Positions 1 to 64,000 of a stretch of DNA of 64,000 bases are shown here, one piece after another; position 1 is the stretch's first letter; each line of letters opens with the position of its first letter. The stretch lies in the NCBI RefSeq assembly GCF_001983935.1, contig NZ_CP017641.1:930001-994000 (forward strand), in the 5' to 3' direction. A model generated the notes under the pieces. It was not told the origin of the DNA. It saw only the letters and a list, made by a program, of their open reading frames with translations, and made no database searches. The position numbers and the translations under genes are program-made. Origin of the DNA: Fuerstiella marisgermanici (GTDB lineage: Bacteria; Planctomycetota; Planctomycetia; Planctomycetales; Planctomycetaceae).

Positions 1-396
1 GACTCCCGACGGAGATTTCTGCCCGTGTTCGGCAGATTCTCGGTGACTTAACTGGTGAACCACGTGCGACGAGGAATGCAGCTCGCACACACGTTCGGCA
101 GCGTCCTTGCGGATAAATTCAGCCCAGATCCTCCGGCTTACGCAATTCTAAATGTCAACCGGCAGGATGCAAGGTGTTTGTTTTGCCAGCCGACGAACGG
201 AAACACGTACGATTAGACCTGAACGGATGGTGGCGGCTGTTGCAATGTCGCAACAGCCGCCCACCAACGCAAAACCGGCACATTCGGTGCAATGCGGAAA
301 TTCCGCCGTGCAGTCGAATGAATGAATGCTCCGTATCTTCGTGAGCGTCGGCCATTTGACGCCGGTGGCTCCAGAAATTCCCTACTACGTCGGATT
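1..396. other. Left-edge stretch without a confident gene
   Basis: No ORF here looks convincingly protein-like. One open frame enters from the left edge on the plus strand (frame 3) and stops at 114-116. It could be the tail of a gene lying outside the window, but 37 codons are too few to judge. The remaining 280 bp down to the stop of the minus-strand gene at 397 holds only short overlapping ORFs and no clear terminator. Confidence 0.4.
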
Positions 397-1884
397 CTAA
401 TACTCGTAGACGAACTCAAACTGAGTCACGTACTCAATTCCGCCAAACGAGCTGTCGTTTGTGGTGGCGAAAATGTCGTACCCGCCGATGCCGCCATTTG
501 CGACAAAGTCGGAAGCGAACACATTGTTCGACACAGTGACACTATCGTCTCCGGCACCGGTACTAATATTTGTTGTGCCGCCCACCGTGGAATCAAAGAT
601 CGACACGTAATCTGTGCTGCGTCTTAAATTGATATCAATGTTGCCGCCAATGTTCGAATCACTAATGTCGACATCGCCACCGCCATTGTCAAAGAAGGCG
701 ATCAGATTGCTATCGATGTTGACGCCGTTAAGTGAAAGCACATCCAGTCCATTGCGACTTCCCAACGTGACATTGTTCATCGGTGAACTGCCGGAAATCA
801 TCATTGAAGAATTGCCGCTGCCGTTGCTCGCCGAAAACGAACCGACCGTTGCGGTTTCACGATCGCCCAACTCCAACTCGAACGTGTCGCTGCCGAATGC
901 GTTCGTGACTTGGACCGAAGGCAAGTTGAGTGAGCGGAAACGGTCACGTAGGATCGTCGAACTGCCGCCACCGCCGTTGTCGATATTAACCTGAGGGATG
1001 TGAGCCCCTTCGATTCGAGCCTGATCGAAGCCCAAACCGTTTTTCACGTTAAGGCCGCCGTCCAGGTACGAAAAGTAGATTTGCAAGTTTGTCTCGCCTT
1101 CAGCACATTGCAGGTTCGTTTCGCCGGAAGACGAGAAGTCGCCAAGGAACACTGTCGAAGTGCCACTGTCGACATTTGTGTACAGGGAGCCTACATTCGA
1201 AAAGATAGAACTCAGGTCAAAATCTCCGTGGCCGGAGTCAACATAGACGTCTCCGTCGACAAAACCGCTGATTGTTACGTCGTCGTTCCCGTAGCCTGCG
1301 TTGTCGATCAACACAGAACCTCTGACGTAGGCCGCCAGTCCTGAAATAGTGGCCTGACCGACGGACACCGTGCTGTCGCCATCAGAACTCTGGACATACA
1401 CGTTGCCGCCAAATTCGCCTCGCAGGATCACCGACTGATTTCCGCTGCCGTCTGTAACATGAACGTCACCGCTGATTAGTCCGTATTGCGTAGCGAAGCT
1501 GTTGTCGCCCTGAAGGTCGTCGGAATACACGCTGCCGAGCGTGTCCAGGCCTCGCACGTTGACCGAATCGTCGCCCGACTGCCCGAACACCATTAGCTCT
1601 GCTGTCAAAGTTCCCAGCTCAAGACCTTCAACCTGCAGGTTGTCATTGCCGGCGCCGAGGCTTATTGCCAGGACGTCGGTCGGCATCTCAAACTGAATTG
1701 TGGCGAAGGTGCCGTTCGTGCTGCGCAACTGCACAATGTTATCAGACGGATTGCCGTTGTCTTCCAGCACGGCGTCGTTGTCCAGGCCATTCAATTGCAG
1801 GTATTCCGCATAGCCGGCCGACGCTGTCTTCAAAGATAGCGTCGCAGATACAGCGCACACCACGATCGCAGTACAGATTCTCAT
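397..1884 (-). CDS. Secreted repeat-rich, probably beta-helical protein of unknown function
   Basis: This 495-residue protein begins with a clear Sec signal peptide (MRICTAIVVCAVSATLSL..ASA, cleavage near residue 23). The rest is a low-lysine, Gly/Asp/Asn/Ser/Val-rich chain made of roughly 20-25-residue units. The units resemble one another: short hydrophobic strands alternate with GNG, GDD or GSGN turns (for example 'GAGDDSVTVSNN' near the C-terminus). This pattern is typical of right-handed beta-helix surface proteins, and such exported proteins are common in planctomycetes. No catalytic motif or membrane anchor is visible. The ATG at 1884 is preceded by GGAGA about 9 nt upstream, which supports it. 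The gene stands alone, in the same direction as the regulator 261 bp upstream. Function unknown; adhesion or an envelope role is only inference. Confidence 0.8.
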   Translation of the reverse strand: MRICTAIVVCAVSATLSLKTASAGYAEYLQLNGLDNDAVLEDNGNPSDNIVQLRSTNGTFATIQFEMPTDVLAISLGAGNDNLQVEGLELGTLTAELMVFGQSGDDSVNVRGLDTLGSVYSDDLQGDNSFATQYGLISGDVHVTDGSGNQSVILRGEFGGNVYVQSSDGDSTVSVGQATISGLAAYVRGSVLIDNAGYGNDDVTISGFVDGDVYVDSGHGDFDLSSIFSNVGSLYTNVDSGTSTVFLGDFSSSGETNLQCAEGETNLQIYFSYLDGGLNVKNGLGFDQARIEGAHIPQVNIDNGGGGSSTILRDRFRSLNLPSVQVTNAFGSDTFELELGDRETATVGSFSASNGSGNSSMMISGSSPMNNVTLGSRNGLDVLSLNGVNIDSNLIAFFDNGGGDVDISDSNIGGNIDINLRRSTDYVSIFDSTVGGTTNISTGAGDDSVTVSNNVFASDFVANGGIGGYDIFATTNDSSFGGIEYVTQFEFVYEY

Positions 1885-2145
1885 AGCCTAAGTCTCCAAA
1901 TTGTCCGATGAAACGAGACTGCCTCCGAACTTCAGGCTGGGAAGAACGTCGACAGATTCGGGGATGCCCCCAAGGAAGCCGAGCCGACTGTACCAGGCCG
2001 CAAATGCCGTTTTACAGCCTGTCAAACGGCAGTCTGGGCAGTTTCGGCGGAAAACAGGGGTTTGGGTCAGGTGTTATGATTCTGCCGACTATGCCGCGAT
2101 GAAGTAGGCACGCCTCAACAGGAAGCGCCATCGCTGGAACGCGTT

Positions 2146-3288
2146 TTAAGAATTGTTGTTGAGACGCCGGAACTCAGACGGACTGGCATTCGTCCCGTTG
2201 CGGAAGAACGTGGAGAATCCGGAAACCGATTCGAAACCGCAATGGCCGGATATTTCCGCGATCGAGGCCTTCGTGGTCAAAAGCAGTTCTTTGGCGTGTT
2301 CCAGGCGTAGTCGGCGAATTTCTTCACCCGGTGCACTCCCGACGGCGCATCGGAAATGGCGTTCGAACGTGACTCGTGAAAGCCGCCATTGAAGAAAGTC
2401 CATCACGTCACCCACCGTGATGCCGGTCGCGGCGTGTTGGCGGATGTATTCCAGCGCAATCGGAACCAGTGAATCATCGCTGGCGGCAACGGGCAGCTTT
2501 CGATCTCGAAATTCAGTCGCGTTAACGTGACTCACCCCGCCGCTGATTGGCTTACCGTGCAACATGCGACTAAGAACCGAAGCCGCCTCAAATCCGAGTT
2601 GCCTGTCCGGTGCAACCACAGCACTGATGGCGCGGCCCGACAGCACACATTGCGGTGAGTCTCTCGCGGAGAAAATCGTCAGTTGGTTTTCCACTAATTC
2701 GGGCAGCGCGCCTGAGATACGATCGATGTAGTCGGCAACGCAGTCATTTGCCGCGATGATGGCGATTGGGCCCGACGCTGAACTCACAAGCGGCAGAAAT
2801 TCGGGAACGGGGACCGGTTCCAAATGCAAAAGGTCGCGGGGCTGTCGAGAAACATTCAGCCAATGCACCGGTCGCCCGTTGGTTCGCCCCCAGGCGTAAA
2901 CATTGCTGACCAGCAATCGGTGGCCAACATCCGCCGCCACGATGATTTTCGTCGGGTTGATCGCCAGAATATGCTCGGCCAACAGTCCGACAATCGAAGT
3001 CGGCGAAACAGTGACGGAGGGCATCCCCTCAACAACAGATCCCACATTCACGGTGGGCAAACCCACTGCGAGCAGGCTGTTGATGTCTGTCTGAGTTGCG
3101 CCGTCGAGGCAGCAAATAATTCCGTCCGCTCCCCATTCGAGCGGTGCTGAAAACTGAGCGGCGTTCTGGACGTGGTTGAAGACGCCAACCAGCAAATCCG
3201 TTTGCCGATTAGCGAATTCAAACACGCCACTGATGGATTCCGAGCGATCACTGCTCCAGTCTCGGAAAATAACTGCGATTTTACGCAT
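2146..3288 (-). CDS. XylR-type AraC-family transcriptional regulator
   Basis: This 380-residue protein is built like the xylose regulator XylR of E. coli. The N-terminal ~270 residues form a periplasmic-binding-protein-like (LacI/GalR-type) ligand domain, starting 'MRKIAVIFRDWSSDRSESI' with a 'GVFEFAN' helix. The C-terminal ~95 residues are an AraC double helix-turn-helix, with 'RLEHAKELLLTTKASIAEIS' followed by 'CGFESVSGFSTFFRN' and a final 'SPSEFRRL'. Such proteins sense a sugar or related ligand and activate nearby catabolic operons. No sugar operon adjoins it here; the neighbours are a secreted repeat protein downstream and, divergently, an ECF sigma factor. The target is therefore unknown. 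The start at 3288 gives the usual family length; its ribosome site is weak. Confidence 0.88.
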   Translation of the reverse strand: MRKIAVIFRDWSSDRSESISGVFEFANRQTDLLVGVFNHVQNAAQFSAPLEWGADGIICCLDGATQTDINSLLAVGLPTVNVGSVVEGMPSVTVSPTSIVGLLAEHILAINPTKIIVAADVGHRLLVSNVYAWGRTNGRPVHWLNVSRQPRDLLHLEPVPVPEFLPLVSSASGPIAIIAANDCVADYIDRISGALPELVENQLTIFSARDSPQCVLSGRAISAVVAPDRQLGFEAASVLSRMLHGKPISGGVSHVNATEFRDRKLPVAASDDSLVPIALEYIRQHAATGITVGDVMDFLQWRLSRVTFERHFRCAVGSAPGEEIRRLRLEHAKELLLTTKASIAEISGHCGFESVSGFSTFFRNGTNASPSEFRRLNNNS

Positions 3289-3516
3289 GTCGCTCGTTTT
3301 GGCTTTTTGCCTCGCCTCAGTTTACGTTTTGCGTCAATCAGCGTTGCGTTGCCCCGATTTTTTTGCGGGTTGCAGCACAATCGTTGCGGCAATTGCGGAA
3401 TAGTGGATGATTTTTCGTGTCCTCCCCAGTGAAGAAGGCCAACTGCCTAAAAAGTGTGCCACCAGCCGTGGCTGTTTTCTGAAAATTATCACCCTGAATG
3501 TACGAACAAGGAACAC

Positions 3517-4167
3517 ATGTCGAGCCAATTATGCTGCGATCACAGCCAGGAACACGGTGTGATGACCGACCCGACGCGACAGTTAACGGCAAGCGTGGCT
3601 TCGGTCACGTCGTGGCTGGTCGCACTGCGAGACGGGGAATCGGCTGCAGCTGAGTTACTGTGGGAATTCTTAAAACGCAGGCTGCTGACTTTTGCCAGTG
3701 GACAAATTCGGCGAGTGTCGCCCGTCTATGATGAGGACGACGTCGCCTTAAGCGCGTTTCATACTCTTTGCGACGGTGTGCAGAAAGGACGCTACTCGGA
3801 CCTCAGCAATCGGGATGAACTGTGGCGTTTACTGGCCGTCATCACGATGAATAAAGCTCGCAAACGAGCGGCTCACGAAACGCGCCAGCGACGTGGCGGA
3901 ACATCCTCGCCGCAGGATCTGAATTCCGTGTCTCACGAACTTGTGTCGCCGGAAGCGAGCCCGGAAATAGTCGCAGTAGTTCAGGAGGAATGTCACCGTC
4001 TGCTGGAACGGCTGTCTCAGCCTGAGCTAAAAGTCGTCGCGATGCTGAAGGTGGAAGGCTACACCAACGACGAAGTTGCGGCAGCCATGGACTGTTCACG
4101 GCGGTCGGTCCAGCGACGGCTGAACCTGATTCGAGACATCTGGTCGGACGAAACCGGTGAAGAGTGA
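3517..4167 (+). CDS. ECF-type RNA polymerase sigma factor
   Basis: A sigma-70-family extracytoplasmic-function factor of about 216 residues. Region 2 lies around 'YDEDDVALSAFHTLCDGVQ' and 'LWRLLAVITMNKARKRA'. Region 4 ends the protein with the helix-turn-helix 'YTNDEVAAAMDCSRRSVQRR'. I chose the ATG at 3517 because AAGGA lies 5-6 nt upstream; an earlier in-frame ATG at 3454 lacks a site, and a later one at 3562 is possible. The stop overlaps the start of the downstream protein kinase by 11 nt, so the two are almost surely translated together. Planctomycetes carry many such sigma-kinase pairs. The inference is that the kinase, or the signal it senses, controls this factor. No anti-sigma gene is adjacent. 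Confidence 0.88.
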   Translation: MSSQLCCDHSQEHGVMTDPTRQLTASVASVTSWLVALRDGESAAAELLWEFLKRRLLTFASGQIRRVSPVYDEDDVALSAFHTLCDGVQKGRYSDLSNRDELWRLLAVITMNKARKRAAHETRQRRGGTSSPQDLNSVSHELVSPEASPEIVAVVQEECHRLLERLSQPELKVVAMLKVEGYTNDEVAAAMDCSRRSVQRRLNLIRDIWSDETGEE

Positions 4168-7100
4168 CGAGACCGCGATCAATCGCGGCGATACAGAAAA
4201 TCGTCTGGCGCTGGAGGCGATCTGCACGCAGTTTGAAGCCGCCGTTCGTTTCGATCCCGGTGTCACCATCGAATCTTTTCTGCAAGCGTCCGGAACTCAG
4301 ATTCGCGCGGACCTGATCACGGAACTGATCGCGGTCGACTGCGAACTTCGAGCTGACCGTGGCGACTTGCCGAGGCGAGAAGAATACTACGTTCGGTTTC
4401 CTGCGTGGTGTGAAGAAGTCGACGCGGCGTTTCGCATGTGGACGGAGCTTCAGGACGACGCCGACTCCAATAGCAGAAAATTCCAACACCCAAAACGACT
4501 GGGTGACTACCGCATCGTACGCGAGATCGGGCGCGGCGGCATGGGGATTGTATACGAAGCCGTTCAGGAAAGTTTGAATCGACGAGTTGCTATTAAGATG
4601 TTGCTGGCTCCGTCGTTCCTTCGTGCAGAATCACTCGAACGATTTGAACGCGAATCACGCGCCGTGGCGATGTTGCATCATACGAACATCATCGATGTCT
4701 ATGGTTCCGGCGTAAAGGACGACCTGCCGTACTTTGCGATGCAGTTGGTTAATGGCCGCAGTCTGAATGCCGTAATTTGTGAAGCGGTTGAACGGCCGAC
4801 TGGCAGAACCGCCAACAATCCGCTGCTTGCACCGAACCGCCATATCGTCGTCGCAAAAATTGGAGCCGACGTTGCTGGCGCGCTTGAATATTCTCACCGG
4901 CGAGGTTTGCTGCATCGAGATATCAAGCCCGCGAATCTATTGCTGGACGACGAAGGCACCGTCTGGATTGCAGACTTCGGTCTGGCCAAGCTTGCCAATG
5001 AGGTCAGCGACACAACGGTCCCGGGAAAAATTCTCGGCACGCTTCGCTACCTGTCACCGGAGGCCGTCGCCGGTGACTGGGACGAACGCAGTGATGTGTA
5101 TTCACTCGGCACCACGTTGTACGAGCTGCTCACCCTGAAACCTGCGTTTCCTGAAGGACAACATGCGGAACTTCTGAGCCGAATTTCGCGCCGTGATCCG
5201 CCGCCGGTTTCGTTGCGTTCGATTGACGATTGCATCCCTCACGACCTCGAAACGATTGTGATGAAAGCGATGGCTTTCGAACCGACGGCGCGATATTCCT
5301 CGGCGCAGGATCTTGCCGACGACCTACAGCGATATATCGCTGGCGAACCGATTGCAGCGCGGCGGTCGAGTGGTGTCGAACGCCTTTGGAAATGGGCTCG
5401 AAGAAAACCTGCATTGGCCGGACTGCTGACTCTGGCGGCGGCGGTGGCGATCATCGGGTTACCGTTGCTGGCCTTTCTCTGGCTGCAGTCAGAATCGGCA
5501 TTGAAGACCGCAGAATATGAAAAACAACTTGCCAGTATCGCTCAACAGGAAGCTGAAACTGCGCGCCACAATTCCGATGCGGCCAACTATGGCAGTTCAA
5601 TGCAACTGACACAGAAGTCGCTGGAAGATCTGCAACTGAACGACGCCCGATTGATGCTAAATCAGTGGGGGCCTGCGTCTGTTGCAAAAGCCATAAAGGC
5701 CATCGGCGAGTCTCATGCGGGCTCCGCGACTTCTGCCGACTTCCGTTACGGAAAATTCACGCACGCGGCGCCGCGAGATCGGCGCGGCTGGGAGTGGAAC
5801 TTTCTTAAGCAGCAAATGGATCCGTCACGCATGACATTGAACGGTCATTCCGGTCCGGTTCACTTCGTTGCCATTCATCCCGACGATACGCAGATTTGCA
5901 CAGTCGGCGGATCGGATCCGATGCCAGACTCGCCAGTCGTTCCGGGCGAAGTGATTCTGTGGGATGCGAAGTCCGGAAAGCAGCAGCACGTTCTTCGCGG
6001 CCATCCGTCCGGTGTGATGGGAGCTGCTTACAGCCCGGACGGAACTCGCCTGGCGACCATTGGTATGCGTCGTCAGAAAGCGACCGGCATACCCGCACGA
6101 TTGTGCTTGTGGGATACGAAATCCGGTCAGCAACTGAAGTCCGTTGAACTATCCGGCGACTATCCCAGGCCATATCTGGTACAGCACGCCAAAAGAGTGC
6201 TGCCAGGTGTCCAGTTCAGCGATGATGGCAGGTACGTGATCACCTGGCCAAACCCAGTGGAAGTCCGCGTTGCCGAAACGCTGGACTCAGTTTGGAAGGA
6301 CTGGGATGGTCGCGGCATCGTAACGCTGCCAGACGGTCAGATTGCCGTCAACGTGTTCTTCACCAAGCTCCGTGTGCGCGACCTGACGAGCGGCGCTATG
6401 GTCGCGGAGTATCCGGAACCTGGCCACGCGTTCTACGACGTGGCCGTCACTGGCAACCCGCCGCGTTTGACCGCATTACGTATAGATGCGATGGCGCTGT
6501 GGGAAAGTTCCGAATTCGATAGCGCGATCACCGTCTTTCCAGCACCTGGCATCACATGGGGAATGTTAACAGCGCCGGGCGACCAAATTGTCTATGGCGA
6601 TCGTTCCGGAATTCTGCGCCTGGCGCCACTCGATGATTCAAAACCGCCTCGAGCATTGCCAGGTCACGCGACGGTCATTGAGCACGGCGCGATAAGCCAC
6701 AATGGTCAGTGGCTCGTGACGGCCAGTGCTGACGGCACGGCCAAAGTCTGGGACGTCGCATGCGTCCAACAGCCTCGTGTGATGGAGCACGGTTTCGACT
6801 ATGACTCGATCGCCGACATTGCGTTCAGTTCCGATGGCACGCAGGTGCGATTTGCGGCAAGTCGGGATGGCGGCAAGCTGCAGGGCTGGGTGGGGCAAAT
6901 AGATGTCGACGGTGGCAATGTTTCTAAAGCAAAGGTCTCGTCAACAACCTACAGCAACTGGCCTCGCACGGACTTCGCGTTCAATCCTGACGGTACGTTA
7001 CTGGCAGCACCTGAAGTTGTTCCCGACAGACCGGTCCGTGCCCGCGGCTTTGCGACTTCGAATCGGGTCGTTATCTGGGAGAGCGATACGGGGAATGTGC

Positions 7101-7849
7101 GCCACACCATCGATTTTCCAACCGACGAAATCACCAGTGTTGCATGGCATCGCGATGGCGGACTGATTGCCGCTGCTGGATTTCAGGATGGCCGTTCCTT
7201 CGTCCGCATTTTTTCCACAGACAACCCCGCCGAATGTCTGCAGGAACTTGCCGTCGACGACCGTCGCGTCTTAGCACTTTGTTTCGGTGTGAATCAGATT
7301 GCTACAGCAACGGACCATGGAATTTCAGTTTGGCGAGGCGCTGAAGGCCTCGCAGACGAAGTTCCGGCTTCCAGCGAACAGTCGAGCCGCCCTCATAACA
7401 CGTGGCTCAATTCACAAAAAAACATTTCGAATGAGGCGTTGCAGTTCCAATCTGACTATCGCATCAAAAGCGCGGGAAGCGTGTGTTTCCTCGATTTTTC
7501 ACCCGACGGAAGGCTGCTCGCTGCAGCAGATTCACGTCAAGGTTTGGTTTGCGTCTACGACGCACAAACCGGCAGCCAGATGTACAGAACGCCAGCCCCG
7601 CGCGCCGTTTGCAGTGTGCGGTTCAGCCCCAACGGTCGCCGCCTTGCGGCCGTCGGCTACGACAGTCTGATTTACCTGTACGACGCGGAGACCGGGTACC
7701 AACTGCTATCACTAAACGGTGCGAATGCCCCCGTTGGCACGGCCGCCATTAACGCAAAAGTAGTCTTCAGCCCTGACGGCCGGCGCATCGCCACCAGCGA
7801 CTGGCGGGGAAGAGTCAGTATCTGGGAAGCGGCGCCCATGGACCAATGA
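4157..7849 (+). CDS. Membrane Ser/Thr protein kinase with C-terminal WD40 propeller
   Basis: This 1230-residue Hanks-type kinase starts at a GTG (4157) inside the end of the sigma-factor gene. Residues ~1-110 are a leader. The kinase domain spans ~115-395, with the glycine loop 'GRGGMGIVYEA', the ATP lysine in 'RRVAIKMLL', the catalytic 'HRDIKPANLLLDD' (~252), 'DFGLAKL' (~273) and an activation segment ending 'LRYLSPEAV'. A single membrane helix lies at ~417-440. A short coiled linker follows, then from ~555 to the end many WD40 blades ('SPDGTRLATIG', 'SHNGQWLVTASADGTAKVWD'). The active-site residues are intact, so it should be catalytic: kinase in the cytosol, propeller outside the membrane. 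Substrate unknown; the overlapping sigma factor is a plausible partner. Confidence 0.93.
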   Translation: MKSDETAINRGDTENRLALEAICTQFEAAVRFDPGVTIESFLQASGTQIRADLITELIAVDCELRADRGDLPRREEYYVRFPAWCEEVDAAFRMWTELQDDADSNSRKFQHPKRLGDYRIVREIGRGGMGIVYEAVQESLNRRVAIKMLLAPSFLRAESLERFERESRAVAMLHHTNIIDVYGSGVKDDLPYFAMQLVNGRSLNAVICEAVERPTGRTANNPLLAPNRHIVVAKIGADVAGALEYSHRRGLLHRDIKPANLLLDDEGTVWIADFGLAKLANEVSDTTVPGKILGTLRYLSPEAVAGDWDERSDVYSLGTTLYELLTLKPAFPEGQHAELLSRISRRDPPPVSLRSIDDCIPHDLETIVMKAMAFEPTARYSSAQDLADDLQRYIAGEPIAARRSSGVERLWKWARRKPALAGLLTLAAAVAIIGLPLLAFLWLQSESALKTAEYEKQLASIAQQEAETARHNSDAANYGSSMQLTQKSLEDLQLNDARLMLNQWGPASVAKAIKAIGESHAGSATSADFRYGKFTHAAPRDRRGWEWNFLKQQMDPSRMTLNGHSGPVHFVAIHPDDTQICTVGGSDPMPDSPVVPGEVILWDAKSGKQQHVLRGHPSGVMGAAYSPDGTRLATIGMRRQKATGIPARLCLWDTKSGQQLKSVELSGDYPRPYLVQHAKRVLPGVQFSDDGRYVITWPNPVEVRVAETLDSVWKDWDGRGIVTLPDGQIAVNVFFTKLRVRDLTSGAMVAEYPEPGHAFYDVAVTGNPPRLTALRIDAMALWESSEFDSAITVFPAPGITWGMLTAPGDQIVYGDRSGILRLAPLDDSKPPRALPGHATVIEHGAISHNGQWLVTASADGTAKVWDVACVQQPRVMEHGFDYDSIADIAFSSDGTQVRFAASRDGGKLQGWVGQIDVDGGNVSKAKVSSTTYSNWPRTDFAFNPDGTLLAAPEVVPDRPVRARGFATSNRVVIWESDTGNVRHTIDFPTDEITSVAWHRDGGLIAAAGFQDGRSFVRIFSTDNPAECLQELAVDDRRVLALCFGVNQIATATDHGISVWRGAEGLADEVPASSEQSSRPHNTWLNSQKNISNEALQFQSDYRIKSAGSVCFLDFSPDGRLLAAADSRQGLVCVYDAQTGSQMYRTPAPRAVCSVRFSPNGRRLAAVGYDSLIYLYDAETGYQLLSLNGANAPVGTAAINAKVVFSPDGRRIATSDWRGRVSIWEAAPMDQ

Positions 7850-8297
7850 TCGATAGCTCACAAAACCATGGGCAAAAAGCGCCGGATATGGAGATTGCGG
7901 TGTTCCGGAAGAAATTGCCGGTTTTCTGAACAATTCACCCGACTTCCTGTCACTTCACTCAACGATTTGTGGTTGAGCACCTTGAGTGACCATCCTTTGG
8001 AGCTGTTTTGGCACAGAAACACTTGCATTCAATGCGGGGCAGCAGAATTCGAATTTGAGAACTCGACGGCCTAAGTACGCAATCCTACGATGATTTTTCC
8101 TGACAGTTGCGACGTTCGAACCTTCCACGCAATGCAAATTTCTGTTTTGCGTCAACTAGCTTTGAATTTTGCATAAGCCCCCCTAATGAAGTTGACTTGA
8201 ATTGAACCGGACGTACTCTAACCATCCCATTTACGCCATATTACCCACTGCGGATGTCGCAGCACGGCGTTCCCAAAACGAACGAGGAGTTCAAAAG
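7850..8297. other. Long upstream region of the YTV wall-protein gene
   Basis: This 448 bp interval lies between the kinase stop and the start of the YTV gene. It holds only short, unconvincing ORFs, including an in-frame extension of the YTV ORF back to 8202 that lacks a ribosome site. The last ~130 bp is comparatively AT-rich and is the likely promoter region. Confidence 0.5.
8192..8219 (+). promoter_or_regulatory. Possible sigma-70-type promoter of the YTV gene
   Basis: A TTGACT hexamer (8192-8197) is followed after 16 bp by TACTCT (8214-8219), about 80 bp upstream of the YTV start. The -35 match is good and the -10 match weak. The placement suits a start in the 8220s. This is by eye only. 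Confidence 0.3.
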
Positions 8298-9902
8298 ATG
8301 AGATTTGTGTTGTTTTCAATGACCTGTGCCTTGGCTGTCATGATGTGCAGCGAAGACGTCGAAGCGGGACGAAGGTCACGCTGTAAGGTACGCCAGTGCT
8401 GCGTCGTGCCTTCCTGCAATGTTGCAACCAGCAGTTGTGCGTCGAGCTGTGGCGGATGCGGTTCTGTAAGTGATTGCGGCAGCTGTGGCGGATCAAGCTG
8501 TGGTTCGCCTTGCGGATCTGCAGGTTGCAGCACATGCGGAACATCTGGATGTGGCAGTGTTGGCGCAAGCGGCGGCTGCGGCGGAACATGGGAAACTGTT
8601 GAGCAGACAGTCATGGTTCCTCAAACTGTCATGGAGACGCGAACCGTCACTGTAAACGTTCCAGTTCAGGAACAGCGACAGGGTACGCGAACTGTATGCA
8701 AGACAGTCATGGACACTCAGGAAGAAAACTACACTGTTATGGTTCCTGTTCAGGAACAGCGACAGGGTACGCGAACTGTTTGTAAGACTGTTATGGAAAC
8801 AAAAGAAGTTCCTTACACAGTCTGTGTTCCTTACCAGGAACAAATGACGGGTACGCGAACTGTTTGCAAGACCGTTCAGGAAACGAATGAAGTTCCTTAC
8901 ACAGTCTGCGTTCCATACCAGGAACAGATGACGGGCACTCGCACTGTTTGCAAAACTGTCACCGAGTCTAAGGAAGTTCCTTACACTGTTTGTGTTCCTT
9001 ACCAGGAGCAGATGACTGGAACTCGCACTGTTTGCCGTCAGGTACCAGTTCAGAAGTTCCGCACAGTATGCCGTGATCAGGGTCACTGGGAAGAAGTTGC
9101 CAGCGGATGTGGTTCTGGCGGATGCAGCACCGGCTGTGGTTCTTCATGCGGCGGTTGTGCCAGCAGCTGTGGCGGATGCGGTAGCTGTGCTTCAGCGTGC
9201 GGCGGTTGCGGTTCTTCATGCGGTGGTTGCGGATCAGCCAGCGGTTGCGGAACTTCATGCGGATCTTCATGCGGAACGACTCGCCGTTGGGTTTCCAACC
9301 AGGTTCAGGAGCAGGTTCCTTACACTGCTTACGAAACTGTACGCGAAGAAGTTCCTTACACTTACACCGTGACGAAGACTCGTCAGGAACAGAAGACTCG
9401 CACAGTTCAGGTTGCTCGCCAGGTTCAGGAAGAAGTTCCTTACACCTACACCGTGACAAAGACTCGTCAGGAACAGCGAACACGAGCTGTAACGACGTGT
9501 CGTCAGGTACAGGAAGTAGTTCCTTACACTTACACCGTGACGAAGACTCGTCAGGAACAGAAGACTCGCACAGTTCAGGTTCCTCGTCAGGTTCAGGAAC
9601 AGGTTCCTTACACCTACACTGTCTGTGTTCAAAAGCCTGAAACGCGAACACGCACTCGTCAGGTCGCTCGTCAGGTACAGGAAGAAGTTCCTTACACGTA
9701 CACCGTGACGGTTAACCGTCAGGAGACGCGTGAAGTTCAGGTTGCTGTGTGTCAGCAGGTTGCTCAGACTGTTAGTCGTCAGGTTTACCGACCAGCTTGT
9801 GGCGGTAGCGTTGCTGGCGGTTGCTCAACTGGTTGCGGATCAACCAGCGGCGGCTGTGCTGGTAGCTGTGGCGGATGCGGCAGTTCTTGCGGTTGCAACT
9901 AA
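8298..9902 (+). CDS. Cysteine-rich YTV-repeat cell-wall protein
   Basis: A 534-residue exported structural protein. The ATG at 8298 is chosen because AGGAG lies about 8 nt upstream and a signal peptide follows directly ('MRFVLFSMTCALAVMMCS..EA'). Three Cys/Gly/Ser-rich blocks ('GCGSSCGGCGS'-like) lie near the N-terminus, in the middle and at the C-terminus. Between them are two repeat arrays with a common 28-residue period: one built on 'VPYTVCVPYQEQMTGTRTVC', the other on 'VPYTYTVTKTRQEQKTRTVQ'. YTV-motif, cysteine-rich proteins are known components of the planctomycete (Rhodopirellula) proteinaceous wall, where disulfide cross-linking is assumed. Codons in the repeats favour T-ending triplets and are very uniform, as expected for strong expression or gene conversion. 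A strong terminator follows the gene. Confidence 0.92.
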   Translation: MRFVLFSMTCALAVMMCSEDVEAGRRSRCKVRQCCVVPSCNVATSSCASSCGGCGSVSDCGSCGGSSCGSPCGSAGCSTCGTSGCGSVGASGGCGGTWETVEQTVMVPQTVMETRTVTVNVPVQEQRQGTRTVCKTVMDTQEENYTVMVPVQEQRQGTRTVCKTVMETKEVPYTVCVPYQEQMTGTRTVCKTVQETNEVPYTVCVPYQEQMTGTRTVCKTVTESKEVPYTVCVPYQEQMTGTRTVCRQVPVQKFRTVCRDQGHWEEVASGCGSGGCSTGCGSSCGGCASSCGGCGSCASACGGCGSSCGGCGSASGCGTSCGSSCGTTRRWVSNQVQEQVPYTAYETVREEVPYTYTVTKTRQEQKTRTVQVARQVQEEVPYTYTVTKTRQEQRTRAVTTCRQVQEVVPYTYTVTKTRQEQKTRTVQVPRQVQEQVPYTYTVCVQKPETRTRTRQVARQVQEEVPYTYTVTVNRQETREVQVAVCQQVAQTVSRQVYRPACGGSVAGGCSTGCGSTSGGCAGSCGGCGSSCGCN

Positions 9903-9930
9903 TTATTAGCTGCGTTGCAGTATGATTTTC

Positions 9931-9968
9931 GAAGCCCGGCCTTTTCCAAAAAGGCCGGGCTTCTTTAT
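9931..9968 (+). terminator. Rho-independent terminator of the YTV gene
   Basis: A perfect 15-bp inverted repeat, GAAGCCCGGCCTTTT (9931-9945) against AAAAGGCCGGGCTTC (9949-9963), has a 3-nt loop and is followed by TTT. It begins 28 bp after the YTV stop. The hairpin alone is very stable, and the flanking A/T runs also allow termination on the opposite strand. Confidence 0.9.
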
Positions 9969-10096
9969 GCTCAGAAGCACGATTAAGCTTGCATAGACAA
10001 GCCAGCTGCTGGCTGTCGAATGTCTCGATAGTTGGCCCAGCGTCCTTCGTTCCACCCACATTCGGCGTTACTCAACAACTGACTGAAATCGGCATC

Positions 10097-11356
10097 ATGA
10101 ATCACCGGCACCTCAATCAGCTAGCTATCACTCTCGCAATCTTGGCCACCTCTGCGTCGATCGCAATCGCTCAATCGGCACCACAGTTTGTCGCGCGGCG
10201 CGACATCTCGTTGTCTGGCGAAATCGTGGTGCTGGCCGGAGAACTGATCAGCACGGTCAGCGTCGAAAACGGTAAAGCGACCATGGTACTCGCGGATGGA
10301 AAACGCGCGACTGTGGATCGAAGCGAACTGGCTGACGTCAACGAAGCCGTTGGCGTGCTGTCGACATTGATTCAAAAAGATCCCAAAAACTCGCGCCTGT
10401 ATTCAGCGCGAGCCAACGTTTGGGCCGTCAGGAATGACTTTGCAAAAGCGATCGAAGATGCAACTCGCGCGATCGATGTGTCTGATGCTGAAGACGCCAC
10501 ACTGCACGTGAATCGAGGTGTGTTTTATGGATCAACCGGTGACTACGACAAAGCTGTGGCGGACTACGTGAAAGCCACCGAGATTGATCCCAAGATGTAT
10601 TCGGCTTACCGCAACCTGGCCTCGGCTCATGTTGCCCGCCAGGAATTTGATAAAGCCGTGGAAGTTTGCACTCAGTTGATCAAGGTTAACGACGACAATG
10701 CTCAACACTATATTCAACGCGGCGTGGCATTTCGGCATCTGAAGAACTGGGATGCTGCCATCGGCGACTTTTCCAAAACTCTTGAGCTGGATAAGAATAA
10801 CCTCGCGGCGCTGGGAAGTCGCGGGTTTGTTAATTATCTGAAGGGTGACCACGCAGCAGCCGTCAAAGACTTCGATGCGATCATCAAGCTGAAGCCGGAC
10901 GACGCGATGGCCTACAATAATCGAGGCTACAATGCGTTCATGTCGGGCGACTACAAACAAGCGCTGGCTGACTACGACAAGGCGACTTCATTGCTTCCAG
11001 CTTATGCCGCAGCGTGGCAGAACAAAGCGTGGCTGTTAGCAACCTGCCCACAAGATGACATCCGCGACGGTGAAGCCGCGATCGCCGCCGCGAAACAGGC
11101 CACTAATTATCGTCAGCAGAAGAATGCTTCCGACGTCAAAGCCCTTGCCGCTGCCTATGCAGAAACTGGCAACTTTGAAAAAGCGGTTGAGCACCAGCGA
11201 TCTGTTATTGGCCTTGTGGGCGAAGACCAGAAGAAGGACGAAGAGTTAATTCTGGCGATCTATCAAGAGAAGAAGCCGTACCGAACGAAACCTGCCACAT
11301 CGACTCCAACAGCAACGCCGGATGCGGCTTCCAACAGCGACACCGAGGGCAAATAG
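10097..11356 (+). CDS. Exported tetratricopeptide-repeat protein
   Basis: From the ATG at 10097 this is a 419-residue protein with a signal peptide ('MNHRHLNQLAITLAILATSA..IAQ'). A short domain resembling an SH3-like fold follows ('ARRDISLSGEIVVLAGELIS'), then about six TPR units from ~95 to 345 ('DYDKAVADYVKATEIDPKMY', 'MAYNNRGYNAFMSGDYKQAL'). The C-terminal tail is Thr/Ala/Pro-rich and probably disordered. The reading frame extends upstream to 9989, but that stretch does not look like protein and lacks a signal sequence. It is presumably a periplasmic or paryphoplasmic scaffold. Partner unknown. It follows the YTV gene beyond a terminator and so probably has its own promoter. Confidence 0.85.
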   Translation: MNHRHLNQLAITLAILATSASIAIAQSAPQFVARRDISLSGEIVVLAGELISTVSVENGKATMVLADGKRATVDRSELADVNEAVGVLSTLIQKDPKNSRLYSARANVWAVRNDFAKAIEDATRAIDVSDAEDATLHVNRGVFYGSTGDYDKAVADYVKATEIDPKMYSAYRNLASAHVARQEFDKAVEVCTQLIKVNDDNAQHYIQRGVAFRHLKNWDAAIGDFSKTLELDKNNLAALGSRGFVNYLKGDHAAAVKDFDAIIKLKPDDAMAYNNRGYNAFMSGDYKQALADYDKATSLLPAYAAAWQNKAWLLATCPQDDIRDGEAAIAAAKQATNYRQQKNASDVKALAAAYAETGNFEKAVEHQRSVIGLVGEDQKKDEELILAIYQEKKPYRTKPATSTPTATPDAASNSDTEGK

Positions 11357-11770
11357 CGGCAGACGCATCCGCGTCTCTGACCTGGTCGCAGCGTCAAAAG
11401 CCGAAATGCGACAGCTGCCGCTCTTATCCGCGGTTGCCAGCGTATTTCCGGCGGCTGGCTCACGACTTTTCACTCCTTAGCTGTACCACGTCCCGTTGGA
11501 CAGTCTGATATTCGGAGTACAGGCGGCATCCGGGCGCGGATTCGGCGCGCATCATTGTCAAACGCCGGAAGCCGGCCCTAAAGCAGTAGTCGCATGGAAA
11601 TGTGGGCGCAGGCAGTTCGGGCCAATGGGCGTTTTTCAACCAATCTCGTGCAAATTCAATGACGACTGGTACAATTTCTCGCGTTAAAGTACGTATTCAA
11701 CTCTTGCGGCTAATCCTGTCGCGACTAATTGACCGTGCTTAGTGCCCTCTGTCTTTGAAGAAAGCCGTCC
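11357..11770. other. Intergenic stretch between the TPR and DUF1559 genes
   Basis: This 414 bp interval holds no convincing ORF, hairpin terminator or repeat. The last 120 bp is AT-richer and presumably contains the DUF1559 promoter, but I can defend no clear hexamer pair. Confidence 0.5.
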
Positions 11771-12817
11771 ATGAGAAGTTTGCATCGTCGCTCGCGTGAG
11801 CGTGGTTTCACTCTGATCGAATTGCTCGTGGTGATTGCCATTATTGCAATCCTGATTGCGTTGCTGTTGCCAGCCGTACAGCAGGCACGCGAAGCGGCCA
11901 GACGGACGGAATGCAAAAATAACCTAAAGCAAATTGGCCTGGCGCTGCACAATTATCACGATTCGCATCTGGGGTTTCCGCCAGGCTGGATCGATCAGGC
12001 GGGCGCATATCAGGTTGGAGCTCGCGGCGCCAATTGGGGGTGGATGTGTTACATCCTGCCGGGACTCGATCAGGGAAACCTGTACAGCCAGCTTGGCGTT
12101 GGCGACGTAGCGCTCACGTATGCACTGGACGATGCCACTCGATGGGCGCTAATGAAGAAGCCGTTGAAGGCGTTTCGCTGTGCTTCTGATTCGGCTCCGG
12201 GTGTGAACACGATTCAAACCTTGATGTCGAACACAGGCGCTTTAAGAGAAACGGCCATCGCCAACTATGTCGGCACAAACGGCGGCGGTGATTGGAGTCC
12301 TCATCCGTACCTGAACAACGCAGTGCAGCAGCCGGCGCCGGCCGTGCCAGTCAATAACCTTCTGGCCGGATCATTCGGCATGAACAGCCACGTCAACTTC
12401 AGGGACTTCACAGATGGCACCAGCAACACCATTATCACGGGTGAACGAGCCTGGGATTTGCCGACGCCCACACGTCCTGGCGCTGCCTCTGGTGGCAAAG
12501 ATATCTGCGGCGCGGCCACGATTTATGGCGCGTCGTACGATCCCGACACCGGTCTGGCACGACAGGAACGAACTCTGGCTCGCGGCGTTTACGGCATTAA
12601 CCAAACCGGCGACGACCCCAGCAGTAGTCCGACGGTTTCCGTTTGTGCGTCGTCCTATTCCAGCCGACATCCAGGAGGAGCTCAGTTCTTAATGGGAGAC
12701 GGAGCCGTCCGATTCATCAGCGAAAACGTGCAGCGTAACCAGGTCGACCTGCAAGGCGACTACGTGTATCAGAATCTGCTTAACAAATCCGACGGCTTTG
12801 TTCTGAGCGATTTTTAA
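11771..12817 (+). CDS. DUF1559-family pseudopilin-like protein
   Basis: A 348-residue protein with a type IV prepilin-like N-terminus: basic leader '[20 protein letters not shown]', cleavage expected at G/F, and a hydrophobic helix of ~20 residues. The DUF1559 (SBP_bac_10-like) hallmarks follow: '[20 protein letters not shown]', '[14 protein letters not shown]' and a C-terminal '[13 protein letters not shown]' (H-x9-DG-type) motif. The family is greatly expanded in planctomycetes, with tens to hundreds of copies per genome. It is thought to be exported by a type II secretion or pilus-like apparatus; its exact role is unknown. It stands alone, with no pilin assembly genes nearby, and is convergent with the DUF1501 gene. 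Confidence 0.95.
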
Positions 12818-12926
12818 GCTCCGGTATGCGGGGCGTGCTTCGTCGCGACGTGCCTCTGGCTGCCGGCTTTGACGACTGGCAGTTAGCAGTCCAGGACATG
12901 CTCACGGTGCTTCCCGTGTAAGCAGG

Positions 12927-14354
12927 CTACGCGATGATGTCTTCCGCCACGCGACCGGCGACGTCAGTCAGCCGGAAGTCTCGGCCTGCATAGCGGAACG
13001 TTAAGCTTTCATGCTCCAGACCCAGCAGGTGCAACATGGTGGCATGCATGTCGTGAATGTGCATTTTGTCGACGGCGGCATAGTAGCCGTAGTCGTCGGT
13101 CGCCCCGTAGGCCAGGCCGCCTTTCACGCCGCCACCCGCCATCCACATGGTAAACCCGTGTGGATTATGATCGCGTCCGTTGTTGCCCTGAGCCGTCGGC
13201 GTGCGACCAAACTCACCGCCCCATACGACAAGCGTGTCGTCTAAAAGCCCGCGTGCTTTCAGGTCGGTCAGGAATCCGGCAATAGGCTTATCGACTTCGG
13301 CAGCGTTTTTGGTGTGGCCGTGGTACAGGTTGGAATGCTGGTCCCACTGTACTTCGCTGTCGCTATGAGTCACCTGGACAAAGCGGGTGCCGCGTTCCAG
13401 AAAGCGGCGAGCCATCAGGCATTGCCGGCCGAAATCTTCTGTTACGGCGTCGTCCATGCCGTATAGTTTTTGAGTCGCTTCGGTTTCCAGTGACAGGTCC
13501 TGCACTTCCGGCATCGCTGCCTGCATGCGGAATGCCAGTTCGAAGGAATTCAGCCGCCCTTCTAACGCCTGGCTGCGCCCCGCGACTTCCAGGTGATCAC
13601 GGTTCATGGCGTTGATGAGGTCAAGCTGCCGCCGCTGCACGTCCGTTGACAGGCGTCCGTTACGAATGTGTTTGACCTGCGCCTTTGCGGCAGCGAGGCT
13701 GGCGTTGCCGATTGGCGTTCCCTGACAATAGGCTGGCAGAAACGCGGCTCCCCAGTTGTTCACTCCGCCGTGAGCGAGCGTCGGGCAAATGGTCACGAAG
13801 GCCGGCAGGTTTTGGTTTTCTGTTCCCAGCCCGTAAACCACCCATGATCCCATGCTCGGCCGAACAAACTGATCCGTACCCGTGTGCAGCTTTAAAGCCG
13901 CTCCACCGTGAGCCGGATTCGTGCCATGCACAGAACGCAGAATGCACAGGTCGTCGATATGTTGAGCGACATGCGGGAACAGCTCGCTGACCGGCAGTCC
14001 GCTTTCTCCGTAGCGTTTGAACTTCCATGGAGAACGCAGAAGATTCGACTGCTTCGCAAACGTTACGCGAGGCAGATCAAAAGGCAACGGCTTGCCGCTG
14101 TCACGCTGCAGCATTGGCTTCGGGTCGAAGGTGTCGACGTGCGACGGGCCGCCCTTCATAAACAGAAAGACAACTCGCTTCGCACGTGCTGGAAGATTGG
14201 GAAGCTGCGGCGCCAGCGGGTTAGCTGGCGTCGTTGTCTTCATTGATGCAGCCGTGGCTTCCCGGCCCAGCATTGCCGTCATTGCCAGTTGGCCAAAACC
14301 AATGGCGGACGTTTGCAGCAGACGGCGGCGAGTTTGCAAATTGCAGTCTGACAT
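12927..14354 (-). CDS. DUF1501 protein (alkaline-phosphatase-like fold, Tat-exported)
   Basis: A 475-residue protein with a twin-arginine-type leader ('RRRLLQTSAIGFGQL'). The start is set at the ATG at 14354; a GTG at 14396 would extend it but adds no leader-like sequence. DUF1501 hallmarks are 'LFMKGGPSHVDTFDPKP', 'VTHSDSEVQWDQHSN', 'VVWGGEFGRTPTAQG', 'GRDHNPHGFTMWMAGGGVKG' and the terminal 'AGRDFRLTDVAGRV'. The family has a sulfatase/alkaline-phosphatase-like fold. It lies 102 bp downstream of a DUF1549/DUF1553 cytochrome-like gene in the same direction. This pair recurs throughout planctomycete genomes and probably forms one exported system, perhaps for polysaccharide breakdown; substrate unproven. 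Confidence 0.93.
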   Translation of the reverse strand: MSDCNLQTRRRLLQTSAIGFGQLAMTAMLGREATAASMKTTTPANPLAPQLPNLPARAKRVVFLFMKGGPSHVDTFDPKPMLQRDSGKPLPFDLPRVTFAKQSNLLRSPWKFKRYGESGLPVSELFPHVAQHIDDLCILRSVHGTNPAHGGAALKLHTGTDQFVRPSMGSWVVYGLGTENQNLPAFVTICPTLAHGGVNNWGAAFLPAYCQGTPIGNASLAAAKAQVKHIRNGRLSTDVQRRQLDLINAMNRDHLEVAGRSQALEGRLNSFELAFRMQAAMPEVQDLSLETEATQKLYGMDDAVTEDFGRQCLMARRFLERGTRFVQVTHSDSEVQWDQHSNLYHGHTKNAAEVDKPIAGFLTDLKARGLLDDTLVVWGGEFGRTPTAQGNNGRDHNPHGFTMWMAGGGVKGGLAYGATDDYGYYAAVDKMHIHDMHATMLHLLGLEHESLTFRYAGRDFRLTDVAGRVAEDIIA

Positions 14355-14456
14355 TATGATCGTTTCTGAAAATTGATGATGTATCTTGCGGGCCACTTCG
14401 GGGCGACAATCGGCATTGTTCCGAACGCCAGCAGCTTGAGACTCGGCTTCGCTCGA

Positions 14457-17240
14457 TTATCTGACGTAGATGAATTCGTTGCTGGCGAACAGGGATTGGC
14501 ATAGCAGTGACCAGGCTTCTATCTCCGCCATTTCATCAATGCCGGTCGCCGAGACTCGTTGTGCTGTGAACTCGTCGACATAAGCCAGTGCTCGGGCGAT
14601 TTCTTCATCGCGAGGCGGACGATTCAACGTTCCTTCGTAGGCGATGCGAACACGGTCGGCATTGCCACTGGCCTGCGAAGTCACAGTGGCCGCCAGAGCG
14701 TTCGCTGAATCCATAATCAAATCAGAATTCATCATCAGCAATGCCTGAGGCGCCACGACGGTTTCATTTCGATGCCCGGTGACCATTGTAGGGTCCGGGA
14801 AATCGAACTGCTCGAACATTGTGTACAGGTTGTTGCGAATGATTGGCAGGTACATGCCGCGTCGCAGGCTGTCGTACTTGGTGTGATCAACGGACGTGTG
14901 ATTGAACACAAACTGCCGGTTGCGCAACGGCACGGACTTGCCGCCAATCGACATATCCAACCGATTCGAAACTGCCAGGACGGCGTCGCGAATCTGTTCG
15001 GCTTCCAGTCGCTGCATACGAAACTTCCACAGCAGCAGATTCTCTGGATCCTGCTCCGCTGCTTGATCACCGTCAGGATGTGTGGACGCCATTTGATAGG
15101 TGTTCGACGTCAAAATCAGTCGATGCAGATCCTTCGTCGACCAGCCATTCTCCATTAGCGATCGAGCCAGCCAGTCCAGCAGTTCCGGGTGGCTCGGCCG
15201 ATCTCCCAGCCGTCCGAAATTCTCCGTCGTTCCGACAATTCCGCGTCCGGTATGCCAGCCCCAAACCCGATTCACGAATACTCGAGCCGTGAGCGGATGT
15301 TGAGTGTTGACCAGCCAATTCGCCAACTGCAGTCGCCCGCTTTGCGACTTCGGAAATACGGGCCGTACCGTTGATGCTCGCATCACGATGGGGAACTCGC
15401 GTGCAACGGGTTCACCCAGATTTAGGTGACTGCCGCGAATATGGATCGGCAGTTCAGCCAGAGTTTCCTGTTCGCTGACACCCATGGCCGCCGGTTCGTC
15501 CGGCGCATTGCTCTCCTTAACGCGAGCGGCTTCTTCCAGCTTGTAGTATTCCTGCAGCGTAGCATCGTCAAAGGCGTATTCGACCTTGGGGGGCACTGCC
15601 AGAAATCCGGACAGGTCGTTTAATGCACGCTTGGCTTCTTCGATTTCAATGGCCGGAATATCGCCGCCGCTTGTTGCACCCGAAGCCGCCGCAAAACGAG
15701 CCCGATAGTGTTGTTCAACGGCCTCAGCACCGCCGGAACTCGCCAACAAATGCCACGGCGCGAAGAACGGATCATCGCGGTTGTAATCAAGGTGTAACCG
15801 GCAGTGGTGCAAAATTCGGGGGTGCAGTCCCAACGGCTTCGCGATTGCGGTGACCTGCGATAGTGCCATCGATGGATCGAAGGTCGTCGCAGCCATCAGA
15901 TATTCCGTGGCCTTCGACCTTGCGTCGTCACGGACTTTTGCGATCGCCTTGTTTTTGAATGACGCCGCTGCACTTTTAAGTTTCGCAATTTCAGCGTCGA
16001 CAACTTTTAGCTTCGCCAATTCTTCTTCCGTGGCGAAGGAGTATTCATGCCAGTACTTGATGGCACCTCGCCCTTCTTCGACGAACGTGCGAGTGCTTTT
16101 GAAGATGGCGGCCAGAGCGTAGTAGTCCTCCTGCTTCAGCGGATCAAACTTGTGATCATGGCACCGGACACACCCAACGGTCATTCCCATAAACGCCTTG
16201 CCGAACGTATCCAGCTGCTCGTCGATGGTGTCCATCACCAGCTTTTCCATGTCCGGTTCGGCCAGAACTTTCGCTCCCAGAACCAGAAACCCCGTTGCCG
16301 TTTTTGTTTCGGCTGTGGCGTTCGGGACAAGGTCTCCGGCAAGTTGTTCGACAACGAACTGATCGTACGGTTTGTCGCTGTTGAAGGCGTTCACCACGTA
16401 GTCGCGGTAACGCCATGCGTTGCCGTGCGCGAGGTTCTCGTCCAAGCCGTTCGAATCGGCGTATCGAGCCACGTCCAGCCAGTGCCGCCCCCACCGCACT
16501 CCGTATTGGGGCGAGCTTAACAGTCGTTCAACCACCTTCGTGAAAGCGTCCTCAGATTCGTCGGCCAGAAATGCGTCGACCTCTTCCGGTGTCGGCGGCA
16601 AGCCCGTGAGGTTGAACGTGACTCGCCGAATCAGCGTTCGCTTATCGGCCCGCGGCGCGGGTTGAAGCCCTGCCGCTTCCAGCTTGCTTAAGATGAACGC
16701 ATCGATGGGATTCCGCACCCATTCTGTATGTTCAACCTCAGGCACGTCCGGCGAAGCAACCGGCCGAAACGACCAGAACTCGCGACCATCTTCAATTGAC
16801 ATGCCCGTTGGTTTGGCCCCCGACGAAACGGCGTCCGTGCGTGGGTCAGGAGCACCCATGGCCACCCATTTTTCCAGCACTGCAATCTCAGCATCCGGCA
16901 TGCGATTCTGTGGCGGCATTTGCAGGTCGCGGTTTTTGTATCGCACTGCCTCAATCAGCAGACTTTGGTCTGGCTTGCCGGCAACAACGGATGCCCCGCT
17001 GTCTCCGCCGTTCAGCACGCCAGCCTTCGAATCCAGCAGCAGTCCACCATTCACTTCGTCGCCTGCGTGGCATTCGTAGCACCGCTGAACAAGGACAGGC
17101 CGGACCTCTTTTTCGAAGAATTCCTGCTGTCCCGCGGTGATGGCTGCTGACGCATCCGAGTCGTCCGCAGCCGTCAAATCGGCGCAGCAAAAAGTGACGA
17201 AAATTGACAGGGGAAAGCAGAATAGTCGGAGAGATGCCAT
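14457..17240 (-). CDS. PSCyt1-DUF1549-DUF1553 exported cytochrome-like protein
   Basis: From the ATG at 17240 the protein has 927 residues and a signal peptide ('MASLRLFCFPLSIFVTFCCA'). The planctomycete cytochrome C domain (PSCyt1) follows with a haem-binding 'CYECH' at ~54-58 and 'GGLLLDSKAGVLNGGDSG'. Next come DUF1549 ('RHWLDVARYADSNG', with a second CxxCH-type motif 'CVRCHDH' near 358) and a C-terminal DUF1553 domain ('VFVNRVWGWHTGRGIV', 'LRRGMYLPIIRNN'). It pairs with the DUF1501 gene downstream. Haem attachment would place it outside the inner membrane; its redox partner and substrate are unknown. Its promoter lies in the 340 bp shared with the divergent dnaX gene. Confidence 0.94.
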   Translation of the reverse strand: MASLRLFCFPLSIFVTFCCADLTAADDSDASAAITAGQQEFFEKEVRPVLVQRCYECHAGDEVNGGLLLDSKAGVLNGGDSGASVVAGKPDQSLLIEAVRYKNRDLQMPPQNRMPDAEIAVLEKWVAMGAPDPRTDAVSSGAKPTGMSIEDGREFWSFRPVASPDVPEVEHTEWVRNPIDAFILSKLEAAGLQPAPRADKRTLIRRVTFNLTGLPPTPEEVDAFLADESEDAFTKVVERLLSSPQYGVRWGRHWLDVARYADSNGLDENLAHGNAWRYRDYVVNAFNSDKPYDQFVVEQLAGDLVPNATAETKTATGFLVLGAKVLAEPDMEKLVMDTIDEQLDTFGKAFMGMTVGCVRCHDHKFDPLKQEDYYALAAIFKSTRTFVEEGRGAIKYWHEYSFATEEELAKLKVVDAEIAKLKSAAASFKNKAIAKVRDDARSKATEYLMAATTFDPSMALSQVTAIAKPLGLHPRILHHCRLHLDYNRDDPFFAPWHLLASSGGAEAVEQHYRARFAAASGATSGGDIPAIEIEEAKRALNDLSGFLAVPPKVEYAFDDATLQEYYKLEEAARVKESNAPDEPAAMGVSEQETLAELPIHIRGSHLNLGEPVAREFPIVMRASTVRPVFPKSQSGRLQLANWLVNTQHPLTARVFVNRVWGWHTGRGIVGTTENFGRLGDRPSHPELLDWLARSLMENGWSTKDLHRLILTSNTYQMASTHPDGDQAAEQDPENLLLWKFRMQRLEAEQIRDAVLAVSNRLDMSIGGKSVPLRNRQFVFNHTSVDHTKYDSLRRGMYLPIIRNNLYTMFEQFDFPDPTMVTGHRNETVVAPQALLMMNSDLIMDSANALAATVTSQASGNADRVRIAYEGTLNRPPRDEEIARALAYVDEFTAQRVSATGIDEMAEIEAWSLLCQSLFASNEFIYVR

Positions 17241-17581
17241 GTAAGACGACCGTCTTTCGTAGCTTGGTGGGAAGGCATAGTGGCGGGGCAGAGATTCTAC
17301 CATTTGATTCGGACGAAAGCGAACATGAAGTTCGATCGGCGCATCCGGGGCGTGGCTTTTCGCCAGTCTGCCGCAAACACGCCCCCCGTGCGATGATTCG
17401 TACGTCCAGCCTATTCGCTGTCTGCGACACGATAATCTTTGGCTCGGGGGAAATTGTCCGGAACAGAACTGGACATCTTCGAAGCTTTCGCAGATGGCGT
17501 CGGCGAGATCAGTGGATCAATTCTGTCAAAGTCGTCACAATCCGCCACGTCCAGTTGTCTTGTCAAAGGAAAATCTTCCAC

Positions 17582-19363
17582 GTGAGTACCGGGTCTCATT
17601 ACACCGTCTTGGCTCGCCGATTTCGGCCGCAGGCGTTTGGCGACGTTGTCGGACAGGAGCACGTCTCTCAGGCGCTGTGCAACGCCATTCGTTCCGGTCG
17701 AGTGGCCCACGCGTACTTGTTTACTGGTGCCCGCGGCGTTGGAAAGACTTCCAGTGCTCGTATTCTGGCCAAAGCTCTAAACTGCCCGAACGCCGTGGAC
17801 GGCGTTCCGTGCAACGAGTGTGAAATCTGCGACGGCATCTCGGCGGGCGACGACGTCGACGTCATGGAGATCGACGGTGCGTCCAATAACGGCGTTGAAA
17901 ATATTCGCATGCTGCGAGCCAACGTCAACATGCGGCCGATGCATTCGACGTTCAAGATTTACATCATCGACGAAGTTCACATGCTGTCGACGGCCGCCTT
18001 CAACGCGCTGCTGAAGACGTTGGAAGAACCACCGCCCAACGTGAAGTTCGTGTTTTGCACGACTGAGCCCAATAAGGTGCCTGACACGATTTTGTCACGC
18101 TGCCAGCGGTTCGACTTCAGCGCGATTGGCGAAGAATCGATCGGTAAACGGCTGAAGGAAATCGCAACGGCCGAAGGCTTTGAAGTGGAGGACGAAGCCG
18201 TTGAACTGGTGGCTCGACGAGCACGAGGGTCGATGCGAGACAGTCAGTCGCTGTTCGATCAGTTGCTGGCTTTTAGCGAAGGGACCGTCAAGGCGGACGA
18301 CGTGCATCGTATGCTGGGCACCGCCAGCGATGACATGCTTGTTGCTTTGTTCGACGCGATGTCACAGCATCGGCCCGGCGAAGTGCTCAACATTCTGGAC
18401 CAGGCTCTCACGGCGGGTGTGCAGGCCGGTGAATTGCTTGACCAGTGCGTCGGCTACGTCCGAGACCAGATGGTCACTCTTTCCGGCGGAGCAAAAGTGC
18501 CGCTGTGCAGCGTGGGAAACAGTCGGCGAGAATCCGTGCAACAGCAGGCCGCCGCACTAGGAATGCCTAACGTCATGGCTGCGTTTCAGATTTTGTCTGA
18601 GGCGAAGGGCCGAATGATGCGCAGCACATTTGCTCGAGTCCTGCTGGAAATGGCACTCGTTCAGATTGCGATGCTCGAAAATTTGACGGCAATCAGCAGT
18701 TTGCTGTCGGGCAACCTTCCCGCCTTGCCAGACCACGCGGGTGCGACCGAGTCCACTGTGGCGCCTGCCGCTGAAGCGTCTGCGACTGACGAAAAAAAAA
18801 ACTTAGCGGAAACTAGTGCCGATCCGGAAAAACCGGCCGACGGTCCTGCCTCCCCATCGCCTGAGATCAAATTCAGCGCAGAGAATGCTGAGCGGATTCT
18901 GGCGGAACTTATTTCAGAATCAGGGTTTACGCTTTCTGCCGCTCTCAGGGTTGTTTCGTCAATAGCAATTTCCGGGCCAAACGGGCTGGAAATTCAACTG
19001 GGTGCATCCTATGATTTCCAGCGACGCGTGATTGAGCAGTCGGAAAGTCGGCTGGCAATCCAGGCGATAGTCTCACGTCTAACGGGTGTTGATGCTGCGG
19101 TTAGTATGAAGCTGATTGCAGATTCTCCACCGGTCACAAATAAGGCTGAGCCTGCCGCGGCTGCGCCTGCGAAGCCAAAGTTGGCAGACGCAGGGAAGAA
19201 TGAACCGCCGAAAGTGAAAGGTCCGTCGCCGTTGCGAATTCGTAACGACGTCGATCCGGAGCAGGACGCGTTTGTGCAGCAGGTAGTGCACTTTTTTGAC
19301 GCAACGGTCGTGCGTGTTACTGACGCCCCGGTGCGGCGAGACGTGCCGGACGAAGATACATAG
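17582..19363 (+). CDS. dnaX: DNA polymerase III subunit gamma/tau
   Basis: The clamp-loader motor, 593 residues if read in full (tau-like). I place the start at GTG 17582, since 'STGSHYTVLARRFRPQAFGD' is where the family begins and AAAGGA lies 11 nt upstream. The open frame back to 17204 is not protein-like. Visible are the Walker A 'FTGARGVGKTSSAR' (Lys ~53), the zinc module 'CPNAVDGVPCNECEICDG', Walker B 'IIDEVHMLS', sensor 1 and the SRC arginine-finger motif 'ILSRCQRFDF'. Domain III follows, then a Pro/Ala-rich linker and a tau tail. The linker carries an A10 run at 18792-18801 (separate entry) that may yield a shorter gamma form. First gene of the dnaX-ybaB-recR-rpoN cluster. Confidence 0.95.
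   Translation: MSTGSHYTVLARRFRPQAFGDVVGQEHVSQALCNAIRSGRVAHAYLFTGARGVGKTSSARILAKALNCPNAVDGVPCNECEICDGISAGDDVDVMEIDGASNNGVENIRMLRANVNMRPMHSTFKIYIIDEVHMLSTAAFNALLKTLEEPPPNVKFVFCTTEPNKVPDTILSRCQRFDFSAIGEESIGKRLKEIATAEGFEVEDEAVELVARRARGSMRDSQSLFDQLLAFSEGTVKADDVHRMLGTASDDMLVALFDAMSQHRPGEVLNILDQALTAGVQAGELLDQCVGYVRDQMVTLSGGAKVPLCSVGNSRRESVQQQAAALGMPNVMAAFQILSEAKGRMMRSTFARVLLEMALVQIAMLENLTAISSLLSGNLPALPDHAGATESTVAPAAEASATDEKKNLAETSADPEKPADGPASPSPEIKFSAENAERILAELISESGFTLSAALRVVSSIAISGPNGLEIQLGASYDFQRRVIEQSESRLAIQAIVSRLTGVDAAVSMKLIADSPPVTNKAEPAAAAPAKPKLADAGKNEPPKVKGPSPLRIRNDVDPEQDAFVQQVVHFFDATVVRVTDAPVRRDVPDEDT
18792..18801 (+). promoter_or_regulatory. A10 slippery run in dnaX (candidate gamma-producing slippage site)
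   Basis: Ten consecutive A residues sit in frame as GAA AAA AAA AAC, just after the ATPase/domain III portion. If an A is gained or the ribosome slips -1, translation reads K-K-K-L-S-G-N and stops at TAG 18814-18816, giving ~411 residues. If an A is lost or the frame shifts +1, it stops at TAG 18804-18806, giving ~407 residues. Both match a gamma-sized product. Thermus dnaX uses transcriptional slippage on an A run in the same region, and E. coli uses -1 frameshifting. No strong upstream ribosome site is seen; a weak CCGG-A5-CCGG hairpin lies just downstream. Confidence 0.6.
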
Positions 19364-19427
19364 CGGTCGAATGCAGTTCAGGATCGAACAATCCTCAGCA
19401 CTCGGCAAACAAGACAGGAAGTGACGA

Positions 19428-19790
19428 ATGTTTGATCAGCTCAAAAACCTTGGCAGCATGATGGCTCAGGCCCAGCAGCTTCAGGGCAAGATGGCAGAAG
19501 CCAAAGACAAAATCTCAGAACTGCGCGTCGAAGGGATCGCCGGCGGTGAAATGGTCCGCGTCGAAGCGACCGGCGACATGAAGATTATTGGCGTGCATCT
19601 GGAACAGAGTCTGGTGGAAACTCAGGATCGCGAGATGATTGAAGAGCTGGTTGCTGCGGCAACGAATCAGGCTCTGCAGAAAGCCAAAGAAGCGTCAGCA
19701 GCCGCGATGTCAGACATCGCCGGTGGCCTGAACATCCCTGGCCTGGGTGATGCGTTGTCAAAAATGGGTGTTGGCGGCGACGGCAACTAG
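19428..19790 (+). CDS. ybaB: YbaB/EbfC nucleoid-associated protein
   Basis: A 120-residue DNA-binding protein of the YbaB/EbfC family. It starts 'MFDQLKNLGSMMAQAQQLQG' with a helical N-terminus, then the beta-strand core 'GGEMVRVEATGDMKIIGVHL', and ends in a Gly-rich tail ('LNIPGLGDALSKMGVGGDGN'). The family forms dimers that coat DNA; its length is typical. It lies 64 bp after dnaX and 163 bp before recR, the conserved dnaX-ybaB-recR order of many bacteria. AGGAAG stands about 5 nt before the ATG. Confidence 0.95.
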   Translation: MFDQLKNLGSMMAQAQQLQGKMAEAKDKISELRVEGIAGGEMVRVEATGDMKIIGVHLEQSLVETQDREMIEELVAAATNQALQKAKEASAAAMSDIAGGLNIPGLGDALSKMGVGGDGN

Positions 19791-19953
19791 AAGACGGCAT
19801 CACTTACGGTTTTGTGCGAGTGTCTGTCCGGGGTCATCGAAAGCATAGCGTTAGGCGGCCTTGGAGGGCGGTCTATCAAGTAACAGGGCTGCTTGTGGCT
19901 CGTGTCGTGGCTGAGGCTTCCAGCTCCAGTCGTACAGGGATGGTGGAAGTGAA

Positions 19954-20577
19954 ATGGGAATGAAAACAGACGAAGCAGATCATCCGTACGGGCGCAGTGT
20001 CGCTCGGCTGATTGAAGAATTTAACCGGTTGCCCGGCATCGGTAAGAAGTCAGCAGAGCGACTGGCCAACCACATCCTTGCCTGCTCAGCGGCCGACGCA
20101 AATGCTTTAGCAGACGCGATTCGAGATGTGAAAACGTCAGTAAAGCGATGCTCGATATGTTTTAATTTGACTGAAGACGAAGTGTGCGGCTTGTGCAGCA
20201 ACGATCGTCGCGACCCACAGGTCGTGTGCGTCGTCGAACAGCCGCGCGACGTGGTGGCGTTGGAATCCAGCGGTGCTTTCACAGGACGCTATCACGTTTT
20301 GGGCGGCAGAATCGCTCCTCTGGAAGGCATCGGCCCGGAGAATTTAACCATCAACCAGTTGGTAAAACGTGTTCGACGCGATGGCGTCAAAGAACTGGTG
20401 ATGGCCACAAACCCTACTCTTGAAGGCGACGGTACAGCCTTGTTCATCACAAATCTGCTGGAAAACGACGACGTCCGAATCACGCGACTAGCGCGCGGGA
20501 TAGCGTCGGGAAGTGTTCTGGAGTTTGCAAATCGAGAAATGTTGGCCGACGCGTTGCGCGGGCGGCAGTCGTTCTAG
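19954..20577 (+). CDS. recR: Recombination mediator protein RecR
   Basis: 207 residues, full length for RecR, which with RecF/RecO helps load RecA on gapped DNA. The N-terminal helix-hairpin-helix reads '[20 protein letters not shown]'. The C4 zinc finger is intact ('[20 protein letters not shown]'). The Toprim domain follows with '[15 protein letters not shown]' and '[20 protein letters not shown]', then the C-terminal '[17 protein letters not shown]'. A GGAAG-type site precedes the ATG at 19954; a second in-frame ATG at 19960 is equally possible. The gene is followed by a large hairpin before rpoN. Confidence 0.96.
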
Positions 20578-20600
20578 TGACCTTTTTATTGTTTTCTGAT

Positions 20601-20664
20601 GTGTGCCACTGGCTCTGCCAGTGCTTTCCAGGACAAAAGAGCACTGGCGGAGCCGGTGGCACAC
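20601..20664 (+). repeat. 64-bp imperfect palindrome between recR and rpoN
   Basis: The left arm (20601-20625) and right arm (20640-20664) are 25 nt each around a 14-nt loop. They pair throughout except at two positions, both T opposite G, which would be G-U wobbles in a plus-strand transcript. No T run follows, so it is not a classical terminator. It begins 24 bp after the recR stop. It could be an mRNA-stabilising hairpin or a copy of a dispersed palindromic repeat. No second copy was found in this window. Confidence 0.75.
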
Positions 20665-20797
20665 GAACCGTCAATTCATGCCTGACTCACGACCAGTAAC
20701 CTGTGTAGATTGCGAAAACACAATTTGACCTGAATGATCTCCGTCAGTTTTTACCTTTAGTCATCAAGTTCCGCACACATCGCGTTCGGCCCCCTCC

Positions 20798-22312
20798 ATG
20801 CATCTCAACATCTCTCAGCAAATGAAGATGAGCCAGCAAATGAAGCTGGCTCCGCGGATGATCCAATCGATGGAGATTCTGCAGTTGAACATGATGGCGT
20901 TGAACGAACGGATCGAACAGGAACTGGTGGAAAACGTCACGCTGGACCTTGTCGACAAAGACCGGGACAACCCCAGCGACGCACCGGACGAGGTGATTAA
21001 GTCAGACGATCCCAAAGAAGCTCGCGAGCTGGAAAAGGACGTCGAACAGCGCGAACTGGTTGCGGAAGGCGAAGGCAACAACGAATCTGACTTCGAACGC
21101 TTGCTGGAAATTTCGTCAGAATGGCCCGAAGACAACGTCGGTTTCGGCGGCGCGGCACCTTCTGCGAATCAGATTTCGGATAGTTCCGATCGTCAGCACG
21201 ACGCGATGGCCAACATGACGGCCCGGCCGCAGTCGCTGCACGAATATCTGCTGGAACAATTTGCGTTCAACTCCATTGATGACACGCTGCGACAGTTCGG
21301 TGAATATTTGATTCAGCACCTGGATCATAACGGGCGAGTTCAAAGCCTGCTTCCGGAAATCTGCCAGCAGTTCAATCGAGTCTACGATCAGCATGTCACG
21401 AACGAGCAGGCAGAAGAAGTTCTGCAGATGATTCAGCAGCTTGATCCGCCTGGGGTTGGTGCTCGCGATCACAGCGAAATGCTGCTGCTGCAGATCACGG
21501 ACAACATGCCGTTTCACGAAGTCATGCGTGTCCTGGTCCGCGACCATCTGGAAGACATTGCCTACAACCGGCTACCCGTCATTCAGAAGGCAACCGGCTA
21601 CAGCCTCGATATGATCAAAGTCGGAATCGAACAGGTTCAGACGTTGAATCCGTATCCAGGACGCGGCTTCGAACAGCGACCGGTGCAGCGAGTCACTCCG
21701 GATCTGGCATTGGAACGAGACGACAAGGGAGCGTACGTTGTTCGGCTGTTGGACGAATACGTTCCCGAACTTCGCATCAGCCCTCGTTACATCAAGATGC
21801 TGAAGAATCATCCCACGCCCGAGACGCGGGAATGGATCAAAAAGAAGATCGAGTCCGCTCGCTGGCTGATCGAATCCATCGAACAGCGGTACAGCACCGT
21901 CAAAAAAGTGGCTCAGGAAATCATCGATCACCAGACTGAGTTTCTGGACAAAGGCCCGGAACATATCGCCCCGCTGAAAATGCAGCAGATTGCGGATCGC
22001 GTAGGCGTTCATGTCACGACCGTGTCGCGAGCGGTCGACGAAAAGTGGATTCAAACGCCGCGAGGCCTCTTCCCGCTAAAGCGATTCTTCGGTGGTGGAA
22101 CTCAGACCAGCGACGGGGAAGAAGTCGCGTGGGACACGATCCGAATCAAGCTGCAGGAACTGATCGACGAAGAAGACAAGTCGAAGCCGCTAAGTGACGA
22201 CGCACTGGTCGAAGCGCTCGCTAAGCACGGCCTCAAACTGGCTCGCCGCACCATCACGAAATATCGCAAGCAGATGGGAATCCCAAGTTCCCGCCAGCGA
22301 CGCGAGTATTAG
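20798..22312 (+). CDS. rpoN: RNA polymerase sigma-54 factor
   Basis: 504 residues, normal length for RpoN. Region I is Gln/Met-rich ('[19 protein letters not shown]') and contacts activators and the -12 element. An acidic region II follows (~50-110). The core-binding domain ('[20 protein letters not shown]', '[18 protein letters not shown]') precedes the HTH ('[20 protein letters not shown]') and the RpoN box '[20 protein letters not shown]'. It needs AAA+ enhancer-binding activators; none is encoded here. The gene follows recR by 220 bp that includes a large hairpin, so it probably has its own promoter. It converges with thiL. Confidence 0.96.
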
Positions 22313-22395
22313 AGCAGCTTACCTTTTGTTGTGGACGGTTGGGGCTCGTGGGAAACAGCCTTCATCGTCCGAAACGCCTGATCCGCGGCCACGAG

Positions 22396-23328
22396 TCAGC
22401 GAGATTCGCTGTAGCTGAGGTGCTGCCATCCGTCTGCTGGAAGGTGCGTCAGATTGTCGCCGGTCTTCAGCAAAACGTCGTTGCTTTCGGTGACCTCACC
22501 AACACGCACAAACGCGTGCGGCTCCGTTTGAGAAGCCAGACGCTTAGCGTCGGTCGCAGACACAGCAATCAGCAATTCAAAGTCTTCACCATCCGACATC
22601 GCGTGCTTCAACCGCTGATCTGCACTCAGGCCAGAATCAACATGCGGCGATATCGGAATCGCGTCCGCATTCAGGATGGCTCCGGTGCCGCTGGCTTCCA
22701 CCATGCGATGCAGATCAATGCTTAGCCCATCACTGATGTCCATCATGGCATGCACGTCGGTGTTCTGCAGTAACCATTTCGAAAGCTGCAGGTGAGGTTC
22801 AAACGTCAGATGATGTCCACTTGGCAGGCTGCCGCCCAAGGGGCCTGTCACCATCAAGACGTCGCCCGGTTTCGCTCCGCTGCGCAGAACTGGCGCTGCA
22901 CTGGTGGGCGATCCTGTCAGGCAGACGTTAATCGCAAACGGGCCGTGCCACGTGTTTGTGTCGCCGCCGGCAATGGTGAATTCAAACTGGTCAGACAAAG
23001 CCTGCATGCCGTCGTAAAGCGAACTTATGAACGTGTCTGTCGCCGCGATCGACTTGGGCACGGCGATGGAAATAAACGCAGCCGTCGGCCAGCATCCCAT
23101 CGCTGCAAGATCACTGAGGTTGACCGCGACTGCTTTGCGTCCAACCAGTTCCGGTGATGCCGATGAAAGGTCGAAGTGGACGCCATCCAGCAACATGTCC
23201 GTGACGACAATGACCGGCTTATCACCTGGACGCAGCACTGCACCGTCATCGCCAATCCCGACTTCCACAGACGTCCGCACTGGAAAGCGGTTTTTGAGAT
23301 CACGAATAATGTCTCGTTCGGAAGTCAT
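22396..23328 (-). CDS. thiL: Thiamine-monophosphate kinase
   Basis: A 310-residue ATP-dependent kinase converting thiamine monophosphate to thiamine diphosphate. ThiL/PurM-fold motifs are 'VGIGDDGAVL', 'VVTDMLLDGVHFDLS', 'GRKAVAVNLSDLAAMGCWPT', 'GGDTNTWHGP', 'VTGPLGGSLPSG' and 'MMDISDGLSIDLHRM', with a late 'SDGEDFELLIAV'. I chose the ATG at 23328, 10 nt after the upstream stop, over the TTG at 23352 that would overlap it. It is the second gene of a tight two-gene unit. No TPP riboswitch is evident upstream. Confidence 0.93.
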   Translation of the reverse strand: MTSERDIIRDLKNRFPVRTSVEVGIGDDGAVLRPGDKPVIVVTDMLLDGVHFDLSSASPELVGRKAVAVNLSDLAAMGCWPTAAFISIAVPKSIAATDTFISSLYDGMQALSDQFEFTIAGGDTNTWHGPFAINVCLTGSPTSAAPVLRSGAKPGDVLMVTGPLGGSLPSGHHLTFEPHLQLSKWLLQNTDVHAMMDISDGLSIDLHRMVEASGTGAILNADAIPISPHVDSGLSADQRLKHAMSDGEDFELLIAVSATDAKRLASQTEPHAFVRVGEVTESNDVLLKTGDNLTHLPADGWQHLSYSESR

Positions 23329-23338
23329 GGCGCATCCA

Positions 23339-24013
23339 TCAAAAGCACTCAATTCCCGCTAGGCAGGCGCGGAAGTTGATAAATGCTTCCAGTAGGCGAG
23401 CCGGAAGTTGCGGCTGCTGCGTGACCAGCGCCACTCGATCGGATTCCACGTACAACTGTCCCGGCACAGCATCGGTCATTAGCTGGCACCACACGGCCGT
23501 GCGATCGTATTCGATTGAAATGTCGTCATCTTCGCGATTTTCAATGCTGTCAATGAACGCTTCCATGTCGATGGGCTCCGGCGGTTCGAATTCCACGGTG
23601 TCGAACAGATTGCCAAAGACCGTGGCGAACGCGGATGAAAACAGCTGTTCCGTGTCGCGGAAGTCCGTCACCTGCTGCCGCCAAACGGCTTCGCCGGCGT
23701 CCTCTTCAGAATGAGTCACGGTAACTCGATATTCGAACCACGGCGTAACAATGGCGCCCGTGCCCTCCTCCGGCTCAGACACACGCAGGTCGACGCGTTT
23801 CAGCCGAAAATTCCGACGGAACTCAGCAAACCGGATGTCCAGATCCTGGCTGATGTCCTGCGTGGCGATTCGACCGACGAAGCTTTGAGTGCGGTCGTTG
23901 TATTCGGTGGGAACTTTGTGGGACTTCAAAAATCCCGCCAAATCGCGCACGCGCCGGCGCTGCTCGGTGACGAGTGCGACGCTGCTGATTTGGCGATTTG
24001 AAGTTTCTGACAT
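23339..24013 (-). CDS. Conserved-looking protein of unknown function upstream of thiL
   Basis: A 224-residue soluble protein starting 'MSETSNRQISSVALVTEQRR' at the ATG at 24013. The frame stays open to 24436, but that extension is low-complexity and antisense to the TPR lipoprotein start. The body is charged and mixed alpha/beta, without a signal peptide or membrane segment; it includes 'EYNDRTQSFVGRIATQDISQ' and 'WFEYRVTVTHSEEDAGEAVW'. No family recognised. Its stop lies 10 bp before the thiL start, so the two are probably co-transcribed. A role in thiamine metabolism is not implied by the sequence itself. Confidence 0.7.
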   Translation of the reverse strand: MSETSNRQISSVALVTEQRRRVRDLAGFLKSHKVPTEYNDRTQSFVGRIATQDISQDLDIRFAEFRRNFRLKRVDLRVSEPEEGTGAIVTPWFEYRVTVTHSEEDAGEAVWRQQVTDFRDTEQLFSSAFATVFGNLFDTVEFEPPEPIDMEAFIDSIENREDDDISIEYDRTAVWCQLMTDAVPGQLYVESDRVALVTQQPQLPARLLEAFINFRACLAGIECF

Positions 24014-24374
24014 CGCGGGAATTATTGTCGGCTGCCTCCGTAAAGTCGAATGGCTCGTACCGATAGTCTGCGATGTCGTCAGGGATTCCATTCCGCGCAG
24101 ATTGGTCCATTTGCATGTCGGTACACGCTGAATCTGCCAGTGGACCTGCCCCCGTGAGGGACCGATTGGAACGATAAAAACGACTCTGCCGCGCGAACAG
24201 GGCTCAGAGCCGACGTCCCGAATGACGATGAAGCAGTCTGGGGGGATTGTGCGTCCACGCCGGTCCCTTCCACACCACTGATGCGGTACTGCGCCGCATC
24301 GCCATGCACACGATGGGCGATTAGCCAGCTTAAACCGCCGACTGAGTGCCGGATCTGAATTGGAAGAAGTGACA

Positions 24375-27300
24375 ATGAGACATTTGGCTTCCGAGTCAAC
24401 GACGACGATCTCAAGTACGAACGCAACAACCAGCATTCACCGCTGTGTTGCGTCTGCTGCACTGCTGTTGCTGATATTGCCGATCACCGGCTGCTCAAAC
24501 CAGCAACAGAAAGCCGAAGAACAGGTGCGCGCTGCCCTGCAGCAGCAGGAAGATGGTCAGTACGAAGACGCCATCCGAACACTCACGCGTGGGATCGCGT
24601 TAAAGCCGGACTATGCAGAAGCCTTCTACCTGCGCGGGACGTGTCGCGGTGCGATTGGTGATTTGCCTGCGGCCATAGAAGACCTCAAGGTCGCCACGGA
24701 GCTCAAACCCAATTGGGATCGCGCGTGGTGGGCACTGGGAACGATGCAGCGTTCGGCTGGTGAAACCGGATCCGCGCTGGATGCACTGTCGCTGGCAATC
24801 AAGCTGAATCCAGAAGCGGCTGACGCACGTTTTGACCGCGGCTGCCTGCTGGAACAAGCGGGCCGAGCTTCAGACGCGCTGCAGGACTTCGAGGACTCTG
24901 CGATTCTGAATCCGGAACATGCCGAAAGTCACTTTCGACGCGGACGGCTGCTGGTCGAACAAAACAGGAATCAGCAAGCCGTCGATGCACTTACTACGGC
25001 ACTCCGTTTGGACCGCGATAGCGGTCAGACCTGGCTATGGCGCGGGATCGCTCAGGACAAAACCGGAGCAACCGACCGAGCTCTGGCCGATGTGAGTGTG
25101 GCCTGTCGACAATTGCCAGACGATGCCGCCGCGTGGTTCCATCGTGGACGGCTGTTGCGACGCCTGAATCGCAACGATGAAGCGGTTGATGATCTGAATA
25201 AGGCTGTTGCATTAAACGGCACCAACCCTTCGTTTCAGAAAGAACTGAAATTGGCGCAGGCTGCGATGTCCGCACCTGCCATCGCTGCCATTGCAGAGCC
25301 TCCAGCCAGGACGCCCGCCCCAGCGGCGCCGCAATCGACGGACCATCCGGTGGCATCCATCGCAGTTGCCGAAAGCGCCGCGCCGCCTACCGGCGGGTTC
25401 AAGTTATTCGGCGGTGATAGCCCGGCTGCTGCCAGCAACACAACGAACGAAGCCACGGTTGCTTCGGCGGACAACGCACCAGGTGCGAACGATCATCCGC
25501 TGCCATCCGGTTTCAAGCTTTTCGGTGCTGACACAGACAACACAAACACCAACGAATCGACCGTCGCCGCAGTTCAGGATTCGCCCTTCGCAATTAGCGA
25601 CTTCGACAGCCCGGCCAATTCGCAACCCAGCGATGCACCCGTGGCTGCGTTGATGCCGGCACCGGAATTTGATGAGCCGCTTGTGATTGCCGACGCGAGC
25701 ACAGCATTTAACAGCAACGGTTTTGCAGATGAGTCTGCCGTTGCAGAACCGATGTTTGACGCGCCACAGATCGCTGCTGCCACCGCGCCGAAGCCATTCG
25801 TGGCAGACAACGCGCCCGCCGCTAACGATGCTGGTGACTTCCCGAATAACGACGCGGCGGGTGAAGAAGCCGACACGCTGGTTCTGGTTCCTGTGGCCAA
25901 AGCCAAGTCAGTGCCGGAAGCCTCGCAAAGCGCCGAGCAACCTGAGATGCAACCGTTTTCTCTTGAGGCCCTGGCGATTAACAGTCAACCGCTCGACATC
26001 ACGGATGACGAGGCTCCGGCCAGCGTTGATGACAATGCGGGCCGCGTGACGCTGGACGATTTGACTGTCGACTCAAGGTCTACAGCGAAGCCTTCACATC
26101 AAAACACGGCCGCTGATTCGTCCGGTTTGCTGAAGCAAGCCCGCGAGGCTCACGAAAAGGGAGACTTGGCGGCCTGCATCGCTGCTCTGGAACGGCTGCT
26201 TGAAGGCGACCCAAACAATGCTGAGGGGCGGTTGCAATACGCGACGGCTCTGGCAGAAACGGGCGCTCAGCGAGTCGCGTTGGAGGAAACGGCCAACATT
26301 CTTAGCGTTCATCCCGACCACATTGGTGCGGTGCGTTTGCGAGCTCGCCTGCAGCGCGACATGAATCAGTACGACGCCGCGATCGCTCAGTATTCTCGCC
26401 TGATTTCGCTGGGCGTGCATCGCAAAGAAGCGTTGACGAACCGCGCGAGGATCTACTTCCTTCAGGAAAACTGGTTGCAGGCGACCGACGATCTGACGGC
26501 GCTGTTGAAGATCGATCCCAACGATCCAGCGCCGCTGCGGCTTCGAGCCCTCGCCTATCAGCAGCAGGAACTTTGGCCACTGGCAATTTCCGATTGGACG
26601 AAGCTAGGCCTCATCGACAAAACCAACGTCGAAGCTCTGGCCGCACGAGCCGCAGCGTTTACTGAAATCGGCGAAGTTTCCGCCGCTGTTTCCGACTACC
26701 TTAGCATCCTGCGATTTCAGCCGGGCAACCACGACGCGGCACGCCAGCTTTCGAATCTGTACGCTCAACTGGGACAGCCCCAGGACGCGATTGCGATGCT
26801 GACCTCCATTCTGGAACGCAACCCGCACGACCACGAAGTTCGCTATATGCGAGCGGTCTCGTATCGTCAGTTGCAGGAGAATGAGAATGCGATCCGAGAC
26901 CTGAATTCCATCCTGAATTCCGACGCGCGACATACGGCGGCGATCATTATGCGAGCTGCCATTCGTTCTGAAAATGGCGAGTACCGGGAAGCTCTGGCCG
27001 ACTACAATAACGCGATTGAACTACAGGGCGAACAGGCGGAATTGCTCTTCCTGCGTGGCACAACTTACGCGTCCGCCGGCGACGGTAACTCAGCGCTGGT
27101 TGACTTTACGAGCGTTCTGAAGGCTAACCCAAATCACAGCGATGCCCGGATCGCTCGCGCAAAAACATTCCTGCGAGTCGGCGATGAAGAAGCCGCATTG
27201 GCTGACGCTAACTACGTTTTGCAGGAGACGCCAAACCACGCTGAGGCGCTTGCTATTCGAGCCGACCGGTTGTTCGACCGTGGCGACTTCAAGTCCGCGC

Positions 27301-28376
27301 TGCGTGACTATGACGCTTTGCTGGAACGCGACATCGAAGGCGAAAACACGTTGTGGAACCGTTGCTGCTGTCGGCTGGAACTGGGCCTTGAACTTCTGGC
27401 CGCCCGCGACCTGCAGATTCTTCTGGAACGTGACCCACAGCACCACCAGGCGCTTGTCGCGCGAGCTCGTCTGGAAGAATCCAGCGGCGCGTACGATGCA
27501 GCATTGCGTGACCTGACGAACGCATTGGCTCAACAGCCCGATGACGGAGAAGCGTGGACGTGGCGAGGAACAATCAATCACCGCATGGGGAATTTTCAAC
27601 AGGCGGTCGATGACTTTTCCCGAGCCCTTGTGCTGAAGCCAAACGACGCCAACCTGTTGTACCGTCGTGGCCTCGCGCGGCATCAGTTGCGTGACACGGA
27701 AAAGGCGATGGAAGATTTGAACTACGCGTTGCAAATCGATTCCGAGAACGCCGACATCTGGTATTCGCGTGGGAACGTCAACGCGGGTAACGGCGATATT
27801 AAAACGGCGATGACTGACTATCAGAAAGCAACCGAACTGGACAAAGGCCATGCAGCCGCGTGGTACAACCAAGGCAATATGCTGTTCAGTCAGGGTGACT
27901 TCAAAGGTGCAATCAATTGCTGGGATCACACCTTGGCCGTGCAACCCAGCCTGTTTCGGGCGTACAACAACCGGGCGGCGGCTCATGTCCAACTTCGAAA
28001 CTACGCGGCCGCTGTGGATGACTACGAAACGACTCTGGAGTTGAATCCAGCGTTTGCGAAAGCTTATGACAACTTTGCGTGGTTGTTGGCCACGGCCGAA
28101 GATTCTGCGTTCCGAAACCCCACCCGCGCCGTCAGCTATGCTCGCCGCGCCTGTGAATTGACGAATAATGAAGACTGGTCTCATTTAAGCACGCTGGCTG
28201 CCAGCTATGCTGAGGCCGGTGATTTTGCGAGTGCGAAGAAATGGCTTGTCGAATCGCACGAACTGGCGCCAGCCGATCAAAAGCCGCAGCTTATGAATCT
28301 TGTAAAGCTGTATGAATCTCACATCAACAAGCGACGAGCCGCTTCAGAATCAAACGAGCAGAAAGCACGTCGCTAA
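24375..28376 (+). CDS. Large TPR lipoprotein (1333 residues)
   Basis: It starts at ATG 24375 with a long lipoprotein signal peptide ending in the lipobox 'LPITGC', so the mature protein is expected to be membrane-anchored outside the inner membrane. Residues ~55-285 hold about seven TPRs ('AEAFYLRGTCRGAIGDLPAA'). Residues ~285-590 are an Ala/Pro/Asn/Asp-rich, probably disordered linker containing a duplicated 'GFKLFG' unit. Residues ~590-1310 form a second array of some twenty TPRs ('YYNQGNMLFSQGDF'-like). An earlier TTG at 24360 is less likely. The architecture suggests a protein-protein scaffold. Binding partners are unknown, and no operon neighbour indicates them. Confidence 0.88.
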   Translation: MRHLASESTTTISSTNATTSIHRCVASAALLLLILPITGCSNQQQKAEEQVRAALQQQEDGQYEDAIRTLTRGIALKPDYAEAFYLRGTCRGAIGDLPAAIEDLKVATELKPNWDRAWWALGTMQRSAGETGSALDALSLAIKLNPEAADARFDRGCLLEQAGRASDALQDFEDSAILNPEHAESHFRRGRLLVEQNRNQQAVDALTTALRLDRDSGQTWLWRGIAQDKTGATDRALADVSVACRQLPDDAAAWFHRGRLLRRLNRNDEAVDDLNKAVALNGTNPSFQKELKLAQAAMSAPAIAAIAEPPARTPAPAAPQSTDHPVASIAVAESAAPPTGGFKLFGGDSPAAASNTTNEATVASADNAPGANDHPLPSGFKLFGADTDNTNTNESTVAAVQDSPFAISDFDSPANSQPSDAPVAALMPAPEFDEPLVIADASTAFNSNGFADESAVAEPMFDAPQIAAATAPKPFVADNAPAANDAGDFPNNDAAGEEADTLVLVPVAKAKSVPEASQSAEQPEMQPFSLEALAINSQPLDITDDEAPASVDDNAGRVTLDDLTVDSRSTAKPSHQNTAADSSGLLKQAREAHEKGDLAACIAALERLLEGDPNNAEGRLQYATALAETGAQRVALEETANILSVHPDHIGAVRLRARLQRDMNQYDAAIAQYSRLISLGVHRKEALTNRARIYFLQENWLQATDDLTALLKIDPNDPAPLRLRALAYQQQELWPLAISDWTKLGLIDKTNVEALAARAAAFTEIGEVSAAVSDYLSILRFQPGNHDAARQLSNLYAQLGQPQDAIAMLTSILERNPHDHEVRYMRAVSYRQLQENENAIRDLNSILNSDARHTAAIIMRAAIRSENGEYREALADYNNAIELQGEQAELLFLRGTTYASAGDGNSALVDFTSVLKANPNHSDARIARAKTFLRVGDEEAALADANYVLQETPNHAEALAIRADRLFDRGDFKSALRDYDALLERDIEGENTLWNRCCCRLELGLELLAARDLQILLERDPQHHQALVARARLEESSGAYDAALRDLTNALAQQPDDGEAWTWRGTINHRMGNFQQAVDDFSRALVLKPNDANLLYRRGLARHQLRDTEKAMEDLNYALQIDSENADIWYSRGNVNAGNGDIKTAMTDYQKATELDKGHAAAWYNQGNMLFSQGDFKGAINCWDHTLAVQPSLFRAYNNRAAAHVQLRNYAAAVDDYETTLELNPAFAKAYDNFAWLLATAEDSAFRNPTRAVSYARRACELTNNEDWSHLSTLAASYAEAGDFASAKKWLVESHELAPADQKPQLMNLVKLYESHINKRRAASESNEQKARR

Positions 28377-28489
28377 GCGTAAGTCAGACACCGACGACGT
28401 TTGCCAGCAGCATTGACCGGGTGAGAGCTCGGTGAGTGGCGTGGCCCACGTCGGTCAATTGACGTGAAGCCTGATTGGGCGAGAACGCG

Positions 28490-29614
28490 TTATCGTCGGC
28501 CGCCGTCGAGTTCTCGCAGTTGCACGCCGTCTTCCTTTTGTCTTAGTAGGATGTACATCAGCGTTAGCCCGGACACAAACGCGCCGAATTCGACGACCTC
28601 CGGCGCGATGTTGATCGCAGACTGCCACCACTGAAGCGCGGCTTCAGGACCGCTTACGTCTCCATCATCCTTGCGTCGAGCGATGGGAATGAATTCGCGG
28701 AAGCGAGGTTCCAGCAAGGCATTGGCGTTCACGAGCATAGCGGTTACGAGCCACCATGACAGCTTAGATAGGATCGCGACTGCCGACAGGTAGCCGAGGG
28801 TGCGGAGCTTGTGTGATAGCACGTAGTTGATGCCGCGACTTAGAGCATCCGATCCCGTGCAGCGGTCTGTACCGATCGCGGCCAGGGACAGGAACCATGC
28901 GATCGCGACGACAACGGCCGTCAAACTGGCGAAGACGGCCAGCAGTGTGATGACCGGCCAGACGATCATCGCGACTGATTCGCCTATGCCGGGTAACACT
29001 GCTAACCATGCCGCGGCGTTCAACAGCAGGATGGGCATTGCGATCAGGACCGTCGCTAATACCGTGGAGAGGAGACTCTTCGGCAAATCGACGATCGCAA
29101 GTTTGATCGCTGCGATGGCTCCGGTGCGAGTCTGCGTGCAGAACTCCGTGGCGGTTGATCGAGCGGCCGCGACACCGAATATCATGAGCAGTCCGGCTAA
29201 GAGTGCCAGCACGGCTGCGTCTCGTAGCGTGTGTTCCGAAGAAGTGAGCAGCGACATCAACGTCACCACGCAAGCCTGAACCGGAGCGGGAAAGGAGCCT
29301 GACGTAAATATCTGGACATTGGGCCGCAAACTTACCTCATGAAACCTGCGCGGTGGCTGGACGGATCGCCACGGAAACACCTGGAGTACGTGCGTCGTGG
29401 TCTGCAGAGCCGCGCTGGATCTGTTGTCATCCTGGGGTACGGAATTTGTGATTTGGCAAATCTGATAGACACCGATCCACGCCAGAACAAAGGCGACAAA
29501 CATCGGAATCAGCGTCCTCACGCAGAACGCCAATCGCGCAGCGTGCCACAGGTTAAGGACCGGAAAGATCCTTAACCATTCAACGCGTTTGACGATAACC
29601 GGGTCAGTATTCAT
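28490..29614 (-). CDS. Polytopic membrane protein of unknown function
   Basis: 374 residues with about six hydrophobic segments, for example 'LIPMFVAFVLAWIGVYQI' near the N-terminus, 'AAVLALLAGLLMIFGVAAA' mid-protein, a long hydrophobic block 'LIAMPILLLNAAAWLAVLPG', and 'FVSGLTLMYILLRQ' near the C-terminus. The region between the first and second helices (~60-120) is polar and probably outside the membrane. No catalytic or transporter motif is recognised. It stands alone, with its 3' end facing the TPR lipoprotein gene. The ATG at 29614 gives a normal charged N-terminus. Confidence 0.75.
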   Translation of the reverse strand: MNTDPVIVKRVEWLRIFPVLNLWHAARLAFCVRTLIPMFVAFVLAWIGVYQICQITNSVPQDDNRSSAALQTTTHVLQVFPWRSVQPPRRFHEVSLRPNVQIFTSGSFPAPVQACVVTLMSLLTSSEHTLRDAAVLALLAGLLMIFGVAAARSTATEFCTQTRTGAIAAIKLAIVDLPKSLLSTVLATVLIAMPILLLNAAAWLAVLPGIGESVAMIVWPVITLLAVFASLTAVVVAIAWFLSLAAIGTDRCTGSDALSRGINYVLSHKLRTLGYLSAVAILSKLSWWLVTAMLVNANALLEPRFREFIPIARRKDDGDVSGPEAALQWWQSAINIAPEVVEFGAFVSGLTLMYILLRQKEDGVQLRELDGGRR

Positions 29615-29794
29615 GTCGCTTCAAACAACAACAGCGACTTGATGACTCAAGCCGCTGCTGATGAGGGTTCCGTGCATTGTTCCGTCGAACGAATGACAGC
29701 GTTTCACACTGACTTGTGGCCGCGGAAATCGCTTTTGTCCTACGTGGGCCGGTTCGCACGAGCCAGAACCGTCCACAACAAAACGTAAATTGCT
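29615..29794. other. Intergenic stretch upstream of the membrane-protein gene
   Basis: This 180 bp holds no ORF or terminator that I can support. Together with the adjoining palindromic element it makes a gene-free gap of 312 bp. The promoter of the minus-strand membrane protein must lie here. Confidence 0.4.
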
Positions 29795-29930
29795 CTAGCT
29801 GGACAGCGCCATGTTGGTGCGAAGGTAACCCGAGGTGTTAGCGAGGGATCGAGTTGCGACGAATCCCTCGCTAACACTTCGGGTTACCAAAAACACGGCC
29901 CAATGACCAAAGGTGGCGTTGTCCACCTAG
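29795..29930. repeat. Nested palindromic element, copy 1 (~136 bp)
   Basis: Terminal inverted repeats of ~17 bp bound the element (CTAGCTGGACAGCGCCA at left; complement of CTAGGTGGACAACGCCA at right). Inside is a 26-bp-stem hairpin: GGTAACCCGAGGTGTTAGCG continuing into GAGGGAT, paired with ATCCCTCGCTAACACTTCGG continuing into GTTACC, with one mismatch. A second copy lies at 63845-63981, about 88% identical by eye. The right end supplies the TAG stop of the isomerase gene (29927-29929). It encodes no protein. It may be a REP-like or MITE-like element; no transposase is nearby. Confidence 0.9.
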
Positions 29931-30922
29931 TCCCCGAATGCAGCGTCAAACTTTCGGCCTGACGGTTCGAAGTCCACGTTCTTGCAGAACTGAGCTGCCT
30001 CAGCCGCGCCGACTTCGCGGTTCATGCCGATGTCTTCCCATTCCACAGACAGAGGTCCGTCATGGCCGATCGCGTTCAACGCTCGAATGATTTCTTCGAA
30101 ACGCACGCCACCACGGCCCACGCTGCGGAAGTCCCAGCCTCGACGAGGATCGCCCCATGGCAGATGGCTGGTCAGAATTCCGGTTCGGCCGTTTAACGTG
30201 ACCGACGCGTCCTTCATGTGGACGTGATAGATGCGATCCGGGAACGCGTGAATGAATTCTACGGGGTCAACGCCCTGCCAGATCAGATGGCTGGGGTCGA
30301 AGTTAAACCCGAATTCTTCGCGATGGTTCAACGCTTTCAAAGCTCGTTCGGCAGAATACAGGTCGAACGCGATTTCTGTTGGATGGACTTCCAGAGCGAA
30401 CTTCACGCCGCATTCCTGAAACACATCCAGAATCGGGTTCCAGCGTTCCGCCAGAAGATCGTAGCCCGCGTCAATCATGCTGGCCGGAGTCGGCGGGAAG
30501 TCGTACAGCAGATGCCAGATGCTGGAACCGGTAAACCCATTCACGATGCTCACACCCAGCTTCTGAGCGGCTCGAGCGGTGTTTTTCATTTCTTCCGCGC
30601 TGCGTTCGTTGACGCCAGCCGGATTGCCGTCGCCCCAGACGTATTCGGGCAGGATTGACTTGTGCCGCTCGTCGATGTTGTCCAGCACTCCCTGGCCCAC
30701 AAGGTGGTTTGAGATCGCGAACAGTTTGAGTTCGTGCTTGTCCAGCAGATCACGTTTTTTCTGACAGTAGCTGTCATCCGACAGTGCCTTGTCGACTTCG
30801 AAGTGATCGCCCCAGCATGCCAATTCGAGGCCATCGTAGCCGAATTCCTTGGCCTTTTTGCAAAGTTCGTCCAGAGGCAGGTCGGCCCATTGCCCGGTAA
30901 ACAGTGTGACAGGTCGAGCCAT
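29927..30922 (-). CDS. Sugar phosphate isomerase/epimerase (xylose-isomerase-like TIM barrel)
   Basis: A 331-residue cytosolic AP-endonuclease-2-family TIM barrel. It starts '[20 protein letters not shown]' with GGGAGAAG 7 nt upstream. Probable metal ligands lie in '[13 protein letters not shown]' (Glu), '[12 protein letters not shown]' (Asp, His), 'IYHVHMKDA' (His) and '[10 protein letters not shown]' (Glu). These match the set used by keto-sugar isomerases and epimerases such as IolE/IolI and hydroxypyruvate isomerase relatives. The substrate cannot be read from sequence. Its stop codon falls within the terminal repeat of a palindromic element, so the last residues may have been altered by insertion. 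No adjacent pathway genes. Confidence 0.9.
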
Positions 30923-31021
30923 CGATCACTTCTCCCAATCGCTGAAAATGACGTAACAAAGGGGCGGGCCTTCCCGCCGTTTCGGGCAGAAACTACGTAG
31001 CCGAATGTTTAATGTCAAATG

Positions 31022-31552
31022 TCAGTCGGTATTCGGTGGAAACTGGCCAGAATCAGGACGTCGCCAACGTCCGCAAATCGCCGCGATTACCACCGCAGCA
31101 ATAAAAACACTGACGGGAATCCACCACCACGGTGGGCCAAACACGGCCGTTGCGTTGAAAAACATGAATGCGGCCACGGCAACGAATATTGTGGAAGATG
31201 TCGCCGTGTCGCTGCGACGAAATAGCCTTCCCGCGTCGATGCCCCACCACGTCAAGAACACATAGTTGACGATTAGGCCGCCGCCCCAATCCAACCCGAC
31301 GACTCGATTGGTCATGTCGGACGTATGTTGCCATGCGGCGGTGTGGCTCCAGTGGTGCTGGAAGTGAAACGCACACACAACATGGACGACGGTCATCAGC
31401 CACGCCGACGCCCACAATATCGCAAACCGTTGGTCGCCGTTCTTTCGACCAGACCGCGACAAAAACAGATAGCGCCACATCGCCAGCGCGTACAGCGTCA
31501 CAGCGATGCGAACGGTCCACAAAATGAGGAGGCGGCCTGTGAAGGAGTCCAT
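31022..31552 (-). CDS. Integral membrane protein of unknown function
   Basis: 176 residues with about five membrane helices ('LLILWTVRIAVTLYALAMW', 'ILWASAWLMTVVHVVCAF', 'GGLIVNYVFLTWWGID', 'SSTIFVAVAAFMFFNATAVF', 'WIPVSVFIAAVVIAAICG'). Conserved-looking polar residues occur near the membrane faces ('HFQHHWSHTAAWQHTSDMT'); the His cluster could bind a metal or cofactor. No family named with confidence. It lies 99 bp upstream of the isomerase gene in the same direction and may be co-transcribed with it. Start at the ATG at 31552; ribosome site weak. Confidence 0.75.
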   Translation of the reverse strand: MDSFTGRLLILWTVRIAVTLYALAMWRYLFLSRSGRKNGDQRFAILWASAWLMTVVHVVCAFHFQHHWSHTAAWQHTSDMTNRVVGLDWGGGLIVNYVFLTWWGIDAGRLFRRSDTATSSTIFVAVAAFMFFNATAVFGPPWWWIPVSVFIAAVVIAAICGRWRRPDSGQFPPNTD

Positions 31553-32090
31553 GAAATCAGTTCTGCGTCTGTGATGGCGAGCGACTCGAATTCTATCGCG
31601 GTCACCCGGAACCGACAGCCTTCAGCAAAGAAAGTGCGGTGGTCAGAGCCGCTAATGCGAATGCTGCGACAATACCACTTGGGTACTTCAATTTGCACCT
31701 CGCAGAATCCTTCAGCGGTGTAGGTGCTTGATCCGTGAGCAGGCTTTTGCCATTGGATCGCGAGTTGTTGGCGGGCTCAAACGGTACGAGCGTCCGGAAC
31801 GCAGTTCCGCCGCGCAGTGGTGCCAGTGAATTGAGCAGCACTCATCACCCAGCATTGCGACTGGTATCCGATATTTCTTACCGGCGAACGGGATACGAAT
31901 GGTTTTTCCGTCAAATGGAGAGTCTGGGCCGGGTCTTTATGGGTAATTAACCGCCATTTCATATGGCTCACTTGTTCTGGCACGGTCGTTGCTAAGCCGT
32001 GAGTCGGGAGCGTTCGGGCGAGAACAACCCACCTGACGAAGCATTCTGCTTCGTGGATTCGCAACTCCGAAATGTTGAAAGAAGGATAAG
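31553..32090. other. Gene-poor stretch of 538 bp
   Basis: Only short ORFs of either strand occur. One minus-strand frame (31602-31841, 79 codons, GTG start) ends in a hydrophobic helix ('GIVAAFALAALTTALSLL'), but its first 50 residues look random and it lacks a ribosome site. The divergent promoters of the flanking membrane-protein genes must lie here. Confidence 0.4.
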
Positions 32091-32405
32091 ATGTCTGTCA
32101 TTCGCCCACACTGGTTTCCATTGTTGTGTGGATTGATCGCATTGGTGTCACTGTACGACACATTTCTGATCGTGCAGTACAGTTGGTCAATCAATCTGCT
32201 GGAAGAAAATCCCGTAGGTCGCTGGCTGCTTAACGTGGCGGACGGCGAAGTCGGAGTCTTTGTTCGAGTCAAACTTGCGGGCACAGTTATCGTGCTCACA
32301 ATTCTTGCAGTGCTTAAGAAACTACGTAGCCGCAAGGCCTTTCCGGTGACAACATCCGTCGCTGCCTGGCAGGCTGGTCTGTTTACTTACCTGGTTCTTG
32401 CATAA
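32091..32405 (+). CDS. Small membrane protein of unknown function
   Basis: 104 residues preceded by GAAGGA 5 nt before the ATG. Three hydrophobic segments are visible: 'FPLLCGLIALVSLYDTFLIV', 'AGTVIVLTILAVLKKL' and the C-terminal 'AAWQAGLFTYLVLA'. Between the first two is a conserved-looking 'LEENPVGRWLL' loop. The arrangement (NPVGRWLL between two helices) recalls small DUF5658-like membrane proteins, but this is a resemblance only. It is monocistronic, 240 bp before the Gfo/Idh gene. Confidence 0.75.
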   Translation: MSVIRPHWFPLLCGLIALVSLYDTFLIVQYSWSINLLEENPVGRWLLNVADGEVGVFVRVKLAGTVIVLTILAVLKKLRSRKAFPVTTSVAAWQAGLFTYLVLA

Positions 32406-32646
32406 GCGTCGCGAGTACACATCGCGGAAGGCTTGCAGACACATGCTGGCCGTGAAATGAGGCAAGGAAATATCGCTACGATGTTTAACGGAAAGTTGAG
32501 GGTGCAATCGGAATAACGTAGTCGTTGGGAAGACGAAACGATCGGCCCTGGCGGGCACGAGGCGGGCTCTGGTTGAACCAGACTGAGCTTAATCTAGACT
32601 TCGTGTCTGCCCTTTAAGTCTTCCCCATGCAACACCGAGCACCCTC

Positions 32647-33723
32647 ATGCCTAATCCAGACCGCAGAACGTTTCTTGCCGCATCGGCCGGATTACTTACG
32701 GCCACCACGACTGTTGCTGGCGCACTCCGTCATGCTGCACCGATCAAGGTTGGGCAGATCGGAACGAGGCACGGCCATGCATCCGGGAAGATGGCCACGT
32801 TTCGAAAGTTTCCGGAACTGTTCGAAGTCGTCGGAGTGGTTGAACCCGATTCTGGACAGCGCAGTCGAGTAGCGAAGACGTCGTCGTATAAGGGGCTTCG
32901 CTGGATGACCCAGCAGGAGTTGCTTGGCACGTCTGGTTTACAGGCCGTGGCAGTGGAAACGGATATCGACGAACTTCTGCCTGCCGCAGAAGCCTGCATT
33001 CAGGCTGGCGTTCATGTGCACCTGGATAAGCCTGCGGGCACGTCGCTGAAAGACTTCCGACGCATCTGCGCGGCAGCTGACGAAAAGCAGCTGATGATTC
33101 AAATGGGGTACATGTTTCGCGGCAATGCAGCGTTTCAGTTTCTGTTCAAAGCTGTTCGCGATGGCTGGCTGGGCGATGTGTTTTCTGTGCATTGTGAAAT
33201 GAGCAAGAAGGTCGGCGATGGTGTGCGACCGAGTTTGGCTCGATACGCTGGCGGTTCAATGTTTGAGCTGGGATGTCATCTGATCGATGCCGTCGTGACT
33301 TTGCTGGGACCACCGGATCAGGTTACGCCTTTCAATCGCAACACGCGCCCCGAGCACGACAACCTGATGGACAACTGCCTGGCGGTGTTTGAGTATCCCA
33401 AAGCCACGGCCACGATTCGCAGTAGCATGTCGGAAGTCGATGGAGGCCGACGGCGGCAGTTTGTCGCCTGCGGCACGAAGGGTTCAATCGTCATTCGGCC
33501 GCTTGAGCCGTACAAGTTGTCGTTGACGCTGGAATCAGCTACGGGCGACTACCGCAAAGGAACAACGATCGTGGAACTGCCGAAGTCGACCGGCCGGTAT
33601 GATGGCGACTTTCAGCATCTGGCAGCCGTCGTTCGTGGCGAACAGGCACCGGAATACTCAACAAAGCACGATCTTGCCGTTCAGACCGCGGTTCTGCAGG
33701 CCAGCGGAATGCCGATCGAGTAG
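32647..33723 (+). CDS. Gfo/Idh/MocA-family oxidoreductase with Tat-type leader
   Basis: A 358-residue NAD(P)-dependent dehydrogenase-fold protein. The N-terminus carries a twin-arginine-like leader ('PDRRTFLAASAGLLTAT'), unusual outside planctomycetes and Bacteroidetes, pointing to folded export with cofactor. The Rossmann start is 'IKVGQIGTRHGHASGKM', a variant of GxGxxG. The family motif EKP appears as 'VHLDKPAGTSLKDF'. The C-terminal alpha/beta domain contains 'GSMFELGCHLIDAVVTLLG'. The substrate is probably a sugar or derivative. A TIM-barrel isomerase with its own Tat leader lies 155 bp downstream; the two may act on the same exported sugar pathway. This is inference. Confidence 0.9.
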   Translation: MPNPDRRTFLAASAGLLTATTTVAGALRHAAPIKVGQIGTRHGHASGKMATFRKFPELFEVVGVVEPDSGQRSRVAKTSSYKGLRWMTQQELLGTSGLQAVAVETDIDELLPAAEACIQAGVHVHLDKPAGTSLKDFRRICAAADEKQLMIQMGYMFRGNAAFQFLFKAVRDGWLGDVFSVHCEMSKKVGDGVRPSLARYAGGSMFELGCHLIDAVVTLLGPPDQVTPFNRNTRPEHDNLMDNCLAVFEYPKATATIRSSMSEVDGGRRRQFVACGTKGSIVIRPLEPYKLSLTLESATGDYRKGTTIVELPKSTGRYDGDFQHLAAVVRGEQAPEYSTKHDLAVQTAVLQASGMPIE

Positions 33724-33878
33724 ACGCGCTGCGCAACCCATTCCCCCGTCGACGCCTCAGACGTTCCCGCCGGATTTTCGTATTCGTGGTATTCTATGCG
33801 TGGCCAGGAACAGCGTCTGTCGGGTAAAACGTACTCCCACGAACCACCAATCGGCCCCTGCGAGAAGCCTACAAAACT

Positions 33879-34804
33879 ATGCCACACCTCTCCCGCCGTC
33901 AGATGCTTGTTTCTTCCGCCGCTGCCGTTGCTACGACGGCTATCGGTTCATCCTTCGCGGCCGCCGCTGCCGCCGACGGATTTCAGTTTAAGTACATGGT
34001 CGGTTCGTGCATGTACGGCTACCTGTACCTTGGCGAAATCCTGCCCGAAGTCGCCAAGTGCGGAGCCAGCCATTTGGACATCTGGCCTAAGCGACATGGC
34101 AACCAGCGTGAACAACTGGCAGACATGGGTGAAGAGCTTTTTGCGTCGCTGCTGGAAAAGCACGATGTCAAACTCGGTTGCATCACTCAATATGGACTCG
34201 GCCCGTTCAGACTTCAGGACGAAATGAAACTGGCTCAACGGTTTGGCTGCCAAACTATTGTGACGGGCGGTAGTGGCCCCAAGGGATTGAAGGGGGCCGA
34301 ACTGAAGAAAGCGGTCGGCGAATTTCTTGAGAAGATGAAGCCGCATCTTGAAGTCGCTGAAGAAACGGGAGTGACGATCGCCATTGAAAACCATGGCAAC
34401 AACCTGATCGATTCGCCGGACTCGCTGCGGTACCTCGCCGAATTACGACCTTCAAAACACATCGCCGTGGCGCTGGCTCCGTATCATCTGCCGCAGGATC
34501 CGCAATTGGTTTCGGGGCTAATTCGTGAGCTCGGCGAATCAATCGAAGTCTTCTACGCCTGGCAGCATGGCGATGGCTGTATGACGAAACTGCCGAAGGA
34601 TCAGGAGCTTAAACAAATGCCAGGTCGCGGTCCGTTGGACTTCGGCCCGCTGGTGAAAGCCCTTGCGGACATTAAATATTCCGGCTGGACGGAAATCTTT
34701 ATGCACCCGGTTCCGCGAGGCATTCCGATTCTGGAAACGGCCCCCGAAGTGACGGCCGAAATTAACAAGTCGCGAACGTACCTGGCGGAATTGGCGAAAC
34801 AGGC

Positions 34805-34808
<4 letters not shown>
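33879..34808 (+). CDS. Tat-exported sugar phosphate isomerase/epimerase-like TIM barrel
   Basis: 309 residues. The leader 'MPHLSRRQMLVSSAAAVATT' is a twin-arginine signal. The barrel contains 'CMYGYLYLGEILPEVAKCGA', 'VTIAIENHGNNLIDSPDSL' (Glu, His) and 'YSGWTEIFMHPVPRG' (Glu). The second-metal-ligand segment reads 'IAVALAPYHLPQDP' instead of the usual D-x-x-H, so the metal site may be incomplete and the activity altered. Its TGA overlaps the next ATG (ATGA, 34805-34808), so it is translationally coupled to a small membrane protein and through it to ligA. Confidence 0.88.
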
Positions 34809-37146
<2,338 letters not shown>

Positions 37147-37223
37147 CACATCGTGCGTTGTGATGTGCTTCAGCTGACAACTTCGCCTGACAACAAAGAC
37201 CCCGCCACTCGAATCGCGACTTC

Positions 37224-38939
37224 ATGTCACACGCGACATTACTAATTGTCACCGGCCCTAATCGAGGAGCTCGATTTGATGTTGAGCCCGATGGCGACGA
37301 CACCATCATCGGCCGCAGTGTCGGAACCCGCATCCGCGTGGATGATACCGAAATGTCGCGGCGGCATGCGCGAGTCTTTTATGATGGTCGAGACTTTCGT
37401 TTGCAGGATCTGAACAGCGCAAACGGCACCTACGTGAACGGACGGCGGCAGTCCGATGTGATTCTACATCACGGCGATTCACTGCGCCTTGGAAACACCC
37501 GGCTGACATTCCAAACGGCCGTGGACCAGTCGACTCCAGCAACGCCCTCCAACAGCGTGCACTTTGTCGACGATTCGAAGTCCGGTCAGCATTCCGCCAT
37601 TATTCAGCAGTTGCATGCAGCGTCGGGATCGTCTGAAAGTGTGTGGCCCGACCGCCGATCTGGCTTGGAGCTGCTGTATCAGGTGGCCGAAGAACTGGTG
37701 CATCCGACTCACGCGACCCCCGCTTTGCTGCACCGAATTTTGTGTCTTACCCTGGACGCTGTGCGAGCGGATCGGGGCTGTATTCTGCTGCGGGAATCCA
37801 CCGGCGGTGAGCTCACTCCGATTGTGTTTCATCGCCGTGGGGCGAGCGATGATGCCAACGAACAAATGCCGATTTCGCGAACCATCACCGGCTATGTGTT
37901 GCAGCATGGCAAAGCAGTGCGTACGTCTGATGCGTCGGTCGACACTCGTTTCGACGGTGGCAACAGCATTCTGTCGTCCGGTATTCGAGAGGCGATTTGT
38001 GCTCCAATGCGTGGGCAGGAAGAACTGATCGGCGTCATTTATCTGGACATCACGACTCATCTGACAACCGACGCCACTGTGGCCCGCGCTCCGACTGACG
38101 CGTCGAAAGGCCGACTCACGGACGAGCATTTAAGATCGGTCCTCGCCGTCGCACGACAAAGTGCGCTCGCGGTCGAAGCTCGTCGTTTTCATGATGCATT
38201 CTTAAAAGCCGAACGTTTTGCTGCGATGGGCCAGACCATCACAGTACTTAGTCACCACATCAAGAACATTCTTCAGGGTGTGAAGGGTGGCGGGTTTTTG
38301 ATTCAAACGGGACTCGACAAATCCGATGAAGAAATGATTCGACAGGGTTGGGGGATCATTGAACGAAACCAAAATCGCATCAATCAACTGGTGATGGATA
38401 TGCTTTCCTTCAGCAAGGAACGCATGCCCGTTTTGAAAGCCGACAATCTGAACAAGGTGTGCGAAGAAGTGGCCGAACTGGCTCGCACCACTGCCAGTGA
38501 AAACGATGTTTCTTTCGAGTTTCGACCGGGAGAGCATGTTCCGCTGGCCGAATTCGATCACGAAGGCATTCACCGTGCAGTGCTGAACATTGTGATCAAC
38601 GCGATCGATGCCGTGTCGGAACGCGACGACGGAATCGTTGTGCTGCAAACGAGCTACGATCGAGGCACCGACGTAATGCTGGTGGCCGTGACTGACAATG
38701 GCCCCGGCATTCCGAAAGAACAACGGCAGGTCGTTTTCAACGTGTTCGAATCGTCAAAAGGTTCGCGCGGCACGGGGATTGGGTTGCCGGTGAGTCGCAA
38801 AATTATTCGCGAACACGGCGGCAAAATCAAAATCGAAGGCGCACCCGGCGAAGGGACTCGCTTTGTCCTGTCATGGCCCCGTGGAAATCCGAAGACGGAA
38901 ACCATCCGACTTGACGGAATGACCGAAGTCAGCGATTAA
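37224..38939 (+). CDS. FHA-GAF sensor histidine kinase
   Basis: 571 residues without membrane segments, so a cytosolic sensor. The FHA domain (~1-100) has 'GRSVGTRIRVDDTEMSRRHA' and 'LNSANGTYVNGR', for phosphothreonine recognition. A GAF domain (~150-320) follows, with 'RADRGCILLRE' and 'LIGVIYLDITT'. The dimerisation/phosphoacceptor region has 'SHHIKNILQGVKGG' (His ~344) and the ATPase domain 'NIVINAIDAVSE', 'DNGPGIPKE' and 'GTGIGLPVSRKII'. No response regulator is adjacent. An FHA domain on a histidine kinase suggests crosstalk with Ser/Thr kinases such as the one at 4157-7849, but that is only inference. It is followed after 7 bp by a ketoacyl synthase gene. Confidence 0.92.
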   Translation: MSHATLLIVTGPNRGARFDVEPDGDDTIIGRSVGTRIRVDDTEMSRRHARVFYDGRDFRLQDLNSANGTYVNGRRQSDVILHHGDSLRLGNTRLTFQTAVDQSTPATPSNSVHFVDDSKSGQHSAIIQQLHAASGSSESVWPDRRSGLELLYQVAEELVHPTHATPALLHRILCLTLDAVRADRGCILLRESTGGELTPIVFHRRGASDDANEQMPISRTITGYVLQHGKAVRTSDASVDTRFDGGNSILSSGIREAICAPMRGQEELIGVIYLDITTHLTTDATVARAPTDASKGRLTDEHLRSVLAVARQSALAVEARRFHDAFLKAERFAAMGQTITVLSHHIKNILQGVKGGGFLIQTGLDKSDEEMIRQGWGIIERNQNRINQLVMDMLSFSKERMPVLKADNLNKVCEEVAELARTTASENDVSFEFRPGEHVPLAEFDHEGIHRAVLNIVINAIDAVSERDDGIVVLQTSYDRGTDVMLVAVTDNGPGIPKEQRQVVFNVFESSKGSRGTGIGLPVSRKIIREHGGKIKIEGAPGEGTRFVLSWPRGNPKTETIRLDGMTEVSD

Positions 38940-38946
38940 GTCCGAC

Positions 38947-40227
38947 ATGTTCACTTTCAACAGCGACGATTCAGTTGACCGCCATGTTGTGTGCACCGGC
39001 ATCGGAATGGTGACGCCACTGGCGATCGGGCGTGAGGCCTCGTGGGCGAACCTGCTAAACGGTGACCACGCCGCTCGTCCATTGCGACAGGATGAAATCG
39101 ATCACCATTCGCAGTTGTGTGACTTGCTACGCCGCACGCCAGGAGGTGCCATCGTCGATCACGCGGCCGTGCGCGAAGCTGCGTTGTCCTGCTCCGATTC
39201 GCTGCCCACAGTCCTACTGGATGACCCGTTGAACAGCATGATTGTGGTCGCTTTGGTAGAAGCGATGACTGATGCGGGTTTAGGACCGGCAGAATTGTCC
39301 CCGCAGCGAACCGGGTGCATTATTGGGACCAGCAAGGCCAGCCTGCGAGCTATGGAAGGCGTCACGAATGCCGTCGTGCGAGGCGACATCCCCAACAGCG
39401 GTCAGTGGCGAAACGGATTTCTGTCGGATGGACCGTTACGAGCGGCTGTTGCTGTGCTGGGAGGCGTCAGCGAAACTGCGACTCCGATTGCTGCGTGCGC
39501 TACGGGACTGGTGAGCGTCATTCAGGCGGCGGCGTTGATTCGGTCAGGACAGTGCGACGTTTGTGTCGCCGGCAGTGCCGATGCGTCGCTGCGAGCTTCC
39601 GTGTTGGCATCGTTTCATCGGCTGGGTGTGACTTCAAAGAATTCCGACCCGGCTACCGCCTGCCGTCCCTTCGACGCTGACCGCGATGGCTTCGTCATAG
39701 GCGAAGGTGGCGCCGTGTTCGTGCTGGAATCTGCCGCACACGCGGAGGCTCGAGGTGCTAAAGCTTACGGCAAACTATTGGCCGGCAACTGGATGACTGA
39801 TCCCACGGGAGTCACTCAAGTCGACACCAGCGGTGCCGTCGTGGCCGATGTCGTCAAACCGTTGGTGGAAGCGTCGAACATAGCAAACGCTGAGCCCGGG
39901 TTTTACTGCTTGCATGGGACCGGGACTGTTTCGAACGATCTGGCGGAAGCAAACGGTTTGTTTACAGCCGTCGGTCGCAAAGTTCCGGCGTACGGAATCA
40001 AGGGAGCGATCGGGCACTTGCTGGGAGCCGCAGGCAGCGTCGAGTTCGCCACGATGCTGCTGGCGTTACGTGACCGAACAATTCCAGCCACGCTTAATCT
40101 GCAAAACATCGACTCGAAGTGCCCAGTGGGAGTGTCGAACGCGAATGTCGAAACCAGCGCAGATACTGCGACGAAGCTGTCGCTTGGCTTCGGCGGCCAT
40201 GTTGCGGCTGTGGTCGTTAGTCGTTGA
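38947..40227 (+). CDS. Beta-ketoacyl-ACP synthase (FabF-like)
   Basis: A 426-residue condensing enzyme. The catalytic triad is intact: Cys ~184 in 'PIAACATGLVSV', His ~323 in 'LHGTGTVSND' (FabF usually TPLND) and His ~357 in 'KGAIGHLLGAAGSVEF' with Lys five residues before. 'GMVTPLAIGREASW' marks the N-terminal thiolase half. No ACP, ketoreductase or malonyl transferase gene is adjacent, so this is a stand-alone copy, possibly for a specialised lipid or polyketide. It starts 7 bp after the histidine kinase, so both are probably one operon. Its last 11 bp overlap the end of the convergent PPK2 gene. Confidence 0.92.
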   Translation: MFTFNSDDSVDRHVVCTGIGMVTPLAIGREASWANLLNGDHAARPLRQDEIDHHSQLCDLLRRTPGGAIVDHAAVREAALSCSDSLPTVLLDDPLNSMIVVALVEAMTDAGLGPAELSPQRTGCIIGTSKASLRAMEGVTNAVVRGDIPNSGQWRNGFLSDGPLRAAVAVLGGVSETATPIAACATGLVSVIQAAALIRSGQCDVCVAGSADASLRASVLASFHRLGVTSKNSDPATACRPFDADRDGFVIGEGGAVFVLESAAHAEARGAKAYGKLLAGNWMTDPTGVTQVDTSGAVVADVVKPLVEASNIANAEPGFYCLHGTGTVSNDLAEANGLFTAVGRKVPAYGIKGAIGHLLGAAGSVEFATMLLALRDRTIPATLNLQNIDSKCPVGVSNANVETSADTATKLSLGFGGHVAAVVVSR

Positions 40228-41020
40228 TCGTGATCCCGGACAGGTCTTCTGATGTGGGATACTGCGGATTCATCTCTTTCAGCGTGTCGACCATCGTCCG
40301 CATGATGGCCAGATTGCGATACCACTTCTGGTCTGCGGGGATCAAATACCACGGAGCGTGTTCCGTCGTGCAGTTGTTCAGCATGTCCTGAAACGCAAGC
40401 TGATAGTCATCCCACTGAGCTCGTTTGTTCAGGTCGTCGACGTCGAACTTCCAGTGCTTGTCTGGCTGGTCCAGTCGATCCTGCATGCGTTCACGCTGTT
40501 CCTTTTTCGAAATATGCAGGAAGAACTTTAAGATGGTCGTGCCGGAATCGACCAGGTGCTTTTCGAACTGATTAATCACTTCATACCGCGGCTGCCAAAC
40601 CGACTTCGGCACGATATTGTGAACTCGCACGACCAAAACGTCTTCGTAGTGCGACCGGTTGAAGACACCAATCATGCCCTTCGCCGGCACGGCTTTGTGG
40701 ATGCGCCAGAGAAAGTCATGAGCCAGTTCCAATTCGCTGGGCTTCTTGAAGGAAGTCACTCGGACGCCCTGCGGATTCACTCCTTTGAAGGCGTGGCGAA
40801 TGGTTCCGTCTTTTCCGCCAGCATCCATCGCCTGCAGGACCACCAGCAGTTTCTGTTTGCCTTCTGCATACAACTTTCGTTGCCATTCAATAAGTTCGTT
40901 TCGCAGCGAGTAAAATTCCTTTTCCGCTTCGTCGCGATCGTCGTGAAAGTCTTTCCCTCGACTGCTGACTTCGTCAATGCGGATCGGTGTTGAAGGGCTA
41001 AGTCGGTGAGTGTCGGGCAT
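40217..41020 (-). CDS. ppk2: Polyphosphate kinase 2 family protein
   Basis: 267 residues from ATG 41020 (a TTG at 41035 also opens the frame). PPK2 signatures are the Walker A-like 'QAMDAGGKDGTIRHAFKGVN' and Walker B/lid 'VFNRSHYEDVLVVRVHN', followed by 'RMQDRLDQPDKHWKFDVDDL'. The enzyme moves phosphate between polyphosphate and nucleotides. This single-domain form with RSHYEDVLVVRV resembles the class that phosphorylates AMP/ADP, though direction and nucleotide cannot be fixed from sequence. It stands alone, convergent with the ketoacyl synthase gene (11 bp overlap) and divergent from the giant TPR gene. Confidence 0.93.
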   Translation of the reverse strand: MPDTHRLSPSTPIRIDEVSSRGKDFHDDRDEAEKEFYSLRNELIEWQRKLYAEGKQKLLVVLQAMDAGGKDGTIRHAFKGVNPQGVRVTSFKKPSELELAHDFLWRIHKAVPAKGMIGVFNRSHYEDVLVVRVHNIVPKSVWQPRYEVINQFEKHLVDSGTTILKFFLHISKKEQRERMQDRLDQPDKHWKFDVDDLNKRAQWDDYQLAFQDMLNNCTTEHAPWYLIPADQKWYRNLAIMRTMVDTLKEMNPQYPTSEDLSGITIND

Positions 41021-41160
41021 GGCACAATCTGTCAATAATTCCGATGGGCAAGCAAAGTGTCCGGACGTCGATTTGTCTTGAGTGTCACTCGACTATACTT
41101 TAGACGGCCCCTCCCACCAACATCTTCACGCCGAATATGTCCCCGATTGTATCGCATCTT

Positions 41161-44100
41161 ATGAGTATCGTTCGAATCATTCGCGTCGCGGCAATGGCGA
41201 TTGTGTTGTTTGCCTCGATTCCTCCAGGTGCGGCCGACGAACGCGGGCCGGCGGCTCAGCAGCAAAAGATCGCTGATCGTTACCTGTCACTTCTGAAGCG
41301 AAATCCTCGCTTCGGCACAGCGTTGGACAAGGTCTACGAATTTCGAACGCAGCGTGGGACGCTGGATGAATTCGTGACGACGTTGCAGGACGCAGCGAAA
41401 AATTCTTCCGACGCTGCCGAACAAATGATCGTGGGGATGATCGAGACCAAACGCGACCGACAGTCGCTCGCCGTCATCGCATTCCGGTCGGCAGAAAAAC
41501 AGCGAATGGATGATCCGGTCGCGTCGTGGTATCTGGGCCAGGCGCTGGGCGCGATTGGAGAACGCGCAGATGCCGCTGGGGCGCTGGAACGAGCGATCCA
41601 GCGAAAGCCTGCCCGAGTCGACTTATTGGAAATCTATCAACAATTGGGGCGACTTTATCAGCGGCTGCAGCAACCCGAAAAGGCGTTGCAGGTTTGGGAA
41701 CGAATGGAAGCCGCATTCCCTGACGACACGGAAGTGCAGGTTCAGATCGCTGAAGCGCTAGTGGAGTCGGGGCAGCAAGAAGCGGCGCTGGAGCGGTTTC
41801 AGAAACTGGCCAAACAGCAAGGCGATCCCTATCAGCGGATGCAGTACGAAATCAGAGCGGCCGAGATTCAGTTGCAGTTAGGGGCGATTCGTGAAGCGTT
41901 GCTGACGTTGGACGACCTGTCGGATCAGGTGAAGCCGTCTAGTTGGTTGTTCGGCGATATTCGTCGGCGCATCGAAGACGTCTATCGTCAGACCAACGAC
42001 GATAGCGGTCTGGCTGCTTACTTTCAGACGCGGCTAAAGCGACACCCCGACGACCTTGATGCCATGACAAGGCTGGCTCAATGTTTGACCCGCCTCGACC
42101 GCGCTGACAAAGCGGAACAATGGCTGAAGCACGCCGTTGAGAAGGCACCTTCCGATATCAAGCTGCACGATGCTTTGATCGCTCACCTCGTCCAGCAGGA
42201 AAAATTTAAAGTTGCAATCAGCCAGTTCGAACAACTGGCGAAGGACGACCTCGCAACGGCCGAACACATCGAACGCTGGGGGCTTCTGTATTTGCAACGC
42301 GCTGACGTGCCGGAGTCGCAACGCCAACAACTTGCGATTCAGGTCTGGCAGCGACTACTGGCGAGCAACGAAACGAATGCGGCCATCTTAAGTCGTGTGG
42401 CCGAACTGCACCGCAAGGCAAAAAGCGACGGCACGGCTATTGAATTTTATGAGCAGGCGATTGCTGCGGCTCCGCACGATTTACAGTACAGGGAACGCCT
42501 GGGCGAATACCTACACGAACTAAATCGGCCGGACGACGCGAAAGCGGCGTGGCAAAAAATGGCCGTCGGCGAACATCGCAGCTCGACGAATCTTGTACGC
42601 CTGGCCGAAACGCTTCAGAAGTTTGGATACAAGTCCGAAGCGCTGGCGGCGATGCTGGATGCCTGCCGTCTGAACCCGGAATTCAACCATCGCCTGCAGT
42701 GCGCCAGCATGTTGCGGGACGCCGGCCGGATCGACGATTCGCTGCAGCAGTTGGAAGCCGCCGAACAGCAGGCCGCGTCGCCTTTGGAACATGAGCGTGC
42801 GCAACAGGAACGCATTCAAACCTTCATCGCAGGCGACCTGCTGCAAACGAAGATTCAGGAAATTGCTCAGCGGATGGACGGCGAAACGGCGTCCGCCGAA
42901 CAATGGATGACGTTGGCTCTGTATCAGGAAGCCGACAGCGATTTTGCGTCCGCCATTGAGTCAGCTCAGAAAGCGGTCCGGCTTTCCCCGCAGTCGAGCA
43001 ATGTGCTGAAGGTGGTCGCGCGAGTTGCTGAGAAGGCGGGGTTGCTGGCAGATGCGGCTGAAGCGTATGCAAAACTCGCCGCAAGTGATCTGCGTTTCCA
43101 AACCGTGCATCTCGAAAAAAGAGCGGACCTGTTGCGTCGATTGGGACGCAAAGATTCCGCTCTGGAAGCGGGCCGCCAACTTTTGGCAGCCGCGCCGGAC
43201 AACCCGCAGCACTATCGCTTTTTTGCGGACTTGTGTTTCCAGCTTGGGCAACTGGATGCCGGACTGGAAGCACTGCGTCAGGGTGTGCGGATCAATCCCA
43301 CAGACGTGGCAACTTTGCAGGCGGCGGGGCAGGCACTCGCGGATCGCTTTCGCACTGACGAAGCGATCGAATTCTACTGGCGAGCTTTCGATGCGGCGGA
43401 AGACGTCGAACAAAAAATTCACTTTATTCAGGCACTCACGCATCTCTATCTTCGCAGTGAAAGCTTCGACAAACTGGTCAACCGGCTACAGGACCAAATG
43501 CGTGACGAAGATTTTCAGAAGACGGCCTTGTTGTGTCTTGCGAATGCCTATCGAACGGCCGGCGATCCGGGAATGACGCGACAAACTCTTGAACGCCTTT
43601 TAGCTGACGACGCGAACAATGCGGCGCTGTTGTCTGAATTATCGGTGCTGGCAGAACAGCAGTCAGAATTCGGTGCGGCCGTCAAATTCCAACAGCGCCT
43701 GCACACGGTGGCTCCGTCCAGCAAGTCGGCCGCTCGACTGGCCAACCTGTTGTTACGTTCCGGTGACATCGACTCGGCCGAAGCTTTGTGGCTGCGACTC
43801 TCGGATCCGGCCGCCGATCCGCTGGAGGTTTTGCAATCGATTGACGACCTGATCCTCGAAGAAAAACCGCAGATCGCGCGACGGCTGGCAAACCAGGTTC
43901 TGGAGCGGAACCCCGATGATTGGGAGGCCATTTTGCGGATGGCCGTTATTTCGTGGAGCGAAGCCAATATGGCGGACGCGGCGACGTTCAGCGATCAAAT
44001 ATTGGCGATGCCGCATTCCGTGCTTAGCCCTTCGCGATCTGCGCAACGTCGCCTTGGACCAACCATTACTGAAACCGGAGACGACCTGTGGAATGTTACT

Positions 44101-47100
44101 CCTGCAGAGTTGGACGAATTTTCGCAGCACTTTCTGTTGCTGTCGTCGTGGACGAAAATGAATGGTGGGCGGTATCGTCCGAGTGCTACTACTAACGCGG
44201 CATGGTCGGCCGAATCGTTCGGGCAAGCTCGAGCCACAGCTGTGTTCCTGAAATGTGCCCACGCTATTCGAACCAAAACCTTAGACCAGTTTGTGCTCAG
44301 TCTAAGTCGCGACAATTCTGACGATGGCCGATCAGCTTTCGAACAAGCACTGGCCGCCTGGGATCTCTATCACGTCCACAAAACGCTTTACTACGTTGCA
44401 GACGCGAACCGTGGCATGGCGACGACTCTGACACTGTCGGCTTTGTCAAAACGTTCTGAACCCTTAGCCTGCTTCGCTTTCGTCGCGGCCGCTGAAACTG
44501 CCGTGAGCCGTGCACCGTGGAGCCCTCTCGGCCAGCTGTCGTCTCGCTTAAGTAGCGAACAGATAGGGCAGCTTGTTGAGGCATTCAAATGTGTTAGGGA
44601 AACTCACCCGGACTGGCCCTGCAATCCCCAATTCGTCGTCCAGCAGCTGCAAGCGGTTGGGAAGGCGGCGGAAGCCAATGAGATCCTGGAATATCTTGTG
44701 CGAGCGGACGCCACGCCCGCCGACCTTTCCACCGCGATCGAGATCGCCAGTCGCAGCAAGGACTTTGCCCGAGTGTTGACGCTGACTTCGCGGCTGATTG
44801 AATCCGGCCACGTAACTCCGACTACCGGGCAGGCCAATCCATTTCGTCGGCTGGGGCAAAAGTATGCCGAAATCGCTTCGCAACGATCCGCGAGGCGAGA
44901 CTTTGACACCGTCGACAGCATGTTGCTGGAGTTTCTGCGATTGAAGTCGGCAGTCCATGCCGCGGGGGCCGTGCTGCGTGGGCAAGCCGATGTACCGCTC
45001 AGCCAGTTCGCTACTGGAAACTACAGCATCTATTTCGACGGTCGCGTCGCGCGGACGCAAAACACGACGACACTGGCGTCCGAAGGGTTCTTCACGCCGA
45101 CAGATCTGACATTCTTCGTCAACCTGCTCACGTTTTACGACGGCCAACCGCTTCCCCGCTTACTTTCGCTGATCGAAGATTTCAAAGCCAGCCAGACGGG
45201 CGAAACAGCGGCGATGAGCGAAATGGCGATGGCTCATCTTTGTTTCCTGGCCGACGCACGTGAGGACGCCATTGTGCATCTGGTGCGGGCGGCCGAGTTG
45301 ATGCCGGAACACGCGGGCCTTCGACTTCAGATTGCTCGCTATCACTTTGAACAGGACAATCACGCGGAAGCGTTGGCCCTGTTGAACACGATCGAATCAG
45401 CCGCGCCTGATGTCGTGCGTAAACGCGAGTTACTCGCGTTGGAGCTGGCAACTACGCTGGGCAAGACTGATCGTGCTCGCACCGCCGCCGAACGATTGTT
45501 TGGCTTGCGATTGCCAACAAGTGCGGCAATGCCGCTGGCAACTTCGATGAAAAAACTTGGCATGGACGAGATGGCAGACGCACTGTTGACTCGCGTTCAG
45601 CGAAGTACGGGCAACGACGTAAATGCGATGGCCGTACTTATGAGGACCAGCTATGGCGAAGGTCACAAGCGAATTGCCACTGAGATTGCTCATCAGATTC
45701 TGACCGAAACCGAAGGCCGTTCGCAGGGTTCAAGACAGGGCGTTTCGTTGGATGGTATTCGCAAATCGGCGTTGCGGATTCTGGGCGATTCTGACCGTTT
45801 GAAGCATTCGATTCTGCGAATTGAACAACAGCTTGCGCGGTCACCCGATTCGATTTCACTGAACGAAAGGCTGCTGGAATACTACGTTGCTGTTGGGCGA
45901 GCGGACGACGCGGAGGTCCTGAAAACTCGCGTTCAGAAACTCCGACCCACAACAATTGACTCGCTGATTCGCGATGCAGAAATGCATGAAGCACGCGGCC
46001 GGTTCTCGGAAGCGGCTGACGTATACCTGCAGATTCTCGACAAAGATCCGCAGCGATACGCTCAGAATTACTACCAGTACCTGCGCACGTTTCGCAGTGG
46101 CGGTCGGTTGACCGACCTGGGCGACTGGCTGCTGAAACGGGACTTGAAGAAGCTGCAGAATAATTATTTTGTCGTCAGCGAAACGATTCAGACTATGCTG
46201 GCAGACGACGGTCGCGGGCAGCCAGCAGCCGCAGCGACGCGTGCTCTGGCGTTGAAGTTGTTCGAAGGCGCGTGGCAGGCGTTTCCAGATAATCGTGGCT
46301 TCCTCATCAGCCAGGTTCAGGATGAAAGCATATGGCTTTCAGACCGAGCTCTGGAGTTTGCAAAGGTCGGCTTGATTCCCGAGTCGGATCAGCAGGCTGT
46401 CGCTCGACCGTGGCTGGGTGTGGCCGGAAAGTTAAAACTCCTCGATGGCGGCCATACACAGGGCACACTGAACCGGCTGTGCAACGCATTGGAAAGCCAG
46501 GATGCGTTGGCGGAATTCACGCCGCTCGTGAAGACGGCGACGGAGAAGTTTCCGTCCTGGCATGGTGGTCGTTTGCTGCTGGCCGCGTTGTTGGCCAGGA
46601 GCGGTGACATTGACCAGTCCGTGACGTCACTGGAATCAGTGTCCGAGAACGCGGATGTCAAATTCGTTCCGATGGAAGTGGCGCTCGTTGTTGTGACCGA
46701 GTTGGCCCACGCGGATAGCCGTCTACACCCGCCGATGATCGCTCTCTTGGAAACAGCGGCGGAATCAAGAGTGAGCTCCGAACAATCGAACTACCCTCAT
46801 TCCGCCACGCGGTGGCTGGCCGAGCTTTACGTGGAACAGGATCGTCGACAAGACGCACGACAACAGATTGAGCAGTTCCTGCGTTCAGCGGCGGAAGGTT
46901 CGCCAGCGGCCGACGGGCCGTCTTACGCCAGAAGACTCAACGAACAGAATCGTTTTGCAGCCGCACAGCACTTACTGGAACTCGGCTTCCCCCTGCACGC
47001 GCTGCGAGCGTTTCGGCAACTTCGCACGGAACTCCCCCCCGTCACGAGACGGCAGGTCGGGAATTCGCAGCTCACGCAAAACGTCGTTCTTCAAGCAGAA

Positions 47101-47841
47101 CTTCGTGCTCAGCGAGCGATTACCGCAACGACCGTTTTTGACTTTCTGGCCGACTCGCTCGCGAGTGATTTCAAGCCGACAACCGACGATGCGGTGGAGG
47201 CCGAAGACGCCGCGAACCGACCGGCTATTGACCTGATGCTGTCGCTGCAGTCGCGGAAGAAAGGCGAGCCCGCAACACTACACAGTCCCGTGCTTTCTGC
47301 TGCACGCGACGCGGGCTCGTCATCTGAATTGAGTGAACAACAAAGAAACGTGATCAAGCAGGCACTGTCGACCGCCAAAGATTCGGAATCGACGCTGGCC
47401 GTGTTCACTGCGGTCTATGCGAATGCAGCGCAGGATACCGAATTGGAAGATCTGGCGTTTGACCAGCTACGTGCGGTCGTCGGAACGAATCTGCGACAAA
47501 GCGATGATCGTCCTCACCCAGACACGGCGTTGTGGTTTGCCGCGAAAGTCGCCGCCACATCGAAGCGGCATCAGAGTCTCGCGGGCGACCTCGCCAATCG
47601 AGCCGAACGGGCGGCAGCGCAGTCGGCGGACCCTCGCTGGCTGACGGCGATTTTGCAGGAACGTGCCGAACGAGCGATTGCAAACGGCGAACTGATGGAA
47701 GCGGAACAGGTGTGGACTCGTCAGTTGGACGCGATCCTGAATGGGGCGTCATCATCTGGCGAAGCTGCCAATTCCACAGCCCCGTCCTCATCTGCACTGC
47801 AGGAACTTCGTAAGCGGCTGCTAAACAAAAGGGCCGGCTGA
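41161..47841 (+). CDS. Giant secreted TPR protein (about 2226 residues)
   Basis: A very large exported repeat protein. ATG 41161 starts a signal peptide ('MSIVRIIRVAAMAIVLFASI'); another in-frame ATG at 41137 is possible. From ~50 to 950 it is a nearly continuous TPR solenoid ('DPVASWYLGQALGAIGERAD', 'NPQHYRFFADLCFQLGQLDA'). The middle (~950-1350) is less regular, with a non-TPR insert including 'GNYSIYFDGRVARTQNTTT'. TPRs then resume toward the C-terminus. It has no lipobox or membrane anchor beyond the leader. Such lengths suggest a periplasmic or wall-associated scaffold. Partners unknown. It ends 8 bp from the convergent rsgA stop. Confidence 0.9.
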   Translation: MSIVRIIRVAAMAIVLFASIPPGAADERGPAAQQQKIADRYLSLLKRNPRFGTALDKVYEFRTQRGTLDEFVTTLQDAAKNSSDAAEQMIVGMIETKRDRQSLAVIAFRSAEKQRMDDPVASWYLGQALGAIGERADAAGALERAIQRKPARVDLLEIYQQLGRLYQRLQQPEKALQVWERMEAAFPDDTEVQVQIAEALVESGQQEAALERFQKLAKQQGDPYQRMQYEIRAAEIQLQLGAIREALLTLDDLSDQVKPSSWLFGDIRRRIEDVYRQTNDDSGLAAYFQTRLKRHPDDLDAMTRLAQCLTRLDRADKAEQWLKHAVEKAPSDIKLHDALIAHLVQQEKFKVAISQFEQLAKDDLATAEHIERWGLLYLQRADVPESQRQQLAIQVWQRLLASNETNAAILSRVAELHRKAKSDGTAIEFYEQAIAAAPHDLQYRERLGEYLHELNRPDDAKAAWQKMAVGEHRSSTNLVRLAETLQKFGYKSEALAAMLDACRLNPEFNHRLQCASMLRDAGRIDDSLQQLEAAEQQAASPLEHERAQQERIQTFIAGDLLQTKIQEIAQRMDGETASAEQWMTLALYQEADSDFASAIESAQKAVRLSPQSSNVLKVVARVAEKAGLLADAAEAYAKLAASDLRFQTVHLEKRADLLRRLGRKDSALEAGRQLLAAAPDNPQHYRFFADLCFQLGQLDAGLEALRQGVRINPTDVATLQAAGQALADRFRTDEAIEFYWRAFDAAEDVEQKIHFIQALTHLYLRSESFDKLVNRLQDQMRDEDFQKTALLCLANAYRTAGDPGMTRQTLERLLADDANNAALLSELSVLAEQQSEFGAAVKFQQRLHTVAPSSKSAARLANLLLRSGDIDSAEALWLRLSDPAADPLEVLQSIDDLILEEKPQIARRLANQVLERNPDDWEAILRMAVISWSEANMADAATFSDQILAMPHSVLSPSRSAQRRLGPTITETGDDLWNVTPAELDEFSQHFLLLSSWTKMNGGRYRPSATTNAAWSAESFGQARATAVFLKCAHAIRTKTLDQFVLSLSRDNSDDGRSAFEQALAAWDLYHVHKTLYYVADANRGMATTLTLSALSKRSEPLACFAFVAAAETAVSRAPWSPLGQLSSRLSSEQIGQLVEAFKCVRETHPDWPCNPQFVVQQLQAVGKAAEANEILEYLVRADATPADLSTAIEIASRSKDFARVLTLTSRLIESGHVTPTTGQANPFRRLGQKYAEIASQRSARRDFDTVDSMLLEFLRLKSAVHAAGAVLRGQADVPLSQFATGNYSIYFDGRVARTQNTTTLASEGFFTPTDLTFFVNLLTFYDGQPLPRLLSLIEDFKASQTGETAAMSEMAMAHLCFLADAREDAIVHLVRAAELMPEHAGLRLQIARYHFEQDNHAEALALLNTIESAAPDVVRKRELLALELATTLGKTDRARTAAERLFGLRLPTSAAMPLATSMKKLGMDEMADALLTRVQRSTGNDVNAMAVLMRTSYGEGHKRIATEIAHQILTETEGRSQGSRQGVSLDGIRKSALRILGDSDRLKHSILRIEQQLARSPDSISLNERLLEYYVAVGRADDAEVLKTRVQKLRPTTIDSLIRDAEMHEARGRFSEAADVYLQILDKDPQRYAQNYYQYLRTFRSGGRLTDLGDWLLKRDLKKLQNNYFVVSETIQTMLADDGRGQPAAAATRALALKLFEGAWQAFPDNRGFLISQVQDESIWLSDRALEFAKVGLIPESDQQAVARPWLGVAGKLKLLDGGHTQGTLNRLCNALESQDALAEFTPLVKTATEKFPSWHGGRLLLAALLARSGDIDQSVTSLESVSENADVKFVPMEVALVVVTELAHADSRLHPPMIALLETAAESRVSSEQSNYPHSATRWLAELYVEQDRRQDARQQIEQFLRSAAEGSPAADGPSYARRLNEQNRFAAAQHLLELGFPLHALRAFRQLRTELPPVTRRQVGNSQLTQNVVLQAELRAQRAITATTVFDFLADSLASDFKPTTDDAVEAEDAANRPAIDLMLSLQSRKKGEPATLHSPVLSAARDAGSSSELSEQQRNVIKQALSTAKDSESTLAVFTAVYANAAQDTELEDLAFDQLRAVVGTNLRQSDDRPHPDTALWFAAKVAATSKRHQSLAGDLANRAERAAAQSADPRWLTAILQERAERAIANGELMEAEQVWTRQLDAILNGASSSGEAANSTAPSSSALQELRKRLLNKRAG

Positions 47842-47849
47842 AAAGCGAT

Positions 47850-49031
47850 TTAGCTTTGCCCGCGAGCCGGGTTTTTCCAGACGAATATGTCTTCATCGCG
47901 AATGCGAAGGTAACTTTCGTAGCGGCACTGAGCAATCAGATTTGCGTTCAGCGCGTTCTTCACGCCGCAATCGGATTCGTGAATGTGGCTACAGTCCGCG
48001 AATCGGCAGTACGAAATGAATGGACGGAATTCGATGAAGTAACCGTCCACTTCTTCCAAGCCGATGTCCCACAATTCGAACTGTCGAATGCCGGGCGTGT
48101 CAACAACCCAACCGCCGCCGTTTAGCGGCAGCAGGCGGGCTCGTCGAGTCGTATGCTGCCCTTTGCTGGTGGCGTCGCTGACGTCCATCGTTTGCAGATT
48201 CAAATCCTGATCGACTGCGTTCAGGATCGACGATTTCCCGACACCACTTTGCCCGCTAACTGCCGTCTGCCGATTGGCCAGATGGTGTTTCAGTACGTCA
48301 ACGCCGCGGCCGTCAGCGATGCTGGTCAGCACGACCGGATAGCCCAGACGGGCATACAGCGCGGCCCACTGTTGAAGGCTGGTATCGTCGACGAGATCGA
48401 TCTTGTTAATGCAGATCACGGCTTTCACATCGTGGCGTTCGGCCATGACGAGATACCGGTCAATTAGATTTGGTTTGAATTCCGGATCGGCGACTGAAGC
48501 AACGATCAACAACTGATCGATGTTGGAAACAATGATATGTTCGCGTCCCTGACTGTTGCGAGACAGCACGCCGTGACGAGGCTCAACGCGTTCGATCACG
48601 CTTTGATGCTCGTCGCCTTCAGGACGAATTAGCACTCGGTCACCCGTCACCACTACGTTGCGGCTGTCGCGCGCCAGGGTTCGCAGCATTCCTCGGATGG
48701 TGCACTCGAATTCGCGTCCGTCGTCGGCTCGCACGTTGCAGTTTAGGCCGACGAAGCTTGTCACTCGGCCTGACAGGCAGCCTTCACTATCGACCGATCG
48801 CAGCAATTGATCGCCTGTGTCGTCGATGCCGACAACGGTGCGGCGACGGGTTAGCGAGCCTTTGCCGGAGAGTCGTTCGCTGCTGCTGGCATCTTCTGCC
48901 GCGACTTCATCGTTCAGCATTTCATGAGTCACGTTTTGATCGCGCGCACGAGTTTGCTTGTTGCGACGCAGGTCGACTCGAACCTTCCCGCCTTTTCCTT
49001 TTCGCTTGCCTTTGCCCTTTTTCTTTGCCAT
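47850..49031 (-). CDS. rsgA: Ribosome small-subunit-dependent GTPase A
   Basis: A 393-residue circularly permuted GTPase that acts in late 30S assembly. Residues 1-60 form a long Lys/Arg-rich extension ('MAKKKGKGKRKGKGGKVRVD') beyond the usual family start. Next comes an OB fold, then motifs in the permuted order G4 'NKIDLVD', G1 'GQSGVGKSSILNA' and G3 'DTPGIRQFEL'. The zinc-binding tail is intact ('CRFADCSHIHESDCGV'). The gene lies 3 bp after the DUF1501 stop, so they share a transcript. The basic extension probably adds rRNA contacts. Codons are like the neighbours'. Confidence 0.95.
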   Translation of the reverse strand: MAKKKGKGKRKGKGGKVRVDLRRNKQTRARDQNVTHEMLNDEVAAEDASSSERLSGKGSLTRRRTVVGIDDTGDQLLRSVDSEGCLSGRVTSFVGLNCNVRADDGREFECTIRGMLRTLARDSRNVVVTGDRVLIRPEGDEHQSVIERVEPRHGVLSRNSQGREHIIVSNIDQLLIVASVADPEFKPNLIDRYLVMAERHDVKAVICINKIDLVDDTSLQQWAALYARLGYPVVLTSIADGRGVDVLKHHLANRQTAVSGQSGVGKSSILNAVDQDLNLQTMDVSDATSKGQHTTRRARLLPLNGGGWVVDTPGIRQFELWDIGLEEVDGYFIEFRPFISYCRFADCSHIHESDCGVKNALNANLIAQCRYESYLRIRDEDIFVWKNPARGQS

Positions 49032-49034
49032 GAG

Positions 49035-50450
49035 TTACGCCAGAACTTCTTCAACCACGTGCCCGTGCACGTCCGTCAATCGGAAGTCGCGGCCGGCGTG
49101 GTGGAACGTCAGACGTTCGTGATCCAGACCAAGCAGGTGCATCCACGTCGCCTGCAGGTCGTGCACGTGGACGGGGGAATCGACGATATGAAACCCGAAA
49201 TCGTCGGTGGCTCCTAGCGTCATGCCGGGCTTCACGCCGCCGCCTGCCATCCAGGTTGTAAACGCCTGAGGGTGGTGGTCGCGACCCTGTGATCGTCCCA
49301 ACGCAGGGTTTGATTCCACCATCGGTGTGCGGCCGAATTCACCACCCCAAATTACGAGTGTTTCATCCAGCAGGCCGTGTGCCTCAAGATCCTTCACCAA
49401 AGCGGCGGACGCCCGATCGGTTCTGCGGCTGTTCTCGCGGACATTGCCTTCGACGTTGTTGTGAGCGTCCCATCCGCTGTGATAAATATTCACGAAGCGC
49501 ACACCGCGTTCCACCATTCGCCGCGCCAACAAGCAGGCTCGCGCGTACGACGGCTTGTCGGGATCACAGCCATACATGCGTAACGTTGCCTTGGATTCTT
49601 TTTTCAGTTCCATCAACTCAGGAGCCGAAGTTTGTAGCCGAGCCGCCATTTCGAAAGACGCAATTCGTGTCGCGATTTCTGGATCGCCCACGACGTCCAT
49701 TCGGCGTCGGTTAAGCTGATTAATCAGCGAGTAGGTTTCATTCTGCAACTTGTCGCTGATGCCTGGCGGGCTGTTCACGTTCAGGATTGGATCGCCCTGA
49801 CTACGGAATTGCACCCCGGTATAGACCGTTGGCAAAAAGCCGCTCGACCAAAGAGCCGCACCGCCGCTGAGTCCGGAGCCGGTGCTCATCACGACGAAAG
49901 CGGGAAGGTCTTTGGTTTCGGAACCGAGTCCGTAAAGCACCCATGATCCAAAACTCGGCCGACCCGGCTGTGAGAAGCCCGAATTCAGAAATATCTGTGC
50001 AGGCGCGTGGTTAAACTGATCTGTGTGAGCCGACTTGATAAGGCAGATCTTGTCGGCAATCCGAGCCAGGTGCGGCATCGCTTCGGAAATTTCGGCACCG
50101 GATTCGCCATGCCTCGCAAATTTGAATCGAGGCCCCAGCACGGCCGCATCGGGCTGGATGAACGCATAGCGCTGATCGCCAATGATCGACTTTGGAAGCG
50201 GCCGGCCTTCCAGTTCTGTCAACTTCGGCTTGTTGTCGAATAATTCCAACTGGCTTGGCGCGCCTGCCATAAATAGTTGGATAACGGCCTTGGCTTTGCT
50301 CGGAAAATGTGGCTGCCGCAGCACCAACGGATCGGTATTTCCCACCTGCGGCGCCGGTGAGTCGGCGTGCAGTAACTCAGATAATGCGACGCTGCCGAGT
50401 CCAACGCCGCATTGCGACAGAAACCATCTTCGCGCCGTTGCTGTGTTCAT
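49035..50450 (-). CDS. DUF1501 protein, second copy
   Basis: 471 residues with a Tat-type leader ('ATARRWFLSQCGVGLGSVAL'). Family motifs are 'QLFMAGAPSQLELFDNKP', 'NIYHSGWDAHNNVEG', 'VIWGGEFGRTPMVES', 'RDHHPQAFTTWMAGGGVKPG' and 'HAGRDFRLTDVHGHV'. It differs clearly from the copy at 12927-14354 and, unlike it, has no DUF1553 partner: the next gene in the transcript is rsgA. A partner may have been lost or lie elsewhere. The ATG at 50450 opens directly into the leader. Confidence 0.93.
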   Translation of the reverse strand: MNTATARRWFLSQCGVGLGSVALSELLHADSPAPQVGNTDPLVLRQPHFPSKAKAVIQLFMAGAPSQLELFDNKPKLTELEGRPLPKSIIGDQRYAFIQPDAAVLGPRFKFARHGESGAEISEAMPHLARIADKICLIKSAHTDQFNHAPAQIFLNSGFSQPGRPSFGSWVLYGLGSETKDLPAFVVMSTGSGLSGGAALWSSGFLPTVYTGVQFRSQGDPILNVNSPPGISDKLQNETYSLINQLNRRRMDVVGDPEIATRIASFEMAARLQTSAPELMELKKESKATLRMYGCDPDKPSYARACLLARRMVERGVRFVNIYHSGWDAHNNVEGNVRENSRRTDRASAALVKDLEAHGLLDETLVIWGGEFGRTPMVESNPALGRSQGRDHHPQAFTTWMAGGGVKPGMTLGATDDFGFHIVDSPVHVHDLQATWMHLLGLDHERLTFHHAGRDFRLTDVHGHVVEEVLA

Positions 50451-50800
50451 AGAAGTATTTCCCTCGCCGACTGCAGGTTTGTCGACTCGATCCGCCCGAA
50501 ATGCTGAGTTGCCCCCCGCGGCATTATAGTGCTGAGCGTTTTTCGGTCGATGGTGCTCAGTTGTTTTTATCGTCCGGCCCGTATCAGAGCCGCCGCGACT
50601 GCAGACCGCCGTCTTGAAACCTGAAAGGAAGTGGTCCAGTTACTGGGACCTTCGCCATTGAACCTTTCCCAGACGGCGCTGTCCCCTTGTATTTCGGTTT
50701 AAACAGCTCGTAGCCGAGCCGGTTGAGGTCGTCCGGGGGGCGTTCAAATTTCACGGGGCGGTCCGCGTGGCATCGGGCAGAATTCTGCTAACCTGCGGCC
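50451..50800. other. Divergent promoter region, 350 bp
   Basis: Lies between the divergent DUF1501 and MMPL-transporter genes and must hold both promoters. No ORF, strong hairpin or repeat was seen. A GC-poor stretch around 50530-50570 is the likeliest promoter zone. Confidence 0.4.
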
Positions 50801-53134
50801 ATGCGCCAACTCGTCAAGATTCGAAACTATTTGCTGGTCTCAGCGGCTGTCATTGTGCTTGCCGCAATCCCGCTGTCTGAACGGCTGCATTTCGATCAAA
50901 CCATCGAATCATTTTTCGCGGCTGACAATCCCGATCTCGTCATCCTCAAACGCAGCCGGCGCGATTTTGGTGGCGATGAATTCGTGATTGTGGCTTGGTC
51001 GGAACCTCGCCTGTTTGACGTTCCGGACGAGACTTATCCCAGTTCATTGGAAGACGTGCTGAAGGTTGATGTGCTTCCAGCGGTCAATGAGGACGTCTCA
51101 ACGCGAATTCGCCAAAACGCTGAACGCCTGAGTTCTGTGCCGGGGGTCAACGGCAAACAGACACAACATCTTGCCGACCTGCTCGCAGCAGCGCCGCGCT
51201 ACAAACCGACTCGCCGCTCGATGCTGCGAATGTTTGAAGGAACGTTGGTTGGTCAGGACGGCAGGACCACGGGCATCATGCTGGAACTTCAGCCCGAACA
51301 AGCGGCGGAAATTTCACGAGCTGAAACGCTAGCGCGCATACGCGAAATTGCGGCCGACATGCAAGGGGACGTGGCGGTTGCGGGTGAACCGGTGCAGGTG
51401 TACGACATGTTCCGTCTTGTGGAAGAAGACGCTCGCGTGTTGTTCCTGGTTTCGCTCGTGATTCTGGCGATCGTGCTGTGGGTTCTGTTCCGTGGCCTGC
51501 GGTGGGTACTGGCTCCTGTGGGCCTTGTGCTTGGCTCAGTTGTTGTGACGCGGGCGATCCTGGCGTTGGTCGGGGCTGAACTAAGCATGGTCAGTTCGAT
51601 GCTAAGTTCGCTGGTGACGGTAATTGGCATTGCCACCAGCATGCACGTCATCGTGCACTATCGCGACCTGCGAAATTCGTTGCTGCTAAACGACCCGGAG
51701 GCCACCGGACCCGCTGGCGACTTCCCAGCCATTGCGACTCAGACGCTGCGAGAAATGGCGGCTCCGATCTGCTGGACGTGCCTGACGACCGCAGTCGGAT
51801 TTGCGTCACTGCTGGTCAGCCAGATCACGCCCGTCCGCAGTTTTTCGGTGATGATGAGTCTCGCAACCGGTGTGGTGATGGTGGCCTGTTTTGTTGTGCT
51901 GCCAGCGACGTTAGCGTCCGGTTCCCGGCTGAAGGTGCCTTCGCGAGTTCCCCTCGAAAGCTGGCTGGACAGAGCTCTGCTGTTGAATTGTCGTACCGTC
52001 GAACAACGGCCGATGATCACCGGCATCGTGTGTGCGGCCCTGTTTGTCGTCGCTATTCCCGGCGTGTTTCGCTTGCAGCTGGAAACCGACTTCAGCCGCA
52101 ACTTCAAGAAGTCGTCGACGATTGTACAGGCATTGGAATTCATCGAAACGCGACTCGGCGGCGCAGGCAGTTGGGAGGTTTCGTTTGACACTCCGGAGAA
52201 ACTGACGGACAGCTTTCTTCGCGATATTCAACGTCTTACGGATCAACTGCACGAGTTGACAGATGATGATCCGACAATTCGCATTCTGTCACTGACTGAC
52301 GTTGCAGATCTGCCGCCGCGGTTGTTCGGGCCGGCCAAATCTCTGGCTCGCATTGAACGCAAACAGCCCATGTTGGTGCGGAATTTCTATAACAAAGATG
52401 CCAACCGGATGAGGATCGTTTTGCGGTCCGTCGAACAGCAGTCCAGTGAGCGAAAGATCGCTCAGATCGAAGAGATTCGGTCATGTGTGCAGCAGTTCTT
52501 TGATAAGAGGCCGGACCTGGAACAGAGCGTGCCGCCATCGGCGTCGGGAATGTTTGTGCTGCTGGCTGAGCTGATTCAGAGTTTGTTAAGCGACCAGTTG
52601 AAGAGTTTCGTGGTCGCCAGCAGCGGCATTCTGATCTGCATGGCAATCGCATTTCGCAGCCTGCGAATCGCCGTGCTGTCTCTGCTTCCCAATATGTTTC
52701 CCGTGGCGATTGTCATGGGAGCACTCGGCTGGATTGGAATGCCCGTCAACATTGGGACCGCGATGATCACCAGCGTTTCGATGGGGCTGACGGTGGATTC
52801 GACCATTCACTATATCACGGCGTTCGAACGAGCTCGCCAAAATTGTTCCGTCACCGAAGCGCTGCACGTCGCTCATGCCGGTGCCGGGCGAGCAGTCGTG
52901 TTCGCTCACTGCGCTTTGGTCGCCGGCTTTCTCGTTCTAACGGCCGCGCGGTTCATTCCCCTCGTCTATTTTGGGGCACTGCTGAGTTTGGCGTTGGTGG
53001 GTGGTGTATTCGGCGACCTGGTATTGTTGCCACTGCTACTAAGATGGACCGCCCCGAAGGATTCCGCAAACGACGCGGATCAGGCATGCCAATCTGACGT
53101 AGCCGCCGCAGAGTTGGCTGATTCTGTCGACTGA
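50801..53134 (+). CDS. RND-superfamily (MMPL-type) transporter
   Basis: 777 residues in two similar halves. Each half has one N-terminal helix, a large extracytoplasmic loop and about five more helices, giving roughly 12 in total. The first helix is 'LLVSAAVIVLAAIPLSERL', with 'FDQTIESFFAADNPDLVI' directly outside, as in the MMPL/hopanoid-type exporters (HpnN-like). Helix blocks include 'LFLVSLVILAIVLWVLFRGL' and 'MFPVAIVMGALGWIGMPVN', with 'SMGLTVDSTIHYI' in the second half, a typical site of the proton-relay Asp. No periplasmic adaptor or outer-membrane channel genes are adjacent, which fits the MMPL type. The cargo, perhaps a lipid, is unknown. Confidence 0.9.
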   Translation: MRQLVKIRNYLLVSAAVIVLAAIPLSERLHFDQTIESFFAADNPDLVILKRSRRDFGGDEFVIVAWSEPRLFDVPDETYPSSLEDVLKVDVLPAVNEDVSTRIRQNAERLSSVPGVNGKQTQHLADLLAAAPRYKPTRRSMLRMFEGTLVGQDGRTTGIMLELQPEQAAEISRAETLARIREIAADMQGDVAVAGEPVQVYDMFRLVEEDARVLFLVSLVILAIVLWVLFRGLRWVLAPVGLVLGSVVVTRAILALVGAELSMVSSMLSSLVTVIGIATSMHVIVHYRDLRNSLLLNDPEATGPAGDFPAIATQTLREMAAPICWTCLTTAVGFASLLVSQITPVRSFSVMMSLATGVVMVACFVVLPATLASGSRLKVPSRVPLESWLDRALLLNCRTVEQRPMITGIVCAALFVVAIPGVFRLQLETDFSRNFKKSSTIVQALEFIETRLGGAGSWEVSFDTPEKLTDSFLRDIQRLTDQLHELTDDDPTIRILSLTDVADLPPRLFGPAKSLARIERKQPMLVRNFYNKDANRMRIVLRSVEQQSSERKIAQIEEIRSCVQQFFDKRPDLEQSVPPSASGMFVLLAELIQSLLSDQLKSFVVASSGILICMAIAFRSLRIAVLSLLPNMFPVAIVMGALGWIGMPVNIGTAMITSVSMGLTVDSTIHYITAFERARQNCSVTEALHVAHAGAGRAVVFAHCALVAGFLVLTAARFIPLVYFGALLSLALVGGVFGDLVLLPLLLRWTAPKDSANDADQACQSDVAAAELADSVD

Positions 53135-53263
53135 GCGGGCTTGGGGTTCTTAGGCATTCATTGTGAATGTCGTCCGGAATATTCCGCTGGCAATATTTTC
53201 TGAATGCACGCAGAATAGGGCAACACAACTCTCGCCCTGACGCTTATTTCCGCAGGTGACTTC

Positions 53264-54376
53264 GTGGCAACTTTGATGCGACCTTCCTTCTTGATTTGTC
53301 TTGCGTTCATAATCGGTACTGGCCCCGCTTTCGGTCAAAAGGATGATCCCCGGCAACGCCGGTTTCCGGTTCAGCTGGAAGTTTTGGTGCAGCCTCAGCT
53401 TACTTACCGACAGCACACACAAAAGTGGGGTGGCGTTTTCTACGAACTGCAGCAGCGAGCGACGTTCCGATCCGGACGGACGGGCGAGAAAACGGAAGTG
53501 AAAGAAACCGACCGAGGTGGACAGCCTGCGGTCACGGCCATCGGGATCATGAATCGCAACGGTTCAATCACATTCGGTGACAAAACCTTCACCATCAACG
53601 ATCCGCAACCATTGAAGGAATGGCTGCAATCGCTTGAAGAATTCGGCGCTGGCGGACCTCCAAACGAAAGCAGTACCTGGGGACTGAATGACAAACAGTT
53701 CGCCGAAGTCTTAACGATGCTTGGTCAACGCGTTACGGAACCAGTCGCGCTGACATCGCTGGACGATGCGGTGGCCAGCTTGCAGTTGCCGGCGGCCTTC
53801 ACCGTCACACCAACTCCGGCCGCTCAAGCACGTGCTGCCAGAATGCGGACAGACGATCAACCGACCAATGACTTCAAGGGACTCACCAAAGGAAGTGTGT
53901 TGGCCATCACCCTGGCGCAGTTCGGGCTTGGATTCCGTCCGAAGGCAGGCCCCGGTGGTGGCTATGTGATTGAGATTGATGTGGGCAACGAATCCGACAA
54001 CATGTATCCCGTTGGCTGGCAGAACACCGAGCCGATTGTCCTGGTTGTGCCTGAGTTGGCGAAAACGACAGAAGTCGAACTGGAAGGCGCGAATGTTGAC
54101 GCACTTATTGCGTTGCTCGCTCGCACTCTGAAGCTACCTCATTTCTATTCCACCTATGAAATCGCGGCTTCGGGGACAGATGTCTCAACGCTGACCTATT
54201 CCAGAAAACCAGGCAAGCTGACGCCATTCAGGTTGATGAAAATCATTGGCACTACGTTCAAGCTTGGCCTAAGCCTGCGGACTGATGAAGCGGGCAGCGT
54301 CTTCCTGTGGGTGACAACTGAAGACGAGTACCAGGCATTCCGTAAACGGTTCGCTCACGCCACGCCGAAGCCATAA
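53264..54376 (+). CDS. Secreted protein of unknown function
   Basis: 370 residues from GTG 53264 (AGGTGA 5 nt upstream); ATG 53276 is an alternative. The signal peptide is 'MRPSFLICLAFIIGTGPAFG', cut before Gln-Lys-Asp. The mature part has 'WGGVFYELQQRATFRSG', a region that looks like an embedded small-domain repeat ('SLDDAVASLQLPAAFTVTP'), and a C-terminal domain 'VDALIALLARTLKLPHFYST' ... 'FRLMKIIGTTFKLGLSLR'. No family recognised. The last domain vaguely resembles secretin/STN-like alpha-beta modules, but I am not confident. It follows the MMPL gene by 129 bp and may be its partner. Confidence 0.8.
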   Translation: MATLMRPSFLICLAFIIGTGPAFGQKDDPRQRRFPVQLEVLVQPQLTYRQHTQKWGGVFYELQQRATFRSGRTGEKTEVKETDRGGQPAVTAIGIMNRNGSITFGDKTFTINDPQPLKEWLQSLEEFGAGGPPNESSTWGLNDKQFAEVLTMLGQRVTEPVALTSLDDAVASLQLPAAFTVTPTPAAQARAARMRTDDQPTNDFKGLTKGSVLAITLAQFGLGFRPKAGPGGGYVIEIDVGNESDNMYPVGWQNTEPIVLVVPELAKTTEVELEGANVDALIALLARTLKLPHFYSTYEIAASGTDVSTLTYSRKPGKLTPFRLMKIIGTTFKLGLSLRTDEAGSVFLWVTTEDEYQAFRKRFAHATPKP

Positions 54377-54495
54377 TGTTGCTGCATGCAGCGGCCGAAT
54401 TGGGTAAGGCGTTCAAAGACAGCATCACCCTGCCGTCGCCGCTATGATATACGGCGCGGTAATTGTGTCATGCAGAGCGAACGGTCGCACGGTGG

Positions 54496-55854
54496 TCATC
54501 GAATGTCGTTGCACCGCTGAATCGCTCGCAACATTGCGTCGACCATGGCAGGCCCCGACTTAGGCGTAAACGGGAACTGGTTGCAGTATTTCGGCGATTG
54601 ATAGCCGGCATAGCTTTTCGCTTTGATGTCGTGGGCGTCCGGCAGGTAACCAACGCGGCCGTTGGAGTAGCATGCGATCATTACGTGTGTGGCATCTGTC
54701 CGCTTGCGTATTTCGATGGCGAACGGCGAGAAGAATTCGCAGCTGTTTGCGACAATCGTTAGTGGCCCGATTCGCAGAGCCTGCACTTCTGTTTGCAATT
54801 GCTCAGGACGTGCGTCCAGATCTTCCAGCATTAGGTCGGTCCATTCCATTTGGAACCGGCACATTGCTCGCACGGCCTTTTCTTCGTCGCCGCCGTGGCG
54901 AGTGACCATATCGTCCGGTCGATTGGTCATGCTGCGGCCGATGGTGTTTTTCCAGTCAGCATAGTCAGACTGTTCCAGCCGCCGCTGAGCCTCGCTTCGA
55001 TCAGCATTGATTTCCTCCCGACGCCAACGGCGAGTCGGCAGCGTGACTGTCATGCTTGCAGAACGGACGGTGCCTGACGTTTCAACTTCCGAACGCTTGA
55101 GTGCGTGGATTGCCGCGTTGGCGAGCGTTTCGGCGGGTTCCGCTTCGCGTATCGGCGTTTGAAATTCGCGAAGGAAGTTTGTGTCGCCACACGCTCCCTG
55201 AATGTACAAGGCCGTCGCGCCATCGAAGTGTTGTTCGAGTAAATCGCAGACGCGGCCGGGTACGTCTCGGCTGACATCCCATGGACGCAGCTCCGTGCCG
55301 ACTGTTGGGTGCGCACCATAGTTAACGATGACGCACAGTGGGCTTCCATCCCTTCGTTCCAGTAAAGCGGCGGTGAGCGTGGCATCGACAACTCCGTTCG
55401 GACGCGTCCGGTTGAAGGAGATCCCGTCTACGGTCGTCGTGCCACAACGAAGGCGAACTTCGCCGCGATTGTTCCATGCCTGAAGTGCGGCTGCAGCGGC
55501 CTGGTCCGCCGCCCAATCTTCGTAATCGCGACTGCATTCCCCAACACCCAGCAGGCCGCCTGCAGCCGGAGCGTTGTGGCTGTGCGAACAGGTCAGCAGG
55601 ATTGATGAGGCAGGGACACCGATGTCTTTGGAGATGCGGTGGCGAGCCCGTTCGGTGAATCGCTGGTCGATCACCATCAAGTCCAGAGCCACCAAAATCG
55701 CACAGCCGCCGCCTTCACCTTCCATGGCGACGGCAGTAGCGCGAAGATCGTCATGAACGCGTTGCCACCGCCGCTCGATATAGTAACCCCATCCGGTTAG
55801 TTCGACGCCCTGAGGCGGGTTAATGTTGGTTCGAGCCGTACCAGCCAGCAGCAT
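54496..55854 (-). CDS. Neutral/alkaline ceramidase-like N-terminal-domain protein
   Basis: 452 residues without a signal peptide. The N-terminus 'LLAGTARTNINPPQGVELTG' and the motifs 'LVALDLMVIDQRF', 'LLTCSHSHNAPAAGG' and 'YIQGACGDTNFLREF' match the N-terminal domain of neutral/alkaline non-lysosomal ceramidases. 'SHSHNAP' provides zinc-binding His residues and 'NYGAHPTVGT' another. Planctomycetes carry many such stand-alone domains, and hydrolysis of true ceramide is unproven. It is convergent with the secreted unknown gene. The start at 55854 gives the expected family beginning. Confidence 0.9.
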   Translation of the reverse strand: MLLAGTARTNINPPQGVELTGWGYYIERRWQRVHDDLRATAVAMEGEGGGCAILVALDLMVIDQRFTERARHRISKDIGVPASSILLTCSHSHNAPAAGGLLGVGECSRDYEDWAADQAAAAALQAWNNRGEVRLRCGTTTVDGISFNRTRPNGVVDATLTAALLERRDGSPLCVIVNYGAHPTVGTELRPWDVSRDVPGRVCDLLEQHFDGATALYIQGACGDTNFLREFQTPIREAEPAETLANAAIHALKRSEVETSGTVRSASMTVTLPTRRWRREEINADRSEAQRRLEQSDYADWKNTIGRSMTNRPDDMVTRHGGDEEKAVRAMCRFQMEWTDLMLEDLDARPEQLQTEVQALRIGPLTIVANSCEFFSPFAIEIRKRTDATHVMIACYSNGRVGYLPDAHDIKAKSYAGYQSPKYCNQFPFTPKSGPAMVDAMLRAIQRCNDIR

Positions 55855-56519
55855 GTCATGAAACCTTTGTGCGTTTTGCGAGTGTCAGCCAGCAAGGTAT
55901 CAACAATCGAGCCGAGCCGCATTTGCATCCTCTGAAATCTGTGTGCCGCCCGGTGTCCGCTTTCTTGCGGCGACACAACGAATCGCTGTTTGTTTTGGTG
56001 CGGTTGGCAATCGACAACGGGCAGCAAGGCGTCGCTTCACAGTGTACCAGAGATTGCACTTCAAAATCCCAGCGCGTCCGTGAATTCATAGAATACGGCG
56101 GCGTTGAAGTGAACCGTTTGCAGGAAGCCGTGTGTGGCTGTCGAAAGCTTGGGGAGCATTTCTACTGAGAACATGATCAGTGAAACGATGATCAACACTT
56201 GAATCGTAAGGTCGAATATTCGGCCGCACACTGTATCGTTACCGTTCTGTTTGACAATCTGGATTAGAGTTGGCACGTTCTGCGCTCGGGAGTTTCGGGT
56301 TGGTTGGGTGTGGGCTGCCCCCACATCACCATTTCAGATTGTTCGAGGAGGCGGCGTCGTTTTGTAGCAAAAACACGACGCCGAAATGTAAGATATCGTG
56401 ATAGAGACGATGGCGATTCAAGGGCACAATGTGAACATTGTTCCCTGCCGTATTTCCAGTCCAGCCGGGCTCGGCAGTGGATCACGTCGTGATTAGTTTC
56501 TGGCTTTTGGAGTCTCAGT
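55855..56519. other. Gene-poor stretch with one degraded gene
   Basis: 665 bp between the ceramidase-like and haloperoxidase-like genes. It contains an ion-channel remnant (56061-56324, listed separately). The remaining ~200 bp on the ceramidase side has open but non-protein-like frames. The last ~150 bp before 56520 should contain the haloperoxidase promoter. No RNA gene was seen. Confidence 0.5.
56061..56324 (-). pseudogene. Remnant of a voltage-gated ion-channel-like protein
   Basis: An 87-codon frame that includes 'CGRIFDLTIQVLIIVSLIMF' followed by 'SVEMLPKLSTATHGFLQTV'. This matches the start of the first transmembrane helix and following loop of ion_trans-family (Kv-like) channels, where R-x-F-D and S-V-E-T-L-P are usual. 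After this the frame diverges into non-channel sequence and stops. The remaining helices, the selectivity filter and the C-terminus are missing from all nearby frames. The N-terminal ~20 residues may not be original. I read it as a 5' fragment left by deletion. Family assignment is by pattern, not alignment. Confidence 0.5.
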
Positions 56520-58166
56520 ATGTTTGTTCCTTCTTCGATTCATATTTCTCGTGCGGTAGCCCTGGTGATGGTGCTCGTCCTGCAGGCGTTGCTGCCTTGT
56601 CATAGCACCGCACAAACCAACACCGACTCCAACGTCGTGAGTTTCGCGAACCATCCACTGGCCGAGATGGAGATGAATCCCGACCAGATGCACTATCTCG
56701 TGGGCACGAAGGACGGCTCTCCGGTCTATCCGGACTATCCCGAGGCATCGGCAGCGTACAAGTGGCTTGAGATCATGCAGGAGGTGGCCGCGACCGATGT
56801 TGAAAAGGTGACCCGGCTGGCGATGCCTACCATCATTGCACGACAGATGGCGATTTCGATGACCGCGATGTACGACGCCTGGGCGGCCTACGACGACAAG
56901 GCGGTCGGCACGCGCCTTGGCGGCACCCTGCGCCGGCCTCCGGCCGAGCGGACGCTGGCCAACAAGGAAGAGGCCATCGCGTACGCCATTCACGGCGCGA
57001 TGCTATACGCTTTCCCGCAGCCTGAACTGCAGGCCATGATTCACGATGAGATGGAGAAGATGGGCTATGAACCGACTAATGACAGCCGCGACGTCACCAC
57101 CCCGGCTGGCATTGGCAACACAGTTGCGGACGCCCTGATCGCGTATTACGAGAAAGACGGCGCGAATCAGGCCGGCGATTGGCCTGGCGGCGACGGCAAG
57201 CCCTATGCGGACTGGACCGGCTACGAGTGCGCCAACACGGCCGACGTCTGCAACGATCCGTCGCGTTGGCAGCCGAAGTGGTTTGTGCTCCCCAACGGCA
57301 AGCGTTTCGCTCCGGGCGGCCTGACACCGCAGTGGGGAAAGGTCAAGACCATCGCAATTGAGAGCGGCGATCAGTTCCGTCCTGGCCCGCCCCCTGGTCT
57401 CGACGACCCGCGCATGAAGGCGGAAGTGGATGAGGTCATTCGCTACAACGCCAGCTTGACGCCGAGGCAGAAAGCCATTGTTGAGTTCATGCGCGATGGC
57501 CCCCGGTCAACCGGTCAATCCGGCCACTGGATGCGTTTCGCCGCCGACGTGTCACGCCGCGACAAGCACGATCTGGATCAGGACGTCAAGATGTACTTCG
57601 CAGTCGCGGGCGTCTGCCACGACACATTCGTCGCCTGCTGGGACGCCAAGTACGAGTATGACAGCCCGCGGCCGCAGGCACTGGTGAAGTACTACTACAA
57701 GGGCCAGATGATTCCGGGATGGAAGGGCTACGGCGAGGGCGTCGGTATGATCCCCGCTGAGGAGTGGAAGCCCTACTCGCCGTACTACTTCGTCTGCCCG
57801 CCATTCCCCTCCTACCCCTCCGGCCACAGCACGGTGAGCGCCGGCGCTTCCACGATTCTGAAGCTGTTCACGGGCGACGATTACTTCGGTTTCTGCGCCC
57901 CGCGCGTCCCCGGTTCGATCACCCACGAACCGATGGACGAGGTGGTGCTGCTGGAGTTGCCATCCTTCAGCGCCGTCGCCGAGATGGCCGGCATATCGCG
58001 TGTGATGGGCGGCTATCATCCCCAGGCGGACAACATCGCCGCGCTGGAACTGGGCCGCAAGGTGGCCAACTTCAGCTGGCCCGTCTACCAGAGCTATTTC
58101 GACGGAACGGCCAAGATTAAACCGCTGGCAGACCGGGGTCTGACCAGGAAGGTGATGAAGAAGTAA
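56520..58166 (+). CDS. Vanadium-dependent haloperoxidase / PAP2-like protein
   Basis: 548 residues with an N-terminal leader-like helix ('SRAVALVMVLVLQALLPCHS'), so probably exported. The vanadate-binding set is present: Lys and Arg in 'WDAKYEYDSPRP' (~376, ~382), 'PPFPSYPSGHSTVSAG' (Ser-Gly-His ~433-435), and Arg and His in 'ISRVMGGYHPQADN' (~493, ~498). Bacterial relatives act as haloperoxidases or acid phosphatases, and sequence cannot separate these. Codon third positions are visibly richer in G/C than in neighbouring genes, so it may be a recent acquisition. It stands next to a channel remnant and ends with its own terminator. Confidence 0.88.
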   Translation: MFVPSSIHISRAVALVMVLVLQALLPCHSTAQTNTDSNVVSFANHPLAEMEMNPDQMHYLVGTKDGSPVYPDYPEASAAYKWLEIMQEVAATDVEKVTRLAMPTIIARQMAISMTAMYDAWAAYDDKAVGTRLGGTLRRPPAERTLANKEEAIAYAIHGAMLYAFPQPELQAMIHDEMEKMGYEPTNDSRDVTTPAGIGNTVADALIAYYEKDGANQAGDWPGGDGKPYADWTGYECANTADVCNDPSRWQPKWFVLPNGKRFAPGGLTPQWGKVKTIAIESGDQFRPGPPPGLDDPRMKAEVDEVIRYNASLTPRQKAIVEFMRDGPRSTGQSGHWMRFAADVSRRDKHDLDQDVKMYFAVAGVCHDTFVACWDAKYEYDSPRPQALVKYYYKGQMIPGWKGYGEGVGMIPAEEWKPYSPYYFVCPPFPSYPSGHSTVSAGASTILKLFTGDDYFGFCAPRVPGSITHEPMDEVVLLELPSFSAVAEMAGISRVMGGYHPQADNIAALELGRKVANFSWPVYQSYFDGTAKIKPLADRGLTRKVMKK

Positions 58167-58201
58167 ACAGAGGAATGACGCCAGACGTTGCACAAGTAGC
58201 A

Positions 58202-58235
58202 GGTGCCAGACAAGAAATTGTGCTGGCACTTTTTT
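58202..58235 (+). terminator. Rho-independent terminator after the haloperoxidase-like gene
   Basis: GTGCCAGACAA pairs with TTGT(G)CTGGCAC around a GAAA loop, with a single bulged G and a run of six T directly after. It begins 36 bp after the stop at 58166. Well-formed by eye. Confidence 0.85.
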
Positions 58236-58402
58236 GTGTGCGAAAGCGTGTCCGGCCGAATTGGCGACATGATGGCTTGAAGAACCTGGAACCGACACGT
58301 TGGTTGTTCGCGCGACGGGCTTTGTTGGCAAAACAGTTTCGGGGGCCCGGCTTGATATTCACTGGGCTCGAAATGAATGGGTGCCTGCTTAGCAACTCTG
58401 TC

Positions 58403-61400
58403 TTAATGAAAATCGCGAGAACGGTATTTCGCACCGGCGATAGCGGGGGACCAATCCTGCAGGTGATCGACGATGACGTGAATCACGCCCGATTCTTTCT
58501 GCAGCATTCCTCGAGCAATCAAAGCTGACGCGGTTCTGGCGATGGTGTGAAAGCGACTCCAGACATTCGGATGGATCACAAGGTTGGCGGTACCGGTTTC
58601 GTCTTCCAGCGTCATAAACGTGATACCGTTCGCTGTGCCGGGATGCTGACGATTCAACACGATTCCTGCGGTTCGAACTTTTCGGTCAGCCGGACGATAC
58701 TTCAATTGTGCGGCTGCGATGATGCCTCGCTGCTGAAACTGTGATCGGAAGGATTCGAGCGGGTGTCCTTTTAGCGATAAGCCTGTGGCTCGATAGTCTG
58801 CGATGATCTGAGCAAAGTCGGTCATGGCGGGCAATGAACCCGGTGTGTCCAGTTGTTGCTGGTCGTCATACAGTGGGTGAGACTTCTGATCGAGAAGTGA
58901 TTCCCACTGTGCTGGTCGCCGAGACAGGCTCAGCGAACGGAATGCGTCTGCCTGGGACAGGCGGGACAACACGCTTGCATCCAGTCGCACGCGAGTCCGA
59001 AAATCATCGAAGGATTCGTACGCCTGCAGGTTGCGTATGCGGACGATGTCGTCTGCAACGGTTTCGGACATCCCGTTGATCAGGCGGAAGCCGAGTCGCA
59101 GCGCTGGCTTCTGTTTTTGGCCTGATTCCAAAGTGCAGTTCCAGTGACTGAAGCTCACATCAGTCGGCCGAACTTCGACACCGTGTCGGCGCGCGTCCGA
59201 AATCAGTTGAGCGGGACCGTAAAATCCCATCGGCTGGCTGTTGAGCAAAGCTGCTGTGAACGCTGCCGGGTGGTAGCACTTCAGCCATGAACTTGCGTAG
59301 GCCAGCAATGCAAAACTGGCGGAATGAGATTCCGGAAATCCGTATTCACCAAATCCCTGGATTTGTCGAAACACGCTTTCAGAGAAGTCGGCTTCGTACC
59401 CATTGTTTCGCATGCCACTGATAAACTTCCGATAGAATCCATCGATGACTCCCTGCTTCCGCCATGTCCCCATCGCTCGCCGTAACTGGTCTGCTTCGCC
59501 GGGAGTGAATCCGGCAGCCACTACGGCCAGTTGCATTGCCTGTTCCTGAAAAATCGGGACGCCGAGTGTCCGTTTCAGGACGTTTTCGATTTGCTCATTC
59601 GGATACGTGACCTTTTCCTTGTTCTGTTTTCGCTTCAGATAAGGATGCACCATGCCTCCCTGAATGGGACCCGGCCGAACAATGGCAACTTCGATGACCA
59701 GGTCGTAAAACTTGTCCGGCTTCAGGCGTGGCAGCATGCTCATTTGAGCACGGCTTTCGATCTGAAAGACGCCGATGGTATCCGCCTTTTGAATCATCCG
59801 ATAAACTTGGCGGTCTTCAGCGGGGATGGTGGCGAGTGTTAGCTTCTCTGGTTTGGAATCGCTCGGATTGGAAGGGCATGTCGCAATCAGGTCAAAGCAT
59901 TTGCGAATCGCGGTCAGCATTCCCAAAGCCAGACAGTCCACTTTCAAAATGCCCAGTGCATCGAGGTCGTTTTTGTCCCACTGAACGACCGTACGATCCG
60001 GCATGGCCGCATTTTCGATTGGAACCAGTGCCGACAGTTTTCCGCGAGTGAACACCAGTCCGCCGACATGCTGCGAAAGGTGCCGCGGAAAGTGTTTGAT
60101 GTCTTCCATCAGCTTTACAAACTGCCGTGATCGCCTCGCTTTTGGATCCAGACCGGCCTGTTGAATCCAGTCCGTCGGCGATTCCAACGGCATTGTGTGG
60201 TCACGTTGTTTTGAAAGCCGGTTGATACGGTCAATGGAAAATCCCAAAGCCTTGCCGACATCGCGAATGGCGGAACGCGTTCGATAGGTCGTCACCACAG
60301 CCGTCATACCCGCTCGATCACGCCCGTACTTGTTGTAGACATATTGAATCACTTCTTCACGACGTTCGTGTTCGAAGTCGATATCGATGTCGGGCGGTTC
60401 GTCGCGTTCTTTGCTGATGAATCGTTCGAACAGTGTTTCAAAACGATCCGGGTCGACCGATGTAACTCCCAGGCAATAGCAGACGGCCGAATTCGCTGCG
60501 GATCCTCGCCCCTGGCACAGAATGTCCCTGTCACGAGCAAAGCGGACAAGATCCCAAACTGTCAGGAAGTAAGTTTCATAATTCATTTCCCGAATGAGCT
60601 TCAGTTCGTGATTCAACTGATTTTGCACATCGATGGGAATACCGTGCGGATAGCGTTGTTTGGCTCCCTGCCAGGTGAGCAGCTTCAGGTATTCAAACGG
60701 CGACTCGCCGTCCGGGCAAAGTTCTTCTGGATATTCGTAACGAAGTTCATCCAGCGAAAAATCGCATCGATCGGCAACTTCCAGAGTGCGCAGAACAGCA
60801 TCAGGAACAGATTCGAACAACTGCAACATCGCAGCGGCAGATTTCAGATGTCGTTCGGCATTCGGGAAAATTCGTCCGCCAAGTTCTTTGACGGTACAGC
60901 CATGGCGGATGGCGGTAAGCACATCCTGCAGCGGTTGCCGTTCAGGAAGGTGGTAATGCACATCGTTGGATGCCACCAGCGGAACGCGCGCTTCATCGGC
61001 CAATCGCTTCATGCAATGCAGAGTCAGTTCGTCATGCGGCCCACGGTGCAGTTCTGCCAGGCCGTAACACCGATCTCCAAAACAGTCGCGATATTTATGC
61101 AGCCAGTGGTCCTGTGCACAGCCAGCCAGAGGAACACACGCCAATAATCCGTCAGCATGTTTGGCCACGTCGTCGAAAATAAGTCGGCATTCGCCCTTGT
61201 CGGCGCTACGTCGTCCATGGGTGATCAGCATCGATAGCCGACCGTAAGCGGCGCGATCTGTTGCTAACAGGATGACGGGCGGAGCATCTTCCGGCGTGAT
61301 TTCTGCGCCGATGATCAGCTTCAGGCCCGCCTCTTTTGCGGCCACGTGAGCTCGCACGACCCCTGCCACACTGTTGCGGTCGGTGATTGCCAGTGCCGAC

Positions 61401-61561
61401 AGTCCAAGCTCCGCCGCTCGGTTAACCAATTCGTCCGGATGCGACGCTCCTTCCAGAAACGAAAAGTTGGTACGGCAATGCAGTTCCGCATAGCAACCCA
61501 GCGTTCGCGCAGGAATCGGCGGATCGGCGCGGCGGCGCGGATGAGGAGAAGGATCAGGCAT
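58403..61561 (-). CDS. dnaE2: Error-prone DNA polymerase DnaE2 (ImuC)
   Basis: 1052 residues, typical for DnaE2. The N-terminal PHP domain starts 'CYAELHCRTNFSFLEGASHP' and the polymerase core has the catalytic 'PPDIDIDFEHERREEV'. Later come 'GFGEYGFPESHSASFALLAY', 'VEVRPTDVSFSHWNC' (a DnaE2 hallmark) and a C-terminal OB domain ('VRTAGIVLNRQHPGTANGIT'). It is the third gene of the imuA-imuB-dnaE2 cassette, 15 bp after imuB. With ImuB it carries out SOS-induced translesion synthesis at the clamp. Catalytic residues appear intact. Confidence 0.95.
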   Translation of the reverse strand: MPDPSPHPRRRADPPIPARTLGCYAELHCRTNFSFLEGASHPDELVNRAAELGLSALAITDRNSVAGVVRAHVAAKEAGLKLIIGAEITPEDAPPVILLATDRAAYGRLSMLITHGRRSADKGECRLIFDDVAKHADGLLACVPLAGCAQDHWLHKYRDCFGDRCYGLAELHRGPHDELTLHCMKRLADEARVPLVASNDVHYHLPERQPLQDVLTAIRHGCTVKELGGRIFPNAERHLKSAAAMLQLFESVPDAVLRTLEVADRCDFSLDELRYEYPEELCPDGESPFEYLKLLTWQGAKQRYPHGIPIDVQNQLNHELKLIREMNYETYFLTVWDLVRFARDRDILCQGRGSAANSAVCYCLGVTSVDPDRFETLFERFISKERDEPPDIDIDFEHERREEVIQYVYNKYGRDRAGMTAVVTTYRTRSAIRDVGKALGFSIDRINRLSKQRDHTMPLESPTDWIQQAGLDPKARRSRQFVKLMEDIKHFPRHLSQHVGGLVFTRGKLSALVPIENAAMPDRTVVQWDKNDLDALGILKVDCLALGMLTAIRKCFDLIATCPSNPSDSKPEKLTLATIPAEDRQVYRMIQKADTIGVFQIESRAQMSMLPRLKPDKFYDLVIEVAIVRPGPIQGGMVHPYLKRKQNKEKVTYPNEQIENVLKRTLGVPIFQEQAMQLAVVAAGFTPGEADQLRRAMGTWRKQGVIDGFYRKFISGMRNNGYEADFSESVFRQIQGFGEYGFPESHSASFALLAYASSWLKCYHPAAFTAALLNSQPMGFYGPAQLISDARRHGVEVRPTDVSFSHWNCTLESGQKQKPALRLGFRLINGMSETVADDIVRIRNLQAYESFDDFRTRVRLDASVLSRLSQADAFRSLSLSRRPAQWESLLDQKSHPLYDDQQQLDTPGSLPAMTDFAQIIADYRATGLSLKGHPLESFRSQFQQRGIIAAAQLKYRPADRKVRTAGIVLNRQHPGTANGITFMTLEDETGTANLVIHPNVWSRFHTIARTASALIARGMLQKESGVIHVIVDHLQDWSPAIAGAKYRSRDFH

Positions 61562-61576
61562 GGCGACTCCGCTTGA

Positions 61577-63058
61577 TCATTCGAACACACCGTGCAGAAA
61601 CCAGGCGTCGGTTTTACTGCGGTACAGCCAAAAGCGAGATCCGTTTTGTGTTTCGACCTGGTAATAATCTCGACAAATGGATCCATCATCCTGCCACCAG
61701 TCCGTTGCAATCCGTTCTGGTTTCGTCGCATTGACAACCCGGTAACTTTGCCGGTTCCAGAAAAACTTCACCGGTGAACCGGACGTGTCAGAAATGACAT
61801 CCACCGGTTCCGGCTGCGGCAACAGATCCAACGGCCGAATCAGATCAACAGCCAGCTCCGCGGCTGGCAGCTTTGCTGAAAAATCGGCCAGTGGTTCATA
61901 CCGGACGGCTCGTTCCGGCGTCGCTTCCGGCAATAGCATCGGCCGCACAACGGCATCCTGCCCCAGCCGCGCGCTCAATCGATCGGTCAGCCGCTGAATA
62001 TCGCCTTCATCTGTTGGCTGATCATCGTCGAACAGATTTCTTTGTTGAACTCGAAGCAGAGCGGTGCTGGATGCCTCCATGTGTAGAGCAACCAACCACT
62101 CAGGAGTTGGCGTCGTCTCAAGTTTTAAATTCAGCAGAGTCATCACATGGCGGTGCGAATCTGTTGGCTGTGCCAGTCGCACTTCAAGAACCGTCGGGGC
62201 ACAGGCTTCACTTTTCAGATTCAGCGTCAGGTGAAGAAGTCCCTCTCCTCGCGTTCTGATGTTACTGAGGATTTCGGACAGCAGGTCTTCGCAGACGTAT
62301 CGAATGGCTGCCGGATGACAGATGGGATCTTCCGTGACCCACTCCGCCGAGATAGGTTTGGAACGTGAGACGGGGACAAGCAGTTCTTCGCTGTCTCCGA
62401 ACATCTGGTCGAGTCGTTCTGTTAACGCGGTTCCAAAACGCGATGGCAGCGATTCGCGTGGCAGGGCTTTGAGTTGTCGGATTGTTCTTAGATCGAATTC
62501 CTGCAGAGAACTAACCAGCTTGTCAGGAATGCGCAGTGCTTCGACGGGCAGTGATCTCAACCGACGATCCGAAGCGGTTCCATGCCCATATCGAGCGATC
62601 CCCCATGCCGCCCCGATTGTGTTGGCCACAGCGATATGAGCGAAATAACCAGCCTTAGAAAGGCCTGCGACCAGTTGACGCGCCAGGCCGAATTCATCAC
62701 CAAACAGATGTCCACAGCCAGTGATATCAAGCACCAGACAATGCTGATCGTTCGACAGCTCCAGCCCAACAATAGGCGCGTAGCGGTGGCTTAAAAACGC
62801 GAGTGACTGTAACTCCAGCAGATCGGCTTCCGGGTCGTGCGGCAAAAATGTGGCGGATTCCAGCAGAGCCTGTGCCTCAGCCAGCGGCATTTCGGAACGA
62901 ATGCCATGATCGATGACGTTCCGAGATGACATGACTACCTGAGCGCGGTTTCCGGATTCCTGATACAGAATGCATGAAACGGTTTTAAGCTCCGGCTGCC
63001 TGCAGTGCAGCCGTTGAATCGGAAACCTTGGCAGCCAGACGCAAAGTATTCGTTTCAT
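61577..63058 (-). CDS. imuB: ImuB, Y-family-polymerase-like mutasome protein
   Basis: 493 residues from ATG 63058 (GGAAG 6 nt upstream); the family begins at 'MKRILCVWLPRFPIQRLHC'. An upstream extension to 63157 is antisense-like and lacks a ribosome site. The fold is Y-family, but the acidic active-site residues are replaced: the first motif is 'CVWLPRFP' and the SIDE position reads 'LDITGCGHLFG'. It is therefore predicted to be inactive as a polymerase and to serve as adaptor joining DnaE2 to the clamp. The C-terminus ends in the family's 'RFWLYRSKTDAWFLHG'. It overlaps imuA by 74 nt. Confidence 0.93.
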   Translation of the reverse strand: MKRILCVWLPRFPIQRLHCRQPELKTVSCILYQESGNRAQVVMSSRNVIDHGIRSEMPLAEAQALLESATFLPHDPEADLLELQSLAFLSHRYAPIVGLELSNDQHCLVLDITGCGHLFGDEFGLARQLVAGLSKAGYFAHIAVANTIGAAWGIARYGHGTASDRRLRSLPVEALRIPDKLVSSLQEFDLRTIRQLKALPRESLPSRFGTALTERLDQMFGDSEELLVPVSRSKPISAEWVTEDPICHPAAIRYVCEDLLSEILSNIRTRGEGLLHLTLNLKSEACAPTVLEVRLAQPTDSHRHVMTLLNLKLETTPTPEWLVALHMEASSTALLRVQQRNLFDDDQPTDEGDIQRLTDRLSARLGQDAVVRPMLLPEATPERAVRYEPLADFSAKLPAAELAVDLIRPLDLLPQPEPVDVISDTSGSPVKFFWNRQSYRVVNATKPERIATDWWQDDGSICRDYYQVETQNGSRFWLYRSKTDAWFLHGVFE

Positions 63059-63800
63059 CACACACTTCCAGTTCAACAGTCTGGTCGGCCATCGCTCCCT
63101 TCGCATACACACACCGCACTTCAAGACGACGGTGGAACACTCGCGGTCTTCCAGCATTTGCTTCGGTCACCTCTGCGTTTGATGCTCGCCTTGTTGTGGA
63201 GCGACCAGCGGAAGCGTTTCCGAGCGTTACTCCGAATCGGCTTGCCGGCCATCCTGCAGAAATGAGCAGTCGCACGTCGGCCCAACCGGATTGTCTGCGT
63301 GCTGACGCTGGACGAATCAACAGGCCAACAGCCGTTCCTGATTCTGCTGCCAGTTGCAGTCGCCGAAACTCCTGAGTTCGCAAACGATCGATCTGACACA
63401 TGACCGCTCCCACGCCCGGACATCGCAATGACTGTTCCACCGCCCACAATTCGTCACCACGCGATTTCGGTCGTACCAGAATCGTATTCCGCAGACAAAC
63501 TCCGACCGCCGGAAAAGCGGGCGCATAAAAACGCCTCGGCCTGTCCACGATGATCAACGGACCTTCGTGCTGAGCCTGCCCGGCGGCTCGCATCGCCAGA
63601 GAGATCGTTCCGCTGCCCGGTTCTGCCGCGATCCATTCGCTGAGTGTGCTTCGCAGCAGTCCCTGATCCGGAAGGATATTGTCCAGCGCAGAAATTCCCG
63701 TCGACACCGCATTCTTTACCCGATCTTTCAATCGCAGTGCATGTTGAAACTGGCACAAGTCGGCTCGCAGATTTTGAATTGCTGTGGAACGATCAGCCAA
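62985..63800 (-). CDS. imuA: ImuA-like RecA-fold accessory protein
   Basis: About 271 residues. I place the start at TTG 63800 because AGGAAA lies 5 nt upstream. The frame continues to 63947, but that part is translated palindromic repeat and not protein. The core is 'VSTGISALDNILPDQGLLRS' and 'LSEWIAAEPGSGTISLAMRA'. The P-loop position reads GSGT without the usual Lys, so nucleotide binding is doubtful. 'GPLIIVDRPRRFYAPAF' and 'QIDRLRTQEFRRLQLAAES' follow. It is the first gene of the imuA-imuB-dnaE2 cassette; the last 74 nt overlap imuB. The gene is probably damage-inducible, but I found no convincing LexA site. Confidence 0.85.
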   Translation of the reverse strand: MADRSTAIQNLRADLCQFQHALRLKDRVKNAVSTGISALDNILPDQGLLRSTLSEWIAAEPGSGTISLAMRAAGQAQHEGPLIIVDRPRRFYAPAFPAVGVCLRNTILVRPKSRGDELWAVEQSLRCPGVGAVMCQIDRLRTQEFRRLQLAAESGTAVGLLIRPASARRQSGWADVRLLISAGWPASRFGVTLGNASAGRSTTRRASNAEVTEANAGRPRVFHRRLEVRCVYAKGAMADQTVELEVCDETNTLRLAAKVSDSTAALQAAGA

Positions 63801-63844
63801 AGTCGTTTCCTGTGAATGAGGACAATTTTTGCGGTGATGGCTAC

Positions 63845-63981
63845 TTAACTGGACAGCGCCATGTTGGTGCCATTGGTAACCCGAAGTGTAAGCGAGGGAT
63901 CGAGTTGCGACGAATCCCTCGCTTACGCATCGGGTTACCCCAAACACGGCCGAATGACCAAAGGTGGCGCTGTCCAGTTAA
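63845..63981. repeat. Nested palindromic element, copy 2 (~137 bp)
   Basis: The same element as 29795-29930. Terminal inverted repeats are perfect over 17 bp (TTAACTGGACAGCGCCA against TGGCGCTGTCCAGTTAA). Outside them a looser pairing of CGGTGATGGC (63832-63841) with GCCATCAACCG (63982-63992) extends the palindrome. The inner hairpin stem has two mismatches in 26. Relative to copy 1, one stem pair changes on both arms (TTAGC/GCTAA to TAAGC/GCTTA). It sits 45 bp upstream of the imuA start. The TTAA ends could reflect the integration site, but this cannot be shown from one copy. Confidence 0.9.
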
Positions 63982-64000
63982 GCCATCAACCGAATCACAC

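Follow-up and report, generated by a model that had tools for sequence, protein, structure and literature searches.

Candidate programmed transcriptional slippage at a conserved adenine run in dnaX of the Planctomycetia

The A10 run and its predicted products

In the dnaX gene of Fuerstiella marisgermanici we identified a run of ten adenines (A10) that is very probably a programmed transcriptional slippage site. According to the mechanism that we propose, RNA polymerase would realign on the run, producing dnaX mRNAs with 9, 10, 11, or a higher number of A's; the tau subunit of 593 amino acids would be translated from those that have 10 (or 10 ± 3n) A's, and all other run lengths would lead to a TAG a few codons past the run and hence to a gamma subunit of 407 to 411 amino acids, consisting of domains I to III minus the tau tail. 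Slippage itself, the ratio of the products, and the working of gamma in the clamp loader are what we infer from the gene sequences.

In the window, that is, the whole stretch of 64,000 nucleotides that was analyzed, dnaX is followed by ybaB/ebfC and then by recR, and tau is encoded in one uninterrupted frame, the gene being a single open reading frame (ORF) (Table 1). The A10 run falls in the linker between domain III, whose Pfam match ends at residue 369, and the tau tail, where it specifies E404, K405, K406, and N407 of the 593-amino-acid product. An earlier note on this DNA had described the run as encoding E-K-K-N at the junction of domain III and the tau tail, and had derived from it a 411-residue product upon gain of an A and a 407-residue product upon loss of one, against 593 residues for the full-length form; all of these can be read straight from the sequence. 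An Rfam scan of positions 18500 to 19100 returned no match. A terminator or a promoter at the run was ruled out, as a consensus scan placed neither there.

Table 1. Features of the dnaX locus (positions in the window)
Feature	Position	Strand	Basis
dnaX, full-length tau frame, 593 aa	17582..19363	+	GTG start, inferred from relatives; TIGR02397 443.7 bits (cut-off 250)
ATPase part (Pfam DNA_pol3_delta2 / AAA), residues 24-181	17651..18124	+	Pfam
Domain III (Pfam DNA_pol3_gamma3), residues 236-369	18287..18688	+	Pfam
A10 slippage run (candidate), codons GAA AAA AAA AAC, residues 404-407	18792..18801	+	Sequence; A9/A10 in 131/166 class genes
TAG in the +1 frame (one A lost or two gained), predicted 407- or 408-aa gamma	18804..18806	+	Sequence; class-conserved early +1 stops
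TAG in the -1 frame (one A gained), predicted 411-aa gamma	18814..18816	+	Sequence; class-conserved early -1 stops
tau-specific tail, residues about 440-593, not in gamma	18899..19360	+	Translation; equivalent class tails are the profile template for the -1 tails of f17 and f23

As far as base composition is concerned, the run is nothing unusual: the window has no other run of nine or more A's or T's, and shuffled window sequence contains on average 0.69 such hits per 64 kb. The case thus rests on the conservation of the run at this place in relatives. Pattern searches of the whole 8.92-Mb genome gave 32 overlapping A9+/T9+ hits, which correspond to 25 distinct runs, and long ORFs contain few of these; the 32 hits amount to about one third of the number predicted from the shuffled composition of the window, which suggests that slippage-prone runs are generally avoided in this genome. 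Two copies of an A9 run elsewhere in the same genome (L239 and L254, contig 1, near 248668 and 3864350) have identical flanks and are located at codon 95 of a 103-amino-acid ORF, with a longer ORF overlapping it in a different frame; their sequence context resembles that of a site of frameshifting or slippage in a transposase gene.

Conservation of the run across the class

The class sample consisted of 166 complete dnaX genes from 104 genera, the named close relatives among them being Planctomycetaceae; the group codes (f1, f17, and f23) follow the genome collection. Exactly nine (76 genes) or exactly ten (55 genes) A's occur in the linker after residue 376 in 131 of the 166 genes, at a median position of residue 404, and the shifted frames beyond are closed early, so that the question raised by the earlier note, whether relatives keep an A9 to A11 run together with out-of-frame stops, can be answered in the affirmative. 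In the same linkers, A8 was found in one gene, A7 in four, and A11 or longer in none. Since these genes are related and share kinship, per-gene counts overstate independence, and we also report the count by genus, with A9 or A10 in 82 of 104 genera, and the changes on a tree of DnaX domains I to III, where the run is found in the majority of family groups and changed about 22 times. The run is probably ancestral in the class and was repeatedly lost, even though the change count alone cannot tell gain from loss. In the genus of the window, all seven dnaX genes recovered carry A10 within diverged flanks.

It could be argued that the run is a chance or protein-level feature, namely, a Lys-rich linker written with AAA codons and devoid of any recoding, given that the linker is variable and hydrophilic and that one A9+ run in 64 kb is unremarkable in view of the base composition. 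However, when synonymous codons, those of the run among them, were drawn according to the usage of the respective gene, 15.8 ± 3.4 genes with A9+ were expected compared to the 131 observed, an eightfold excess. The preference for AAA over AAG among Lys codons is limited to the run (278:26 within it versus 1186:1533 elsewhere in the class genes), and no A8 or longer run occurs in the upstream 187,779 bases of the same genes. Furthermore, the run occupies all three reading phases in the class, with 18 phase changes on the tree that alter the encoded residues, which implies that it is the nucleotides that are conserved and not a codon frame or a peptide. The codon and phase tests led us to reject a protein-level explanation of the run, and the early stops in both shifted frames described below are likewise at odds with this reading, chance included, which we hold to be very unlikely.

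Long A/T runs are slip-prone in replication as well (PMC1088944), and the species of the class alternate between lengths 9 and 10, features that a DNA-level phase variation tract, turning tau on and off between cells by replication slippage, would share. Against it, in all class genomes with the run, the tau frame stays open through it. Moreover, dnaX is essential in the bacteria studied, and a state in which tau is off is therefore unlikely; we find such a tract scarcely credible.

The run is missing in about one fifth of the class dnaX genes, and the production of gamma by the slippage route would thus not be universal in the class. Thirteen class genes that appeared to lack A9+ in a first pass were inspected, and no common replacement signal was evident among them; one (L025), whose linker is longer, contains an A9 after all, at a point farther downstream.

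Stops in both shifted frames and search for stimulators

Slippage by the polymerase needs stops in both shifted frames, while -1 frameshifting by the ribosome needs just one. In the class, a stop occurs no more than 10 codons past the run in the -1 frame in 93% of the cases, in the +1 frame in 91%, and in both frames in 85%, compared to 12 to 14% with stops in both frames at random linker positions or in synonymous tails. The closure of both frames points to polymerase slippage rather than to -1 frameshifting, and the sequence comparison as a whole indicates that the 9 to 10 A's and the two stops are under class-wide selection. Many bacterial genomes show avoidance of A/T runs from a length of nine, which is also the run length on which Thermus dnaX slips (PMC1088944, PMC5009743, PMC6260861).

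The main competitor of polymerase slippage is ribosomal -1 frameshifting of the Escherichia coli type, in which the run would be read faithfully by RNA polymerase and gamma would arise during translation. In its favor, A_AAA_AAA is contained in the run, the E. coli dnaX site being A_AAA_AAG (PMC5009743), and the sister family f17 has exactly A7 followed by a stem-loop. A -1 heptamer needs 7 nucleotides, and ribosomal frameshifting would predict runs of the A7 type, yet 9 to 10 A's are found, and A7 and A8 are almost missing; moreover, it needs the -1 stop alone, yet +1 stops are equally enriched. As judged with simple windows and motifs, neither of the usual stimulators is enriched: the fold of the 50 nucleotides after the run has a z score of -0.55 in the window and a mean of -0.23 in the class, compared to -0.31 in the control, and no Shine-Dalgarno sequence precedes the run in the window, Shine-Dalgarno-like tetramers occurring in 8% of the class genes compared to 10% of the control. 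These results bear out what the earlier note had stated about the missing Shine-Dalgarno sequence, and favor, as it did, slippage by RNA polymerase. We therefore consider it improbable that ribosomal frameshifting is the source of gamma. Since both A_AAA_AAA and A_AAA_AAC, but not A_AAA_AAG, are present inside A10, some -1 shifting by the ribosome is possible and could add somewhat to slippage.

Inverted dnaX genes elsewhere in the phylum

Outside the class, mostly in the same phylum, an A9+ run was found in 11 of the 85 dnaX genes sampled. Several outside-class genes are inverted, with a short ORF in frame and the tau tail in another frame, an arrangement absent from the window dnaX, in which the tau tail is in the 0 frame. 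Two genes (L301 and L307) carry A10 with a 0-frame stop 3 to 4 codons beyond it; their tau tail, encoded in the -1 frame, matches the class tau tails with hmmsearch values of 3e-15 and 1e-14, respectively. At these two loci, slippage would make tau and not gamma.

Two groups of the same phylum present inverted genes with other signals. In group f17 (L309 to L312 and L359 to L388), the in-frame ORF encodes 377 to 405 amino acids, and exactly A7 is found just ahead of the gamma stop in 26 of 32 genes and GGGAAAA in 5 of 32. The tau tail of these genes lies in the -1 frame, and a stem-loop is frequent past the gamma stop (mean fold z of -1.97). Group f23 (L389 to L407, together with L300, L302, L303, L308, and L345) has no A run; NNC_CCN lies one or two codons ahead of the gamma stop in 17 of 18 genes, the tau tail is again in the -1 frame, and a GC-rich stem-loop comes right after the gamma stop (mean fold z of -2.74). 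The -1 tails of f17 and f23 align with the class tau tails with hhalign probabilities of 98.5 and 97.9%, respectively. Heptamers and Z_ZZN tetramers are known classes of -1 motifs (PMC4066793), and the f17 and f23 sites look like ribosomal frameshift sites, that of f23 being of the C_CCN type, for which no report as a dnaX signal was found in the papers searched. The detection of stem-loops in these groups indicates that the tests applied to the class do find stimulators where they are present. As far as the sequences tell, the structured A7 sites and the unstructured A9/A10 sites represent two distinct solutions.

Other arrangements were also observed. One gene (L299) has a short dnaX ORF (380 amino acids) with a long tail-like open frame in +1 and no A run, and the short dnaX ORFs of group f33 (L304, L305, L313, and L314), with ybaB immediately downstream, have no evident hidden tau frame.

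Taken together, it seems rather likely to us that dnaX recoding is strongly selected in much of the Planctomycetota, and that the cis-signal has been exchanged between gamma-making slippage of RNA polymerase, marked by A9/A10 without structure and by the closure of both shifted frames, and tau-making -1 ribosomal frameshifting, the latter with exactly A7 or G_GGA_AAA in one family and, in another, with C_CCN immediately ahead of the gamma stop and a GC-rich stem-loop.

Comparison with known systems and significance

The closest known system is dnaX of Thermus thermophilus, in which Larsen et al. (2000), by the account of PMC1088944 and PMC5009743, found transcriptional slippage on A9. The two share the gene, a sense-strand poly-A run of at least nine after domain III, tau encoded in one ORF, near stops in both shifted frames, and gamma expected from shifted messages; they differ in the phylum, in the length of the run (A9 there and A10 here, A9 or A10 in the class), and in that slippage and its products are here predicted from the genes. 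The likeness to Thermus dnaX drawn by the earlier note is thus upheld, and its proposal of programmed slippage giving gamma is supported by the class comparison. We regard the site as a putative case of Thermus-type dnaX slippage that the comparison supports unusually well, the gamma protein being predicted from the conserved site. Three dnaX genes of Ignavibacteria and Bacteroidetes (L068, L094, and L112) carry A9 in the linker, and both shifted frames soon reach a stop; the Thermus-type layout, as read from the sequence, thus occurs outside this phylum too.

The E. coli gene, with its -1 ribosomal frameshift at A_AAA_AAG (PMC5009743), has in common with the gene examined here the expected product pair and an A-rich site between domain III and the tau tail; different from E. 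coli, the run is longer, both frames are closed, and neither an upstream Shine-Dalgarno sequence nor a downstream stem-loop signal is present. Inverted two-ORF dnaX genes with poly-A are known from GeneTack clusters (PMC3711429) and resemble the present case in a poly-A run of similar length and in dual products; however, a shift is needed for tau there, whereas here tau is in frame and gamma would need the shift. In tssM3 of Yersinia pseudotuberculosis, an unrelated gene, poly-A slippage leads to a shorter product via a shifted-frame stop, as predicted here, and has been demonstrated experimentally (PMC4256274). In the openly accessible main texts searched, no report of planctomycete dnaX slippage was found, and an earlier listing elsewhere is possible.

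A survey of 2005 pointed out that truncating slippage sites are hard to validate comparatively, for lack of new coding sequence (PMC1088944); run length and stops in two frames offer here a way around that problem. The putative slippage site would extend the known Thermus-type kind; greater novelty lies in the apparent coexistence of different mechanisms in a single phylum, which constitutes a natural experiment, in one gene, on slippage versus frameshifting.

It has long been argued whether bacteria beyond a few models make, and need, the short gamma form. A putative slippage site spread over a whole class, along with sister lineages that seemingly reach the same pair of products otherwise, would argue strongly, on evolutionary grounds, for the usefulness of the gamma/tau pair.
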